NCBI RefSeq assembly: GCF_001931675.1 | Contig: NZ_CP014839.1 | Coordinates: 3,534,001 to 3,598,000 of the forward strand | DNA: 64,000 nucleotides | Origin: Pandoraea thiooxydans | GTDB taxonomy: Bacteria > Pseudomonadota > Gammaproteobacteria > Burkholderiales > Burkholderiaceae | Reading direction: 5' to 3' | Shown here: piece by piece, positions 1-64,000 of the stretch | Layout: every line of letters begins with the position of its first letter | Numbering within the stretch: the stretch's first letter is position 1 | The notes under the pieces: generated by a model | Databases searched by the model: none | What the model saw: the letters and a program-made list of their open reading frames with translations, nothing else | What the model was told of the DNA's origin: nothing | Made by a program: the position numbers and the translations under genes

Positions 1-532
1 TGTTGGTCGCGATCGACGGCGCGACCTTGTGCGCGACCTGGTTCATCGGATGGTTGAACGGCGTGATCGCGCAGATCGCGCCAAGCAGCGGATCGCGCTG
101 CGTGATCACGCGACGCTTCTTGCCGTGCGGCGTGAGATCGCAGGAAAACGCCTGACCATCGTCGCGCAACGCTTCGGTGGCGGCGAAATTCAACACGTCG
201 GCGACCCGCCCGATTTCATAGACGGCGTCCTTCTTGCACAGCCCCGACTCCAGGGTGATCAGGCCGGCCGCCTCCGACGTGCGCTCGCGCAGCAGCGCGG
301 CGGCCCGGTTGAGGATGTTGGCCCGTTCGAAGCGTGTCAGCCTGGAGCGATATTGCCTGGCGATGCCATACGCGCGGCGCACGTCGTCCTGCGTCGCCTT
401 GGGCACCGTGCCGACGAGTTCGTTGGTGTAGGGATTGAATACGTCGATCACCCGCTCGCGCAGGACTTTTTCGCCGCCGATGCGCAGCGCTTCGGCGCGA
501 AATTGCGGATGGATTTTATGCGGCGCGCTCAT
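1..532 (-). CDS. phnY: Phosphonoacetaldehyde dehydrogenase, C-terminal part beyond window
   Basis: Reading leftward from the ATG at 532 there are 177 open codons running off the window edge. The N-terminus has the aldehyde-dehydrogenase layout: a VFNPYTNELVGTVPKAT segment near residues 26-42, RANILNRAAALLRER near 70, and an ITPFNHPMNQVAHKVAP segment near 160-175 that starts the cofactor-binding core. The catalytic Cys and Glu lie outside the window. The ALDH family oxidises aldehydes with NAD(P). In this locus the expected reaction is phosphonoacetaldehyde to phosphonoacetate, linking PhnW to PhnA. It starts 57 bp behind phnA and is probably in the same transcript. ALDH membership is seen; the substrate is inferred from neighbours. 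Confidence 0.85.
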   Translation of the reverse strand, partial: MSAPHKIHPQFRAEALRIGGEKVLRERVIDVFNPYTNELVGTVPKATQDDVRRAYGIARQYRSRLTRFERANILNRAAALLRERTSEAAGLITLESGLCKKDAVYEIGRVADVLNFAATEALRDDGQAFSCDLTPHGKKRRVITQRDPLLGAICAITPFNHPMNQVAHKVAPSIATN

Positions 533-589
533 CGCTTTCTCCAGGCAGAGTCGATAAAAAATCTCGCAGGCATCCTGAATGTATCCGGC

Positions 590-2622
<2,033 letters not shown>

Positions 2623-2634
2623 TGGATGCTTGAC

Positions 2635-2676
2635 ATTGCACCACGAGCGCGCTTAGATTGTCAACAACATACAATC
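2635..2676 (-). promoter_or_regulatory. Probable phnR promoter with overlapping inverted-repeat operator
   Basis: On the minus strand TTGACA (2659-2664) is separated by 18 bp from TGCAAT (2635-2640), a plausible sigma-70 promoter just upstream of phnR. The -35 lies inside an inverted repeat, GATTGT-N9-ACAATC (2656-2676). An operator over the -35 would fit autorepression by PhnR. A related core, TGACAACAA on the minus strand at 2858-2866, lies nearer phnS. Sequence features are seen; the regulator assignment is inferred. Confidence 0.5.
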
Positions 2677-2767
2677 CACAGTCACCAGAAAGCGAAAATC
2701 CGAGACATTTTGCTAGGGAAATCACTAACACAGCAAAGGGAAAATGCTTCTAGAATATTGAAAAACA

Positions 2768-2839
2768 ACATATTTTGATATTTTTTGCATTTTCTTCCAA
2801 TTTGATTAAAAATTCACAGAAATGACATATTTTGCAAAT
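2768..2839 (+). promoter_or_regulatory. AT-rich phnS upstream region with short repeats
   Basis: The 396-bp gap between phnR and phnS holds no gene. Its 2690-2845 part is strikingly AT-rich against the GC-rich surroundings. ACATATTTTG occurs twice (2768-2777 and 2825-2834), 57 bp apart, and the second copy runs into ATTTTGCAAAT (2829-2839). The same ATTTTGCAAA string recurs upstream of the flavoprotein gene at 12.5 kb. A clear -35/-10 pair for phnS could not be fixed by eye. Confidence 0.35.
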
Positions 2840-3018
2840 ACGATGGAGGGGCGCAAATTGTTGTCATGGCGTGCAGGGTACGACACAGAACCGGGCCGGG
2901 CGATCCATCCGGATCCTTGACCCGAATTTTCGACAGGCAGGACCGGCATCGGCAGCAGATTGCGCACCACGCCAGTTTCTTGGCATTCAGTCATCACTCA
3001 TCCCCCGGAGGATCGAAC

Positions 3019-4050
3019 ATGAAAGCAAAGCTGATCATCGCAGTCGCAAGTGTGCTGGCCGTGGTAGCAAGCCCGGTTCTGGCGCAATCCAATGTGGTCA
3101 CCATCTACAGCGCCGACGGCTTGCATGACGGCTCGCCCAACTGGTTCCAGACCGAGTTCGATGCTTTCACCAAGGCCACCGGCATCAAGGTGCAATACAT
3201 CGAGGCGGGCTCCGGCGGTGTGGTCGACCGGCTCGCCATGGAGAAGTCCAACCCGCAGGCCGACGTTTTGGTCACCCTGCCGCCGTTCATGCAAAAAGCC
3301 GCCGCCGAAGGCTTGCTGCAGCCGTTCAAGCCGACCGAATGGAACAAGATCCCGGCTACGGACCGCGACCCCAAGGATCGCTTCGTGGTGATGATGGGCA
3401 ATTATCCGAACTACATCTATAACGCCGCGGTCCTCAAACAGACGCCCAAGACCTACAACGATCTGCTGGCACCGCAATTCAAGGGCAAGATCCAGTATTC
3501 CACGCCGGGGCAAGCCGGTGACGGCACCGCCATGCTGCTGCAGGTGTTTCATGCCTATGGCAGCAAGCAGGCCGGGCTGGCCTACATGAAGAAATTGCAG
3601 GCCAACAACGTTGGCCCGTCGGCCTCGACCGGCAAGCTGACCGGCCTGGTCAACAAGGGCGAGCTGTATGTTGCCAACGGCGACCTGCAGATGAACGCAG
3701 CGCAAAAGGCCGACAATCCGAATATCAAGATTTTCTTCCTGGCCGGTCCGAACGGCCAGCGCACCGCGTTCTCGCTGCCGTACTACATCGGCCTGACCGC
3801 CGGCGCGCCGCACTCGGCCAATGGCAAGAAGCTGATCGACTTCCTGCTCTCGGCCAAGGCCCAGCAACAAGCCAGCTCGCTGGCCTACGGCTTCCCGGTG
3901 CGCTCCGACGTGCATCCGACCGACGCGCATTTCAAACAGCTGCAGGCGGCGCTCAACGGGGTTGAAATCTGGAACCCGGACTGGACGACCGTGCTGGCCG
4001 ACCTTAAGCAGGACGTCGCCGCCTACAATCAAGCGATCTCGGGCCAATAA
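3019..4050 (+). CDS. phnS: 2-AEP ABC transporter, periplasmic binding protein
   Basis: Solute-binding protein of the PhnSTUV importer, 343 aa. The ATG at 3019 is chosen because GGAGG (3007-3011) precedes it and it begins directly with a signal peptide (MKAKLIIAVASVLAVV, cut after SPVLA). The mature part is a type 2 periplasmic-binding fold: NVVTIYSADG at the start, GIKVQYIEAGSGGVVDRL near residue 60, and YNDLLAPQFKGKIQYSTP near 150. It resembles iron/spermidine-type binders, but the gene set around it (phnT, U, V, W) points to 2-AEP. First gene of a tight rightward operon. Confidence 0.9.
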   Translation: MKAKLIIAVASVLAVVASPVLAQSNVVTIYSADGLHDGSPNWFQTEFDAFTKATGIKVQYIEAGSGGVVDRLAMEKSNPQADVLVTLPPFMQKAAAEGLLQPFKPTEWNKIPATDRDPKDRFVVMMGNYPNYIYNAAVLKQTPKTYNDLLAPQFKGKIQYSTPGQAGDGTAMLLQVFHAYGSKQAGLAYMKKLQANNVGPSASTGKLTGLVNKGELYVANGDLQMNAAQKADNPNIKIFFLAGPNGQRTAFSLPYYIGLTAGAPHSANGKKLIDFLLSAKAQQQASSLAYGFPVRSDVHPTDAHFKQLQAALNGVEIWNPDWTTVLADLKQDVAAYNQAISGQ

Positions 4051-4052
4051 CG

Positions 4053-5207
4053 ATGACCGGCACCATGACTGTGGATCAGGCGCAGTCGGTGGCATCACTG
4101 ACCAGCGGCCTCTCGGGCAGCGTGGAGCGTTGCGGCATCGGTTTCGAGAACGTCTCGGTCGCCTATGGCGGCCAGGTCGTTCTCGACTCGCTCTCGCTGG
4201 CCATCAAGCCCGGTGAAATCGTTGCGCTCATCGGCCCCTCCGGCTCCGGCAAGACGACCGCGCTGCGGGCGGTTGCCGGCTTCGTGCGCCCAAGCGCCGG
4301 GCGCATCACGATTGGCGACCGCGACGTCACGCGTCTCGCGCCGCATGCCCGCAACATCGGCATGGTGGTGCAGAACTATGCGCTGTTTCCGCATATGCGC
4401 GTGGAGGAAAACGTGGCTTTCGGGCTGCACGCGCGCGGCGCCTCGGCCGAGGTCATTCGCGAGATGGTGCCAGAATGCCTGCGCATGGTCGGCATGGCCG
4501 CCTATGCAAAGCGTTATCCGCGCGAGCTCTCGGGCGGGCAGCAGCAGCGCGTGGCGATTGCCCGCGCCCTGGCGATCCGCCCGCAAGTGCTGCTGCTCGA
4601 CGAGCCGCTGTCGGCGCTCGATGCACAGATCCGGCGCGCGATGCTCGATGAGTTGGCCAAGCTGCATCGCAGCCTGCCGAATCTGACGGTGCTCTACGTC
4701 ACGCACGATCAGAGTGAAGCGCTCACGCTGGCCAATCACATCGGCATCATGCGCGACGGCAAGCTGGTCGCATTCGGTGATGCACAGTCGCTGTACCGTC
4801 ACCCGCCCAACCGGTTCGCCGCGGAGTTCCTCGGATCGGCCAATCTATTGCCGGTGCAATCGCTCGCCGCGATCGACGGCGATGCCGCGCGCGTGCATTT
4901 CTGCGGCAAGCCGCTGCTCGCGCGCAATCACCACGGCCTGCCCGAGGGCAGCGACTGCCTGCTGTGCGTGCGGCCTCACAATTTGCGTCTGCAGGCCGGC
5001 ACGGACGCCGACAACGCGCTGAGCGGCACCGTCGTCAGCGTGCAATGGCAGGGCGACGTGCGCAACATGGTGCTCGAGATCGAGGGCCATCGGCTGCGCA
5101 TGGCGTGCCCGCCACACGGCGAGGCGCCGGCGGCGGGCTCGGTGCTCAAGCTCCATTTCAACCCGGCCGACGTAACACTGGTGCCCGAAGGCAGCGCCCA
5201 TGGCTGA
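4053..5207 (+). CDS. phnT: 2-AEP ABC transporter, ATPase
   Basis: The 384-aa nucleotide-binding subunit of the PhnSTUV importer. Walker A GPSGSGKT is at residues 61-68, the Q-loop is in VVQNYALFPHMRV, the signature is LSGGQQQRVAIARAL, Walker B is VLLLDEPLSALD and the switch is YVTHDQSEAL. A C-terminal TOBE-like domain (about residues 265-380) follows, as in CUT1/spermidine-type ATPases. It starts 2 bp after phnS and its stop overlaps the phnU start by 8 bp, suggesting translational coupling. A second ATG four codons in is an alternative start. Confidence 0.93.
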   Translation: MTGTMTVDQAQSVASLTSGLSGSVERCGIGFENVSVAYGGQVVLDSLSLAIKPGEIVALIGPSGSGKTTALRAVAGFVRPSAGRITIGDRDVTRLAPHARNIGMVVQNYALFPHMRVEENVAFGLHARGASAEVIREMVPECLRMVGMAAYAKRYPRELSGGQQQRVAIARALAIRPQVLLLDEPLSALDAQIRRAMLDELAKLHRSLPNLTVLYVTHDQSEALTLANHIGIMRDGKLVAFGDAQSLYRHPPNRFAAEFLGSANLLPVQSLAAIDGDAARVHFCGKPLLARNHHGLPEGSDCLLCVRPHNLRLQAGTDADNALSGTVVSVQWQGDVRNMVLEIEGHRLRMACPPHGEAPAAGSVLKLHFNPADVTLVPEGSAHG

Positions 5208-6078
5208 ACTCGCGATCCCCGTGCCGCACCGCGCCGTCGAGCGATCGGCCGCGCACTTGTGGGTGGTGCCGCCGCTGCTGGTGCTCGGCGCGCTGTTTTT
5301 CTATCCGCTTTTCCTGATCGCGCGCCAGGCGCTGACCGGCGGGCAAGCAACGGTGACGTTGAGTCATTTTGCCGCCGTGCTGGGCTCGCCGATGTTTCGC
5401 AACGCGCTGTTTCACACCATCACGATCGCCGTGAGCGCCACGGCCGGCTGCTTGATCCTGGGTTTCGTGTTCTCGCTGATCATCGCTTTCATCCCGTTTC
5501 CCGGGGCGAAGTTGATGTCGCGCCTGATCGATACGTCGATCGCGCTGCCCACGTTCCTGGTCGCGCTGTCCTTTACCTTCATCTACGGCTCGGCCGGCAT
5601 CCTCAATGAGTCGCTGATGCATTTGCTGCATCTGCGGCTGCCGCCGATCGACTTCCTGTACTCGCAGTGGGGCGTGATCCTGTCGGAAGTAACGGTCTAC
5701 ACCCCGTTCGTCATGCGCCCGCTGCTCGCCGCCTTTTCACAGATCGATCCGGCGCAGATCGAGGTCGCCAGCAGTCTGGGGGCACGCTTTTGGCGCATCG
5801 TGCGGCAGATCATTCTGCCCGCCGCGCTGCCCGCCCTGCTCGCCGGCGGCAGCCTGTGCCTGCTGTTGACGGTCAATGAATTCGGCATCGTCCTGTTCAT
5901 CGGCGCCAAGGATGTGATCACGCTGCCGCTGCTGATTTACGAAAAGGCGATCCAGGAATTCGACTACACCGCTGCCTGCGTCATTGCAGTGGTCAACCTG
6001 ACGCTCTCGCTCGGTCTGTACGCGCTCTACCGGCTTGTCGTCGCCCACTTCGGAGGTCGCCGTGCTGGTTTGGTCTAA
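5200..6078 (+). CDS. phnU: 2-AEP ABC transporter, permease 1
   Basis: Inner-membrane permease of 292 aa with about six membrane segments; the first is in WVVPPLLVLGALFFYPLFLIA. The EAA cytoplasmic loop is visible as EVASSLGARFWRIVRQIILPAALP near residue 190, the contact point for PhnT. The start ATG lies inside the end of phnT, and the 3' end overlaps phnV. It belongs to the binding-protein-dependent transport inner membrane family (CysTW/ThiP-like). The 2-AEP role is inferred from the operon. Confidence 0.9.
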   Translation: MAELAIPVPHRAVERSAAHLWVVPPLLVLGALFFYPLFLIARQALTGGQATVTLSHFAAVLGSPMFRNALFHTITIAVSATAGCLILGFVFSLIIAFIPFPGAKLMSRLIDTSIALPTFLVALSFTFIYGSAGILNESLMHLLHLRLPPIDFLYSQWGVILSEVTVYTPFVMRPLLAAFSQIDPAQIEVASSLGARFWRIVRQIILPAALPALLAGGSLCLLLTVNEFGIVLFIGAKDVITLPLLIYEKAIQEFDYTAACVIAVVNLTLSLGLYALYRLVVAHFGGRRAGLV

Positions 6079-6859
6079 AACGGGTCGCTGGCTTGCCTGG
6101 GCGCTCGTCGCGCTGCTGTTCTGCGTGGTCTATGGCATGCCGGCCAGCATGATCGGGCTGGCCAGCATCAGCGGCCAATGGAACGGCATTTTGCCGACGC
6201 ACCTGAACCTGCACCATTACGTCAACGCGGTGCATGGCGACTCCTTCGAGCAGCTACGGGCCAGCATCCTGACGGGCGTCGCGGCCAGCGCGGTCGCCCT
6301 GATCTGCGGCACTTGGGCGGCGCTGGCGCTGCGCCGGGTCACGCCCATGCCCAAACGATTGCTCGACGCGGTGTTTTTCATTCCGAGCGCCGTCCCGTCG
6401 GTATCGGTCGGCCTGGGCCTGCTGGTCTCCTTCAGCCGCCCGCCGGTGCTGCTCAACGGCACCACGCTGATCGTGCTGATCGCGCATTTCGTGCTGATCT
6501 CGGCATTCACCTACGGCAACCTCTCGGCCGGCCTGGCAAGGCTGCCGGCCGATTTCGAGCAGGTCGCGGAAAGTCTCGGCGCGCGCCCCTTCTACCGGCT
6601 GCGGCGAGTCACATTGCCGCTCATGACGCCCTATCTGATCGCCGCATTCAGCCTGAGCTTCGCCCTGTCGATGGGCGAACTGGGCGCCACTGTCATGGTG
6701 TACCCGCCGGGCTGGGTCACGCTGCCGGTCGGCATTTTCGCGCTATCGGACCGCGGCGCGATTTTCGACGCGGCGGCGCTGACCGTGATTCTGGCGTTGT
6801 GCACCCTGATCGTGCTGATCGGGCTGTCGCGGATCCCGACCAAGGCATCGGTGCGCTAG
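6062..6859 (+). CDS. phnV: 2-AEP ABC transporter, permease 2
   Basis: Second inner-membrane permease, about 265 aa. GTG at 6062 is preferred because GGAGG (6052-6056) lies 5 nt upstream; an in-frame ATG at 6035 gives nine more residues. About six membrane segments are present. The EAA loop is [26 protein letters not shown] near residue 170. It overlaps the end of phnU by 17 bp. PhnU and PhnV would form the heterodimeric pore of the importer. Confidence 0.9.
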
Positions 6860-6906
6860 CGCAAAGCCCTGTCCAATCGTTTAACGCTGCCTCCCAGGAG
6901 ACCACC

Positions 6907-8040
6907 ATGATCATCGGCGACGACCCTATTCTCCTTACCCCGGGGCCACTGACGACCTCATCCGCGACCCGGCAGGCGATGCTGCGCGACTGGGGCTCGT
7001 GGGACGCCGGCTTCAACCGCATTACCGGCAGCCTGTGCCGCGATCTGGTGGATATCGTGCACGGCGGCGACACCTACGCGTGCGTGCCGCTGCAAGGCAG
7101 CGGCACCTTCTCGGTCGAGGCCGCGATCGGCACGCTCGTGCCGCGCGACGGCAAGGTACTGGTGCCGCAAAACGGCGCCTACTGCCAGCGCATCCTGAAG
7201 ATTTGCAAATACCTGGGACGCGCACATGTCGAACTGAAGATTCCAGAAGACCAGGTGGCCACGCCAGCGGCCATTGAAGCGGCCCTCGAGCGCGACCCGT
7301 CGATCACCCATGTCGCCCAGGTTCACCTCGAGACCGGCGCGGGGCTGCTCAATCCGCTACGGGAGATCGCCGCAGTGTGCCAGCGCCATGGCAAGGGCCT
7401 CGTGGTCGACGCGATGAGCTCGTTCGGCGCACTCGAGATCGACGTGCGCGATACCCCGTTCGACGCATTGATCGCGGCCAGCGGCAAGTGCCTGGAGGGC
7501 GTGCCGGGCATGGGTTTCGTGATCGCGCGCAAGAGCCTGCTGGAGGCCTCGCAGGGCAATAGCCACTCGCTCGCGATGGACTTGCATGATCAGTATGTCT
7601 ACATGCAAAAGACCACGCAGTGGCGCTTCACGCCGCCCACTCACGTCGTTGCCGCGTTGCGCGCGGCCCTCGATCAGTATCTTGCCCAGGGCGGCCAGGC
7701 GGCACGTGGCGCGCGCTACCGGCGTAACTGCGAGACACTGATCGCCGGCATGGCGGCGCTCGGCTTCAAGCCATTCCTGAAACCCGAAGTGCAGGCGCCG
7801 GTGATCGTCACGTTTCATGCGCCGGCTGATTCGCATTACGACTTCAGGACTTTCTATGAAGCGGTGCGGGACAAGGGTTATATCCTGTACCCCGGCAAAT
7901 TGACCACCGTGGAGACGTTCCGGGTCGGCTGCATCGGCGCAATCGACGAGCATGAAATACACAACGCGGTCGATGCCATCGCCCGCACGCTCGAGACCAT
8001 GGGCGTACGGCACATCGCGCCGCAGGAAAGCGTCGGCTAG
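6907..8040 (+). CDS. phnW: 2-aminoethylphosphonate:pyruvate aminotransferase
   Basis: A PLP-dependent class V aminotransferase (377 aa, typical length) that moves the amino group of 2-AEP to pyruvate, giving phosphonoacetaldehyde and alanine. The ATG at 6907 follows AGGAG (6896-6900). Landmarks are [11 protein letters not shown] at the N-terminus, [16 protein letters not shown] (cofactor phosphate site), [13 protein letters not shown] (the Asp that pairs with the pyridine nitrogen), and [12 protein letters not shown] with the PLP lysine near residue 194. It is the last gene of the phnSTUVW unit. Its product feeds PhnY and PhnA, encoded leftward. No phosphonatase (phnX) gene is visible. Confidence 0.95.
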
Positions 8041-8097
8041 CGCACCCCGCCGCGGCGGCGCCCGCTGCCCGCTATCTGCCGCAGCCGACCGGTCGGA

Positions 8098-8970
8098 TTA
8101 TTTGAAGACCACCGTCTTGTGCCCGTTCAGAAGGATGCGGTGCTCGACATGCCAGCGCACCGCGCGTGCGAGCGCCACGCATTCGACGTCGCGCCCGATC
8201 GCGGTGAGCTGATCGGGATCCATGGTGTGATCGACCCGCTCGACTTCCTGCTCGATGATCGGGCCTTCGTCGAGATCGGTGGTGACGTAATGCGCGGTCG
8301 CGCCGATCAGTTTGACCCCGCGCTCGAATGCCTGCGCATACGGCTTGGCGCCCTTGAAGCTCGGCAGGAACGAGTGATGGATATTGATCGCGCGGCCCGA
8401 GAGCTTCTGGCACAGGTCTGGCGAGAGCACCTGCATATAGCGCGCCAGCACGACCAGATCGACGTCGTTTTCCCGCACCAGCTCCCACACCTTGGCTTCC
8501 TGAACGGCTTTGGCTTGCGGCGTCGCGTTTGTCAGCGGCATGTAGTGAAAGGGGATGTCGTAACTGGCTGCGAGCTGATAGAAGTCCCTGTGGTTGGAGA
8601 CGATCGCCGGTATCTCGATGCGCAGTTGCCCGGTTTTGTAGCGGAACAGCAAATCGTTCAGGCAGTGGCCGAACTTCGACACCATCAGCATGACCCGGGG
8701 TTTGGCGCCGGCGTCGACCAGCTCCCAGGCCATCTCGAACTCCCCGGCCAGGGCGTCGAAGTCGTCCCGCAGCGCGGCCAGGTCGCCGTTACCCGTCAAT
8801 TGCTGGAAGTGGGTGCGCATGAAAAAGCCGCCGGTGAAGCGATCGTTGTATTGCGCGGAGTCGAGGATGTTGCCGCCCCGGGCGGCCAGGAAGCCGGACA
8901 CGGCATGCACGATGCCGGGCCGATCGGGGCAGGCAAGTTTGAGGATGTAGCTGTTTTCGACGGGGGTCAT
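8098..8970 (-). CDS. purU: Formyltetrahydrofolate deformylase
   Basis: Cytoplasmic enzyme hydrolysing 10-formyl-THF to formate and THF, balancing the one-carbon pool. The ATG at 8970 is supported by AAGGAG just upstream and gives 290 aa, usual for PurU. Residues about 8-80 are an ACT domain (LKLACPDRPGIVHAVSGFLA). The rest is a formyltransferase fold with FHYMPLTN and VDLVVLARYMQVLSP, and the catalytic INIHHSFLPSFKGAKPY followed by GATAHYVTTDLDEGPII. It converges on phnW. Its neighbour, a folate-linked flavoprotein gene, suggests a role in demethylation-derived one-carbon disposal. Confidence 0.95.
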   Translation of the reverse strand: MTPVENSYILKLACPDRPGIVHAVSGFLAARGGNILDSAQYNDRFTGGFFMRTHFQQLTGNGDLAALRDDFDALAGEFEMAWELVDAGAKPRVMLMVSKFGHCLNDLLFRYKTGQLRIEIPAIVSNHRDFYQLAASYDIPFHYMPLTNATPQAKAVQEAKVWELVRENDVDLVVLARYMQVLSPDLCQKLSGRAINIHHSFLPSFKGAKPYAQAFERGVKLIGATAHYVTTDLDEGPIIEQEVERVDHTMDPDQLTAIGRDVECVALARAVRWHVEHRILLNGHKTVVFK

Positions 8971-9031
8971 CACTGCTCCTTGGTTGGCTGGGTCCGCACC
9001 CGCTCGCGCCCGAGCGGGTGATCCAGCGTCG

Positions 9032-9916
9032 CTATTCGTTGGCGGGTTCGCGCAGGGCCGCCAGCCCTTCGCAATCGGCAGATGTGATGCAGCCGGCGCG
9101 CCACAGAAAATCGAGCGATACGAGGCTCGCATCGACCGTCATGTGGCCGCGCTCGATGGCCCGCATGACTTGCGCGACCGGCGCCAGCCAATGCCCGCTG
9201 GCCTCGCCGTCCTGGTTGCGCGGCACGCAGCCGGCCGGTAACGCCAGATCGTAGATAAAAATCTGCTCGGCCTGCACGCCCTCGGGGATTTCCGCCAGCA
9301 CATGCAAGGTATTGCCGTAGCGCGCCTGACGCGACATCCATGGCGGCAACCCGGCCTCTTCCCAACACTCCTTGGCAAGCGTCTCGAGCACGCCATAGCC
9401 ATTGCCGATACCGCCGCCCACGGCGTTGTCCAGTTGGCCCGGGTCGGTGGCCTTGAGCACGCTGCGCCGTGCAATCCAGAGTTGCGGCGCGACCCCCGCG
9501 TGGCGGCCCGGCACGTACGCATTCACATGCACCGCGTAGGTGTTGGTGCCGAAGAATCGGGCCGCGGCGCGTTCGATCCAGGCCATCGGCGCGTCGGCAA
9601 ACGCATTGCGCACCGCATACTGCTCATCGCGCCAGCCGGTGATCACGCCTTCGGCCGCCAGCGCCTGGACCACCGGAGCGAGCGCCTCGGTGCGCGCGGC
9701 GCAGTGATCGAAGCGCGGATGAATCCGCACCGCCAGCGAGCTGCACTCGAATACCTCGGGCCAGCGCAGCAGATGCTCGGCGTCGCGACGGCGAATCCAG
9801 CCGAAGCGTTGCGCGCCGATGACCAGTGGCACATGTGAAGCGAAATGAAAATGGCGGGCAGCGGCAATACAGGGGAGCGTCATACGGCGGGGGGCGCGGC
9901 GCCTGACGGCGCTCAT
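9032..9916 (-). CDS. Nudix hydrolase with DUF4743 N-terminus
   Basis: A 294-aa protein from the ATG at 9916 (a start at 9883 is also possible; no clear ribosome site). The N-terminal half resembles DUF4743 (FGWIRRRDAEHLLRWPEVFE...). The C-terminal half holds the Nudix box as GGIGNGYGVLETLAKECWEEAGL, close to GX5EX7REUXEEXGU with Lys-Glu replacing Arg-Glu. This arrangement is known from Nudix enzymes acting on thiamine pyrophosphate derivatives, but the substrate cannot be read from sequence. It lies 41 bp behind the flavoprotein gene and 61 bp ahead of purU, so the three may be co-transcribed. Confidence 0.8.
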   Translation of the reverse strand: MSAVRRRAPRRMTLPCIAAARHFHFASHVPLVIGAQRFGWIRRRDAEHLLRWPEVFECSSLAVRIHPRFDHCAARTEALAPVVQALAAEGVITGWRDEQYAVRNAFADAPMAWIERAAARFFGTNTYAVHVNAYVPGRHAGVAPQLWIARRSVLKATDPGQLDNAVGGGIGNGYGVLETLAKECWEEAGLPPWMSRQARYGNTLHVLAEIPEGVQAEQIFIYDLALPAGCVPRNQDGEASGHWLAPVAQVMRAIERGHMTVDASLVSLDFLWRAGCITSADCEGLAALREPANE

Positions 9917-9957
9917 TCCGGGCAAAGCGCCATTTTACCGTTGGTCGCCGGCCGGCC

Positions 9958-12438
9958 TCAGATTCTCACGCGGTGGCCCTGCGGATCGTAGGGTGCCTTC
10001 AGATGTACGCGCGCCTCGAACAACTCGCCGGCCAGATCGACCTGATAGCGGCCTGCGGCGAGGTAGGCGCCATCGCAAATACCCTCGGCACGGCCCACGT
10101 AGCCGAGCCCCACCGGGCAACCCAGCGTATGGCCGAATGCGGCGGAGCTGAGGAAGCCGACCGGGACGCCGTCGCGCAAGATGGCTTCGCCGCCCCACAG
10201 CATCCTGTCGGGCGCGCCGTCGAGCATGACCGTCACCAGGCGGCGCTGCACGCCGCGCGCGCGGATCTCGAGCAGCGCCTCGCGCCCGACGAACGGGATG
10301 GCCTTGTCGAGCTTGCAAGCGAAGCCGAGCCCGGCCTCGAACGGATTGGTGTCGGGCGTGAGTTCCCGGCCCCAGGCGCGATAGCCCTTTTCGATGCGCA
10401 GCGACTCGATCGCGTAGTAGCCGCCGTTGACCAGCCCCCATTGCTTGCCGGCGGCCTGCAGCACCTCGAACACTCCCACTGCGAATTCGACCGGCACATA
10501 CAGCTCCCAGCCCAGCTCGCCGACATAGGTCAGACGCGTCGCGCGCACGGTGGCATAGCCGATGTCGACTTCCCGGCTCGCCCCGAAAGGAAATGCCCGG
10601 TTGCTCCAGTCGGCCTTGGATACGCTTTGCAGCAACGCACGCGCGTGTGGCCCCATCACCGCCAGCACCGCGAACTGCCCGGTGACGTCGACCACCGTGC
10701 AATGCCTGTCGAGCGGAATGCGCCGCTCGATCATGTCGAGATCGCGCGTGGCCTGGGCCGAGCCGGTGACCATCAGGTACTGGTCGTGCGCCAGGCGCGT
10801 GAGGGTGAAGTCGGACTCGTAGGTGCCGCGCTCGTTCAACATGCCGGTGTAGACGGTGCGGTCCGGCGCCACCGCGACATCGTTGGTGCACAGGGACTGC
10901 AGCACGCTTTCGGAATCTCGTCCCTTGATGAGAAATTTCGAGAAGGAGGTCATATCGAACAGCGCCACGCCTTCACGGCACGCCCGGTGTTCGGCGGCGC
11001 TCCAGGAGTGCCAATTTTGTTGTCCGAACGAATATTCGATGACCGCCTGCGCCGCACTGGGAGCGAAGAAATTTGGGCGCTCCCAGCCCATTTTGCTGCC
11101 GAAACAGGCGCCGGCGTCACGCAGCAGGTGGTACAGCGGCGAGCGGCGAAACGGCCGCGCGGTATCGAGTTCGCGGTTGGGCCATGGCATGGCGTAATGC
11201 AGGCCGAGGGTTTCCTTGACGCGATCGTGCAGCCAGGCGTCGTTGCCATTGAAACGGGCGAAGCGGCGAATGTCGACCGGCCAAAGGTCCATCGTCGGCT
11301 CGCCCGCGACGATCCACTCGGCCAGCGCCATGCCGGCGCCGCCTGCCGAGGCGATTCCCATCGAGTTGAAGCCCGCGCCGACGAAGAAGTTGCGCAGCTC
11401 GGGCGCTTCGCCCAGCATGAAATTGTTGTCGGGTGTGAACGATTCCGGACCGTTGTAGAACTGCCGGATCTGGGCGTGCTCGAGGGCCGGCACCCGCGCC
11501 AGCGCGTTTTCCATCAGGATTTCGAACTGGTCCCAATCATCGGGCAGCAGCTGGAATTCGAACTCGTCGGGAATACCGTTCATGCCCCAGGGCTTGGCGT
11601 TCGGCTCGAACCCCCCCATCACGAGCCCGCCGACTTCTTCCTTGAAATAAATGTAGCCGTCGGGGTCGCGCATGACCGGCAAGTCGGGGTGCACCCCCGC
11701 GATACGCTCCGTCACGATGTAGTAATGCTCGGCCGAATGCAGCGGCACGGTGACGCCGCACAGGCGACCGACCGCCTTGGCCCATTGTCCGGCGCAGTTC
11801 ACCACAATCTCCGCATCGAGCCGCCCTGTCTGGCCCTCCTTGCTACGCCAAGTCACACCGGTGGCCATGCGCCTGCCGGCTTTTTCCTCGGCGTGGACTG
11901 CCGTGACGCGCACGTGTTCGGCAATCGTCGCGCCTGCGGCGCGGGCGCCTCGCGCCAGCGCCTGAGTCAAATCGGTCGGGTTCGCCTTGCCGTCGCCGGG
12001 CAGCCACACGGCCCCGAGCAGGTCGTCGGTGCGCATCACCGGCCACAACTCGCCGGCCTCTTTGGGCGAGATGACTTCACACTGCACGCCATAGGCGCGG
12101 GCGCCGGCCGCGGTGCGCTTGAGCTGCGCCATGCGCTCGGCGGTGCGCGCCACGCTCAGCGAGCCGCATTGCTTCCAGCCGGTACCGAGCCCGGTTTCCG
12201 CCTCCAGCTGGCTATAAAGCCTGGTGGAGTAGCGAATCAGCCGGGTCATGCTCTCCTGCGCGCGCAATTGGCCGACCAGGCCGGCGGCATGCCAGGTGGT
12301 GCCGCACGAGAGTTGGCCTTGCTCGAGCAGCACGATATCGCGCCAGCCGAGCTGGGTGAGGTGGTATGCCACCGAGCAGCCGATGATGCCGCCTCCGATG
12401 ACGACGACTCTGGCATGGCTGGGCAGGGTTGCGGGCAT
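9958..12438 (-). CDS. Dimethylglycine/sarcosine dehydrogenase-like flavoprotein with GcvT domain
   Basis: An 826-aa two-part enzyme. The ATG at 12438 follows GGAGAG with 6-nt spacing. Residues 10-390 are a DAO-type FAD domain: GGGIIG at 15-20, then CGTTWHAAGL where His50 matches the histidine that binds FAD covalently in dimethylglycine dehydrogenase. A linker domain and GcvT N- and C-terminal folate-binding domains follow (about 430-820; YLMVTGSAQ, TYVGELGWELYVP, ESLRIEKGYRAWGRELTPDTNPFEAGLGF). The family demethylates N-methylated amino acids and passes the carbon to THF. Whether the substrate is dimethylglycine, sarcosine or another N-methyl amine is not determined. purU downstream fits one-carbon turnover. 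Confidence 0.85.
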   Translation of the reverse strand: MPATLPSHARVVVIGGGIIGCSVAYHLTQLGWRDIVLLEQGQLSCGTTWHAAGLVGQLRAQESMTRLIRYSTRLYSQLEAETGLGTGWKQCGSLSVARTAERMAQLKRTAAGARAYGVQCEVISPKEAGELWPVMRTDDLLGAVWLPGDGKANPTDLTQALARGARAAGATIAEHVRVTAVHAEEKAGRRMATGVTWRSKEGQTGRLDAEIVVNCAGQWAKAVGRLCGVTVPLHSAEHYYIVTERIAGVHPDLPVMRDPDGYIYFKEEVGGLVMGGFEPNAKPWGMNGIPDEFEFQLLPDDWDQFEILMENALARVPALEHAQIRQFYNGPESFTPDNNFMLGEAPELRNFFVGAGFNSMGIASAGGAGMALAEWIVAGEPTMDLWPVDIRRFARFNGNDAWLHDRVKETLGLHYAMPWPNRELDTARPFRRSPLYHLLRDAGACFGSKMGWERPNFFAPSAAQAVIEYSFGQQNWHSWSAAEHRACREGVALFDMTSFSKFLIKGRDSESVLQSLCTNDVAVAPDRTVYTGMLNERGTYESDFTLTRLAHDQYLMVTGSAQATRDLDMIERRIPLDRHCTVVDVTGQFAVLAVMGPHARALLQSVSKADWSNRAFPFGASREVDIGYATVRATRLTYVGELGWELYVPVEFAVGVFEVLQAAGKQWGLVNGGYYAIESLRIEKGYRAWGRELTPDTNPFEAGLGFACKLDKAIPFVGREALLEIRARGVQRRLVTVMLDGAPDRMLWGGEAILRDGVPVGFLSSAAFGHTLGCPVGLGYVGRAEGICDGAYLAAGRYQVDLAGELFEARVHLKAPYDPQGHRVRI

Positions 12439-12513
12439 CGCGATCTCTCCGATTGACGAGGCGCCGTCGATATCGTTGGGCGCCATGGATCGCATCATAA
12501 GCAAGGTTGTTTA

Positions 12514-12535
12514 ATTTTGCAATATTTTGCAAAAT
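12514..12535. promoter_or_regulatory. Tandem ATTTTGCAA sites upstream of the flavoprotein gene
   Basis: ATTTTGCAAT (12514-12523) is followed immediately by ATTTTGCAAA (12524-12533), a 10-bp period equal to one helical turn. The second copy is part of the perfect palindrome ATTTTGCAAAAT (12524-12535). The spot is AT-rich in a GC-rich region, 76-97 bp upstream of the flavoprotein start. This looks like a binding site for a dimeric regulator, identity unknown. Confidence 0.4.
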
Positions 12536-12602
12536 TAATAACCATATTGCCACAAAACTGTCACGATCCAAGGCGCGCCGGTTTCGCCATGCGGCCGGTC
12601 GG

Positions 12603-12986
12603 TCAAGCCACCGCGTCGCGCGCCTCGAACACCTCCCTGGCCGCGAACAGACCATTGAGGGCGGCCGGAAAACCCGCGTAGACAGCCATCTGCATCAACA
12701 CTTCGACAATCTCCTGGCGCGAGCATCCGACATTGAGTGCGCCGTGCAAATGCACCTTGAGCTGCGGCGCCGCATTGCCAAGCGCCGTGAGCGCCGCCAC
12801 GACCGCAAGTTCGCGGGCCTTGAGATCGAGCCCCGGGCGACTGTAGATATCGCCGAACGGAAATTCGATCAGATAATCGGCGAAATCGGGGGCGATGCCA
12901 CTGAGTGCGGCAATGACCTTTTCCCCTTGCTCGCCGTCGATTTCCTTGAGCTTTTCCCAGCCGCGCAAATAACGATTGCTGTCCAT
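12603..12986 (-). CDS. Carboxymuconolactone decarboxylase-family protein
   Basis: A small cytoplasmic protein (127 aa) of the CMD/AhpD-like helical fold. AAGGAG precedes the ATG at 12986. Family signatures are [41 protein letters not shown] and the C-terminal [24 protein letters not shown]. The AhpD redox pair CxxC is not present; only one cysteine is near the active region. It resembles 4-carboxymuconolactone decarboxylase, but no other protocatechuate genes are in sight, so the substrate is open. It is divergent from the LysR gene at 13085, which probably controls it. Confidence 0.8.
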
Positions 12987-13057
12987 CGATGTTCTCCTTG
13001 GTTTCAGTAGTGCGTTGTGAACAGGTGCACTGTAGGGCGAGCCTCAAGGCGCTTCCA

Positions 13058-13086
13058 ATACCATTTGTGTGATACCTTTTCGGTAT
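13058..13086. promoter_or_regulatory. ATACC half-site cluster between the CMD-like and LysR genes
   Basis: ATACC occurs at 13058-13062 and 13072-13076 (14 bp apart), and its complement GGTAT at 13082-13086. The last two form ATACC-N5-GGTAT across the LysR start codon. LysR regulators bind interrupted dyads in divergent promoter regions, and this 98-bp gap is where such sites are expected. The actual operator is not proven. Confidence 0.35.
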
Positions 13087-13987
13087 GAACAACAGGATCG
13101 ATCTGCGACAGTTCCGCTACTTCCTGGCAGTGGCCGAGACGCTCAATTTCGGCCGCGCAGCCGAGCGCCTGCATTTATCGCAACCTCCGCTGAGCCGTCA
13201 GATCCAGCAACTGGAAGAGGCGCTGGGTGTGGCGCTTTTCACGCGCGCCAAGACCGGTGTCGCACTGACAGAGGCCGGACGCGTCTTTTTGCCGGAAGCG
13301 CGACGCACGCTTGCGCAGGCCGACAAGGCGGTGGCCGCCGTCCAGGCGATGCGCGGCCGAGCCGCGGCCCGCCTGGTCGTGGGGCACACGACGGTGTTCG
13401 ACCCAAGCGCCTTCACCGATATATTCGATGCCTTTGGCCGTCGTTTTCCGCAGTGGCCGCTGATCGTCAAAAGCCGGCATTCGATCGGCCTGGTCAAGGA
13501 AATCCGCAACGGCACGATGGATGCGGCCTTGATCGGACTGCATACGGAAGCCCCCGGCCTGAAGATTGAAAGCGTTCGGCAGGAGCCGCTGGCGGTCGCG
13601 CTGCCGGCGCATCACCGCCTCGCGAGAAAGCGCAGCATCGGCTTGCGGGAGCTGGAGGGCGATCCTTTTTTTTGGTTCGAGCGGCGCCTGAATCCGGGGT
13701 TTTACGACTATTGCCAAGCCTACTTCGATCGCATCGGCTTTGCTCCCACCGTCGTTCCGGAGCCCCCCGATCATCACGTGCTGCTGGGGCTGATCGCCGC
13801 CGGTCAGGGCCTGGCCTTGGTGCCCGCGTCGTTGCGTAGCATCAAGCGCAACGGCGTCGCCTTTCGCGCGCTCAAGGAAGGCGACGAGCTATCGATGGGT
13901 GTGGCGCTGGTCTACGCCGAGGGACATTCGTCCGAAGCGCTCGACGCGTTCATCGGATGCGTGCGGGCCCAGGCCAGCCGCAGGTGA
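13085..13987 (+). CDS. LysR-family transcriptional regulator
   Basis: 300 aa. The N-terminal helix-turn-helix (residues 1-60) is classical: LRQFRYFLAVAETLNFGRAAERLHLSQPPLSRQIQQLEEALGVALF. The effector domain (about 90-295, type 2 periplasmic-binding fold) includes LVVGHTTVF, IGLVKEIRNGTMDAALIG and GLIAAGQGLALVPAS. It resembles the CatR/BenM group acting on aromatic catabolism in layout. It diverges from the CMD-like gene, which is the natural target by position. The inducer is unknown. Confidence 0.9.
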   Translation: MNNRIDLRQFRYFLAVAETLNFGRAAERLHLSQPPLSRQIQQLEEALGVALFTRAKTGVALTEAGRVFLPEARRTLAQADKAVAAVQAMRGRAAARLVVGHTTVFDPSAFTDIFDAFGRRFPQWPLIVKSRHSIGLVKEIRNGTMDAALIGLHTEAPGLKIESVRQEPLAVALPAHHRLARKRSIGLRELEGDPFFWFERRLNPGFYDYCQAYFDRIGFAPTVVPEPPDHHVLLGLIAAGQGLALVPASLRSIKRNGVAFRALKEGDELSMGVALVYAEGHSSEALDAFIGCVRAQASRR

Positions 13988-14017
13988 AATACCGGCGGAG
14001 CGCATCGATGCATCGGA

Positions 14018-14773
14018 CTACGCAATGAGCAGTTCCGGACCTCGCTGCCGCAGTTTGTGCAGGATCGGCTTGGCCGGCGCGGCGTCGCTGATGACGTAAC
14101 GCGCCGCCTCGAAATGACGAATCTGCACCGGCGTCGTACGGCCGAACTTGGTGGCGTCGGCCACCACGACCGCCATGTTTGCCGAGAGCAGCATGCGCGC
14201 GCGCAATTCGGCGGCAGCCCGCGTGTAATCGGTCAGTTCGGCCTCCGCGGTAATTGCGCCGGCCCCGACAAACGAGATGTCTGCATGATACTGCGCCAAC
14301 TGGTTGACCGCGTCCCAGCCCTGCACGGCATCCTCGTTGTCCTGCAGCTCGCCGCCCAGCAGGGTCACGCGATTCTCGTGCTGGCGACCCAGCATGCGCG
14401 CGATCTGCCAGTCATTCGTGTAGACCGTGAGGCGGTGCTTTTCCAGCAGCGCCTGCGCAATCGCGCGAGTGGTCGTGCCTGAGTCGATGATCAGCGAAGC
14501 GCCATCGGCCACCAGTTCGGCCGCACGCACGCCGATCGCGCGCTTGCCTGGCGCATTGACCGTCTCGCGCAGCGTCGAGTCGGGCTCGGCACGCTCGGTT
14601 GCCAGCGCGCCGCCGTGCGTCATCAGCAGCAGGCCGCGCGCCGCCAGGGTATTGAAATCGCGCCGCACGGTCTCGCGCGAGACGCCCAGCTCGCGCACCA
14701 CGTCACTGATGGCGAGCGCGCCGCTTTTGGCAAGTTGCTCCAGCACGTATTGTTGTCGTTGCTCGGCTAGCAT
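14018..14773 (-). CDS. DeoR-family transcriptional regulator
   Basis: 251 aa from the ATG at 14773. The N-terminal DeoR helix-turn-helix is clear: MLAEQRQQYVLEQLAKSGALAISDVVRELGVSRETVRRDFNTLAARGLL. The C-terminal sugar-phosphate-sensing domain (about 75-235) has LVADGASLIIDSGTTTRAIAQ and VQGWDAVNQLAQYHADISFVGAGAI. Such proteins repress sugar or nucleoside catabolic genes until bound by a phosphorylated sugar. No sugar operon is adjacent. It lies 68 bp downstream of the LysE-like gene on the same strand, so its target is not obvious. Confidence 0.9.
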   Translation of the reverse strand: MLAEQRQQYVLEQLAKSGALAISDVVRELGVSRETVRRDFNTLAARGLLLMTHGGALATERAEPDSTLRETVNAPGKRAIGVRAAELVADGASLIIDSGTTTRAIAQALLEKHRLTVYTNDWQIARMLGRQHENRVTLLGGELQDNEDAVQGWDAVNQLAQYHADISFVGAGAITAEAELTDYTRAAAELRARMLLSANMAVVVADATKFGRTTPVQIRHFEAARYVISDAAPAKPILHKLRQRGPELLIA

Positions 14774-14841
14774 GGGTGAGGAGAAGTCATCGCAAAAGGA
14801 AGCCACAGGATACACCGGCGCCGGGCGGTCATCACCGCGCC

Positions 14842-15462
14842 TCAGCCCGGCAAGGCGACTCGCACGCCCAGTGCGATAAAGGTCGCGCCGGCGGCCCTGT
14901 CGAGCCAGCGCCCGGCACCGGGCCGCCGTTTCAGCCAGGCGCCCAGCGCCCCGGCAAACCAGCCGTAGACGCTGAAGATCACCACGGTCTGCAGCATGAA
15001 TACCAGGCCGAGCATGAACATCTGCAGACTCGGCCGGCCGCCATGGGCGTCGACGAATTGCGGCAGGAACACCAGAAAGAACAGCGTCACTTTGGGATTC
15101 ATCAGGTTGCCGAGCACGCTCTGGCGGTATACCTGCCACAGTGGCTTGCCGGCCTGCCCGTGAGCCACGCCGAGACCGGCGCGACTCGTCAGGGCCTTGA
15201 GCCCGATCCAGATCAGGTAGGCCGCGCCCGCCAGCTTGATGGCCTGGAACGCCCACGGCGAGGCGCGCAGCACGGCGGCCAGACCGAGCGCGGCCAGCGT
15301 CGTATGAAACAGCAGGCCGCTGGCGAACCCATAGGCCGCAACCAGGCCGGCAGCGCGCCCCTGCGCAATGCCGCGCGCCAGCACCTGCAGGTTGTCGGGC
15401 CCCGGCGCCACGGTAATGACGATCGAAGTTCCGAGGAATACCAGCAGGTGGGGTAGCGTCAT
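14842..15462 (-). CDS. LysE/RhtB-family amino-acid exporter
   Basis: An inner-membrane protein of 206 aa with about six hydrophobic segments. The family hallmark near the N-terminus is ITVAPGPDNLQVLARGIAQGRAAGLVAAYGFASGL. MNPKVTLFFLVFLPQFVD near residue 118 is also conserved. Members export amino acids such as lysine, threonine or homoserine lactone; the substrate here is not predictable. It lies 57 bp after apt on the same strand. Confidence 0.88.
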   Translation of the reverse strand: MTLPHLLVFLGTSIVITVAPGPDNLQVLARGIAQGRAAGLVAAYGFASGLLFHTTLAALGLAAVLRASPWAFQAIKLAGAAYLIWIGLKALTSRAGLGVAHGQAGKPLWQVYRQSVLGNLMNPKVTLFFLVFLPQFVDAHGGRPSLQMFMLGLVFMLQTVVIFSVYGWFAGALGAWLKRRPGAGRWLDRAAGATFIALGVRVALPG

Positions 15463-15519
15463 GTCGGTTTCAGCACATGCGATGGAATGGAGAATTGCCG
15501 TACCGGGCGGGCCCCGCGA

Positions 15520-16071
15520 TCAATGCCCGTCGAACGAACACACCAGGAACAACGGCAAGCCGGCCTCGCGCAACAGCCGCGAGCCGCCGAGTTCGGGCAG
15601 ATCGACGATGGCCGCGCCCTCGACGACATCGGCGCCAAGCTTTTCGAGCAGCTTCTTGCCGGCCAGCATGGTGCCGCCGGTGGCCACCAGATCGTCGATC
15701 AGCAAGACCTTGTCGCCGGCGTCGCAGGCATCGGCATGAATCTCCACGGCGGCGCTGCCGTATTCGAGTTCGTATTCTTCCGACACGGTCTGGTAGGGTA
15801 GCTTGCCTTTCTTGCGGATCGGAATGAAGCCCGCGTTGAGCTCGTGCGCCAGGATCGAGCCGAGAATGAAACCGCGCGCGTCGATGCCGGCGACGTATTT
15901 GAGTTCGGTCTGCATGTAGCGATGCACGAATACTTCGATCAACAGCCTCAGCGTGCGCGGGTCTTTCAGCAGCGGCGTGATATCGCGAAACATCACTCCC
16001 GGCTGCGGCCAGTCAGGCACGGTGCGAATTTGGCTCTTGATGTAATCGGCGGGAGATTGATCGATCTGCAC
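15520..16071 (-). CDS. apt: Adenine phosphoribosyltransferase
   Basis: A purine-salvage enzyme making AMP from adenine and PRPP; 183 aa, full length. Conserved stretches are [21 protein letters not shown] near residue 15, [11 protein letters not shown] near 65, [24 protein letters not shown] near 85 and the PRPP motif [15 protein letters not shown] near 125. It stands 75 bp downstream of the antiporter gene and may be co-transcribed with it. Confidence 0.96.
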
Positions 16072-16146
16072 GGCATCCTCGGTAAAAGAGGCGCCGCACT
16101 ACACCGCGCGCCTCGTGACTGGCCTGTCATTATGCCAAAGCGCGGC

Positions 16147-18126
16147 TCACTCGCCGAGCAGGCGTGCCTCGGCATCGGCCAGCGCTTCGGACGGCCCGCT
16201 CAGCACGACGATGTCGTCGGCAATCAGTCGCGTTGCGACGTCCGGCTCCAGACCCCGGATGCCGCGCCGCCGAATCGCGGTCACGGCCACGCCGAGCTTG
16301 CCGAGCTGCAGCTCGGCAATGGTGCGTCCGATCGCCGCCGCGCGCTGTCCGAGCGGCACGGATTGCAGTCGCACCTGTTCGTGGTCGGCAGTATCGTCTT
16401 CGTCACCTGTACCGCGGAAATAGCCGCGCAACAGTCCGTAGCGCGCATTGCGGGCTTCCTCGATGCGCCGCAGCACGCGCCGCATCGGCACACCCACCAG
16501 CACCAGCGCGTGCGAGGCCAGCATGAGGCTGCCCTCGACGATCTCGGGAACGACTTCGGTGGCGCCTGCGGCGAGCAGTTTATCGATGTCGCTATCGTCG
16601 ACGGTGCGCACCACGACCGGCAGGGTGGGCTCCAGGTCGTGAACGTTGGCGAGCACCTTGAGCGCCGCCGGCGTACTGTCGTAGGTCACCACCACGCCGG
16701 CGGCACGGTGAATCCCGGCAGCCACCAGTGCGTCGCGCCGGGCCGCGTCGCCGAACACCACCGATTCGCCGGCACTGGCCGCGGCCAGCACGATATCGGG
16801 GTCGAGTTCGAGCGCGATATAGGCGATGTCTTCCTGCTCGAGCAGGCGCGCCAGATTTTGGCCGCAGCGGCCGTAACCGCAGATGATGACGTGCCCGGCG
16901 GTCTTCATGCTTTGCGAGGCGATTTTGGTCATCTGCAGCGCCTGCAGCATCCACTCGTTGGAGGCGAATCGCAGGGCGATCCGGTCGGCGTTCTGAATCA
17001 GAAATGGCGCCAGCAGCATCGACAGGAGCATCGAGGCCAGGATCGCCTGGATCAGCGCCGGCTCGACCAGTGCCTGCCCGCGAATCATATTCAGCAGCAC
17101 GAAGCCGAATTCGCCGGCCTGCGCCAGCCCCAGGCCGGTACGAATCGCCACGCCGGGACTGCCGCCGAACAGGCGCGTGAGCCCGGCAATCACACAAAAC
17201 TTGAGCGCAACCGGCCCGATCAGCAAAGCCAGCACCAGCGGCCACTGCCGCGCGACCAGATGCGGATCGAGCAGCATGCCGGTGGTAATGAAGAACAAGC
17301 CAAGCAGCACATCGCGAAACGGCTTGACGTCGTCTTCCACCTGATGCCTGAAAGGCGTCTCGGCTATCAGCATGCCGGCGATAAAGGCGCCCAGCGCCAT
17401 CGACAGGCCCAGCAAATCGGTCAGATAGGCCATGCCGAGCGTGAGCAGCAGCAGGTTCAGCATGAACAGTTCCTGCGAGCGCCGCGCCGCCACCACATGA
17501 AACCAGCGGCCGACGAGCCGCTGCCCCACCCAGAGCAGCAGCGCGAGCGCGCCGGTGATTTTGAGCGCCGCCAGCGCCAACGCCATGAGCAGCGCTTTCG
17601 GATTGCCGCCGAGCGCCGAGATCAGAATCAGCAGCGGCACCACCGCGAGGTCCTGGAACAGCAGCACGCCCATGATGTTGCGGCCGTGTTCGGACTCCAG
17701 CTCGAGACGCTCCGACAACAGCTTGCTGACGATCGCCGTGGACGACATTGCCAGCGCCCCGCCCAGCGCGAGCGACGCCTGCCACGACAGCGGATACCAC
17801 CAATTGATTGCCAAACCCGCCAGCACGCTGGCCAGAATCGTGAGCACGACCTGCGACACCCCGAGCCCGAGGACGACACGCCGCATCGCCTTGAGCTTGG
17901 GCAGGGAAAATTCGATGCCGATCGAGAACATCAGAAACACGACCCCGAATTCGGCCAGATACTGCATGCGCTCGGAATCGCCCACCACGCCGAAGGCGTG
18001 CGGGCCGATAATGACCCCGACGACCAGATAGCCGAGGGTCGGCGGCAGACGCAGGAAGCGGAACAGGACCACCCCCAGCGCCGCGGCCAGCAACAGGATA
18101 AGCGTCAGTTCGAGTGGCGAGATCAT
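16147..18126 (-). CDS. CPA2 monovalent cation:proton antiporter (KefB/YbaL type)
   Basis: 659 aa from the ATG at 18126. Residues 1-380 form the Na+/H+-exchanger membrane domain of about 12 helices (RLPPTLGYLVVGVIIGPHAFG, FLMFSIGIEFSLPKL, ALAMSSTAIVSKLLSER). Residues about 400-520 form a TrkA-N Rossmann domain (VIICGYGRCGQNLARLLEQE, VVFGDAARRDALVAAG). A TrkA-C domain sits at the end (LGVAVTAIRRRG...). This matches YbaL/KefB-like K+/H+ systems whose cytosolic part senses nucleotides. An ancillary flavoprotein (KefF/G) gene is not adjacent. It is divergent from kdsD. Confidence 0.9.
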   Translation of the reverse strand: MISPLELTLILLLAAALGVVLFRFLRLPPTLGYLVVGVIIGPHAFGVVGDSERMQYLAEFGVVFLMFSIGIEFSLPKLKAMRRVVLGLGVSQVVLTILASVLAGLAINWWYPLSWQASLALGGALAMSSTAIVSKLLSERLELESEHGRNIMGVLLFQDLAVVPLLILISALGGNPKALLMALALAALKITGALALLLWVGQRLVGRWFHVVAARRSQELFMLNLLLLTLGMAYLTDLLGLSMALGAFIAGMLIAETPFRHQVEDDVKPFRDVLLGLFFITTGMLLDPHLVARQWPLVLALLIGPVALKFCVIAGLTRLFGGSPGVAIRTGLGLAQAGEFGFVLLNMIRGQALVEPALIQAILASMLLSMLLAPFLIQNADRIALRFASNEWMLQALQMTKIASQSMKTAGHVIICGYGRCGQNLARLLEQEDIAYIALELDPDIVLAAASAGESVVFGDAARRDALVAAGIHRAAGVVVTYDSTPAALKVLANVHDLEPTLPVVVRTVDDSDIDKLLAAGATEVVPEIVEGSLMLASHALVLVGVPMRRVLRRIEEARNARYGLLRGYFRGTGDEDDTADHEQVRLQSVPLGQRAAAIGRTIAELQLGKLGVAVTAIRRRGIRGLEPDVATRLIADDIVVLSGPSEALADAEARLLGE

Positions 18127-18235
18127 CGGCACGACTTTCCGGTAGACGTTCGAAACAGGGGAAAGCGCCCTGGATTGCCGCTTTATGGCGCGCTTACGCG
18201 CTCCGGCGCGGCCCGCCATGCGGCTTGCGTTGGTT

Positions 18236-18244
18236 TGCTATACT
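18236..18244 (+). promoter_or_regulatory. Extended -10 element close to the kdsD start
   Basis: TGCTATACT combines an extended-10 TG with TATACT (18239-18244). No good -35 is found 16-18 bp upstream. A start of transcription about 7 bp past the -10 would fall on the kdsD ATG at 18251, giving a leaderless or near-leaderless mRNA. No Shine-Dalgarno sequence is visible before that ATG. Confidence 0.4.
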
Positions 18245-18250
18245 CCGCGC

Positions 18251-19234
18251 ATGATAGCGAAAATCAATTCCGACCGGGCACTTGCGCTTGCCCGCGAGGT
18301 GTTGCGCATTGAAGCTTCCGCAGTGGAACGCATCGGCGCACAGCTCGATGAAAGCTTTGCCGCGGCAGTCGGCTTGCTGCTGGCATGCAAGGGCCGGGTC
18401 GTCGTCAGCGGCATGGGGAAATCAGGCCACATCGCCCGCAAGATCGCGGCGACGTTCGCCAGCACCGGCACACCCGCATTCTTCGTTCATCCCGCCGAGG
18501 CAAGCCATGGCGATCTCGGCATGATTACCGCCGAGGACATCGTGGTCGCGCTGTCGAACTCAGGCGAAACGGCGGAGTTGGTCAGCATCCTGCCGGCGGT
18601 CAAGCGCTCCGGCGCGGCGTTGATCGCCCTGACCGGTAACGCGGCGTCGAGTCTGGCCAAGCTGGCCGATGTGCATCTCGACGCCAGCGTCGAAAAAGAA
18701 GCCTGTCCGCTCAATCTGGCTCCCACGGCGAGCACCACCGCCGCACTCGCACTGGGCGACGCACTGGCGGTCGTCCTGCTCGACGCGCGCGGCTTCGGGG
18801 CGGAAGATTTCGCGCGCTCGCACCCGGGCGGCGCGTTGGGCCGACGGCTGCTGACCTACGTCAGAGACATCATGCGCACGGGCGAACAGGTGCCCCAGGT
18901 GACGCTTGACGCGAGTCTGTCGCAAGCCCTGCTCGAAATCACCAAGAAACGCCTCGGCATGACGGCCATCGTCGATCGCGACAACAAGGTAGCCGGCATC
19001 TTCACCGACGGCGACTTGCGGCGATTGATGGAACGCACGCTCGATTTTCGCGAGCTCAAGCTGACCGAAGTCATGACCGCGCGGCCGCGCACCATCGGGC
19101 CCGACCACCTGGCTGCCGAGGCCGCCGAGCTGATGGAGCGCTACGGTATCACGCAGTTGCTCGTCACCGATGCCGACGATCGCCTGCTCGGCGCCTTGAA
19201 CATTCACGACCTGTTCGCGGCCAAAGTGGTATGA
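18251..19234 (+). CDS. kdsD: D-arabinose 5-phosphate isomerase
   Basis: First step of Kdo synthesis: ribulose 5-phosphate to arabinose 5-phosphate. 327 aa from the ATG at 18251, the family's usual length. A SIS domain (about 30-180) holds GRVVVSGMGKSGHIARKIAATFASTGTPAFFVHPAEA and VALSNSGETAELV. Two CBS repeats follow (about 205-325: DIMRTGEQVPQV, VMTARPRTIGPDHLAAEAAELM). It starts the kdsD-kdsC-lptC-lptA-lptB run and overlaps kdsC by 4 bp (ATGA). Confidence 0.96.
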   Translation: MIAKINSDRALALAREVLRIEASAVERIGAQLDESFAAAVGLLLACKGRVVVSGMGKSGHIARKIAATFASTGTPAFFVHPAEASHGDLGMITAEDIVVALSNSGETAELVSILPAVKRSGAALIALTGNAASSLAKLADVHLDASVEKEACPLNLAPTASTTAALALGDALAVVLLDARGFGAEDFARSHPGGALGRRLLTYVRDIMRTGEQVPQVTLDASLSQALLEITKKRLGMTAIVDRDNKVAGIFTDGDLRRLMERTLDFRELKLTEVMTARPRTIGPDHLAAEAAELMERYGITQLLVTDADDRLLGALNIHDLFAAKVV

Positions 19235-19773
19235 CCCAATCGCACGATCTTACCGTCGCCCGGCAGCGCGCCGCTCGCATCGACCTGATGATTTTCGATG
19301 TCGACGGCGTGTTTACCGACGGTCGCCTGCTGTATGGCCCGCAGGGGGAATTCGGCAAGCAGTTCTCCACCCTGGACGGTCACGGCGTGAAATTGCTGGC
19401 TGCCAGCGGGGTCGAGGTCGGCATCATTACGGGCCGTCGTTCCGAGACGGTGGCGCTGCGCGCGGCCGAGCTAGGCATCGCGCATGTCCATCAAGGCGCC
19501 AGCGACAAGCGCGCCGCGCTCGACGCGTTGTGCGCGGCCACCGGCATCGCGCCGGCGTCATGCGGCTACATGGGCGATGACTGGCCCGACTTGCCGGTGC
19601 TGACGCGGGTGGGTTTTGCCGCGGCTCCCGCCAACGCCCACCCCGAGGTGCGCCAGCGCTGCCACTGGATCGCCGAGCAAAGCGGCGGCGCCGGCGCAGT
19701 GCGCGCGCTGTGCGACTTCGTGCTGCGCGCGCGGGGCAGCTACGACGATTTGCTGAACCAGGTCCTGGCATAG
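19231..19773 (+). CDS. kdsC: 3-deoxy-D-manno-octulosonate 8-phosphate phosphatase
   Basis: A HAD-family phosphatase (180 aa) releasing Kdo from Kdo-8-phosphate. Motif I is DVDGVFTDGRL near residue 23, with LDGHGVKLLAASGVEVGIITGRRSE (motif II) and GYMGDDWPDLPVL (motif IV). It lacks the cap domain, as is normal for the tetrameric C0 type. Its ATG overlaps the kdsD stop, indicating coupling. Confidence 0.95.
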   Translation: MTQSHDLTVARQRAARIDLMIFDVDGVFTDGRLLYGPQGEFGKQFSTLDGHGVKLLAASGVEVGIITGRRSETVALRAAELGIAHVHQGASDKRAALDALCAATGIAPASCGYMGDDWPDLPVLTRVGFAAAPANAHPEVRQRCHWIAEQSGGAGAVRALCDFVLRARGSYDDLLNQVLA

Positions 19774-19782
19774 CACCGCCCG

Positions 19783-20406
19783 ATGCAACGCGTAACCCCG
19801 ACCTCGATCCTGGCGACCATCCTGCTGGCCGCATTGGCCTCCGGAACCTATTGGCTGGTGCAGCGCACGCTGCCGACCAGCGAGCCGTCGGCGGAACGTC
19901 CCAAGCATCACACGCCGGACTACTACGCCGACAATATCTCGATTTCGATGCTCTCGGCCACTGGGCAAACCCAGTACCGGATCAATGCGGCCACCATGGT
20001 GCACTACGAGGACGACTCGACCACCAGCGTGACACGCCCGGCGATTCGCGCCTTTACGCCCGGGCAGCCGGAGGTGACCGCGACGGCCCTGCGCGGCACG
20101 ATCAACAGTGACGACTCGGTGGTCGACCTGTACGATCAGGCCGTTATCACGCGCGCGCCCGATGCGACCGATCCTGGCATGAGAGCGACCTCGCAGCACT
20201 TCCAGGTGCTGGTCAACGACGATGTCGTGCGCACCGAGATGCCGGTGCAGTTGACGCGCGGGCAGTCGGTGATGACCGCCAGCGGCATGAATTTCAATAA
20301 CGTTACCCGGGTATTACAATTGCTCGGCAACGTGCGCGGGACCATCATGCCCGCCGAATTGAACGGCTCACGGGGCACCGCCAAACCAACCGGGGCAAAA
20401 CATTAA
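19783..20406 (+). CDS. lptC: LPS export ABC transporter, periplasmic bridge subunit LptC
   Basis: 207 aa, anchored by one N-terminal helix (TSILATILLAALASGTYWLV), with the remainder periplasmic and beta-jellyroll-like. Family features are PDYYADNISISMLSATGQTQYRINA and VDLYDQAVITRA. It relays LPS from the LptBFG complex to LptA. It starts 9 bp after kdsC and precedes lptA by 19 bp. LptC proteins are weakly conserved, so position between kdsC and lptA is a large part of the call. Confidence 0.9.
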   Translation: MQRVTPTSILATILLAALASGTYWLVQRTLPTSEPSAERPKHHTPDYYADNISISMLSATGQTQYRINAATMVHYEDDSTTSVTRPAIRAFTPGQPEVTATALRGTINSDDSVVDLYDQAVITRAPDATDPGMRATSQHFQVLVNDDVVRTEMPVQLTRGQSVMTASGMNFNNVTRVLQLLGNVRGTIMPAELNGSRGTAKPTGAKH

Positions 20407-20425
20407 AGCCATCACAACAAGACTC

Positions 20426-21067
20426 ATGACCGACCGATCCATCTTCTGGCGCCTGGGCTGCGCGGCGCTGACCATCCTCGCGTGCGCGTTGCTGTTCTCG
20501 ATGCCAGCGCGTGCCGAACGCGCCGATCGCGATAAGCCGATGAACATCGAGTCGGACCAGATGCGCTACGACGATCTCAAGCAGGTCAACGTATTCACCG
20601 GCAACGTGACGATCACCAAGGGCACCATCGTGCTCAAGGCCGACCGCGTCGAGGTGCATCAGGATCCGGAGGGCTATCAGTACGCCACCGCCTATGCCGC
20701 GCCGGGCAAGCTCGCGTTCATGAAACAAAAGCGCGACGGTCTCGATGAATATATCGAAGGCTGGGGCGAGCAAATCGATTACAACGGCAAGACCCAGATC
20801 GCCACGCTGACCAAGCATGCGGTGCTCAAGCGGCTCGCCGGCGCCAAGGTGATGGACGAGGTGCATGGCAGCGTGATCACTTACGACACGTATAACGAAG
20901 TCTATACGGCCGTCGGCGGCAAAGACCAGGTCAGCGAAAACAACCCGGGCGGCCGCGTGCGGGCTACCCTGGCGCCAAAAACCGCCAGCACCCCGGGTGC
21001 CGCGGCGCCGAGCGGGGCCGGCACCGCCCTGAAACCCTCCAACAGTCTCGGCAATCCGCGTGAATAG
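20426..21067 (+). CDS. lptA: LPS transport periplasmic protein LptA
   Basis: 213 aa with a signal peptide ([16 protein letters not shown]). The OstA/LptA beta-jellyroll follows: [40 protein letters not shown]. It bridges LptC to LptD across the periplasm. The C-terminus is a low-complexity Ala/Pro/Ser tail. The last 8 bp overlap the GTG start of lptB. Confidence 0.93.
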
Positions 21068-21827
21068 CCCATCCCAACAGCCCGTCAAGAGCGTCCTGAC
21101 CGTACGCAACCTGAAAAAGCGTTACGGCACGCGCACTGTCGTCAAAGACGTTTCGCTGGATGTAAAAAGCGGCGAGGTGGTCGGCTTGCTTGGTCCCAAC
21201 GGCGCCGGCAAGACGACCTCTTTTTACATGATCGTCGGACTGGTGCCGGCCGACGCGGGGCAGATCAGCCTGGACGACACCCTGTTGAGCGACATGCCGA
21301 TTCACCGGCGCGCCAGACTCGGTTTATCGTATTTGCCCCAGGAAGCCTCGGTGTTTCGCAAACTGAGTGTCGAGGAAAACATCCGCGCAGTGCTTGAACT
21401 GCAAAACGGCGACGACGGCAAGACGCTGCCCAAGAAAGACATCGACGAGCGCATCGAATCGTTGCTCGACGAATTGCAGATCGCGCACTTGCGCGCCAAT
21501 CCGGCGATGTCGCTGTCCGGCGGCGAGCGCCGCCGCGTCGAAATCGCGCGGGCGCTGGCCACTCGGCCGCGCTTCATCCTGTTGGATGAGCCGTTCGCCG
21601 GTGTCGACCCGATCGCCGTGCTGGAGATTCAGCGTATCGTGCGGTTTCTCAAGGATCGCAACATCGGGGTGTTGATCACCGACCACAACGTACGCGAGAC
21701 GCTCGGCATCTGCGACCACGCCTACATCATCAGCGAAGGCAGCGTGCTGGCCGCCGGCACGCCTGACCAGATCGTCGCCGACGAGAGCGTGCGGCGCGTT
21801 TATCTGGGCGAGAACTTCCGCATGTAA
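21060..21827 (+). CDS. lptB: LPS export ABC transporter, ATPase LptB
   Basis: 255 aa from a GTG inside the lptA end. Walker A is GPNGAGKTT near residue 44, the signature is [15 protein letters not shown], Walker B is [13 protein letters not shown] and the switch is [20 protein letters not shown], typical of LptB rather than branched amino-acid ATPases. It powers LPS extraction with LptFG, encoded elsewhere. Confidence 0.96.
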
Positions 21828-21936
21828 TGGGTGCGGGCACGTCCCCCGCCACGCCTCCCCGAACACGCCGCCGCGCTGGTGCGCGCATCGGTTCCCTTGT
21901 CCTGGCAAAGCCTCTACAATTGAACCAGGATACGAT

Positions 21937-23424
21937 ATGAAACCGACGCTTCAACTACGCACCTCCCAGCATCTGGCCCTGACCCCTCAGTTGCAGCAAT
22001 CGATCCGTTTGCTGCAACTGTCGACGCTCGAGCTGCAGCAGGAAGTGGAACACGCGCTGACACAAAACCCGATGCTGGAGCAGGCCGACGACTGGCTCTC
22101 GGGCTCGGTTCGCGTCAACACCGACGGTTCCTTGCGCAGCGAGCGCGGCGCATCCGCCGCCGAGCCACCGCTTGGCGGCAGCCGCGAAGCGGCATCGCCC
22201 GAGGGCGGCGGCGACCAGGACGGCAGCGATTATGGCGAACCCCTGCGGGACACCGCCGGCGACTGGACGCTCAACGATTTCAGTCGCAATGGCAACGCCC
22301 AGGACGACGACGACGCGTCACAGCCGCAACTGCATGTCGACCAGACCAGCCTGCGCGAACATCTGCTCGCGCAACTGAATCTGACCCAGGCCAGCCAACG
22401 GGACCGTGCCCTGGTGGGCTTCCTGATCGAATCCCTCGATGAAGACGGCTATCTGGGAATTACGCTGGATGAAATCCAGCATGAGCTGTTGTCGGAGCTC
22501 GAGCTCGAAACCGAGGAACTGAATGCCGCACTGGCCCTGCTGCAAAGCTTCGATCCGGCGGGCGTGGGCGCGCGCAACGCCGCGGAATGCCTGAAACTGC
22601 AGTTGCAGCGCCAGCCGGCCAATGCAGTCCGGGCGCTGGCGCTGCGGATCGTGCAGGACCATCTCGAGTTATTGGCGGCCCGCGACTTCACTCGACTCAA
22701 ACGCCTGCTCGGCGCGAGCGACGCCGAATTGCGCGCGGCTCATGCAGCGATCCGCGCGCTCGATCCATTCCCCGGCTCGGCTTATGGCGGCCCCACCACG
22801 GACTACGTCATTCCGGACGTCCTGGTGCGCAAGTCAGGCAAGACCTGGCACGCGGAGTTGAATCCGGAGATCATGCCGAAGCTGCGCATCAACGAAATGT
22901 ATGCGCGGATTCTGCGCAGCAATCGCAACGACCCGGGCGCCGGCAATCTCCAGCAGCAACTGCAGGAGGCGCGCTGGCTGATCAAGAATATTCAGCAACG
23001 CTTCGATACCATCCTGCGCGTCGCGCAAGCCATCGTCGAGCGGCAAAAGAATTTTTTCACGCACGGTGAAATCGGCATGCGGCCCTTGGTTTTGCGGGAA
23101 ATTGCTGATACGCTAGGCTTACATGAATCGACCATTTCACGCGTAACGACCAGCAAGTACATGCTCACGCCGTTCGGCACGTTCGAGCTGAAATATTTTT
23201 TCGGCAGCCATGTGGCAACCGACACCGGCGGGGCGGCCTCCTCGACCGCCATTCGCGCCCTCATCAAGCAACTGATAGGAGCAGAAGAGTCCAAAAACCC
23301 CCTTTCCGACAGCCGCATAGCTGAACTGCTGGGTGAGCAGGGTTTCGTGGTGGCACGGCGCACCGTTGCCAAATACCGCGAAGCGTTACGGATCCCGGCA
23401 GTCAATTTGCGCAAATCTTTGTAA
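21937..23424 (+). CDS. rpoN: RNA polymerase sigma-54 factor
   Basis: 495 aa with the three sigma-54 regions. The Gln-rich N-terminal activator region is [43 protein letters not shown]. An acidic linker covers about 60-130. The core-binding region includes [11 protein letters not shown], and the C-terminal DNA-binding part ends with the RpoN box [10 protein letters not shown]. It needs AAA+ activators, none of which is in this window. The gene follows lptB by 109 bp. The order rpoN-hpf-ptsN is conserved in many proteobacteria. Confidence 0.97.
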
Positions 23425-23546
23425 GGTCCGATGCGCTAACCCGCATCGGGGTCGCCCTGCCGCGGCGCTCATTCCGTGACGATGCAAGCAACCGCCAACT
23501 GAATCGCCACACCCAACACCGCGGCGCCCCAGCAAGGAGAGCAGCT

Positions 23547-23891
23547 ATGAATCTCAAGATCAGTGGACACCATCTCGACATCACGCCAGCGTTGCGCGAG
23601 TATGTGGTCAACAAGCTGGACCGCGTGGTCCGGCACTTTGACCAGGTGATCGATGTCAGTGTGCTACTGTCGCTCGACAACCATAAGGAAAAAGAGAAAC
23701 GGCAAAAGGCGGAAATCACCCTGCATTTAAAGGGCAAGGATATATACGTAGAAAGTTGCGACGGCAATCTGTACGCTGCCGTCGATATGCTGATCGACAA
23801 GCTGGACCGCCAGGTGATTCGGCACAAGGATCGTCTTCAGGAGCATCAGCATGAAGCAATCAAACATCAATCGCCAGATCTACCTCAATAG
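23547..23891 (+). CDS. hpf: Ribosome hibernation promoting factor / sigma-54 modulation protein
   Basis: 114 aa, short-form [46 protein letters not shown] is the S30AE fold; it binds the 30S decoding centre and promotes ribosome dimerisation in stationary phase. AAGGAG lies before the ATG. It lies 122 bp after rpoN. Confidence 0.95.
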
Positions 23892-23936
23892 ATTCAATCA
23901 ATGAGCAGTCGCCGGCCAGAACGCCGGCATGTGACC

Positions 23937-23963
23937 AGGGCCGCAGCAGCGGCCCTTTGCTTT
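23937..23963 (+). terminator. Intrinsic terminator after hpf
   Basis: AGGGCCGC (23937-23944), loop AGCA, GCGGCCCT (23949-23956), then TTGCTTT. The stem is perfect, the T tract interrupted. Placed 45 bp after hpf, it separates the rpoN-hpf unit from ptsN, though some readthrough is likely given the poor T tract. Confidence 0.6.
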
Positions 23964-24109
23964 ATGTGCCGAGACATCCGCCGGATACGTCAAATCGGGA
24001 TGCATGCCACAATAAGATTGATCCGAGAGCGACAACGCCTCGCTGGTCTATAATGCGTGGTCGATTCCCGGGGTTTCGGTTCCACGCCATTTGAGCGCCG
24101 CATCACAAG

Positions 24110-24565
24110 ATGAACCGTCTAGTCAAACTTTTACCTATTACCAATATTGTCCTGGGACTGAATGTCACCAGCAAGAAACGCGTCTTCGAACAAGCCGGAC
24201 TGTTGTTCGAGAACAATCACGGGCAAGCGCGCGGCGCTGTGACCGACAATCTGTTTGCCCGCGAACGGCTCGGCTCGACCGGCCTGGGCGAGGGCGTCGC
24301 CATCCCGCACGGGCGCATCAAAGGGCTGAAGCATCCGCTGGCTGCGTTTATTCGCCTGGCCGATCCGATCCCGTTCGAAGCGCCGGATGGGTTACCCGTA
24401 TCCTTGCTGTTTTTCCTGCTTGTGCCGGAGCAAGCGAACCAGCAGCACCTGGAAATTCTGTCGGAAATTGCCCAGTTACTGTCCGATCGTTCGATGCGGG
24501 AGATACTCGCCAGCGCTACCGAGCCGGAAGTCATTCATCAGGCCCTGAGCACTTGGCAACCTTGA
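24110..24565 (+). CDS. ptsN: PTS IIA-like nitrogen-regulatory protein (EIIA-Ntr)
   Basis: 151 aa. The phosphorylated histidine lies in [23 protein letters not shown] near residue 66. DLLFVLLVP-like core follows as [28 protein letters not shown]. It receives phosphate through the nitrogen PTS and regulates potassium and nitrogen functions. It stands 43 bp before hprK. Confidence 0.95.
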
Positions 24566-24608
24566 TGCCGCCCCCGTCAACGGCAAGCACGTCTCAAGAG
24601 GGAATACG

Positions 24609-25577
24609 GTGGAACTGAACGGCATTAACGCCCAAAGTATTTTCGACGACAATGCGGCCACGCTCAAACTGAGCTGGCTGGCCGGCCACGAGGGCTGGGA
24701 ACGGGGCTTTGCTCCGGAGACAGTCTCCAACGCCACGTCGAGCGCGGATCTGGTCGGTCACCTGAATTTGATCCACCCGAATCGCATCCAGGTGCTCGGA
24801 GAGGCCGAACTCAAGTATTACCAGCGCCTCTCCGAAGAAAACCGCAAGCACAACATGACCGAGCTGATCGCGCTCGAGCCGCCGTTTCTGGTGGTCGCCG
24901 ACGGCCTGGCCGCGCCGCCCGACCTTGTGCTGCGCTGCACCCGCTCGTCCACGCCGCTGTTCACCACGCCGCTGTCGACCGCATCGGTCATCGATAGCCT
25001 GCGTTTGTATATCTCCCGGGTCTTCGCCCCATGCTGCACGATGCATGGTGTTTTTCTCGACATTCTCGGCATGGGCGTGTTGCTGACTGGCGACTCCGGC
25101 CTTGGCAAGAGCGAACTGGGACTGGAACTGATCAGCCGCGGCCATGGACTGGTGGCGGACGACGCCGTGGATTTTGTCAGATTGGGCCCGGATTTCGTCG
25201 AGGGACGCTGCCCGCCGCTTTTACAGAATCTGCTGGAAGTGCGCGGCCTGGGCCTGCTCGACATCAAGACGATCTTTGGTGAAACCGCCGTACGGCGCAA
25301 AATGAAGTTGAAGCTGATCGTCCAGCTGGTGCGCAGGCCGGATGGTGAATTCCAGCGTTTGCCACTGGAAATGCAGACCGTCGACGTCCTGGGATTGCCG
25401 ATCGGCAAGGTCACGCTGCAAGTGGCTGCGGGCCGCAACCTCGCGGTGCTGGTCGAGGCTGCGGTGCGCAACACCATTTTGCAGCTGCGCGGCATCGACA
25501 CCCTGCAGGACTTCATGGAACGCCAGCGACTGGCAATGCAGGAGCCCGACGGCGGAGCCCAAGGCAGGCTGCTTTGA
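24609..25577 (+). CDS. hprK: HPr kinase/phosphorylase
   Basis: 322 aa from a GTG. The C-terminal catalytic part carries the P-loop [28 protein letters not shown] near residue 160, and the signature [15 protein letters not shown] near 215. It phosphorylates or dephosphorylates a serine of HPr. Betaproteobacteria keep it beside ptsN although they often lack a full sugar PTS, so a regulatory role is likely. Confidence 0.95.
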
Positions 25578-25665
25578 CGCATCGGGTGAATTTGCGCGCC
25601 CTGCCCTTTCATGCTGTAATGCTTGCGCGGCTTGCCGCCCCCCTCACCGACGTCAGGAGATAACC

Positions 25666-25944
25666 ATGAAGAAAGTCTTGGCTATGCTGCTGTTGCTTGC
25701 CCCCCTCTATTATTCCGCACCGACGTTTGCGCAAAATTCGCAGCAAAGCAAGATGACCGAATGCAACCGTCAGGCCGGCAGCAAAAAGGGCGATGAGCGC
25801 AAAGCATTCATGAAGGAATGCCTGTCGGCCAAAAAGCCGATGTCGCAGCAGGAGAAAATGAAAGCCTGCAACAAGGAAGCCACCGGCAAAAAGGGTGACG
25901 AGCGCAAGGCCTTCATGAAAGAATGTCTGAGCGGCAAGCACTGA
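25666..25944 (+). CDS. psiF: PsiF-repeat periplasmic protein
   Basis: 92 aa from the ATG at 25666, with AGGAG upstream. It begins with a signal peptide (MKKVLAMLLLLAPLYYSAPTFAQ). Two PsiF repeats follow: KMTECNRQAGSKKGDER...FMKECLS and KMKACNKEATGKKGDER...FMKECLSG, nearly identical and lysine/cysteine rich. In E. coli psiF is a phosphate-starvation gene of unknown function. It lies between hprK and rapZ and has its own terminator. Confidence 0.85.
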   Translation: MKKVLAMLLLLAPLYYSAPTFAQNSQQSKMTECNRQAGSKKGDERKAFMKECLSAKKPMSQQEKMKACNKEATGKKGDERKAFMKECLSGKH

Positions 25945-25980
25945 ACCCGTGCGTCGCCTCGTAGGTCGCACATCGATCGC

Positions 25981-26006
25981 AAGGGCAGCCCGGCTGCCCT
26001 TTTTTT
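25981..26006 (+). terminator. Intrinsic terminator after psiF
   Basis: AAGGGCAGC (25981-25989), loop CCG, GCTGCCCTT (25993-26001), running into seven T residues in total. This is a strong rho-independent terminator that separates psiF from rapZ. Confidence 0.9.
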
Positions 26007-26078
26007 CGACCGGCCCAGACTGACCATGCGAGTTGGACTCGTTACCAACGGGGATCGCGCTTCGCTTCAGACCAGACC

Positions 26079-26951
26079 ATGAAAATCGTCCTCATCACGG
26101 GAATTTCCGGCTCGGGAAAATCGGTCGCACTCAATGTGCTGGAAGACGCCGGCTATTACTGTGTCGATAACCTGCCGTCCAGATTCCTGCCTGAGTTGGC
26201 CGAGTACCTCGACATGCAGGGTCACGGCCAACTCGCCGTGGCCATCGATGCACGCAGTGGCGGCGCGCTCGACGATCTCCCTCCGATCATCGGCGGATTG
26301 CGGCGTTTCGGCCACGATGTGCGCGTGCTGTTTCTCAACGCGAACACGCAAACGCTCGTGCAGCGCTATTCGGAAACCCGGCGCCGTCATCCGTTGTCGA
26401 CGCTGCCGAACGGTTCGTTTTCCGACAGCGGTTCGCTGGTCGAGGCCATCGAGCACGAACGGGATTTGCTCAGCGATCTGACCGAGCTCGGCCATCAGAT
26501 CGACACCAGTAATTTGCGGGCCAGCGCGCTGCGACGCTGGATCAAGGAATTCGTTCAGCAGGATCAGCAAGGCCCGACGCTGATGTTCGAATCATTTGGC
26601 TTCAAGCATGGCGTGCCGCTCGACGCCGATTTCGTGTTCGACGTGCGCTCGCTACCGAACCCGTATTACGACCTTCAATTGCGGCCGCTGACGGGCCGCG
26701 ATGCACCTGTGATCGATTTTCTCAGCAGCGTGCCGGAAGTCCTCGAGATGATCGACGACATCGCTGCCTATGTGGAGAAATGGCTTCCCAGCTTCATGCG
26801 GGACAACCGCAGCTACCTGACCGTTGCGATTGGCTGCACTGGCGGGCAGCACCGCTCGGTCTACATTGCTCAGACATTGGCGACCCGTTTCAGCGGCCGC
26901 ACCAGTGTCATCGTGCGGCACCGGGAACTGCCGGCCGACGTGCAATCCTAG
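26079..26951 (+). CDS. rapZ: RNase adapter protein / nucleotide-binding RapZ
   Basis: 290 aa. The Walker A region is [26 protein letters not shown] at the N-terminus. The C-terminal domain has [25 protein letters not shown] and [14 protein letters not shown]. In enterobacteria it guides RNase E to the GlmZ small RNA, controlling glucosamine-6-phosphate synthesis. It closes the rpoN-region cluster and ends 8 bp before the mutY stop on the other strand. Confidence 0.95.
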
Positions 26952-26959
26952 CCGGCCTT

Positions 26960-28075
26960 TCAATCGGCAGAAGCCAGGCCAAACGACAGCTGCTTGCCGT
27001 TGCCCTTTAGCGCCAGGGCGATGCGGCGAATCGGAGCCGGCAAGCCAGCCGCGGCAATTTCGTGCGCTGCCAGCCACGCTTGGCCGGTGTCTCGCGGGCC
27101 GCTTGCTCGCGTCAATGTAATCAGCCATGGCTGAAGATTCAGCTTGAAATGCGTGAAGGTATGCGAGAGCGCCGCCATGCGTTCGATCTCGCGCACCTGC
27201 CCATAGCGCCCCGCCGCGTCGGCAATATCGCTCGACGAGACCGATTCGCCGGGCACCGCGGTCGGTGGAGCAAATTCCGGCAGGCTCCATAATCCGCCCC
27301 AGATACCGCTGTCGGGCCGGCGCTCGAACAATACGCGCTCGCCATCGCACATCACCAGTATGTCGCAATGCTTTTCGGGAACGGTCTTGCGGGGCTTGCC
27401 CGTGGGCAGCAGCCGCTCGCGACCGGTGGCCCGGGCAACGCAATCATCGGCAAACGGACAGGCCGAACATAGCGGCTTGCCGCGCACGCACACGGTAGCG
27501 CCCAGATCCATGACGCCCTGCGTATACGCCTGCAAATCGGTGCCGGGCAGCAGTGCATCGGCCAGCTGCCACAACTCGCGTTCGACCCGGGTCTCGCCGG
27601 GATAGCCTTCGATGCCGAATACGCGCGTGAGCACACGCTTGACATTGCCATCGAGAATCGCCGCATGCGCGCCGTAGGCGAAAGCCGCTATGGCTGCCGC
27701 CGTCGATCGTCCGATGCCCGGCAGACGCGCGAGCGCCTCGACGTCGCGCGGGAATTGCCCGTCATATTCGTCCACCACGTGCTGCGCGCAGCGATGCAGA
27801 TTCCGTGCGCGGCTGTAGTAGCCCAGTCCGCTCCACAGCGCCATCACCGCATCCTGCGGCGCTGCGGCCAACGCCGCCACGGTGGGAAATTGCCGCAGGA
27901 AGCGCTCGTAATAGGGAATCACCGTGGCGACCTGCGTCTGCTGCAACATGATCTCGGACAGCCAGATGCGATAGGCGTCGGTGGTGTTTTGCCACGGCAA
28001 GTCGTGACGGCCATGACGCTGCTGCCAGGCGATCAGGCGAGGCGCGAAAGAGGTCTGAAGCGAGCTGGGGGGCAT
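26960..28075 (-). CDS. mutY: A/G-specific adenine DNA glycosylase
   Basis: 371 aa from the ATG at 28075. It removes adenine paired with 8-oxoguanine. The N-terminal catalytic part has LPWQNTTDAYRIWLSEIMLQQTQV, the helix-hairpin-helix LPGIGRSTAAAIAAFAYG and catalytic Asp in ILDGNVKRVL. The 4Fe-4S loop is C-X6-C-X2-C-X5-C (CVRGKPLCSACPFADDC). The C-terminus is a Nudix-like 8-oxoG recognition domain. It follows mutM by 29 bp, so the two oxidised-guanine repair genes form one operon. Confidence 0.96.
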   Translation of the reverse strand: MPPSSLQTSFAPRLIAWQQRHGRHDLPWQNTTDAYRIWLSEIMLQQTQVATVIPYYERFLRQFPTVAALAAAPQDAVMALWSGLGYYSRARNLHRCAQHVVDEYDGQFPRDVEALARLPGIGRSTAAAIAAFAYGAHAAILDGNVKRVLTRVFGIEGYPGETRVERELWQLADALLPGTDLQAYTQGVMDLGATVCVRGKPLCSACPFADDCVARATGRERLLPTGKPRKTVPEKHCDILVMCDGERVLFERRPDSGIWGGLWSLPEFAPPTAVPGESVSSSDIADAAGRYGQVREIERMAALSHTFTHFKLNLQPWLITLTRASGPRDTGQAWLAAHEIAAAGLPAPIRRIALALKGNGKQLSFGLASAD

Positions 28076-28104
28076 TGGCGAACGAGGTTTGTACGAACGG
28101 TGGT

Positions 28105-28935
28105 TCAGCGCTGGCAGCGCGGACAATAAAAGGTCGAGCGCTGGCCCTGCACGATGTGGCGAATCGGCGTCTCGCATACACGGCACGGCTTTCCGGTCCG
28201 GTCGTACACGAAGTAATCGAGCTGGAAATAGCCGCTTTGGCCGTCGCTGCCGACGAAGTCGCGCAAGGTGCTGCCGCCCTTGTCGATGGCGGCGGCGAGA
28301 ATTTCGCGAATGGCCTGAGCCAGGCGATCGTAGCGGGCCCGGGAAATGCGGCCGGCAGCCGCGCGCGGATGGATGCCCGCCCGGAACAGGGTCTCCGACG
28401 CATAAATATTGCCCACCCCGACCACGATATCGCCGGCCAGCAACGCCTGCTTGATTGCCACACTGCGTCCGCGCGTGCGGGCATGCAGCAGCGCGCCGCT
28501 GAAGTCGTCGGAAAAAGGCTCGACGCCCAACGTGCTCAGTAACGGGTGGTGCAAAACGTCGCCGGCCGTGGCCGGATGCCACAGCACCGCGCCAAAGCGG
28601 CGCGGGTCGCGATACCGCAATATGCAGCGCTCGAACACGAGATCGACGTGATCGTGCTTGCCGGCCGCCGGCAGCGCCGTCACATCGGACAGCACGCGCA
28701 AGGTGCCGGTCATGCCGAGGTGAACCAGCAGCCAGCCCTGGTCACACCCCAGCAGCAGGTACTTGCCTCGCCGCTCGACCCGGCGCAGTGTCTGGCCGCG
28801 CAATAACGCGTCCAAACCGGGCGGCACGGGCCAACGCAGAGCGGGCACCCGCACGTCGGCACGGGTGATGCGCTGGCCTGCGACATGGGGGGAAATGCCC
28901 CGGCGGGTTACTTCGACTTCCGGCAACTCAGGCAT
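28105..28935 (-). CDS. mutM: Formamidopyrimidine-DNA glycosylase
   Basis: 276 aa. The N-terminus [13 protein letters not shown] carries the catalytic Pro2 and Glu3. Lys near 59 is in RRGKYLLL, the helix-two-turn-helix motif contains [13 protein letters not shown], and the C-terminal zinc finger is C-X2-C-X16-C-X2-C (CRVC ... CPRC). It excises 8-oxoguanine and ring-opened purines. It is divergent from the TPR gene. Confidence 0.97.
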
Positions 28936-28967
28936 ACTGTCGAACGTTTCTTGAGGATTTAGACTCT

Positions 28968-28989
28968 ATTGTAGCGAGCGCGCTACAAT
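28968..28989. promoter_or_regulatory. Palindromic divergent promoter core between mutM and the TPR gene
   Basis: ATTGTAGCG (28968-28976), AGCG, CGCTACAAT (28981-28989) is a perfect 9-bp inverted repeat. Each outer end reads TACAAT on its own strand, a 5-of-6 match to the -10 consensus: the plus-strand copy faces the TPR gene (start 29015), the minus-strand copy faces mutM (start 28935). The -35 boxes are not convincing. It could equally be an operator. Confidence 0.45.
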
Positions 28990-29014
28990 CCATTGAAACA
29001 CGCATCGGACCATT

Positions 29015-30823
29015 ATGCCGACCATTATCCGCCCCCGCTTTCAGAAGTACTTGCCGCGGCTCACAGCCTGCTGGCGCACCCTGGCCGTTTTAGGCACACT
29101 GTTCGGTGTCACCACGCTACATCCGGTTTTTGCACAGAGTGAAGCCCCTTCGCCGGCCATGCCGGCGTCGTCAATCATCGCCAACCAACCGGCCGCACAG
29201 CAGGAAAAGCTGCCCAACGTCGCGCTTAACAGCGAAATCATGTTCCAGGTGCTGGCGGCGGAAATCAGCTTGCAGCGGGGCTTGCTGGCGCCTGCATACA
29301 ATACTTATCTGGCGCTGGCCAAGGAAACGCACGATCCGCGCATGGCCCGCCGCTCGGTGGAAATTGCGCTTGGTGCCCGACAACTGGGCGACGCGCTGGT
29401 TGCCGCTCGCCAGTGGCACCGCCTGGATCCGCAATACCGTCCCGCCAGTCAACTGCTCGCCAGCCTCGAGGTCGGTACCGGCCACCTGAAGGAAGCCGAG
29501 CCGCTGCTCGCCGAAGAACTCGCGGCAGTGCCCGAGGCGCGGCGCGGCGAAGCCATCCTCGAACTCCAGCAGTTGTTGTCCCGCGCACCGAACCAGAACG
29601 ACGCGTTGGCGGTACTGACACGCATGCTCGTCAACGACATGCAGCGCCCCGAAGCACAACTCGCGATGGCCCGCGAGCAACTGGCTGCCGGCCAACCGGC
29701 CGCTGCCATGACGTCGCTCGATACCGCGCTCAAAATCAAGCCGGATTACCAGGCCGCCGCGCTGCAATTATCCGAAGTCGGCGCTTCCGAACGCCCCATT
29801 GCGATTGCCCAGCTGCAGGCGTTTTTGGCCCGCAACCCCGATGCCAAGGAAGTGCGCTTTGCTTATGCACGATTGCTGCTGGCAGACAATAAGCTCGACG
29901 CCGCGCAACAGCAGTTCGAACTGCTTGAAAAACGCTATCCTCACGACCTCTCAACCCTGATGGCGCTGGCGTTGCTCAACTTGCACAGCCAGCACAACGC
30001 ACAAGCCGAGCAATACCTGCGCAAGTATGCCGACGAGGCGGTTCAGCAGAATACCGACCCGGCCCAAGCTTATATTTATCTCGCTCAAATCGCCGAAGAC
30101 CGCAAGGATTATCAGGCGGCCGATCAATGGCTCACCCGCATCTCGGTTGGCAGTGCCGCGTACATCCCCGCCCAGATCGGGCGCGCCCAGCTCCTGAGCG
30201 ACCAAAACAAGGTGGGGGCCGCGCTCGCTCTGCTGCGCTCCGTGCAAACGAGTGACCCGCTGGATCAATTGACTCTCAAGCGCGGCGCGGCGGACATCCT
30301 GGTCAAGGCCAAACGCTTCGGCGCGGCCGAAGAACTGCTCGCCAAACTTTCCAAGCAGTATCCGAGCGACGGCGACCTGCTGTACCAGTACGGCATGGCA
30401 GCCGAACTCAACAAGCACTACGAGGTCATGGAAAAGGCCATGCGCCGCCTGATCGCGATTCAGCCGAACAACGCGCAGGCGTACAACGCGCTGGGCTATT
30501 CGCTCACCGAGCGCAATACCCGTCTGCCGGAGGCGTTGAAGCTGCTGCAAAAGGCGTCCGCCCTGGCGCCCAATGACCCTTACATCATGGACAGCCTGGG
30601 TTGGGTCAAATTCCGCATGGGCGACAAGAGCGAGGCCGTCGCCCTGCTCAAGCAGGCATTTACCATCCAGGCACAAGCCGAGATCGGTGCACATCTGGGC
30701 GAAGCGCTGTGGGAATCCGGCCAACAGGATGAAGCGCGCAAATACTGGCGCGAGGCCTACAAGGTCGACCCCAACGACGACACGCTCAAAGCGACGCTCA
30801 AGCGCTTCCACTTCAATCCATGA
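29015..30823 (+). CDS. Exported tetratricopeptide-repeat protein
   Basis: 602 aa. A hydrophobic signal (TLAVLGTLFGVTTLHPVFAQ) is followed by an all-helical TPR array. Clear units include LAKETHDPRMARRSVEIALGARQLGDAL near residue 110, LLQKASALAPNDPYIMDSLGWVKFRMGDKSEAVALLKQAF near 510 and ALWESGQQDEARKYWREAYKVDPND near 565. It is coupled to lolB by a 4-bp ATGA overlap. Such proteins are commonly found ahead of lolB in betaproteobacteria. A periplasmic scaffold role is inferred; no function is assigned. Confidence 0.85.
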   Translation: MPTIIRPRFQKYLPRLTACWRTLAVLGTLFGVTTLHPVFAQSEAPSPAMPASSIIANQPAAQQEKLPNVALNSEIMFQVLAAEISLQRGLLAPAYNTYLALAKETHDPRMARRSVEIALGARQLGDALVAARQWHRLDPQYRPASQLLASLEVGTGHLKEAEPLLAEELAAVPEARRGEAILELQQLLSRAPNQNDALAVLTRMLVNDMQRPEAQLAMAREQLAAGQPAAAMTSLDTALKIKPDYQAAALQLSEVGASERPIAIAQLQAFLARNPDAKEVRFAYARLLLADNKLDAAQQQFELLEKRYPHDLSTLMALALLNLHSQHNAQAEQYLRKYADEAVQQNTDPAQAYIYLAQIAEDRKDYQAADQWLTRISVGSAAYIPAQIGRAQLLSDQNKVGAALALLRSVQTSDPLDQLTLKRGAADILVKAKRFGAAEELLAKLSKQYPSDGDLLYQYGMAAELNKHYEVMEKAMRRLIAIQPNNAQAYNALGYSLTERNTRLPEALKLLQKASALAPNDPYIMDSLGWVKFRMGDKSEAVALLKQAFTIQAQAEIGAHLGEALWESGQQDEARKYWREAYKVDPNDDTLKATLKRFHFNP

Positions 30824-31437
30824 GTATGAGCTTGATGGCAAGACCCACGCTTTGGCTGCGCCCGTTTCTGTTGAGCGGCTTGCTGGCAACCGCCTGCGTT
30901 CTGCCCGGCTGTGCCAGTTTGCAGGCGCCTTCGGTCGCGAATACGGCCGCCGGTAGCGCCGTTCAGGATTACGACGGGCGGTTTGCCGTGCGCTATGAGC
31001 AAAACGGCGAAATCAAAAACGCCTACGGTAATTTTGCGTGGCGGCAACGCGGCGATGCCGTCACGCTGCAACTGCTCAATCCGCTCGGCCAGACCCAGGC
31101 AATCGTCTACAGCACCCCAGGCGAGGCCAAACTCGAACTGCCCAACCGCGCCCCGCTGACCGGCCCCAGGCTGGAGCAGGTCATGCGCGATGCGCTCGGA
31201 TTCGCTCTGCCGGTGGCGGGCTTGCGCTATTGGCTGCAGCTCGAAGCCGCGCCCAATACGCACGGCACTCTCACGCGCGACCCGCAAACCGGGCGTATCA
31301 CGCAATTGCAGCAGGACGGCTGGACAATCGACTACCTCAGTTACACAGACACTCAGCCAGCGCACATCAAGCGCGTCAACCTGTCGCGCGAAGTCAACGG
31401 CGAACCGCTCCAGGTCAAGCTGGTGCTCGATAATTAA
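30820..31437 (+). CDS. lolB: Outer-membrane lipoprotein LolB
   Basis: 205 aa. The lipobox LPGC (Cys31) follows a hydrophobic stretch. The mature part has the LolB beta-barrel pattern: YDGRFAVRYEQNGEIKNAYGNFAWRQRGDAVTLQLLNPLGQTQAIV and LPVAGLRYWLQ. It accepts lipoproteins from LolA and inserts them in the outer membrane. Another ATG two codons later is possible. It is followed by ispE after 23 bp. Confidence 0.92.
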   Translation: MSMSLMARPTLWLRPFLLSGLLATACVLPGCASLQAPSVANTAAGSAVQDYDGRFAVRYEQNGEIKNAYGNFAWRQRGDAVTLQLLNPLGQTQAIVYSTPGEAKLELPNRAPLTGPRLEQVMRDALGFALPVAGLRYWLQLEAAPNTHGTLTRDPQTGRITQLQQDGWTIDYLSYTDTQPAHIKRVNLSREVNGEPLQVKLVLDN

Positions 31438-31460
31438 TCCGATAGACAAACAAACCGGTC

Positions 31461-32318
31461 ATGTCCGACACGCTGCGCGATTGCCCCGCCCCGGCCAAGC
31501 TCAATCTCTTTTTACATATCACTGGCCGGCGCGCCGACGGCTACCATGAGTTGCAGACGGTCTTTCAATTGATCGACTGGGCCGATACGCTACATTTCCG
31601 GCGACGCGCCGACGGCCGGATCATGCACGAAACACCCCTGCCAGGCGTGCCACCGGAGAGCGACCTCACGGTACGCGCGGCGCGCTTGCTGCAAACTCAT
31701 ACCGGAACAGGGTTCGGTGTCGATATCGCCATCGAGAAGCGCCTGCCGCAAGGCGCCGGCCTCGGTGGCGGCAGCTCCGACGCCGCTACCACGCTGCTGG
31801 CGCTCAACCGGCTCTGGCAACTCGATCTGCCGCGCGCCGAACTGGCCCGATTGGGCCTTCAACTCGGGGCCGACGTGCCGTTCTTCGTGTTTGGCCGCAA
31901 CGCCTTTGCCGAGGGACTGGGCGAGCGCCTGCAGGCAGTCGATTTGCCGCAACGGTACTTCCTGGTGGTCACGCCGCCCGTGCAAGTGCCGACTGTCGAA
32001 ATTTTCAACGATCCCCGATTGACACGTAATACGAAATCAATCACAATTACGGACTTTCTCGGGCACGGTAATTACGATGTCTTCGGCCGCAACGATATGC
32101 AGCCGGTTGCCACCGAGAAATACCCGGAAGTCGCTGCGGTACTCGAGTGGTTCAAGCCGTTCGGTACCGCCCGCATGACCGGTTCCGGCGCCAGTGTCTT
32201 TGCGGCATTTGGCGATCGGATCCAGGCGCAGGAAGCGTACAGCAGGTTACCGGAGCACTGGCAAGGCCGTATTTGTACCAGTCTCGATCGTCATCCGCTG
32301 TTTGGCTTTGCGTCATAA
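31461..32318 (+). CDS. ispE: 4-diphosphocytidyl-2-C-methyl-D-erythritol kinase
   Basis: 285 aa GHMP kinase of the non-mevalonate isoprenoid pathway. [30 protein letters not shown] at the N-terminus and [21 protein letters not shown] near residue 95 (phosphate loop) are diagnostic. [16 protein letters not shown] near 240 closes the active site. lolB-ispE-tRNA-prs order is conserved in related bacteria. Confidence 0.96.
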
Positions 32319-32365
32319 GAAGTTTTTCTTCGTCGCGGTTGTCGCGGCGAGGTATCGGTCAGCGT

Positions 32366-32442
32366 AGGGGAGTCGCCAAGTTGGTTAAGGCACCGGATTT
32401 TGATTCCGGCATGCGAAGGTTCGAATCCTTCTTCCCCTGCCA
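32366..32442 (+). tRNA. tRNA-Gln (anticodon UUG)
   Basis: 77 nt with encoded CCA. Acceptor AGGGGAG pairs with TTCCCCT, anticodon stem CCGGA/TCCGG holds the loop TTTTGAT with anticodon TTG at 32400-32402, and the T arm is GAAGG-TTCGAAT-CCTTC. The first pair is A1-U72 and the last acceptor pair a G-U wobble. It stands between ispE and prs, the usual betaproteobacterial place. Confidence 0.97.
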
Positions 32443-32490
32443 GTTTCTCTTTAGTTCAGCTTCGCCCACACCCAGTCCCGCAGGTGCCAG

Positions 32491-33441
32491 ATGAGTAGCG
32501 ATGGCTTAATGGTATTTACCGGGAACGCCAATCCCGCCCTGGCCCAAGAGGTCGTCCGCATTCTCGGCATTCCGCTCGGCAAAGCGATGGTGAGTCGCTT
32601 CTCGGATGGCGAAATTCAGGTTGAAATTCAGGAAAACGTACGCGGCAAGGATGTCTTCGTCCTGCAATCCACGTGCGCGCCGACGAACGACAACCTGATG
32701 GAACTGTTGATCATGGTCGACGCGCTCAAGCGTGCCTCGGCCGGACGCATCACCGCGGCGATTCCCTATTTCGGATATGCACGGCAAGATCGCCGCCCCC
32801 GTTCGGCGCGCGTGGCGATCTCAGCCAAAGTGGTTGCCAACATGCTGCAGATCGCGGGCGTGGAGCGCATCATCACGATGGATCTGCATGCTGACCAGAT
32901 TCAGGGTTTCTTCGACATCCCGGTCGACAATATCTATGCTTCGCCGCTGCTGTTGGGCGACTTGCGCAAGCAGAAGTACGAAGACCTGCTGGTCGTGTCG
33001 CCCGACGTCGGCGGCGTGGTGCGCGCCCGTGCGATGGCCAAGCAACTTCATTGCGATCTGGCGATCATCGACAAGCGTCGCCCCAAAGCCAATGTGGCCG
33101 AGGTGATGAACATCATCGGCGAGGTCGAAGGCCGCACCTGCGTGATCATGGACGACATGGTCGATACGGCCGGCACGCTGTGCAAGGCCGCCCAGGTCCT
33201 TAAGGAGCGCGGAGCCAAGCGGGTTTTCGCTTACTGTACCCATCCGGTGCTGTCGGGTGGCGCGGCCAAGCGAATCGACGAGTCCGATCTGGATGAAGTG
33301 GTCGTCACCGATACGATTCCGCTGCGCGGCGACTCGCAGGGTCAAAAAATTCGCCAACTGAGCAGCGCCGGCCTGTTGGCCGAGACGTTCTCGCGCATTC
33401 GCCGGGGCGATTCGGTCATGTCGCTGTTTGCCGATCTCTGA
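32491..33441 (+). CDS. prs: Ribose-phosphate pyrophosphokinase
   Basis: 316 aa, makes PRPP from ribose 5-phosphate and ATP. Class I signatures: [54 protein letters not shown] near residue 95, and the PRPP loop [14 protein letters not shown] near 215. It supplies apt and nucleotide synthesis. It lies 48 bp after tRNA-Gln and has its own terminator. Confidence 0.98.
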
Positions 33442-33484
33442 TCGATACGCATTTTTTCGGCGGCGTCGCGCCGCCGATATCAGT

Positions 33485-33510
33485 GGGCAGGGAAATATCC
33501 CTGCCCTTTT
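33485..33510 (+). terminator. Intrinsic terminator after prs
   Basis: GGGCAGGGA (33485-33493), loop AATA, TCCCTGCCC (33498-33506), then TTTT. A perfect 9-bp stem between prs and rplY. Confidence 0.85.
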
Positions 33511-33584
33511 AATCGCCGGATCCCCGGGTTTCGGGTGTTGCCGGCACTTCACCGCCTGGTCGCGGGCGGTCACTGGGAGTCATC

Positions 33585-34208
33585 ATGAAAGTAGTCGCTT
33601 TCGAGCGTAGTCTGCAGGGAACGGGTGCGAGCCGCCGCCTGCGCAATACCGGCAAAACCCCCGGTATCGTGTATGGTGCGAACGTCGACCCGAAACTGAT
33701 CGAACTCGATCACAACGCGCTGTATCACGCGCTGCGCAAAGAAGCCTTCCATTCGTCGATTCTCGACCTGGAAGTGGGCGGAACCACCGAGCAGGTGCTG
33801 TTGCGTGACGTTCAATATCACCCGTTCAAGCAACTGGTGCTGCACGTCGACTTCCTGCGCGTCGATCCGAATCACAAGATTCACATGAAGATTCCGCTGC
33901 ACTTCGTCAACGCGGAAGTGTCGCCGGCGGTCAAGCTGGGCAGCGGGATCGTCAGCCACGTGATGAACGAAATCGAAATCAGCTGCCTGCCCGGCAAGCT
34001 GCCGGAATTCCTCGAGATCGATCTGAGCAAGCTGGAGCTCGGCCAATCGCTGCATGCCAAGGATGTACCGCTGCCGCAAGGCGTCGATCTGGTGCCGCAC
34101 GTCGAACAGGAAAATCCCGTGATCGCCACGGTGAGCGTGCCTGCCGGTGCAGTGTCGGAAGAAGCCGCAGCAGCGCCTGCTGCCGGAGAAGCCCCCGCGG
34201 CGTCCTGA
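33585..34208 (+). CDS. rplY: 50S ribosomal protein L25/general stress protein Ctc
   Basis: 207 aa, the long form with a C-terminal TL5 domain beyond the E. coli L25 length. [29 protein letters not shown] begins the 5S rRNA-binding domain; [24 protein letters not shown] and [30 protein letters not shown] belong to the C-terminal domain. An Ala/Pro-rich tail ends it. GGGAG lies before the ATG. It is followed by pth, an order conserved in many bacteria. Confidence 0.95.
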
Positions 34209-34234
34209 TTTCCGCGCAGTAGCGCTTGTCTCGC

Positions 34235-34270
34235 AACCCGCCGAACCTGTCTGGGCTCGGCGGGTTTTTT
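34235..34270 (+). terminator. Intrinsic terminator after rplY
   Basis: AACCCGCCGA (34235-34244) pairs with TCGGCGGGTT (34257-34266) around a 12-nt loop; the stem runs into TTTTTT. Strong terminator between rplY and pth. Confidence 0.88.
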
Positions 34271-34343
34271 CATACGGAGCCATCAAATTGGCCTGCCACT
34301 ACGAGGCAACGGCGGCGCCACCCTACTTGCTGAATCGAACGCT

Positions 34344-34937
34344 ATGATCAAGCTGATTGTCGGGCTGGGCAATCCCGGTGCCGAATATGCGGGCACCCGG
34401 CATAACGCGGGCTTCTGGTTCGTCGATGCGCTGGCGCAGGACGCTGGCGCCGCGCTACGCGCAGAGTCGCGATTTCACGGCCTGGCTGCCCGTGCACGCG
34501 TTGCGGGAGCGGACGTCTGGCTGCTCGAGCCGCAGACCTTCATGAACCGGTCGGGCCTGTCCGTGGTGTCATTGGCCCGGTTCTACAAGATCCTGCCTGA
34601 CGAAATACTGGTCGTTCACGATGAGTTGGATTTACCCCCTGGCACGATCAAGCTCAAGCGAGGCGGCGGCAGCGGCGGGCACAACGGCCTGAAAGACATC
34701 AGCGCGCACTTGTCGACGCCCGACTACTGGCGCCTGCGTATCGGCATCGGACACCCGCGCACCCAACTGCCCGCAGGCAACCCGCAGGTGGTCGACTTCG
34801 TCCTCAAACCACCTCGCAAAGAGGAGCAGGAAGCGATCGATCAAGCGATGAACCGGGCACAGGAAATCATCGCGCTGACGATCAAGGGCGACATGGAAAA
34901 AGCCATGCAGCACTTGCACAGCCAAGGCAGCCGGTAG
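34344..34937 (+). CDS. pth: Peptidyl-tRNA hydrolase
   Basis: 197 aa. [26 protein letters not shown] at the N-terminus includes the catalytic His20 region; [12 protein letters not shown] and [30 protein letters not shown] are the other family blocks. It recycles tRNA from stalled peptidyl-tRNA. It converges on the ferredoxin gene. Confidence 0.97.
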
Positions 34938-34993
34938 CTGCCTGTATCTCGCATCGCGCGCAGGAGGGGCACTGAGCCGACAGCCAAAGTCGG

Positions 34994-34994
<1 letters not shown>
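34925..34994. terminator. Two hairpins between convergent pth and ferredoxin gene
   Basis: AGGCAGC-CGGTA-GCTGCCT (34925-34943) overlaps the pth stop. GCCGAC-N7-GTCGGC (34976-34994) abuts the ferredoxin stop. Neither has a proper T tract, so they are weak candidates for ending the two convergent transcripts. Confidence 0.35.
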
Positions 34995-35278
<284 letters not shown>

Positions 35279-35323
35279 TCACACGCGCACTGAATGGATC
35301 GGTGCGAACCGCTCGCTGCTACA

Positions 35324-35809
35324 TCAAGACAGTTGGCTGACCTTGTCGACCAGCCATTTTTCTACCGACGGGAAAACGAATTTGCTGACATCGCCACCCA
35401 ACTGCGCGATCTCGCGCACAATCGTTCCCGAAATGAATTGATACTGGTCCGAGGGCGTCATGAACATCGTCTCCACGTCCGGCAACAAATAACGATTCAT
35501 TCCGGCCATCTGAAACTCGTATTCGAAATCCGACACAGCACGCAAGCCACGCACGATAACGCGGGCCTGGTGCTTGCGAACGAAATCCTTGAGCAATCCG
35601 GCAAACCCCTCGACCGCGACATTCGGGTAGTGACCCAGCACTTCGCGGGCGATATCCAGCCGTTCGTCGAGTGTGAAGAACGGCTTCTTGTTACGGCTGT
35701 CCGCGACCCCCACGACCAGCTTGTCGAAAATGCCCGCCGCCCGACGCACCAAATCCTCGTGTCCGCGCGTTAGCGGGTCGAAGGTTCCCGGATAAATAGC
35801 TACCACCAT
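35324..35809 (-). CDS. coaD: Phosphopantetheine adenylyltransferase
   Basis: 161 aa, the penultimate step of coenzyme A synthesis. [22 protein letters not shown] carries the T/HxGH nucleotidyl-transferase motif. [19 protein letters not shown] and [17 protein letters not shown] are further CoaD signatures. rsmD-coaD adjacency (36 bp) is conserved. Confidence 0.97.
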
Positions 35810-35845
35810 GCCAACGTCTCCCCCCCTGCTCAGGGTCTGCTCATT

Positions 35846-36448
35846 TCAGTCATTGTCGTCACTTGCGATCGACACGGATTGCAACAAATGATAATGCACC
35901 GCGCCCGCTTTCGCCTGCCGCGCAACGCGCAGGCCTGTCGCAGCCAGCAAATCGGCCGCCACCGGCGCCTCGGCCTCGACATATAAAACACCCCCCGGCG
36001 CGAGCAACCGTGCGGCATCGGGCAACACCTGAGGTAGCCAGTCCTGGCCGAACGGCGGATCGAGGAAAATCACATCGAACGTGCCGGCGCCAAGCTTGCC
36101 GGCCAGGCGCAGCGCGTCGCCATGCAGGATTTCGATCTGCGTAGCGGCCAGCTTCTGGCGAATTGCCTCGAGTTGCCGCACCGATGCCACCAATTTCTCC
36201 ACCAGCACCACACGTGCCGCGCCACGCGAGGCTGCCTCGAATCCCAATGCGCCGCTGCCGGCAAACAGGTCCAGGCACCGCAGACCGCTCAAATCCTGCC
36301 CAAGCCAATTGAACAGTGTTTCGCGGACGCGATCGGGCGTAGGCCGCAGCCCCTCCCCGATCACCACGGGAAGCGGCGTACGCTTCCATCGCCCGCCGAT
36401 GATTCTGACCTGTTGCGGCGGCGATTTCGCCCCTCTGACGGCACTCAT
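35846..36448 (-). CDS. rsmD: 16S rRNA (guanine966-N2)-methyltransferase
   Basis: About 200 aa from the ATG at 36448 (a TTG two codons earlier is possible). VRIIGGRWKRTPLPV and LRPTPDRVRETLFNWLG at the N-terminus, the SAM motif CLDLFAGSGALGFEAASRGAARVVLVE, and the catalytic DPPF in FDVIFLDPPFG. It modifies helix 31 of 16S rRNA. Confidence 0.95.
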   Translation of the reverse strand: MSAVRGAKSPPQQVRIIGGRWKRTPLPVVIGEGLRPTPDRVRETLFNWLGQDLSGLRCLDLFAGSGALGFEAASRGAARVVLVEKLVASVRQLEAIRQKLAATQIEILHGDALRLAGKLGAGTFDVIFLDPPFGQDWLPQVLPDAARLLAPGGVLYVEAEAPVAADLLAATGLRVARQAKAGAVHYHLLQSVSIASDDND

Positions 36449-36653
36449 CGCCAATCCCGACCAGTTGGCGGCATTTTTGCAGCACCTTTCATGAATATTT
36501 CCGGATAAAAATCAGCCATCATCGACCAATACCGCCCCACCGAGAGCGCCACATTACCACAATGCGCGCCAAGCAACGGCTCTGCGCACCGCGTCTTGTT
36601 ACACTGTCGGGCTGTGTCCCGCACGGGGTCATTCGCCGTATCGCCCGATTGCC

Positions 36654-37568
36654 ATGTCTGCCACCGCACTCGCTTTACATGATGTCTGCAAACTCTATGA
36701 CGGCAAGCCTGTCGTCGATAGCTTGAGTTTTTCCGTCGCGCGCGGCGAATGCTATGGCCTGCTGGGGCCAAACGGTGCCGGCAAGACCACCACGCTGCGC
36801 CTGCTGCTTGGGCTCACCACGCCTGACGGCGGCTCGATCCGGCTGGGCGGCGAGGACATCCCGATTCATGCCCCGGCCGCCCGCAAACGGGTGGGCGTCG
36901 TGCCTCAATTCGATAATCTCGACCCCGACTTCACGGTACGCGAGAATCTTGAAGTATTCGGCCGTTACTTCGATATACCGAAAAACGAAATGCGCCGACG
37001 CATCCCCGCGCTGCTCGAATTCGCGCGCCTCACCCAGAAGGCCGATGCGCGCGTCAACCAGTTGTCGGGCGGCATGCGGCGCCGGCTCACGCTGGCCCGC
37101 GCCCTGGTCAACGATCCCGACATACTGGTTCTCGATGAACCGACCACCGGGCTCGACCCGCAGGCACGGCACCTGATCTGGGAGCGCCTGAAGTCGCTGT
37201 TGGCCGAAGGCAAGACCATTCTCCTGACAACCCATTTCATGGAGGAGGCTGAACGGCTTTGCCACCGCCTGTGCGTCATCGACAACGGCCACAAAATCGC
37301 CGAAGGCACCCCGCCCGGACTGATCGACCAGGAGATCGGTTGCGACGTAGTGGAAGTTTTCGGCGATATCCCGGCGAATCTGCGCGATACATTGACCGCA
37401 CTGGCCGAGCGCGTCGAGACCAGCGGCGAAACGCTCTACTGCTACGTCCGTGAGGCCGAGCCCCTATTGCTGAGTCTGAAAAACACCGTGGGCATACGGT
37501 ATCTGCATCGGCCGGCCAACCTCGAAGATGTGTTCCTCAAACTCACCGGACGGGAGATGCGCGATTGA
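36654..37568 (+). CDS. nodI: ABC-2 type exporter ATPase (NodI/DrrA-like)
   Basis: 304 aa. Walker [10 protein letters not shown] near residue 39, signature [18 protein letters not shown], Walker [18 protein letters not shown] and switch [19 protein letters not shown]-terminal extension of about 80 aa follows. Named NodI by similarity to the lipo-oligosaccharide exporter of rhizobia; no nodulation genes are near, so it is probably a general lipid, polysaccharide or drug exporter. It is followed by its permease. Confidence 0.88.
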
Positions 37569-37610
37569 GCGCGCATGATCCTGCCGGGCGATCATAACGA
37601 GACAGCGCTC

Positions 37611-38396
37611 ATGCGTTACCCGCAGCCCTTCTTCCCTTCGAACGCCACACTTTGGTTTACCGTGTGGCGACGTAACTTCCTGGTATGGAAAAAACTGGCC
37701 ATCGCATCGCTGTTCGGCAATCTTGCCGACCCCATGATCTATCTGTTCGGCCTCGGCTTCGGCCTGGGTCTGATGGTGGGCGAAGTCGACGGCACGTCCT
37801 ACATCGCCTTTCTGGCCGCGGGTACGGTCGGCTCGAGCGTGATGATGTCAGCCAGTTTCGAGGCGATGTATTCCAGCTTCTCGCGCATGCACGTCCAGCG
37901 AACCTGGGAGGCGATCATGCATGCGCCGCTGACGCTCGGCGACGTCGTGCTGGGCGAAATTGTCTGGGCCGCCAGCAAGGCAATTCTCAGCGGCCTGGCC
38001 ATACTCGCGGTCGCCAGTGTGCTGGGCTATGCGCACTGGCCTGCCGCGCTCTATGCGCTACCTGTAATCGCATTGGCGGGCCTGACATTCGCCAGCCTGG
38101 CGATGATCGTCACCGCACTGGCGCCCAACTATGACTTTTTCCTGTTTTATCAGACCCTGGTGATCACGCCGATGCTACTGCTGTGCGGCGTATTCTTCCC
38201 GCTTTCCCAACTGCCGCCGGCGGTGCGCGAGGTCACCGGCTTGCTGCCGCTGGCCCATGCGGTTGAATTGATACGGCCGGCGATGCTCGGCCGGCCGATG
38301 GATCACGCGTGGCTGCATTTCGCGGCTCTGGCGATCTATGCGGCCGGTGGGTGGCTCACCGCTTTGGCCCTGTTGCGTCGGCGTCTGCTGCGCTGA
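37611..38396 (+). CDS. nodJ: ABC-2 type exporter permease (NodJ-like)
   Basis: 261 aa from the ATG at 37611; an upstream in-frame ATG at 37575 would add 12 residues. [36 protein letters not shown] at the N-terminus and [36 protein letters not shown] near the C-terminus mark the family. About six membrane helices. It pairs with the ATPase immediately upstream. Confidence 0.88.
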
Positions 38397-38417
38397 ATCG
38401 TCAACGCCGCGCCGAAT

Positions 38418-39806
38418 CTATTGCGACTTCGCCGAAGCCGCGACATTCGATGGTCCGACCACCACCGTTGCCATCCGGGCCGGGTTGAGGTGACGCGCAA
38501 ATGCCTGTCGGATGTCGGCCAGCGTGACCTGCTTGACCCGTTGCGTCCAGGTGTCGAGATAATCCAGTGGCAAATCGTAAAAGCCAATCGCGGCCACATT
38601 GGCGATCAGCTTGCGGTTGCTGTCGATGCGCAGCGCGAAGCCATTGACGAGGTTATCCTTGGCGGCTTGCAACTCCGCGGCGCTCGGGCCCTCCTGGATA
38701 AAGCGATCGAGCGTGGCGCGCACGACCTGCAGCGCTTGCGCCGCCCGGTCGCGCCGTGTCTGCAGACCGATCACGAACGGGCCCGCCTGGCGTAACGGCA
38801 TGAACTGGCTGGTCACGCCGTAGGTCAGGCCACGCTGCTCGCGTACCTCCTGGGTCAGGCGCGAGACGAACCCGCCGCCGCCCAGGATGTAATTGCCAAC
38901 CAGCAAGGGAAAATAGTCCGGATCGTTGCGCGCGATCGCAGGTTGTCCGATCAGAATGTGTGCCTGTTCCGCCGGGTGCGGCAAATCGATCGACAGCGCG
39001 GCCGACAGCGGACTGACCGGCGGCAAATCCGGCAGCACGCCGCCAGGGGGCAAGCCGGCACTCAGTTGCGTGGCGATTTGCTCGGCCTGGTCCCGCGTGA
39101 TGGCCCCCACCATAGCGATAACGGCGCGCCTGGCACTGTAGGCATTTCGGTAAAAGCCGACGATATCCTTCCGATCGATTGCCGCCACGCTCCGCGGCGA
39201 GGCGCTGACGCCATAGGGATGCGCGGCATACATCGAGCGCCACAGTGCTTTCTGGGCGATGACTTCGGGCTTGGTATCGGCCTCCTGGATACCTGCAATC
39301 AAACGGCCTTTTTCCCGTGTCAGCACGGCCTCGGGAAACGACGGATGCTGCAGGCATTGCGCCAGCGTGTCAGTCGCGCGCCGCAACGCGTCGGCGGTGA
39401 CCAACGTGCGCAGAGACACCGTCGCGTAGTCGCGACCGGCCAATATCGATTGTTGCGCGCCAATATCGGCGAAGCGATCGGCAATTTGCGACTCGCTCAA
39501 CGCTGCCTGAGCGCCGGCAGCCTCAGTCCCCGTATCGAGCATGTCCGCCGTCAGTGCCGCCAGGCCCGCCTTGCCGGTGGGGTCAAAGCGACTGCCCGCA
39601 TCGAATTCGATCCGCACGTCGAGCATCGGAATCGCATCGCTTTGCACGAACAACACTTTGGCTCCGCTGGCGGTATGCCACGCCTGGATCGGCAACGCGG
39701 CGCGAGCGTTCGATGCCCCACAGAAAACGGTAACCGCCAGCCCCATATAAAGCGCGCCGGCACGGGCTATGCGCACTGCAATGCTCATCAACGAGTCGAT
39801 TCTCAT
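38418..39806 (-). CDS. M16-family peptidase homologue without catalytic motif
   Basis: 462 aa from the ATG at 39806, with a signal peptide (LYMGLAVTVFCGASNARA). The fold of M16 peptidases is visible (VRIEFDAGSRFDPTGKAGLAALTADMLDTGT; GNYILGGGGFVSRLTQEVREQRGLTYGV), but the HxxEH zinc motif expected near the start is absent. Paired with the active paralogue just upstream (14-bp gap), it is probably the non-catalytic partner of a periplasmic heterodimer, like the alpha subunit of mitochondrial processing peptidase. Confidence 0.9.
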   Translation of the reverse strand: MRIDSLMSIAVRIARAGALYMGLAVTVFCGASNARAALPIQAWHTASGAKVLFVQSDAIPMLDVRIEFDAGSRFDPTGKAGLAALTADMLDTGTEAAGAQAALSESQIADRFADIGAQQSILAGRDYATVSLRTLVTADALRRATDTLAQCLQHPSFPEAVLTREKGRLIAGIQEADTKPEVIAQKALWRSMYAAHPYGVSASPRSVAAIDRKDIVGFYRNAYSARRAVIAMVGAITRDQAEQIATQLSAGLPPGGVLPDLPPVSPLSAALSIDLPHPAEQAHILIGQPAIARNDPDYFPLLVGNYILGGGGFVSRLTQEVREQRGLTYGVTSQFMPLRQAGPFVIGLQTRRDRAAQALQVVRATLDRFIQEGPSAAELQAAKDNLVNGFALRIDSNRKLIANVAAIGFYDLPLDYLDTWTQRVKQVTLADIRQAFARHLNPARMATVVVGPSNVAASAKSQ

Positions 39807-39820
39807 CGGGCGGCCCTTGG

Positions 39821-41221
39821 TTAACGCAACTGATTGAGATTGCCGGCGCCCTGGGCGCGGCGCTTCAACGTTTGCGCGTCGATCGGCTGGGGCACCAGGG
39901 TCGCTACCGTCAGCCGGTCGTCGCCGAAATACTTGCCGGCCACGGCCTGCACCTGAGCCGGCGTCACCTGGGCAATTTTCTCCAGCATCAAATCCAGTTC
40001 CCGCCACGATATGCCGTCCATCTCGTTCGCTCCGATCTCCATTGCCTGCCCGAGCAGCGAATCGCGCTTGTAAACCTGAGCGGCCACGACTTGCGCCTTG
40101 ACGCGCCGCAGTTCCGCCTCGGTGACGCCGTGCGCGGCGATGTCGGCGATTTGGGCGCGTAACGCCTGCTCCAGTTGCGCGGCAGTGTGGCCTTGTGCCG
40201 GCACGCCGTCCAGGATGAAAAATTGCGGGCCTCGCCCGATGCCGTCGTAGCTCGCGCCGGCCTCGTTGGCCAGACGTTGCGCACGAATCAATTGGCGTGT
40301 CAGACGCGCGTCGCTGTAGCCATCGAGCACACCGGCCAGCACCTGCAGCGCGTAGACGTCATCGTCCGCGGCTACGTCCTTCAGGCGCGGCACGCGAAAC
40401 GCCAGCGCCACATAAGGGTTTTCGGCCGGCGCCTTGACGCTGATGCGCCGCTCACCGAGTTGCGGCGGCTCCGTCTGGGGGCGACGCTGCGGCAACGGGC
40501 GAGCGGGAATGCCGCCAAAATACTTTTCGGCCCACTGCTTGACCTGTGCTGGATTGACATCCCCGCACACGACGACCACGGCGTTGTTCGGCGCATACCA
40601 GCGCCGGTACCAGTTTTTCGCATCCGACACGCGCATGTGCTGCAGATCGTTCATCCAGCCGATGATCGGCCGGCGGTAGGGATTGGCGATCAGCGCTGTG
40701 GCCATCAATTGCTCGAACAGCAGCGCGCGAGGCTGGTCTTCGGTTCGCAGACGCCGCTCCTCCATCACGACCTGGATTTCCTTGTTGAACTGGCTGGCCG
40801 ACAGGGCCAGATGCTGCATGCGATCGGCTTCCAGCGCCATCATCTCCGGCAGGTGGGATTTTTCGATTTGCTGGAAGTACGCCGTGAAGTCCTTGCTCGT
40901 GAAAGCGTTCTCGTGACCGCCCAGCGCCGCCACGCGGCGCGAGAACTCACCCGGCCCGATCCGCCGGGTACCGCGAAACATCATGTGTTCGAGTACGTGC
41001 GCCACGCCGGTGGTGCCGTTGAACTCATCGATCGATCCGGCGCGATACCAAACCATGTTGACGACCGTCGGCGCGCGGTGATCTTCCTTGACGATCAGGC
41101 GCAAACCATTGGGCAAGGTGAATTCCGTCGTTTTGTTTTCGACGCTCGGGAGTGTCCCCGCATGACCGAGCGCCACGAATCCCGCCAACGCGATCCCAAC
41201 CCATGCTTGCCGCCAGCGCAT
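39821..41221 (-). CDS. M16-family zinc peptidase, active subunit
   Basis: 466 aa from the ATG at 41221 with a purine-rich AGGGGA upstream. A signal peptide ends near GHAG. The zinc motif is HVLEH near residue 77 (HxxEH), followed by a downstream Glu in the MVVMEERR-like stretch IQVVMEERRLR. The C-terminal half is the second M16 domain. Periplasmic peptidase; substrate unknown. It heads a two-gene leftward unit and diverges from ftsY. Confidence 0.92.
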   Translation of the reverse strand: MRWRQAWVGIALAGFVALGHAGTLPSVENKTTEFTLPNGLRLIVKEDHRAPTVVNMVWYRAGSIDEFNGTTGVAHVLEHMMFRGTRRIGPGEFSRRVAALGGHENAFTSKDFTAYFQQIEKSHLPEMMALEADRMQHLALSASQFNKEIQVVMEERRLRTEDQPRALLFEQLMATALIANPYRRPIIGWMNDLQHMRVSDAKNWYRRWYAPNNAVVVVCGDVNPAQVKQWAEKYFGGIPARPLPQRRPQTEPPQLGERRISVKAPAENPYVALAFRVPRLKDVAADDDVYALQVLAGVLDGYSDARLTRQLIRAQRLANEAGASYDGIGRGPQFFILDGVPAQGHTAAQLEQALRAQIADIAAHGVTEAELRRVKAQVVAAQVYKRDSLLGQAMEIGANEMDGISWRELDLMLEKIAQVTPAQVQAVAGKYFGDDRLTVATLVPQPIDAQTLKRRAQGAGNLNQLR

Positions 41222-41355
41222 CGCATCCCCTTTTTGGCCCGACCGGGCTCGCTCGTGAATCCCGTCTGATAAAATGTGCCCCATTCCCACGGAGCACGGC
41301 GCCCATTATTGTATGGCGATTCCTGCTTTGCTCCTCTGCCGAGTTTCCCCCAAGC

Positions 41356-42444
41356 ATGTTCAGCTTTTTTAAACGCTTCAAGTCCGGCGCGCCGGCCCAG
41401 GACGAGCCGGAAAATCCCGCGCCGCAGACCGTTGTCGAGCCCCTTCCCAGCGAACCCGTAACAGTTCCCGAACCCGAACCGAGCGAGGAGGCCGCTGCAA
41501 GCGAAGGTGAAATCATCGCTGCGCCGCCGCCGGAGCCGGCGGCCAAGCGCTCGTGGATCGGCCGCCTGAAGTCCGGTCTGGCCAAGACCAGCGCCGGACT
41601 GACCGGCGTTTTCGTCGGCGTCAAGGTCGACGAATCGCTGTTCGAGGAATTGGAAGACGCCCTGCTGATGAGCGACGCCGGCGTCGAGGCAACCCAGTAT
41701 TTGCTCAAAGCGTTGCGCCAAAAGGTCAAGACCGACCGGCTAACCGAAGGCGAGCAGGTCCGGCTGGCACTGCGCGATTTGCTGGTTGAACTCCTCAAGC
41801 CGCTCGAGCGCACGATGGTGCTGGGCCGCGAGCAACCGCTGGTGATCATGATCGCGGGGGTCAACGGCGCGGGCAAGACTACCAGCATCGGCAAATTGGC
41901 CAAGCATTTCCAGGCGTACGGGCAATCGGTGCTGCTGGCCGCCGGCGATACGTTTCGAGCCGCAGCCCGTGAGCAATTGGCGATCTGGGGAGAGCGCAAC
42001 GGCGTGACGGTCGTGTCCCAGGAGAGCGGCGATCCCGCGGCGGTGGTATTCGATGCGGTCAACGCCGCGCGCGCGCGCAAGATCGACATCGTGATGGCCG
42101 ATACCGCTGGCCGCCTGCCGACCCAGTTGCACCTGATGGAAGAACTGAAGAAGATCAAGCGCGTTCTGGCCAAAACCGGGCACAATGCGCCGCACGAGAT
42201 CCTCCTGGTGATCGACGGCAACACAGGGCAAAACGCCCTCAGCCAGGTCAAGGCATTCGATGACGCCCTGCAACTGACCGGCCTGATCGTGACCAAACTC
42301 GACGGAACCGCCAAGGGCGGCATTCTGGCGGCCATTGCGAGGCAGCGCCCGGTCCCCGTCTACTTCATTGGCGTAGGGGAAAAGGTCGAGGACCTGCAAC
42401 CCTTTTCGGCCGAGGAATTCGCCGACGCCGTGCTGGGCATTTGA
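41356..42444 (+). CDS. ftsY: Signal recognition particle receptor FtsY
   Basis: 362 aa from the ATG at 41356. An acidic N-terminal A domain (about 10-60, rich in Glu, Pro and Ala) is followed by the N domain (LAKTSAGLTGVFVGVKVDESLFEELEDALLMSDAG). The G domain has [36 protein letters not shown] and TKLDGTAKGG. It docks ribosome-SRP complexes at the inner membrane. A TAAAAT hexamer at 41270-41275 may be its -10. Confidence 0.97.
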   Translation: MFSFFKRFKSGAPAQDEPENPAPQTVVEPLPSEPVTVPEPEPSEEAAASEGEIIAAPPPEPAAKRSWIGRLKSGLAKTSAGLTGVFVGVKVDESLFEELEDALLMSDAGVEATQYLLKALRQKVKTDRLTEGEQVRLALRDLLVELLKPLERTMVLGREQPLVIMIAGVNGAGKTTSIGKLAKHFQAYGQSVLLAAGDTFRAAAREQLAIWGERNGVTVVSQESGDPAAVVFDAVNAARARKIDIVMADTAGRLPTQLHLMEELKKIKRVLAKTGHNAPHEILLVIDGNTGQNALSQVKAFDDALQLTGLIVTKLDGTAKGGILAAIARQRPVPVYFIGVGEKVEDLQPFSAEEFADAVLGI

Positions 42445-42475
42445 ACGACGCCGGCGTCAGCCAACCCGCACCGGG

Positions 42476-43123
42476 CTATTCTGCGTCGGGCTGAGCGCCC
42501 GGCGCCGCCTTGGCAAACGCATCGAGCGTCATGCAATGAGCGTGAATCCGGCGAATGGTCGGATAGGGGCTCAAGTCGACATCGAAACGCTGCGCATTGA
42601 ATATCTGAGGAATCAGACAGCAGTCGGCCATCGTCGGGGTATCTCCGAAGCAGAAATCCCCGGCCGGCGGCGAGGCGTTCAACCGCTTCTCGAGCGACGC
42701 GAAGCCGAGCTCGATCCAGTGGCGATACCAGCCGTTTTTCGCTTCCTCCGGCACTTTCAACTCATGCTTGAGATATTTCAGCACGCGCAGGTTGTTGAGT
42801 GGGTGAATCTCGCAGGCCACGTCCAGCGCCAAGGCTCGCACTTGCGCGCGATCGAGCGCAGCTTTGGGTAACAACGCGGGAGTCGGGTGTATTTCGTCCA
42901 GATACTCGATGATTGCCAGCGATTGATGCAGCGCCTGGCCACCGTCGAGCAGTACCGGCACCAGCGCATCCGGATTGAGCGCCCGGAATTCCGGCAGGAG
43001 TTGTTGGCCCCCATCGCGCACCAAATGCACCGGCACGCTTTCATAGGGCAACCCCTTGAGATTGAGTGCAATTCGCACCCGAAACGAGGCGGAACTGCGG
43101 AAGTAGGTGTACAGCGTAAGCAT
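42476..43123 (-). CDS. maiA: Maleylacetoacetate isomerase / zeta-class glutathione S-transferase
   Basis: 215 aa from the ATG at 43123 with AAGGAG upstream. LYTYFRSSASFRVRIALNLKGL contains the zeta-class SSxxxRVRIAL active-site motif; NPDALVPVLLDGGQALHQSLAIIEYLDE is the glutathione-binding part. It isomerises maleylacetoacetate or maleylpyruvate to the fumaryl form. An FAH-family hydrolase is encoded directly upstream, so the two likely act in sequence in aromatic (tyrosine or gentisate-type) breakdown. Confidence 0.9.
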   Translation of the reverse strand: MLTLYTYFRSSASFRVRIALNLKGLPYESVPVHLVRDGGQQLLPEFRALNPDALVPVLLDGGQALHQSLAIIEYLDEIHPTPALLPKAALDRAQVRALALDVACEIHPLNNLRVLKYLKHELKVPEEAKNGWYRHWIELGFASLEKRLNASPPAGDFCFGDTPTMADCCLIPQIFNAQRFDVDLSPYPTIRRIHAHCMTLDAFAKAAPGAQPDAE

Positions 43124-43175
43124 GGTGCTCCTTGGAAATACCGGTCCGTGGAATGTCGTTCTCGCCGCTTGGGAC

Positions 43176-43874
43176 TCAAACGACCTCGACGTGCAACTCA
43201 CCAAGACCCTCGACACCCCCGACCATCAGGTCTCCCGGCACAATCGCGCCGACGCCCTCGGGCGTGCCGGTGAAGATCAGATCGCCAGGCTGCAATTCGA
43301 AAAAATTGGAAAGGGAAGCGACCGTCTCGGGAATCGACCAGATCATGGCGGCAATGTCGCCGCGCTGCCGTTGTTCGCCATTGACGCTCAGCCAGATAGC
43401 GCCGCGCACGGGGTGGCCGACGTCGATGGCGCGATGCAACGGCCCCATCGGTGCGCCATGATCGAATCCTTTGCCGGTGTCCCAGGGCCTGCCGGTTTTC
43501 TTCGCCTCATTCTGCAGATCGCGACGCGTCATGTCCAATCCCAGCGCGTAGCCGTAAATGTGCTCGTTGGCCTGTTCGACCTCGATGTGCTTGCCCCCCT
43601 TGCCGATCGCGGCAACGAGCTCGAACTCGAAATGGCAATTTTTGGTTTGCGGCGGGTAGGCAAACAGCCCAACCGTACCCGGCTCGACATTGACAACCGC
43701 ATCGGCGGGCTTGCAGAAGAAAAATGGCGGTTCGCGATCGGGATCGGACCCCATTTCACGCGCATGGTCCGCATAATTGCGGCCGACGCAGTAAATGCGA
43801 TGCACAGGAAATTGCTGATCGATGCCCACCACCGGCACCGCGACAGGCGCCGGGGGTTCGAACACATAACGCAT
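43176..43874 (-). CDS. Fumarylacetoacetate hydrolase-family protein
   Basis: 232 aa from the ATG at 43874 with GAGGAG upstream. HRIYCVGRNYADHAREMG, FFFCKPADAV and the metal ligands in FEFELVAAIGK and YGYALGLDMTRRDLQ mark the FAH fold; FTGTPEGVGAIVPGD is the C-terminal signature. The short length and sequence fit fumarylpyruvate hydrolase-like enzymes, which follow maleylpyruvate isomerase in the gentisate pathway. It is 52 bp ahead of maiA. Confidence 0.9.
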   Translation of the reverse strand: MRYVFEPPAPVAVPVVGIDQQFPVHRIYCVGRNYADHAREMGSDPDREPPFFFCKPADAVVNVEPGTVGLFAYPPQTKNCHFEFELVAAIGKGGKHIEVEQANEHIYGYALGLDMTRRDLQNEAKKTGRPWDTGKGFDHGAPMGPLHRAIDVGHPVRGAIWLSVNGEQRQRGDIAAMIWSIPETVASLSNFFELQPGDLIFTGTPEGVGAIVPGDLMVGGVEGLGELHVEVV

Positions 43875-44022
43875 TGCGGTCTCCTCGAGGGGGGATGCAC
43901 CCAAACCGACATAGTACTTGAAGCGTTCTGACTTTTGCTGGCCACCTCGATGAGGCGACTGCTTTATATTACGGCTAATAGGCGGCGCGATCGGCTGCCG
44001 CCCCTCATTCGCGCTCGACACG

Positions 44023-44997
44023 ATGACTGCCCCCTTTGCCTGCTCCGATTTGCTCAAGACCATCGCGCGCGGTGGCGCCGGCGCTCGCGCGCTCCCTCGC
44101 GACGACGCCCAAAGGCTGTTCGCCGCGATTCTCAACGGGCAAGTTGGCGACATCGAACTCGGCGCTGTCCTGGTCGCCTATCGCATCAAGGGTGAGACGC
44201 CGGACGAGCTGGCCGGCATGCTCGCAGCGGCGCAGGCTTGCATCGCGCAGCTGGTGTGTCCGGGCGAACGCCTGCCGGTCGTTTTACCCAGTTATAACGG
44301 GGCGCGCAAACAGCCAAATCTGACCCCATTATTGGCGTTACTGCTGGCTCGCGAAGGGGTGCCGGTCCTGGTACACGGGGTGAGCGGCAACTCTTCCTCG
44401 CGGGTGACCAGCGCCGCCATTTTTGCCGCCCTGGGTCACGCTCCCGCGCTCTCGGTCGATTCGGCCCAGGACGCTCTGGCGCGCGGATATCCGGCGTTTA
44501 TGCCAATCGAAGCGCTGTCTGCCCCGCTTGCCCATCTGCTGGAGATGCGTGCGGTGATTGGCGTTCGCAATTCCGGACACACGCTGGTCAAGTTACTGCA
44601 GCCGTTTCGGCAGCCAGCGCTCAGGTTGGTCAATTTTACCCACCCGGAGTATCGGGACACCCTGACGACACTGTTCACCGATCCGGTGTTCGCCGGACCG
44701 GCCGGAGTGCTGCTGGCGCGCGGCACCGAGGGCGAGCCGGTCGCCGACGCCCGCCGTCAGGCGGCGATGGATTGGCTGCGGGGGGGACGAAAAAGCTGCC
44801 TGGTAGCGGCCGATGCCGGTCCGCTGGAGCAGGTTCCGGCGCTGCCGGCAAGCGACGCGAACAGCACCGCGGCCTGGATTCGGGAGGTTTTGAGCGGCAA
44901 AACCCCCGTGCCGGCACCGATCGCGCGACAAGTCGACGCGATCCTGCAGATCTGCCGGCAACACCCGTCACCCGCGGCCGGTGTGCCGGCTGCCTGA
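44023..44997 (+). CDS. ybiB: YbiB family protein (TrpD2-like DNA-binding)
   Basis: 324 aa with the anthranilate phosphoribosyltransferase fold: LFAAILNGQVGDIELGAVLVAYRIKGETPDELAGMLAA at the N-terminus, and HGVSGNSSSRVTSAAIFAALGH where TrpD has the GTGGD loop. Loss of that PRPP signature and the family's history (YbiB binds nucleic acid as a dimer) argue against tryptophan synthesis. Divergent from the FAH gene. Confidence 0.88.
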   Translation: MTAPFACSDLLKTIARGGAGARALPRDDAQRLFAAILNGQVGDIELGAVLVAYRIKGETPDELAGMLAAAQACIAQLVCPGERLPVVLPSYNGARKQPNLTPLLALLLAREGVPVLVHGVSGNSSSRVTSAAIFAALGHAPALSVDSAQDALARGYPAFMPIEALSAPLAHLLEMRAVIGVRNSGHTLVKLLQPFRQPALRLVNFTHPEYRDTLTTLFTDPVFAGPAGVLLARGTEGEPVADARRQAAMDWLRGGRKSCLVAADAGPLEQVPALPASDANSTAAWIREVLSGKTPVPAPIARQVDAILQICRQHPSPAAGVPAA

Positions 44998-45025
44998 GCT
45001 CACGGCCCGGCTTTCGGCGGTTGCG

Positions 45026-45406
45026 TCACTCCGATGCCATACGGGTCGCCTGCCATGAAATCAGCTGCCACTGGTTTTTCTGCAGCACGTGAACGGCGAT
45101 ATAGGTCATCAACGACGACAATGGCCCGGTGGCACTCTCCAATTCGATACGGAGCTTGCCCGTGACAAGCACTGTGTCGCCGAATTCGCGCAATTCCTGG
45201 GTTTGGATCTCGATATCGTGGTAGCGGCGTCGGCCCGCTGACAGCGCACCGAGGAATTGCTCCTTGGTTTCGCGCTTGCCGTTCGAATGCACATAAAGGA
45301 GATCATCGTAGAGCATCGCATCGAGCTGCTCCACGTCGCCCTCGATCATTGCCGCATAGCGGGCTGATTCCAGGGCGCGAACCGTGTCGATATTCTTGAC
45401 AGGCAT
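45026..45406 (-). CDS. NTF2-like (DUF4440/SnoaL-type) protein
   Basis: 126 aa. ALESARYAAMIEGDVEQLDAMLYDDLLYVHSNGKRETKEQFLGAL and the following antiparallel strands (IEIQTQELREFGDTVLVTGKLRIE) form the cone-shaped NTF2 fold. Such proteins are small enzymes or binding modules; function is unknown here. It is divergent from rpoH. Confidence 0.8.
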   Translation of the reverse strand: MPVKNIDTVRALESARYAAMIEGDVEQLDAMLYDDLLYVHSNGKRETKEQFLGALSAGRRRYHDIEIQTQELREFGDTVLVTGKLRIELESATGPLSSLMTYIAVHVLQKNQWQLISWQATRMASE

Positions 45407-45554
45407 GCATGCCTCCCACGCATCATGAGTCGGAAGGATAAACTCAGGTAAATCTCAGCAGCGATATTTTCTGGAATTTATACCATGACGGCCGAGTTTG
45501 AGATGAATCAAGAAAATTCTCAGAGAAAATCCCTACATTTAATTAGAGAGTTCG

Positions 45555-45584
45555 CTTGAAACTTGCTGACACGAGGGCCCTCTA
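45555..45584 (+). promoter_or_regulatory. Sigma-32-like promoter of rpoH
   Basis: CTTGAAA (45555-45561) exactly matches the sigma-32 -35 consensus. CCCTCTA (45578-45584) follows 16 bp later and partly matches the C-rich -10. TTGAAA could also act as a sigma-70 -35, but no good TATAAT is in register. The CIRCE element begins 5 bp further, where the transcript would start. Confidence 0.5.
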
Positions 45585-45588
45585 ACGC

Positions 45589-45615
45589 TTAGCACTCTTC
45601 AATCGAGAGTGCTAA
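45589..45615 (+). promoter_or_regulatory. CIRCE operator (HrcA site) upstream of rpoH
   Basis: TTAGCACTC (45589-45597), nine-base spacer, GAGTGCTAA (45607-45615): a full match to the CIRCE consensus with the canonical 9-bp spacing. HrcA binds CIRCE and represses heat-shock genes. It ends 35 bp before the rpoH start codon, so it overlaps the likely transcription start. hrcA itself is not in the window. Confidence 0.95.
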
Positions 45616-45650
45616 AATGCCTCGTAACCGATGAACAGGAGCAACCCCGC

Positions 45651-46583
45651 TTGAGCGACGCCATGACGACCCAGTCCCATTCTCCGCTTGCCGTTAAGGC
45701 GCAGGAGGCGCGCGCCCTGACGCTTTCCCCATCCGCGATGCTACCCGCCAGCGTGGGTAATATTGACGCCTACATCCAGGCCGTCAATCGGATTCCCCTG
45801 CTGACGGCCGACGAGGAGCGCCAACTCGCCACCGAATACCGCGACCATGAAAATCTCGATGCTGCCCGCCGGCTCGTGCTGTCGCATCTGCGCCTGGTTG
45901 TGTCGGTCGCCCGCAACTACCTGGGGTATGGCCTGCCGCACGCGGACTTGATTCAGGAAGGGAATATCGGCCTCATGAAGGCAGTCAAGCGCTTCGACCC
46001 CGCCCAGGGTGTGCGATTGGTCTCGTACGCCATCCACTGGATCAAGGCCGAGATCCATGAATATATCCTGCGCAATTGGCGCATGGTCAAGGTCGCCACC
46101 ACTAAGGCGCAGCGCAAGCTGTTTTTCAATCTGCGCAGCCATAAACAAGGGGTGCAGGCGTTCACACCGGAAGAAATCGAAACGGTCGCCAAGGAATTGA
46201 ACGTCAAGCGCGAGGAAGTTGCCGAAATGGAAACCCGCCTGTCGGGCGGCGACATCGCGCTCGAGGGCAAGGTCGAAGACGGCGAAGAAGCATTTGCGCC
46301 GATCGCCTACTTGGCCGACACCCACAATGAGCCCACCGCTGTGTTGGCGGCGCGCCAACATGACCGGCTGCAAAGCGACGGTCTCGGCAGCGCGCTGGAT
46401 AAACTCGATGCACGCAGCCGCCGCATCATCGAGGCACGCTGGCTCAACGTTCGCGACGATGGCTCGGGTGGATCGACGTTGCACGATCTGGCCGACGAAT
46501 TCGGTGTCTCTGCGGAACGAATTCGGCAAATCGAAGTGACAGCCATGAAAAAAATGAAAACGGCCCTGCAGGCATACGTCTAA
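45651..46583 (+). CDS. rpoH: RNA polymerase sigma-32 (heat-shock) factor
   Basis: 310 aa from the TTG at 45651, chosen because AGGAG (45637-45641) lies 9 nt before it; an ATG at 45663 is the alternative. Region 2 (HLRLVVSVARNYLGYGLPHADLIQEGNIGLMKAVKRFDP, SYAIHWIKAEIHEYIL), the RpoH box (QRKLFFNLR) and region 4 (LHDLADEFGVSAERIRQIEVTAMKKMKTAL) are all present. It directs transcription of chaperones and proteases on heat shock. A perfect CIRCE and a sigma-32-like promoter precede it. An insertion element follows its terminator hairpin. Confidence 0.97.
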   Translation: MSDAMTTQSHSPLAVKAQEARALTLSPSAMLPASVGNIDAYIQAVNRIPLLTADEERQLATEYRDHENLDAARRLVLSHLRLVVSVARNYLGYGLPHADLIQEGNIGLMKAVKRFDPAQGVRLVSYAIHWIKAEIHEYILRNWRMVKVATTKAQRKLFFNLRSHKQGVQAFTPEEIETVAKELNVKREEVAEMETRLSGGDIALEGKVEDGEEAFAPIAYLADTHNEPTAVLAARQHDRLQSDGLGSALDKLDARSRRIIEARWLNVRDDGSGGSTLHDLADEFGVSAERIRQIEVTAMKKMKTALQAYV

Positions 46584-46609
46584 GCCGTCAATTGAAGTAA
46601 CGTCGCAAA

Positions 46610-46627
46610 CGCCCCTTCCACGGGGCG
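46610..46627 (+). terminator. rpoH terminator stem, T tract missing
   Basis: CGCCCC (46610-46615), loop TTCCAC, GGGGCG (46622-46627). The stem stands 27 bp after the rpoH stop but is followed by TAATGAG and then the insertion element, not by T residues. A run of five T residues is found just beyond the other end of the element (47985-47989). Confidence 0.6.
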
Positions 46628-46634
46628 TAATGAG

Positions 46635-46647
46635 ATGGTCACCCCCA
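46635..46647 (+). repeat. Left subterminal inverted repeat of the IS1111-like element
   Basis: ATGGTCACCCCCA, perfectly complementary to 47969-47981. Confidence 0.9.
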
Positions 46648-46680
46648 CCCTACACGCGGGTTACGCTGTAGGGTGTTTTT
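46646..46680 (+). terminator. Hairpin with T tract inside the left end of the IS element
   Basis: CACCCTACA (46646-46654) pairs with TGTAGGGTG (46667-46675); an inner GCG/CGC extends the stem, and TTTTT follows (46676-46680). It sits between rpoH and the transposase start, so it can stop readthrough from rpoH into the transposase gene. Confidence 0.75.
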
Positions 46681-46696
46681 CTTTCTGGAGGCCATC

Positions 46697-47722
46697 ATGC
46701 AGAATGTTACGCTGGTTGGAATCGATCTAGGCAAGCACTCGTTTCACCTTCATGGTCAGGACCGGCACGGCAAGGCCGTGTTTCGCAAGAAGGTGAGCCG
46801 CAAGCAACTGGTCGAGTTTTTCGCTACGTTTCACGCCTGCACGCTGGTCATGGAGGCCTGTGCCGGGGCCCATCACATGGCCCGCCAACTGGCCGGGTTC
46901 GGACACCAGGTCAAGCTTATCTCCCCCCAGTTCGTGCGGCCCTTCGTCAAGAGCAACAAGAACGACTTCGTGGACGCCGAGGCGATCTGCGAGGCGGCGT
47001 CGCGCCCGTCCATGCGGTTCGTCACGCCCAAGACGGAGTCGCAGCAAACCTTGTCGGCCCTGCACCGGGTCCGTGAGTCACTGGTGCGCGATCGCACCAA
47101 AACTATCAACCAGATACACGGCTTCCTACTGGAGTTCGGCATCAGCCTGCCGGTTGGCAACGCTGTCATCACGCGTCTGCCGGCTGTGCTCGCCGAACAT
47201 CGGTTACCGCCGCGCCTGATCGCGATCCTCGAACGCCTGCACGCTCACTTCAAGTACCTCAGTGAGCAGATTGGCGAAATCGACAAGGAGATGGCCCGCC
47301 AACTCGCCGATGACGAGCTCGGCTGCCGCCTGCTGTCGATCCCAGGCGTCGGCCCTATTACAGCCAGTGTGCTTGCCAGCGAGATGGGCGATGGTCAGCA
47401 GTACGGGTCCAGCCGCGATTTCGCTGCGTCGATTGGCTTGGTGCCGCGCCAGTACAGTACTGGCGGCAGGGCCAACCTGCTGGGGATCAGCAAGCGGGGT
47501 GACAAGAATCTCCGGCGCCTGCTAGTCCAGTGTGCCCGCTCCTACATGCAGCGACTCGATCGGCACAGCGGTCGGCTCGCCGACTGGGTCCGCGCCATGC
47601 TGAGGCGACGGCACTCGAACGTGGTGGCCTGCGCGTTGGCGAACAAGCTGGCGCGCACCGCGTGGGCGCTGGCGACTCGTCGCACCACCTTCGATGCGGG
47701 CGCGAGCGCCATGCCTGCCTAA
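46697..47722 (+). CDS. IS110-family transposase (DEDD recombinase)
   Basis: 341 aa from the ATG at 46697 with TGGAGG upstream. The N-terminal RuvC-like DEDD domain starts VTLVGIDLGKHSFHLHGQDRHGKAV (first Asp), with VMEACAGAHHMARQL (Glu) and NKNDFVDAEAICEAASRP (Asp pair). The C-terminal Transposase_20 part has LLSIPGVGPITASVLASEMGDGQQYGSSRDFAASIGLVPRQYSTGGRANLLGISKRGD, with the catalytic serine region. Full length and uninterrupted. Confidence 0.95.
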   Translation: MQNVTLVGIDLGKHSFHLHGQDRHGKAVFRKKVSRKQLVEFFATFHACTLVMEACAGAHHMARQLAGFGHQVKLISPQFVRPFVKSNKNDFVDAEAICEAASRPSMRFVTPKTESQQTLSALHRVRESLVRDRTKTINQIHGFLLEFGISLPVGNAVITRLPAVLAEHRLPPRLIAILERLHAHFKYLSEQIGEIDKEMARQLADDELGCRLLSIPGVGPITASVLASEMGDGQQYGSSRDFAASIGLVPRQYSTGGRANLLGISKRGDKNLRRLLVQCARSYMQRLDRHSGRLADWVRAMLRRRHSNVVACALANKLARTAWALATRRTTFDAGASAMPA

Positions 47723-47799
47723 GTACCCGATTGCACAACACGCTTTACCGAAGTCCACCCACCTGGTTTTGCGACCGCTGAAATTGGATGACGTGAACG

Positions 47800-47910
47800 G
47801 CACACCGGCCTGACGGACAACCTGACATAAAGAACGGCTCTCGAAGCCGCGGGCGTTTTAAGGACCGTCAGGCGCGACTCTCATCGTGGCGCGGGGAGTG
47901 ATCCCCAAAA
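47800..47910 (+). ncRNA. Candidate bridge RNA region of the IS1111-like element
   Basis: The 3' non-coding part of the element folds into ordered hairpins: GCCTGACGG (47808-47816) with CCGTCAGGC (47865-47873), enclosing CGGCT-CTCGA-AGCCG (47835-47849); then GGGGA-GTGA-TCCCC (47893-47906). IS110-family recombinases use a structured bridge RNA, and IS1111-type elements encode it on the right side. Stems are seen; RNA function is inferred and exact ends are unknown. Confidence 0.5.
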
Positions 47911-47968
47911 CGACGCCGGATAGATTTACGCAAGCCAATCACAACGTCAAAAATCAGTGTTGCAAAAA

Positions 47969-47981
47969 TGGGGGTGACCAT
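47969..47981 (-). repeat. Right subterminal inverted repeat of the IS1111-like element
   Basis: TGGGGGTGACCAT, complement of the left repeat at 46635-46647. Confidence 0.9.
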
Positions 47982-48370
47982 AGATTTTTCATTGGCTCGC
48001 GAACATCATGCTGCACTACGGGCAGCCGCGACATATTGCCCCACATCGAGGCATCTCTAAAATAAAAAGATAGAATACCTACCGATCTGTTCGATCGAGT
48101 TTCGACGTTACCGAGTATCCGCTCTGCGTGAAGCTGTCGCGCACAGTGCGCGCCAAGCCCAGCCAGCGCCTCTCCCGCGAACAGACACCAAAAGCCTCAA
48201 TACGGCAGCGGCATCTTTGTCGCTCGCCTTTCGTTGTGCCCCCCAAATATTAGGACCTGTCTTATGACGGCAGCTTCATCATATTTTTTATTCAGGCACG
48301 ATCAAATAACAATTTTGTACTCCAATACGATAGCCGACCACAAGAATGATTGGTCATGGGAAGGCAACGC
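47982..48370 (+). other. Non-coding stretch upstream of the cyd operon
   Basis: 389 bp without a supportable gene. It holds a perfect 7-bp-arm palindrome CGCGCAC-A-GTGCGCG (48138-48152) and AT-rich parts near 48050-48075 and 48270-48320 that could hold promoters. No convincing FNR/Anr box was found. The cydPABX promoter must lie here, or in or before the insertion element. Confidence 0.4.
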
Positions 48371-48649
48371 GTGAAGTCAGAATCCCCACACTCCTTTGCC
48401 AGCGACCCACGCGCCTTTCGTCTGTGGATCGCAAATCCGGGGCAATTTCGGCATTGGCTTCGGCGGCACCCATTCGGCCGGGATATAGCAGTCGTTCTGC
48501 TGGCCAAGGTAGCTTTGCTGGCGGCCATCAAGTTCGCTTTTTTCAATCGCCCCGTCGCGGAACATATGCGCCTGCCGCCGAACGAAGTCGCGCGTGCTCT
48601 GCTTTCCCCACAAATCGCTCAACAAGAAGGTGCTCGCCATGCCCAGTAG
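48371..48649 (+). CDS. cydP: Cytochrome bd oxidase-associated small protein CydP
   Basis: About 92 aa. GTG at 48371 is favoured because GGGAAGG (48358-48364) is 6 nt upstream; ATGs at 48350 and 48356 are in the same frame. One membrane helix sits in RDIAVVLLAKVALLAAIKFAFF, with a basic stretch before it (RHWLRRHPFGRD), the pattern of the putative small subunit CydP found ahead of cydA in betaproteobacteria. It overlaps cydA by 11 bp, so translation is probably coupled. Name rests on topology and position. Confidence 0.75.
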   Translation: MKSESPHSFASDPRAFRLWIANPGQFRHWLRRHPFGRDIAVVLLAKVALLAAIKFAFFNRPVAEHMRLPPNEVARALLSPQIAQQEGARHAQ

Positions 48650-50216
48650 CGAAATCGTCGATCTCTCTCGCCTGCAGTTCGCCATTACGGCGCTTTATCA
48701 CTTTCTGTTTGTCCCCCTGACCTTGGGGCTGTCCTGGCTGCTCGTCATCATGGAGTCGGTTTATGTGATGACCGGCAAGCAGATATACAAGGACATGACC
48801 CAGTTCTGGGGCAAGCTGTTCGGCATCAATTTCGCCATGGGCGTCACGACAGGATTGACGCTGGAGTTTCAGTTCGGCACGAACTGGGCGTACTACTCTC
48901 ACTATGTCGGCGATATTTTCGGCATCCCGCTGGCAGTCGAAGGCCTGATGGCATTCTTCCTTGAATCGACATTCGTTGGCCTGTTCTTCTTCGGCTGGGA
49001 CAAGCTGTCGAGCGTGAAGCACTTGATCGTGACCTTCCTGGTCGCGCTCGGCTCCAACCTCTCGGCGCTGTGGATATTGATCGCGAATGGCTGGATGAAC
49101 AACCCGGTTGGCGCCAAGTTCAACTACGAGACCATGCGTATGGAACTGGTCAGCTTGAGCGAAGTGATCTTCAACCCGGTAGCCCAGGTAAAGTTCGTTC
49201 ATACCGTTGCCGCTGGCTACGTCACTGCAGCCATGTTCGTGCTCGGCGTGTCGGCTTGGTATCTATTGAAAAAACGCGATGTCCAGTTCGCGTTGCGCTC
49301 TTTCGCCGTGGCCGCTGGGTTCGGCCTCGCTTCGACGCTGTCGGTCATCGTGCTTGGCGATGAGTCCGGTTACGCGACCGGTGAAGTGCAGAAAGTCAAA
49401 TTGGCGGTCATCGAATCGGAATGGGAAACCAACCCCGCTCCCGCGCCATTTACGGTATTCGGCATTCCAAACCAAAAGGAAGAGCGTACGGACTATGCAT
49501 TACGCATCCCGTACGCGCTCGGTCTGATGGCCACCCGTTCGCTGGATACGCCAGTTATCGGCATCAAGGATCTGAAACAGGAGCACGTGCAGCGAATCAA
49601 GCGCGGAATGATTGCCTATGCCGCGCTCGAGAAACTCAAAGCCGGCGATAAATCACCGGCCACGAAGGCCATTTTCGAGGCTAACGCTCACGATCTCGGG
49701 TATGCGCTGCTCTTGAAGAAATACACGCCCACCGTCGTCGATGCCACGCCGGAACAGATACGGCAAGCGGCAGACGACTCGATTCCACGTGTCGCGCCTG
49801 TCTTCTGGTCGTTCCGCTTCATGGTCGGGCTGGGATTCACGTTCCTGCTGACATTCATACTGGCCTTCTGGTATTGCGCGCGCCGGAAACTGACGTCCAA
49901 CGGCAAACGCTGGTTCCTGCGCTGGGCCGTGATCGCCATCCCGCTTCCCTGGATCGCTGCGGAATTGGGTTGGATCGTTGCCGAGTATGGCCGGCAGCCC
50001 TGGACCATCGCGGGCATCCTGCCGACCCATTTGTCGGCGTCGACGCTTCAGCCGGGCGACCTGTATTTCAGCCTGGCCGGCTTCATCTTCTTCTACACGT
50101 TGCTGTTCGTCATCGAGATGTTCCTGATGATCAAATACATTCGCATCGGCCCATCGTCGCTCCATAGCGGGCGTTACCACCATGAACAGACGCCGCAATC
50201 CGTCACGTCCAATTAA
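48639..50216 (+). CDS. cydA: Cytochrome bd ubiquinol oxidase subunit I
   Basis: 525 aa from the ATG at 48639 (GAAGG upstream). It oxidises quinol and reduces oxygen without pumping protons, with high oxygen affinity. The heme b595 ligand His is in TALYHFLFVPLTLGLSWLLV near residue 21, the GWIVAEYGRQPW motif is near 445 and a long periplasmic Q-loop lies about 250-390 (length close to E. coli CydA, so the L subfamily). Nine helices are expected. It precedes cydB by 12 bp. Confidence 0.97.
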   Translation: MPSSEIVDLSRLQFAITALYHFLFVPLTLGLSWLLVIMESVYVMTGKQIYKDMTQFWGKLFGINFAMGVTTGLTLEFQFGTNWAYYSHYVGDIFGIPLAVEGLMAFFLESTFVGLFFFGWDKLSSVKHLIVTFLVALGSNLSALWILIANGWMNNPVGAKFNYETMRMELVSLSEVIFNPVAQVKFVHTVAAGYVTAAMFVLGVSAWYLLKKRDVQFALRSFAVAAGFGLASTLSVIVLGDESGYATGEVQKVKLAVIESEWETNPAPAPFTVFGIPNQKEERTDYALRIPYALGLMATRSLDTPVIGIKDLKQEHVQRIKRGMIAYAALEKLKAGDKSPATKAIFEANAHDLGYALLLKKYTPTVVDATPEQIRQAADDSIPRVAPVFWSFRFMVGLGFTFLLTFILAFWYCARRKLTSNGKRWFLRWAVIAIPLPWIAAELGWIVAEYGRQPWTIAGILPTHLSASTLQPGDLYFSLAGFIFFYTLLFVIEMFLMIKYIRIGPSSLHSGRYHHEQTPQSVTSN

Positions 50217-50228
50217 CGGGAGCTAGTC

Positions 50229-51371
50229 ATGTTGGATTACACAACACTTAAATTGATCTGGTGGGTGCTGATCGGCGTGCTGCTGATCGGCTTTGCGTTG
50301 ACCGACGGTTTCGACATGGGTGTCGGCGCGCTACTGCCGTTTCTCGGCAAGACTGATAGCGAAAGACGCATCATCATCAACACGGTCGGACCAACCTGGG
50401 AGGGCAACCAGGTCTGGTTCGTTACCGCCGGCGGCGCCATATTCGCCGCCTGGCCGCTGGTGTACGCCAGCGCGTTTTCTGGGCTCTATGTCGCGTTGCT
50501 GCTGGTGCTCTTTGCTCTCTTTTTCCGGCCGGTCGGCTTCGATTACCGCAGCAAGCTGGACAACCCGCAGTGGCGAAGCGCCTGGGACTGGGCGCTGTTT
50601 GCCGGCAGTACCGTGCCCGCACTCGTGTTCGGAGTCGCCTTCGGCAATCTGCTGCAGGGCGTCCCGTTCTTTTTCGACCGGGATCTGCGCGTGACGTACA
50701 CAGGCTCCTTCTGGGCGCTTTTGAATCCGTTCGCACTGCTGTGCGGGCTGATCAGCCTGCTCATGCTTGTCTCGCACGGCGCGGCATTTCTGAGAACCAA
50801 GACGGATGGTGCGGTCGCTGCCAGGGCGTCACGAATTCTTCGGATCACGTCGCTGCTCACCGTGTCGCTATTTCTGGTCGCGGGCGTCTTCGTCGCGAAA
50901 ATCATCCCGGGTTACTACCTCCTGACGGATTCGACAGTGACCGACGGCCCCGCTAACCCGCTGTTGAAATCGGTATTTAGCGCTCCCGGGCTGTGGCTGA
51001 GCAACTACTCGCAATATCCATGGATGATCATCGCGCCGCTGCTCGGATGTGTCGGCGCCCTGCTCGCCGCGTTGCTGGCGAATTCCCGGCTGCAAAAATC
51101 CGGATTCATGGCAACCGGCTTGATGATTATCGGCATCATCCTGACTGCGGGCTGCTCGATGTTTCCGTTCGTCATGCCCTCGTCGAGCTCGCCGCAAAGC
51201 AGCCTGACGCTATGGGATGCCGCGTCCAGCAAATTGACGCTCGAAATCATGCTGCTCACCGTGATCGTATTCCTGCCTGTCGTGCTGCTGTATACCGGCT
51301 GGGTCTATCGCGTGATCCGCGGCCGTGTCACGGCCGAAACGATCGAGCAGAACAAACATTCGATGTATTAA
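50229..51371 (+). CDS. cydB: Cytochrome bd ubiquinol oxidase subunit II
   Basis: 380 aa, about eight to nine membrane helices. [62 protein letters not shown] at the N-terminus is highly conserved. It forms the heterodimer core with CydA. CydX follows after 10 bp. Confidence 0.97.
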
Positions 51372-51381
51372 GGAGTCGGCA

Positions 51382-51504
51382 ATGTGGTATTTCACCTGGA
51401 TTTTGGGCGTCGGTGTCGCCCTGGCCTTTGGCATCATCAATGTCATGTGGCTGGAGGCCCATGAAGACTTTGAGCGCCGCGAGCAGGACGGCAACGCAAG
51501 CTGA
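51382..51504 (+). CDS. cydX: Cytochrome bd oxidase small subunit CydX
   Basis: A 40-aa single-helix protein starting MWYFTWILGVGVALAFGI and ending in a charged tail (EAHEDFERREQ). The MWYFTWILG start and Glu near residue 25 match CydX/YbgT. AGGAG lies just ahead. It stabilises the bd oxidase hemes. It is easily missed because of its size. Confidence 0.95.
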   Translation: MWYFTWILGVGVALAFGIINVMWLEAHEDFERREQDGNAS

Positions 51505-51510
51505 ATGCCC

Positions 51511-51545
51511 AAAAACAAACCGGCGCACCCTGCTTGGCGCGCCGG
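51511..51545 (-). terminator. Terminator between convergent cydX and ctaB
   Basis: CCGGCGC (51520-51526) and GCGCCGG (51539-51545) form a 7-bp stem with a 12-nt loop. Read on the minus strand it is followed by TTTGTTTTT, so it ends the ctaA-ctaB transcript well. For the cyd transcript the following bases (CTTCTTGC) are poor. Confidence 0.7.
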
Positions 51546-51566
51546 CTTCTTGCATCTGCTTCGGGC

Positions 51567-52472
51567 TCAGACGTGGGCGAAGATACGTATGTAATGATCG
51601 ATCAGGAGCGCGGCAAAAATCAGGGAGAGATAGACAATCGAGTACCTGAAAGTTTTGCGCGCCAATTGATCCGAGTAAGCGCGCCAAAGCTTCCAGGCGT
51701 AAGCCAGGAAAATCCCGCCGAGAATCACTGCTCCGGTCAAATACGTGAGTCCGTTCATGCCGTACGCATAGGGCATCAGCGACACGGCGAACAGCACGAT
51801 GGTGTAGAGCAAGATATGCAGGCGGGTGAATCGCTCGCCGTGTGTCACCGGCAACATCGGCAGACCCGATTTAACGTAGTCTTGACGCCGGTACAAAGCC
51901 AACGCCCAAAAATGCGGTGGCGTCCACACAAAGATAATCAGAACCAGCATCCAGGCTTCCGGTGGTACCGAGCCCGTGACGGCCGCCCAACCGAGAGCCG
52001 GGGGCATGGCGCCAGCAGCGCCTCCAATAACGATATTCTGCGGCGTCGCCGGTTTGAGAACGATCGTATAGATGATCGCGTAACCGACGAACGTGGCGAA
52101 GGTCAGCCACATCGTCAGTGCATTGGCAAAGGTATCGAGTACCCACATGCCCGTGCCGCCGAGCACAGCCGAGAAGACGATGATCTGCAGCGGGGTGATT
52201 TCCCCGCGTGCCGAGGGGCGCCAGGCCGTGCGACGCATCAGCGCATCGACTTTCTGCTCGACCAGGCAATTGATGGCGAACGCGGCGCCCGCGAGCAGCC
52301 AAATACCAATCGTGCCGCCGATCAGCACTTGCCACGGCACCATCCCGCGCGTCGACAGAAACATGCCGATGACGGCGCAAAACACCGCCAACTGCGTGAC
52401 GCGAGGTTTGGTAAGCGACCAATACTGTGCGAAGCGATTGGCCGGGAGTGAGGGGGCAGTGGTACTTTCCAT
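51567..52472 (-). CDS. ctaB: Protoheme IX farnesyltransferase
   Basis: 301 aa, a UbiA-family membrane enzyme making heme O from heme [25 protein letters not shown] begins helix 1; the prenyl-diphosphate site is [16 protein letters not shown] and the second conserved loop is [24 protein letters not shown]. It is last in the surf1-sco-ctaA-ctaB row. Confidence 0.96.
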
Positions 52473-52490
52473 GGCGCGTGTTGTCGTGCG

Positions 52491-53621
52491 CTACACCGAG
52501 CGGGAGCCTGCGTTGCCAAGCGAGTCAGCCTGGGGCGAGTGCTGGCGTGTCTGAGCACGTGCCAAACGCCCGGCCGTAACGATGTGATAGTTTAACATAA
52601 CAAGCAATAACAGCATGAAGGCCGCGCCGCCCGTGTGAGCCACGGCGATAGGCAGCGGCCATTTAAGTAAAATATTCCCCAATCCAGTAAGCAATTGCGC
52701 CAGCAGCATCAGCAAGAGCAGCGTAGCTGTCTTTCTCAGGGCGGTCACGCGACGCAATCGAACGCCGAGCCAGGTCAAATACGGAATGACGACGAAGGCG
52801 AAGGTGCGGTGCACCCAGTGAATCGCCACCAATGCATCCATCGGAATAATTTCCCCGCCGGCCGTGCGCCCAAGTGCGCGCCATAACTTAAAGCCATGGG
52901 CGAAATCCATGGGAGGGATCCAATCACCGCGACATTTCGGGAAATGGGTACATGCCAGCACTGCGTAATTCGTGCTGACCCATCCACCGAGCGCAATCTG
53001 CATCGCCAGCAACACCAAGCCACCGAGCGCGAACCAACGCCATCGCAGCAACGTCCCGTCTGGCACAACGATCTCCTGACGCGAGGCCAGCCAGGTCAGC
53101 ACGCCCAATAACGTGAGCGCCAACAGCAGGTGCGTGGTGACGATGATGGGCTGCAATTTCATCGTCACCGTCCAGGCGCCGAAGGCCCCCTGCAAACAGA
53201 CCAGAAGAAAAGCGCCCGTTGGCAGCCACGGCGACTGCTTGAGTTCCTTGCGCTTTACCCAGGCCAGCACCATCAAGGTAATGATGAGAACGCCAATGGC
53301 CATCGCAAAATAGCGATGGATCATTTCGATCCATGCTTTCGTGAAAGTGACCGGTCCGGTGGGCAGGGCCGTTTCGGCTGCACGAATCTCACTGTGTGCA
53401 AGAAATGGCGTAGCTGTGGCGTAACAACCCGGCCAGTCCGGGCATCCCAGCCCGGAGTCCGTCAAGCGGGTGAAACTGCCGAACATGATCAGGTCGAAGG
53501 TGAAAAACACTGCTACCCACGCCAATTTGCGAAATTTGTTGCGATTCCCTTTAGTCTTGACGTAAAGCAGCGGGATCAGCGCGATAGACAGGCCGATCAG
53601 CCCCAATTGAAGGACATACAT
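52491..53621 (-). CDS. ctaA: Heme A synthase
   Basis: 376 aa, COX15/CtaA family, converting heme O to heme A. GSFTRLTDSGLGCPDWPGCY has the conserved cysteine pair; heme-ligand histidines are in MIHRYFAMAIG, TTHLLLALT, IHWVHRTFAF and VAHTGGAAFM. About eight helices. It lies 18 bp before ctaB. Confidence 0.96.
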   Translation of the reverse strand: MYVLQLGLIGLSIALIPLLYVKTKGNRNKFRKLAWVAVFFTFDLIMFGSFTRLTDSGLGCPDWPGCYATATPFLAHSEIRAAETALPTGPVTFTKAWIEMIHRYFAMAIGVLIITLMVLAWVKRKELKQSPWLPTGAFLLVCLQGAFGAWTVTMKLQPIIVTTHLLLALTLLGVLTWLASRQEIVVPDGTLLRWRWFALGGLVLLAMQIALGGWVSTNYAVLACTHFPKCRGDWIPPMDFAHGFKLWRALGRTAGGEIIPMDALVAIHWVHRTFAFVVIPYLTWLGVRLRRVTALRKTATLLLLMLLAQLLTGLGNILLKWPLPIAVAHTGGAAFMLLLLVMLNYHIVTAGRLARAQTRQHSPQADSLGNAGSRSV

Positions 53622-53694
53622 ACCGAATAATTTCCGATTACCGGCAACACAACGCCGGGCTACTTGCCAATCGGCAAAACTCGCGCCGGCAATG

Positions 53695-54342
53695 TCAGCC
53701 GACGCTCGACCATTTAAGCAGTTTCACCAGATCCTGATTGATTTTTACCGGATCCGGATTCTTGGGAAATATCATCATCAGGTGACCGACCGGATCCACC
53801 AGATAGATATGATCACGCAGACTGGTGTCGGCAGACGCCGGCAACCATGCCCGCAATGCAGCCGGATCGGCCCGTAGCATACGTGTCTGGGCATAGGCGG
53901 TGCGGATTTTCGGCTGAATTGGCGCATCGTCGGTTACCAGCCAGACGGGGAGAACGCGAGCGCGCTGCTCACCTTGCAGCGTCCGAATCTGGCGCATGTA
54001 ATAAAGTTTCGTCACACACGCCTTGTCGCATGTACCGCTGTCAGCGCTTACCATTAGCCACTTGCCCTTGAACGCGGCCAGTGCGATTGGCCTGCCCGCT
54101 TCATCAAGCACCTGGAGATCCGCGGGAATCGGGCGCTGCGGTGCAATCAACTCACCATAGTTGGTCTGGCCGCCGTGCGGCTTGACGACAAAATAAGCGA
54201 AAAATGCAGCCACGATCGGCGCCGCGCACACGACAAATATCGCGATGATCGTCAGCCGGGCGCGGCATCGCCTCCGCGCCGCCGAAATCCGGGCGGTCGA
54301 GTGCATGGTCAATTCGGTTTCACCGGAGTCCGATGCCTTCAT
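53695..54342 (-). CDS. SCO1/SenC-like cytochrome oxidase assembly protein
   Basis: 215 aa (203 aa from the alternative ATG at 54306). One membrane anchor (IIAIFVVCAAPIVAAFFAYFVV) and a thioredoxin-like domain with a CxxxC copper/redox motif in GTCDKACVTKLYYMRQI. The distal SCO histidine is not in its usual spacing (DHIYLVDPVG), so copper binding is uncertain. It stands between surf1 and ctaA. Confidence 0.8.
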   Translation of the reverse strand: MKASDSGETELTMHSTARISAARRRCRARLTIIAIFVVCAAPIVAAFFAYFVVKPHGGQTNYGELIAPQRPIPADLQVLDEAGRPIALAAFKGKWLMVSADSGTCDKACVTKLYYMRQIRTLQGEQRARVLPVWLVTDDAPIQPKIRTAYAQTRMLRADPAALRAWLPASADTSLRDHIYLVDPVGHLMMIFPKNPDPVKINQDLVKLLKWSSVG

Positions 54343-54348
54343 ATGGGG

Positions 54349-55110
54349 TCACTCATTGGGGGTTTTCTCTGCCGACCGGATCACGGCTCGTCCGCGCTTG
54401 TATGCCATGCGCAAGCTCATCAGCAACAGCACCAGCGCCAAGCCGAACCATTGCGCGGCATAGCCATAATTGCGCGCCACGTCCATCGTCGGCTTTGGCC
54501 AATCCCGTATCAGGTGGTCGTTCAACGGACTGGTCTGCATGATAACAAACGGCTGCAATGTCAGCCCCGTCTCTTTCTCATAAGCGGCCACGTCAAGGTT
54601 CTGCCGAATCGCTGCGCCCGGCGGGGAGCCATTGCCGAGCTCGAACGCCCGGCTGGGATTGGCCCTGGCGATGCCTTCGACCTCGACCAGACCCACCGGG
54701 GTGGGATAGGGCATGATCGCGGTGCGATCCCGTAAATCGCGCGGCAGCCAGCCACGATTGACCAGCACATAGCGCGGAGCGCCCGAGCCATCTATCTCCA
54801 GCGGCATCACCACGTAAAATCCGGGCAGGCCGTTATGCGGCCGGTTATCCAAATATACGGCGCGCTCCGGCAGGAACCGTCCGACCACCCTGACGCGGTG
54901 ATACGCCACAGCCGACAGGCTCAACGGCGCCCGCCCGACCTGAATGGGCGCGGCATCCGCCCACTGGTCGATCCGCGCCTGGCGCGCCAGCCTCTCGTGC
55001 GCCCGCTGCAATTGCCACACGCCCAACCCGCAGGTCAGCGCGATGCCCAAAAACACCGCCATGGCCGATCGCGGCCGGCATCCCCGCCATATAGTTCTAA
55101 ACACGCTCAC
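54349..55110 (-). CDS. SURF1-family cytochrome oxidase assembly protein
   Basis: 253 aa with two helices, one at each end. LTCGLGVWQLQRAHERLARQARID holds the GxWQxxR-type motif; YVLVNRGWLPRD and the C-terminal MDVARNYGYAAQWFGLALVLLLM are standard. SURF1 assists heme A insertion in CtaD. It ends 6 bp before the SCO-like gene. Confidence 0.93.
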   Translation of the reverse strand: MSVFRTIWRGCRPRSAMAVFLGIALTCGLGVWQLQRAHERLARQARIDQWADAAPIQVGRAPLSLSAVAYHRVRVVGRFLPERAVYLDNRPHNGLPGFYVVMPLEIDGSGAPRYVLVNRGWLPRDLRDRTAIMPYPTPVGLVEVEGIARANPSRAFELGNGSPPGAAIRQNLDVAAYEKETGLTLQPFVIMQTSPLNDHLIRDWPKPTMDVARNYGYAAQWFGLALVLLLMSLRMAYKRGRAVIRSAEKTPNE

Positions 55111-55180
55111 CTCGTCGATCCGTCATTCCATCCCCGTGCGATGGTGCGATAATGCAATCTCAAGCGCTCTCTGACAGATC

Positions 55181-55384
55181 ATGCGTATTATTGTTGCCAT
55201 TGCATTTGTCCTGATTCTCGGAAGCCTGGCTTCCGCGCTGGTCTTCATGATGAAGGACAAGGGAACGACCAACCGCGCGGTTCATTCGCTGATGTTCCGG
55301 GTCGGCTTTTCGATCAGTCTGTTCCTGTTCATTTTATTCGCCAACTGGATGGGCTGGATTCACAGCACCGGCATCCGCTACTGA
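55181..55384 (+). CDS. Twin transmembrane protein (DUF2909)
   Basis: 67 aa: two helices (IVAIAFVLILGSLASALVFMM and SISLFLFILFANWMGWI) around a short basic loop. It is read opposite to the cta genes, diverging from surf1, and is a regular resident of betaproteobacterial cta clusters. Function unknown. Confidence 0.85.
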   Translation: MRIIVAIAFVLILGSLASALVFMMKDKGTTNRAVHSLMFRVGFSISLFLFILFANWMGWIHSTGIRY

Positions 55385-55427
55385 GCTCTTGCCGGGTTCA
55401 TCACCGGAGCCAGCGAACCCACCAAAG

Positions 55428-55457
55428 AAAAACGCCGCCGAATCTGGCGGCGTTTTT
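55428..55457. terminator. Bidirectional terminator between DUF2909 gene and ctaE
   Basis: ACGCCGCC (55432-55439), loop GAATCT, GGCGGCGT (55446-55453), flanked by an A run before and TTTTT after. It serves both the DUF2909 gene and the ctaC-ctaE transcript. Confidence 0.9.
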
Positions 55458-55470
55458 GCAATGGCAGGCG

Positions 55471-56331
55471 CTAGAGCCAATACACTACGACGTAAAGCCC
55501 CAGCCAGACGACATCGACAAAGTGCCAATACCAGGCCGCTCCTTCAAAGCCGAAGTGATGTTCCGGCGTGAAGTGGCCCTTCAGAATACGGATCAACATC
55601 ACGCTCAACATCACCGTGCCCATCATGACGTGAAAGCCGTGAAAGCCGGTCAACAGGAAGAAAGTCGAGCCGTAGATGCCCGAGGTCAGCTTCATGTTGA
55701 GCTCGTGGTAGGCGTGGAAGTATTCAAATCCCTGAAACCCCAGGAAGGTAACCCCAAGGCAAATCGTCAGGAATAACCAGAAGGCCGCGCGAGCCCGCTG
55801 GTTGGCACGCAAGGCGTGGTGGGCAATCGTAATCGTCACACCCGAACTGAGCAGCAATGCCGTGTTGAGCGTCGGGATCGGCCACGGGCCCATCGTACCG
55901 AATTTATCAACCGTGCCCGCCGGCCCGAGGGTTGGCCAAACGGCGGTGAAATCGGGCCACAGCAGCTTGGCGTCGAGCCCTGCCAACTGGGGCAGCGCGA
56001 AATTCCGCGCGTAGAACAAGGCGCCGAAGAAGGCCGCGAAAAACATCACCTCGGAGAAGATGAACCAGCTCATGCTCCACCGATAGGACACGTCGACGTT
56101 GCGGCCGTAATGCCCGCCCTCCGACTCGCCGATGGCATCCGCAAACCATCCGCGCAGCACGAGCAGCAACCCAAGCATGCCGACCGTGAAAGTCCACGGC
56201 GCGAAAGACAGGCCGTTGACCCAGCCAGCCGCCGATGCCAGTATCACCAGCAAACCGGTGCTGGCAAGAACAGGGTAGCGCGACGGGGCTGGCACGAAAT
56301 AGCGAGATGCCGTCTGGTGTTGACCGCTCAT
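55471..56331 (-). CDS. ctaE: Cytochrome c oxidase subunit III
   Basis: 286 aa with about seven helices. YFVPAPSRYPVLASTGLLVIL at the start; FIFSEVMFFAAFFGALFYARN, LLLSSGVTITIAHHAL and GFHGFHVMMGTVMLSVML are family blocks. A GGAG lies upstream of the ATG. It ends the ctaC-led row. Confidence 0.96.
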   Translation of the reverse strand: MSGQHQTASRYFVPAPSRYPVLASTGLLVILASAAGWVNGLSFAPWTFTVGMLGLLLVLRGWFADAIGESEGGHYGRNVDVSYRWSMSWFIFSEVMFFAAFFGALFYARNFALPQLAGLDAKLLWPDFTAVWPTLGPAGTVDKFGTMGPWPIPTLNTALLLSSGVTITIAHHALRANQRARAAFWLFLTICLGVTFLGFQGFEYFHAYHELNMKLTSGIYGSTFFLLTGFHGFHVMMGTVMLSVMLIRILKGHFTPEHHFGFEGAAWYWHFVDVVWLGLYVVVYWL

Positions 56332-56371
56332 TGTTGTTTCTCCACTTGAGTCCAGTTTTTCCGCATTCTTG

Positions 56372-56593
56372 TTACTTGGCCAAATTGATCGCCACTCGAA
56401 CCAACAAAATCAATATCGCAATGAACAGCGCCGCCCCCACCAGCCCCGCCACGATCACATGTACCGGATTGAGCTGCGCCATATCGCGGTCGTGATCCTT
56501 GCCCTTGCGTACGCCAAAAAACGACCAGAACACAGCGCGCATTGATTGGCCGAACGATGGCTTGCGTCGAACCGCCCGCTTGAGGTCATCCAT
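56372..56593 (-). CDS. DUF2970 small membrane protein
   Basis: 73 aa from the ATG at 56593, chosen because GGGAG is 7 nt upstream. It overlaps the ctaG end by 8 bp. A basic N-terminus (LKRAVRRKPSFGQSMRAVFWSFFGVRKG) precedes one helix (VIVAGLVGAALFIAILILLV). It is found in cta operons of betaproteobacteria; function unknown. Confidence 0.88.
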   Translation of the reverse strand: MDDLKRAVRRKPSFGQSMRAVFWSFFGVRKGKDHDRDMAQLNPVHVIVAGLVGAALFIAILILLVRVAINLAK

Positions 56594-57158
56594 CGTCATT
56601 CTCCCGTTGATCCGTCGCGGCATCGGTCGACGTCGCGCCTAACTCAAAAGAAGTATAGGACAGCGTGATCGCCGGAATCCCCTTGGGCAACTTGGGATCG
56701 ACGACGAAAACCACAGGCATCTGGCGGCTCTCATTGGGTTGCAGCGACTGCTGTGTAAAGCAAAAACACTCGATCTTCTTGAAGTGGCTGGCCGCTTCGG
56801 CCGGCGCGTAGCTGGGGATCGCCTGCAGACGAACGGCGTGGTCTGTCCGGTTGCTCACTTGGTACAACACCTGGGCAATTTGCCCGGGATGCACCGTCAT
56901 GCTCCGCTGCAACGGCTCGAATCGAAACGCGCCTCGCGCGTTGGCATCGAATTCGATGGTAATCGCGCGGCTCTCATCGACCTGCGTGTTACGCACCAGT
57001 GCAAGCGAGCTTTTATCGCCCACGCGGTTAATCCCGGTCAAATTGCAAAAAGCGCGATAGAACGGCACCAACGCGTAACCGAATCCAAACATAAATGCGA
57101 CCAGCAGCAACAATTTGCCGAAAGTGCGTCGGTTTGCGCGCCGGTTGCGCTCGATCAT
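56586..57158 (-). CDS. ctaG: Cytochrome c oxidase assembly protein CtaG/Cox11
   Basis: 190 aa, one anchor helix (LLLLVAFMFGFGYALVPFYRAFCNLTG) and a periplasmic beta domain. The copper-binding CFCF is in FKKIECFCFTQQSLQPNE. It delivers copper to the CuB site of CtaD. Confidence 0.96.
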   Translation of the reverse strand: MIERNRRANRRTFGKLLLLVAFMFGFGYALVPFYRAFCNLTGINRVGDKSSLALVRNTQVDESRAITIEFDANARGAFRFEPLQRSMTVHPGQIAQVLYQVSNRTDHAVRLQAIPSYAPAEAASHFKKIECFCFTQQSLQPNESRQMPVVFVVDPKLPKGIPAITLSYTSFELGATSTDAATDQRENDDG

Positions 57159-57184
57159 GACGGATTCCTGAAATGGTTATCGCA

Positions 57185-57322
57185 CTAGAAACCCAGCAAT
57201 TTGACTTTCACCATGACACCAAAGAAAAAGATCGCCACGATCGATACCAAGATCCAGGCCAACCTGATGTTCCTGGCGCGAGCATCCTGTCGCGATTTTT
57301 TCTCTTCCTGCTGCGAAACCAT
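57185..57322 (-). CDS. Cytochrome oxidase small assembly protein
   Basis: 45 aa: a charged N-terminus (MVSQQEEKKSRQDARARN) followed by one helix (LAWILVSIVAIFFFGVMVKV). The position between ctaD and ctaG and the topology match the small CoxF-like proteins of this operon. Too short for most gene finders. Confidence 0.8.
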   Translation of the reverse strand: MVSQQEEKKSRQDARARNIRLAWILVSIVAIFFFGVMVKVKLLGF

Positions 57323-57377
57323 GGCATCCCCGAGCGGGATGAGCAATCACGCTCATCCCCGTGTTGACCGGACCGGC

Positions 57378-58967
57378 TCAGAGAACCTGAGGCGGCGTCT
57401 CGAAGGTATGGAACGGCGCCGGACTCGGCACCGTCCACTCGAGCCCCTCCGCACCATCCCATGGCTTGTCCTCGGCTTTCTTGCCGCCCCGATAAGCCGG
57501 CAGGGCGACGCAAAAGAGGAAATACACCTGCATCAGCCCGAACCAGAAGGCCCCGACAGTGGCAATCTGGTTGAAATCCGTAAATTGCGCCGGATAGTCA
57601 GCGTAGCGGCGCGGCATGCCGGCCAGTCCCAGGAAGTGCATCGGGAAGAACGCCACGTTGAAGGAAATCAGAGAACCCCAGAAGTGGATCTTGCCGCGCA
57701 GCTCGCTATACATATGGCCAGTCCACTTGGGCGACCAGTAATACCACCCCGAGAACAGCGCGAACAGCGAACCGGCAACCAGCACGTAATGGAAATGCGC
57801 CACCACATAGTACGTGCCGTGCAGTTGAATATCGATCGGCGCCATGGCCAGAATCAGGCCGGTGAAGCCGCCCATCGTAAACACGAACAGGAAGCCGAGC
57901 GCGAACAGCATCGGTGTCTCGAAGGTCAGCGAACCGCGCCACATCGTTGCCACCCAGTTGAACACCTTCACGCCGGTCGGCACCGAAATCAGCATGGTCG
58001 CGTACATGAAGAACAACTGGCCGGTCACCGGCATGCCGGTGGCGAACATATGGTGCGCCCAGACCATGAACGACAGAATCGCGATCGACGCGGTCGCATA
58101 CACCATCGAGCTGTAGCCGAACAGCCGCTTGCGCGAGAACGCCGGGATCACCTGCGAGATGATGCCGAACGCCGGCAAAATCATGATGTACACCTCGGGG
58201 TGCCCGAAGAACCAGAACACGTGTTCGTACATGATCGGGTCACCGCCGCCGGCCGCATTGAAAAACGACGTGCCGAAATGGCGATCGGTCAGCAGCATGG
58301 TGAGTGCGCCAGCCAGCACCGGCATCACGGCGATCAGCAAATAGGCCGTAATCAACCATGTCCAGCAGAACATCGGCATCTTCATCAGCGTCATGCCGGG
58401 CGCGCGCATATTCAGAATGGTGACGATAATGTTGATCGCCCCCATGATGGACGAGGCACCCAGAATATGGCCGGCAAAGATCGCCATGTCCTGGCCCGGG
58501 CCCATCTGAATGGACAGCGGCGCGTACATCGTCCAGCCGGCGGCAGTCGCGCCGCCCGGCGCGAAGAACGAACCCAGCAACAGCGCGCCGCCCACCGGCA
58601 GCAGCCAGAAGCTGAAGTTGTTCATCCGCGCGAACGCCATGTCGGGTGCGCCGATCTGCAGCGGAATCATCCAGTTCGCGAAACCCACGAACGCCGGCAT
58701 GATCGCCCCGAAAATCATCACCAGGCCGTGCATCGAGGTCAGTTGGTTGAAGAATTCGGGCCGCATGATCTGCAACCCGGGCTCGAACAGCTCGGAGCGG
58801 ATCAACAGGGCCATCACGCCACCGGACAGCAGCATGACAAACGAAAAGCACAGATACATCGTGCCGATGTCTTTGTGATTCGTCGCGAACAGCCACCGAC
58901 GCCACCCATGCGGATGGTCGTGTGCGTGAACGTGATCCGCCACATGATCGTGAGCGATGGAACTCAT
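57378..58967 (-). CDS. ctaD: Cytochrome c oxidase subunit I
   Basis: 529 aa, twelve helices. Heme a, heme a3 and CuB ligands are in SMHGLVMIFGAIMPAF, WFFGHPEVYIMILPAFGI (the Tyr-His cross-link motif), and GTYYVVAHFHYVLVAGS. The proton D-channel region NNFSFWLLPVGG is present. AAGGAGA precedes the ATG. It is the catalytic proton-pumping subunit, with CtaC and CtaE. Confidence 0.98.
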   Translation of the reverse strand: MSSIAHDHVADHVHAHDHPHGWRRWLFATNHKDIGTMYLCFSFVMLLSGGVMALLIRSELFEPGLQIMRPEFFNQLTSMHGLVMIFGAIMPAFVGFANWMIPLQIGAPDMAFARMNNFSFWLLPVGGALLLGSFFAPGGATAAGWTMYAPLSIQMGPGQDMAIFAGHILGASSIMGAINIIVTILNMRAPGMTLMKMPMFCWTWLITAYLLIAVMPVLAGALTMLLTDRHFGTSFFNAAGGGDPIMYEHVFWFFGHPEVYIMILPAFGIISQVIPAFSRKRLFGYSSMVYATASIAILSFMVWAHHMFATGMPVTGQLFFMYATMLISVPTGVKVFNWVATMWRGSLTFETPMLFALGFLFVFTMGGFTGLILAMAPIDIQLHGTYYVVAHFHYVLVAGSLFALFSGWYYWSPKWTGHMYSELRGKIHFWGSLISFNVAFFPMHFLGLAGMPRRYADYPAQFTDFNQIATVGAFWFGLMQVYFLFCVALPAYRGGKKAEDKPWDGAEGLEWTVPSPAPFHTFETPPQVL

Positions 58968-59048
58968 ACCGAATCTCCTTCTTGAAACTCGTCGAACCGC
59001 ACTTTAATTATTTTCTGATCGAACACGACACCCGGGCGGCACTCGCAC

Positions 59049-60209
59049 TCAGGGCATCTTACCGTTGCGTGCCGCCGCCACTTGCCGGGGCTGCAACACA
59101 TCACCGGTCTTGTTACTCCACGAATTACGTTCGAATGTGATGACCGAAGCGATCTCGACGTCGCTCAAGTGGCTCCAGTTCGGCATGACGTTCTTGCCAT
59201 GCAGCACGATATAGACATGATTGGCAATCGGGCCGTTGGCGATCTTCGAGCCGTCAAGCGCGGGGAACGGACCACCGCCCTTGCCGTTCGCCTGGTGACA
59301 TGCCGCGCAATTCGCCATGTAAACCTGACGGCCACGTGCCATCAATTCGGCCATCGTGTAAGTCTTGTTCGGGTCGTCCGCCAGAGCCGCCATCTTCTGC
59401 TTTTCCGCATCGACCCACTTGGTGTAGTCAGCCTGCGACACGACCTTGACCACCACCGGCATGAAGGCGTGCTCCTTGCCGCACAGCTCGGTGCAGAAGC
59501 CGCGATACACGCCAACCTTGTCCGCCTTGAACCAGGTATCGCGCACGAAACCCGGGATGGCGTCCTGCTTGACCCCGAAAGCGGGAACATACCAGGAGTG
59601 AATCACGTCATTGGACGTTGTGATGATGCGGATTTTCTTGTTGACCGGCACAACCAGCGGGTTATCCACCTGTTGCAGATAGGTATTGCTCTTGGGCTGC
59701 TGACCGTCGATCTGTTCGCGCGGCGTCGAGATAGTGGAAAGGAAGCTGATGCCTTGTCCTTCGCCATTGATGTAATCGTAGCCCCACTTCCATTGATAGC
59801 CCGTCACCTTGACCGTCAAATCGGAGTTGCTGGTGTCTTTCATCGCCACCACGGCTTTGGTCGCGGGCAATGCCATCAAGATCACGATGATGAACGGCAC
59901 GACCGTCCAGATCACCTCGACCGTCGTGCTTTCGTGGAAATTGGCCGCCTGATGGCCCTTGGACTTACGGTGCATGATCACCGAATAGAACATCACGCCG
60001 AACACGCCGATGAAGATCACGAAGCAAATGATCAGCATCATCGTATGCAGGCTGTACAGCTCTTGTGCAATTTTGGTCGCAGGCGGCTGGAAGTTGAGCT
60101 CGTTGACCGCCGGGCCGCCCGGCATATTGGTCACGGCCATCGCGGGAACACAGGCAAGCAGCATGCCACTCGCCAGCAAAGCCGCCCAGGCACGTTTCAT
60201 TGTTTTCAT
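59049..60209 (-). CDS. ctaC: Cytochrome c oxidase subunit II with fused cytochrome c domain
   Basis: 386 aa from the ATG at 60209 (AAGGA 4 nt upstream). A signal peptide and two helices (MMLIICFVIFIGVFGVMFYSV; VEVIWTVVPFIIVILMALPAT) are followed by the CuA domain (HSWYVPAFGVKQDAIPG; CTELCGKEHAFMPV). A C-terminal cytochrome c domain has CAACH at 301-305 and a distal Met in NVMPNW. That fusion makes this a caa3-type oxidase. Confidence 0.97.
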   Translation of the reverse strand: MKTMKRAWAALLASGMLLACVPAMAVTNMPGGPAVNELNFQPPATKIAQELYSLHTMMLIICFVIFIGVFGVMFYSVIMHRKSKGHQAANFHESTTVEVIWTVVPFIIVILMALPATKAVVAMKDTSNSDLTVKVTGYQWKWGYDYINGEGQGISFLSTISTPREQIDGQQPKSNTYLQQVDNPLVVPVNKKIRIITTSNDVIHSWYVPAFGVKQDAIPGFVRDTWFKADKVGVYRGFCTELCGKEHAFMPVVVKVVSQADYTKWVDAEKQKMAALADDPNKTYTMAELMARGRQVYMANCAACHQANGKGGGPFPALDGSKIANGPIANHVYIVLHGKNVMPNWSHLSDVEIASVITFERNSWSNKTGDVLQPRQVAAARNGKMP

Positions 60210-60254
60210 AGCTTCCTTACCCAAAATTACAATTCAATTCTTATCTGCTCGCCT

Positions 60255-60725
60255 TCAGGCGCACCGCCGAAGCCAGCCTCGCAGTTCGCGGGCAAACGGC
60301 TCACGCCGATGGTACGCCAGATACTTCCCGAGGGGCAGCGCCTGCCGCCCTGCGCATAAAGTGATGCGCGTGCGCGGCTGGCCGTCCACCTCGATGCGCA
60401 CCCAGCGCGGGTTGAACGCATATTGCGTCAACCGGTCGGCAGACTGCTGCTCCACCACAAGTTGCTCTGGTGATAGCCGAATGTACTCGTAATCCGTTGC
60501 GTGTCGGGCATAAACAACAAAAGCTGCGCTCACGGCCAGCAAGTCCAACCCAGTAAAAGGCAACACAAGCCATGCGCCGCGGATCGCCACCAGAACAGCG
60601 ACACCGAGCGACGCGGCCACCAGCGACAGGTAACACATGACGAACTGGCGTGGGGACATGGCGCAATTTCGCTTGAGCATCCAGTCCTTGAGCACAACGT
60701 CGGTGTCCCGGCAGATCGCTTGCAT
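60255..60725 (-). CDS. DUF2244 membrane protein
   Basis: 156 aa from the ATG at 60725. Two adjacent helices (FVMCYLSLVAASLGVAVLVAI and PFTGLDLLAVSAAFVVYARHA) and a C-terminal beta-rich tail (IRLSPEQLVVEQQ, ITLCAGRQALPLGKYL). It heads the cta row, 45 bp before ctaC. Function unknown but linked with cta genes in many proteobacteria. Confidence 0.88.
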   Translation of the reverse strand: MQAICRDTDVVLKDWMLKRNCAMSPRQFVMCYLSLVAASLGVAVLVAIRGAWLVLPFTGLDLLAVSAAFVVYARHATDYEYIRLSPEQLVVEQQSADRLTQYAFNPRWVRIEVDGQPRTRITLCAGRQALPLGKYLAYHRREPFARELRGWLRRCA

Positions 60726-60803
60726 TGGTTTCACCCTGAGGTAAATCGCTGCTTTCTGGCCTTTATCCCAAAAGTTCCCTCCTTCTGGGCGACAAACTGC
60801 CGC

Positions 60804-60833
60804 ATTATAGACCTGCGTCTTTGCGAACGACAA
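60804..60833 (-). promoter_or_regulatory. Sigma-70 promoter of the cta operon
   Basis: On the minus strand TTGTCG (60828-60833) and TATAAT (60804-60809), with 18-bp spacing. The -10 is a perfect consensus. Transcription should start near 60797 and run into DUF2244-ctaC-ctaD. A strong AAGGAGGG (60774-60781) in the leader is not placed for the annotated start at 60725. Confidence 0.75.
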
Positions 60834-60905
60834 GTTTGATACCGGGTATTAAAAAGTACGTAAGAAGGGGGGCCGCCCCCGTCAATCCAACGCTCGCAAC
60901 GCGTA

Positions 60906-61838
60906 TCAGATGACGGTTGACCTGCGTCCGCCGATGTCCTGCAATCGCACTACCGCGTTGCCCTGCTCGTCAGTTTTTTCGGGCGTGCGCCAAGCGTGGC
61001 CGTAAATGAATTCAAAGGTGAGCGCTAACACACCATCCGGGCGGCGCTGCTGCTCCAGCGCACGGCATAGGGCGCGGTATCGCCGACGTCCCGTTAATCC
61101 GCGAAAGCGTTCCGGCATCGGGTTGCCGCCAAGCAACCTGACGTCCCGCAACAGGGCAGCCGGCGTTTCATAGGTAACGGTAAACGTCTCCATATCGACC
61201 ACCGGCAGGCCGAAACCGCTCTGCACCATCATATCGCCGAGGTCATGCATATCCGTGAAAGCGATAACATGTGGCATCGCGTCGACGGCAGCCCAGGCAG
61301 CGCGCAATTCGCGCAGGGTGTCCGGGCCGAACGTCGAAAACAACAACAGCCCATCGGTGCGCAGCACCCGATGCCATTCGGGAATCACGCGGTGAGGGTC
61401 CTGGCGCCAGTGCAGGGCCAGATTCGACCAGACCAGATCCAGCGCACCGTCCGCGAGAGGCAGCGCGCCGAAATCCGCCTGAACGACTCCCTGCGGCGGC
61501 GCACGCCTGAGCCAGCGCCGCCAGCCGTCGGCCGCGCCTTGCTCGGCGGCGGTGCGCGCCATGCCCAGCGACAAGTCGGCCCCGACCACATAGGCTTGCG
61601 GATAACGCGCGTGCAATGCCGGAAAATCGGCCCCTGTGCCGCAGCCTGCATCCAGGATGCGTGTTGGAGCCAGCTTGATGTAGTCCAGACGTTCGAGCAA
61701 CCGATGCGCCACCTCGCGCACCAAAAAATCGGTATCTGACCAGCGCGGCGCGCGGCGGTCGAACACGCGGCGCAAATGGCGGGAATCGAAGTTCGATCGG
61801 GCTTCGGCGGCGGAGGGTGGTTTCATGGCGGAGCTCAT
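60906..61838 (-). CDS. bioC: BioC-like SAM-dependent methyltransferase
   Basis: 310 aa from the ATG at 61838 (61826 also possible). The SAM fold is plain: ILDAGCGTGADFPALHARYPQAYVVGADLS, LPLADGALDLVWSNLALHWRQDPHRVIPEWHRVLRTDGLLLFSTFGPDTLRELRAAW. This matches the malonyl-ACP O-methyltransferase family starting pimelate synthesis for biotin. No other bio gene is near, so a general methyltransferase cannot be excluded. Divergent from comF. Confidence 0.82.
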   Translation of the reverse strand: MSSAMKPPSAAEARSNFDSRHLRRVFDRRAPRWSDTDFLVREVAHRLLERLDYIKLAPTRILDAGCGTGADFPALHARYPQAYVVGADLSLGMARTAAEQGAADGWRRWLRRAPPQGVVQADFGALPLADGALDLVWSNLALHWRQDPHRVIPEWHRVLRTDGLLLFSTFGPDTLRELRAAWAAVDAMPHVIAFTDMHDLGDMMVQSGFGLPVVDMETFTVTYETPAALLRDVRLLGGNPMPERFRGLTGRRRYRALCRALEQQRRPDGVLALTFEFIYGHAWRTPEKTDEQGNAVVRLQDIGGRRSTVI

Positions 61839-61930
61839 TGAGGCGGCAGTATACTCGCCACTGCGGCAGGCCGTCTCAGACCGGCTTTCACCGGCCGCGA
61901 AAACCGGTTTGCCTGGAGTATGACGTCCCT

Positions 61931-62680
61931 GTGTTTGTCCATCCGCTGTCATCGAAGATTCGCCGCAAGCTCGCAGTGAGCCTGCAACGGGTGCTTGACG
62001 CCGCTCTGCCCAATACTTGCCGGCTGTGTGACGACGTCGCCCACGGCCTGGTGTGCGCGGCATGCGCACGTGATTATTGGCACGACCAGAGCCGAGGGCG
62101 TTGCGACGTCTGCGGGATCCCGCTGGCGCCGGGCATGGACACGGGTCGCTGCGGCAATTGCCTGGCGCGGCCTCGCGCATTCGATGCCACGGTCACGCTA
62201 CAGGATTATCGGGCGCCACTGGATCGCTTGATACTGGCCCTGAAATTTCGCGCCGACCTTCCCCTGGCCCGCGAGTTTGGCTATCGCCTGAGCCAGGCAC
62301 TGCGGCCGCGCGTTGCGGGCCCCGACGCGCTGATCGTGCCCGTGCCGCTCTCGCCAGACAGGCTGGCCACACGGGGCTTTAACCAAACCTGGGAAATTGC
62401 CCGCAACGTTGCTCGCCACCTGGGGCTGGCCAGCCATCCGCATGCCCTGCATCGCGTACGTGAGACGGCGCCGCAAAGCGGCCTGGACATCGCCGCACGG
62501 CGGCGCAACGTGCGGCAGGCGTTTGTCACTGGCACAGAGGTGCGAGGGCGTGAAATCATCGTCGTGGACGACGTCATGACCACTGGCGTCACCCTCGACG
62601 AAATCGCCAAGACGCTCAAGCGGCAAGGCGCGGCGCGCGTCGTCAATGCGGTCGTGTTGCGTACGCCGCCGTCCAACTGA
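61931..62680 (+). CDS. comF: ComF-family phosphoribosyltransferase-like protein
   Basis: 249 aa from the GTG at 61931 (GGAG 12 nt upstream; start uncertain). The N-terminus has four CxxC pairs for zinc binding (CRLC, CAAC, CDVC, CGNC). The C-terminal PRTase domain includes LSPDRLATRGFNQTWEIAR and the PRPP loop EIIVVDDVMTTGVTLDE. ComF takes part in uptake and processing of single-stranded DNA in competence. Confidence 0.92.
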   Translation: MFVHPLSSKIRRKLAVSLQRVLDAALPNTCRLCDDVAHGLVCAACARDYWHDQSRGRCDVCGIPLAPGMDTGRCGNCLARPRAFDATVTLQDYRAPLDRLILALKFRADLPLAREFGYRLSQALRPRVAGPDALIVPVPLSPDRLATRGFNQTWEIARNVARHLGLASHPHALHRVRETAPQSGLDIAARRRNVRQAFVTGTEVRGREIIVVDDVMTTGVTLDEIAKTLKRQGAARVVNAVVLRTPPSN

Positions 62681-62701
62681 TTACTTTCAACATCAAACGC
62701 T

Positions 62702-63172
62702 ATGTTCAATGTCGTTCTGGTCGAGCCGGAAATCCCCCCTAACACCGGCAACGTTATCCGTCTGTGCGCCAACACCGGCGCACGGCTCCATTTGGTCGAG
62801 CCGCTGGGATTCCCGCTCGATGACGCCAAAATGCGCCGCGCCGGGCTGGACTATCACGAATACGCGCAAATGCACGTGCATGCGAGCTGGCAGGATTTCC
62901 TCGAGACGGAAAGGCCGTTGCCCCAGCGCATGTTCGCGCTGACCACACGCGGCACGCGCCGCTTCGGCGAGCTGCCGCTGGAGGCAGGAGACTGGTTCAT
63001 CTTCGGGCCCGAGACTCGCGGCCTGTCTGCTTCGATTCTGGAGACCTTTGCGCCAGAGCAGCGCGTCAGGCTGCCGATGCGCCCGACGAGCCGCAGCCTG
63101 AATCTCTCCAATACCGTAGCGATCGTCGTGTTCGAGGCGTGGCGTCAGAGTGGTTTTTCGGGCGGCGTGTGA
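62702..63172 (+). CDS. trmL: tRNA (cytidine(34)-2'-O)-methyltransferase
   Basis: 156 aa SPOUT enzyme. [35 protein letters not shown] at the N-terminus and the knot motifs [10 protein letters not shown] and [27 protein letters not shown] are full matches to TrmL. It modifies the wobble base of leucine tRNAs. It overlaps the end of gpsA by 28 bp, tail to tail. Confidence 0.96.
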
Positions 63173-64000
63173 GCCCTCTCGGCGCGGGCGTCGCGCTTCA
63201 ATAGCGATTCGACTGCCGCGCGAGGCGTCAACTGCTCAAACAGGACGGCGCACACCGCCTCGGTTATCGGCATCGTGACCTGATGCTGGCGGGCGAGCGC
63301 CAGCACGGTCTGAGCGCAACGCACGCCCTCGGCCACATGTCCGAGCGCGGCAAGGACCTCGTCCAGCGTGCGGCCCTGTGCCAATTGCAAACCGACGGTC
63401 CGGTTGCGCGACAGGTCGCCGGTGGCGGTCAGAATCAAATCGCCCACGCCGCTGAGCCCCATGAAGGTCTCGGGCCGCCCGCCCAATGCCACGCCCAGGC
63501 GCGTCATTTCTGCCAACCCCCGGGTCACGAGTGCGGCCCGGGCATTCATCCCCAGGCCAAGGCCATCGCTGATGCCTGTCGCGATTGCGAGCACGTTTTT
63601 GACCGCGCCCCCGACTTCGACACCGATCAGGTCGTCGCTGGAATAAACGCGCAATGCGCCGTGATGGCAGGCGCGGATCACGCGGTCGCACAACTCGGTG
63701 GAACGGCTCGCCACAGTGAGCGCGGCCGGCAGGCCCTGGGCCACTTCCCGAGCGAAGCTCGGCCCCGACAGGATGCCGGAATGCGCCGCGGCTTCGTCGC
63801 CCAGGACCGCCGCGACGACCTGGTGCGGCAGCAGTCCGGTGCCGGCCTCGAAGCCCTTGCACAACCAAAGCAGTTGCATGGGTGCGGTGCCGCTGTCGCG
63901 CAGGCGTTCGCACAGCCCGCGCAGGCCCGCTACCGGTACCGCGGCCACGCACAATGTGTCGGCGCCGGCCGCATGGGCCAGCGCACGATCGAAATCGGCA
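63145..64000 (-). CDS. gpsA: NAD(P)-dependent glycerol-3-phosphate dehydrogenase, N-terminus beyond window
   Basis: About 285 codons to the stop at 63145; the 5' end runs past the right edge, so the nucleotide-binding GxGxxG start is missing. Present are [36 protein letters not shown], the catalytic lysine in [37 protein letters not shown], and [23 protein letters not shown]. It makes sn-glycerol 3-phosphate for phospholipids. Confidence 0.95.

Follow-up and report, generated by a model that had tools for sequence, protein, structure and literature searches.

The window, the whole 64,000-nucleotide (64 kb) stretch of Pandoraea thiooxydans DNA that was analysed, carries on its forward strand an open reading frame (45651..46583) that matched TIGR02392 with 412.9 bits (cut-off 323.1) and NF005143 with 430.2 bits, and the gene is a true rpoH, as the original prediction had it. 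Its start codon is probably TTG at 45651, because AGGAG at 45637-45641 together with this TTG (45637..45653, forward strand) was common to the Pandoraea loci listed, unlike the in-frame ATG at 45663. Among the best 80 matches listed, the nearest RpoH came from a Pandoraea metagenome assembly (98% identity). In this nearest relative the contig breaks off 194 nt beyond rpoH, as would be expected if a repeated element lay there; in the window an IS110-family transposase gene (46700-47722; NF033542, 360 bits) begins about 115 nt past the rpoH stop codon.

Upstream of rpoH we found a perfect CIRCE, the predicted operator of HrcA, at 45589..45615 of the forward strand (TTAGCACTC-TTCAATCGA-GAGTGCTAA). 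It has 0 mismatches over the 18 fixed bases of the consensus TTAGCACTC-N9-GAGTGCTAA, so that the claim of a site exact in both arms and in spacing was correct. This was the only match at ≤3 mismatches in the window (the mean in dinucleotide-shuffled sequence was 0.01), and the whole genome (4.46 Mb, one contig) contained exactly two such sites, one in front of rpoH and the other ending 75 nt upstream of the groES start codon. The same genome possesses one open copy of hrcA (PF01628, 223.9 bits). These results answer two checks proposed along with the original prediction, a search for hrcA and a list of all CIRCE copies.

The rpoH CIRCE was perfect in all 30 Pandoraea-level loci (own genome included), in which the arms are fixed while the loop drifts. 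Among the best 80 named Burkholderiales loci the site was present at ≤2 mismatches in 79, being perfect in 66 and carrying one or two mismatches in 13; the four Cupriavidus loci in this list all had the perfect form, and the single miss (L129) has only 21 nt of upstream sequence. In addition, 61 relatives were searched, of which 57 had rpoH (G029, G034, G036 and G042 gave no rpoH-level match and were left out), and CIRCE at ≤2 mismatches preceded rpoH in 54 of the 57. The hrcA-bearing relative G045 had a site at 4 mismatches, and the rpoH CIRCE was absent from G003 (6 mismatches) and G055 (8 mismatches), the same two relatives, and the only ones of the 57, that lack hrcA. G003 (L034, L171), which belongs to the same genus and measures 1.2 Mb, still has rpoH and the downstream cytochrome-oxidase-like gene, as in the window, and appears to be a reduced genome which has shed both the repressor and its site. 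Judged by this comparison, the rpoH CIRCE is neither peculiar to our genome nor a Pandoraea oddity.

The same association with hrcA was seen in the class, that is, in the Gammaproteobacteria in the GTDB sense, which include the former Betaproteobacteria. An rpoH gene was obtained from 122 of 132 genomes, and 121 were read after leaving out our own (for G090, which has two copies, the copy with enough upstream sequence was used). CIRCE at ≤3 mismatches preceded rpoH in 82 of 90 genomes with hrcA versus 5 of 31 without it (Fisher p = 1e-14, although p-values of this kind overstate independence because the genomes are related); the exceptions are 8 genomes in which hrcA is present but the site is not, and the 5 that carry a site although no hrcA was detected. 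In a second class sample, comprising 26 members from the phylum search, 3 of which were already in the earlier set, the rpoH CIRCE was found in 5/5 genomes with hrcA and 0/21 without, so the presence of the operator follows hrcA across genomes in both samples. One same-genus pair, G296 (with hrcA) and G292 (without), shares GGAACTTTTT and the right-half CTGCTAAGAT, and the left arm is intact in G296 only; as read from these sequences, the pair shows a step in the loss of the left arm and of hrcA. G178 (L244) has a perfect CIRCE before rpoH, yet no detected hrcA, and it misses the A-T flank described below; its hrcA gene may have been missed or recently lost, or another regulator may use the site.

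Outside the class, where 21 of the 88 genomes were looked at, none of 20 rpoH upstream regions contained a CIRCE (best 6 mismatches), nor did that of the hrcA-bearing G293 (8 mismatches). The idea that the rpoH CIRCE is general to the phylum was therefore rejected. Within the class, genome comparison gives good support to the control of rpoH by HrcA, since hrcA is present, the arms stay as the loop drifts, and the site and hrcA are lost together.

The operator also appears to be part of the promoter itself. In the window a predicted sigma-70-type promoter (45589..45618, forward strand) coincides with the CIRCE, with TTAGCA (45589-45594) as the -35-like hexamer, a spacer of 18 nt, TG at 45610-45611 and TAAAAT at 45613-45618, the flank AAT (45616..45618) completing the -10. 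An extended -10 of the form TGN-TATAAT with a -35 element at 16-18 nt is thus present as TGC-TAAAAT and TTAGCA, with 9/12 matches to the consensus, although the -35 is weak (4/6 against TTGACA) and the spacer is 18 nt long. A consensus promoter scan of 45400-45700 returned this TTAGCA-N18-TAAAAT with TG as its sole match, with an average of 0.5 in shuffled sequence; taken alone, the scan is weak. We then took 71 dereplicated upstream regions from Burkholderiales, anchored them on the CIRCE and tabulated the positions other than the loop. Outside the arms and loop only positions +29 and +30 rose above one bit, with A at +29 in 67/71 and T at +30 in 71/71, and the right arm and its flank together read TGC-TAANAT, an extended -10 having TTAGCA in the left arm 18 nt upstream. 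In the class alignment, which consists of the 87 rpoH upstream regions with CIRCE at ≤3 mismatches, T30 was present in 77/87, and A-T at 29-30 together in only 60/87.

The CIRCE in front of groES served as a control for these positions. It was found in 27 of 30 fetched loci, which with our own genome makes 28 sites, and T30 occurred in 3/28 and A29 in 23/28 of them. Because A29 is frequent at groES too, it is not rpoH-specific, and only T30 (45618 in the window) is telling, separating the rpoH sites from the groES sites. The promoter elements also lie differently: the groES promoter (CTTGAAA, then TATTA) ends at CIRCE base 1, whereas the -10 of rpoH would be contained in the right arm, at the opposite end of the operator. 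The arms themselves differed between the two genes in the comparison. G at position 3 of the rpoH left arm, which brings the hexamer nearer to TTGACA, was seen in 25/87 regions, and the matching change in the right arm, which would spoil the -10, in 2/87; at groES the same left and right changes were present in 3 and 5 of 28 sites, respectively (p = 0.003 for rpoH versus groES). Moreover, among 55 CIRCE-less upstream regions (G066 appears twice, as G066 and L328), the right half occurred at ≤1 mismatch in 10/55 versus 3.8% of shuffles (p = 4e-5), where the shuffles, like those of the promoter-motif and sigma-E tests, kept base composition only. At the same threshold the left half was found in 2/55 and a mirrored control motif in 4/55, and the latter count speaks against the promoter reading. 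Three class members without hrcA (G256, G264 and G260; L313-L315) have GTGCTA(G/C)ACT just upstream of rpoH, an extended -10 that resembles the right half; it is preceded by GGAACTTTT, and there is no left arm.

It could be argued that HrcA control is real but that the right-arm -10 is no promoter, rpoH being driven by sigma-E and other promoters, and T30 representing an extended contact of HrcA. The abundance of A29 at groES indeed indicates that some of the flanking bases may serve HrcA. However, T30 is found in only 3/28 groES sites, where the same HrcA has to bind as well; in CIRCE-less genomes the right half survives the operator; and the arms change on one side, the one expected of a promoter. 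We therefore regard this explanation as unlikely. A fused operator and promoter would explain why the right arm of the rpoH CIRCE is under stronger constraint than the left.

A second candidate promoter lies beside the operator. The consensus of sigma-E promoters is GGAACTT-N16-TCTNA, and the window contains GAAACTT-N16-TCTAA at 45558..45585 of the forward strand, with a -35 one base off GGAACTT. The motif G(A/G)AACTT-N14-17-TCTAA was found in 30/30 Pandoraea loci (with N16 in the four loci displayed), and our genome encodes RpoE (TIGR02939, 326 bits; cut-off 236). Across the class, GGAACTT was the other conserved block besides the CIRCE: a sigma-E match with ≤1 mismatch in ten bases was detected in 48/87 site-bearing members versus 1.9% of shuffles, and a match at ≤2 mismatches in 71/87. 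In 47 of these 71 GGAACTT starts 16 nt before the CIRCE, so that the sigma-E -10 (TCTNA) spans the junction between left arm and loop; in the class alignment loop position 10 is T in 60/87 and position 12 is A in 67/87. In the family of the window the block starts about 28-31 nt before the CIRCE and the -10 is just outside the left arm, and in 21 of the 79 listed Burkholderiales rows its start is 12 nt upstream of the operator, with TCTAA inside the CIRCE loop in rows such as L128. The sigma-E promoter thus shifts in position relative to the operator, and both are retained. GGAACT at ≤1 mismatch was absent from 28/79 Burkholderiales rows when 50 nt were scanned, and over the same 40 nt it was present in 50/79 Burkholderiales rpoH regions versus 2/28 groES regions. 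Among genomes lacking both the site and hrcA, a sigma-E match at ≤1 mismatch was seen in 3/26 only.

The original prediction had instead placed a sigma-32-like promoter at this point, and this part was not supported, while its proposal of HrcA control finds support in the genome comparison. With such a promoter upstream and the CIRCE downstream, sigma-32 would transcribe its own gene under HrcA, as at groES, and CTTGAAA (45555-45561) and CCCTCTAA do stand at a plausible spacing in the window. However, CTTGAAA with CCC at N11-16 was conserved in only 1/30 Pandoraea loci, and the CTTGAAA overlaps the sigma-E-type promoter that all 30 possess. The sigma-32-like promoter was rejected, and an arrangement of this kind seems quite improbable. 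The least probable explanation, to which we give hardly any credence, is that the CIRCE works chiefly at the RNA level, as a stem-loop in the leader of rpoH that alters mRNA stability or translation: the perfect 9-base arms are able to pair and CIRCE has an effect on mRNA in B. subtilis, but the exact HrcA consensus is preserved in both arms, the presence of the site tracks hrcA, a transcript from TAAAAT would begin past the CIRCE, and 45000-46800 gave no match to any known RNA family. A known RNA thermometer at rpoH is likewise not supported by this search.

We consider it probable that the CIRCE at rpoH is a fused operator and promoter, by which HrcA would shut both rpoH promoters until free GroEL runs short. 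The site, hrcA, rpoE, their conservation, the shared loss of site and hrcA and the promoter motifs set against the groES control were shown by genome comparison, and from these we infer HrcA binding, repression, GroEL sensing and both transcription starts. The CIRCE would hold the housekeeping (sigma-70) promoter of rpoH, its left arm supplying the -35-like hexamer and its right arm with the flank the extended -10, and would also overlap the start region of the neighbouring sigma-E promoter. HrcA bound to it would then span the sigma-70 elements from the -35 through the -10 and also cover the sigma-E start region, so that both promoters would be blocked. The HrcA of well-studied bacteria needs GroEL for its activity, as established for that of B. 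subtilis. Unfolded protein that ties up GroEL would thus deprive HrcA of activity and release rpoH together with groESL, whose CIRCE in the same genomes (one in our own) is the same operator and presumably bound by the same HrcA. The sigma-32 produced would lead to more chaperone and to restored HrcA, closing the loop, and envelope stress would reach rpoH via sigma-E.

Some elements of this arrangement have precedents. Geobacter sulfurreducens belongs to the Desulfobacterota, outside this phylum. A CIRCE before rpoH, and with it HrcA control of the sigma factor, was predicted in this species (Rodionov et al. 2004, PMC545781), so that the basic observation is already in print; the operator is the same and lies 51 nt upstream of the rpoH start, whereas that prediction concerned one species, and no promoter overlap or link to the loss of hrcA is described in the relevant section of the paper. 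That paper refers to a study of beta-, gamma- and epsilon-proteobacteria by Permina and Gelfand (2003), where rpoH sites may already have been reported. Bordetella bronchiseptica belongs to the same order as our genome. For this bacterium the RpoE-like SigE was found to transcribe from the rpoH (fam) promoter region in vitro (PMC3490749), and the main text of that paper mentions HrcA 0 times. Nothing bearing on HrcA control of rpoH was found in PMC10696704 or PMC10490939, and in the open-licence full-text literature we found no report of the class-wide extent of the site, of the fusion of operator and promoter, or of the sigma-E overlap.

The P3 promoter of rpoH in E. coli MG1655, a sigma-E promoter, resembles the one described here (GAACTT-N16-TCTGA upstream of rpoH), whereas E. 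coli has no rpoH CIRCE (best 8 mismatches) and no match to the HrcA family, being absent from the matching genomes among the 14 controls in which it was included. The contrast with E. coli drawn in the original prediction is better described as a loss, because without HrcA and the rpoH CIRCE this bacterium has no second circuit from which the first could be separate. We are evenly divided on the wider reading that HrcA control of rpoH is ancestral in the Gammaproteobacteria, as a 30-bp operator and housekeeping promoter interleaved with a sigma-E promoter, and that E. coli is derived, having lost this element with hrcA and kept the sigma-E promoter. If this were true, rpoH transcription would respond simultaneously to free GroEL and to envelope stress. 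Teaching on the heat-shock response is based on E. coli, in which the control of sigma-32 is mainly post-transcriptional. If HrcA gates rpoH in the hrcA-bearing Gammaproteobacteria, the E. coli picture would describe lineages minus one tier of control, and the fused element would convert a chaperone shortage directly into sigma-factor synthesis.
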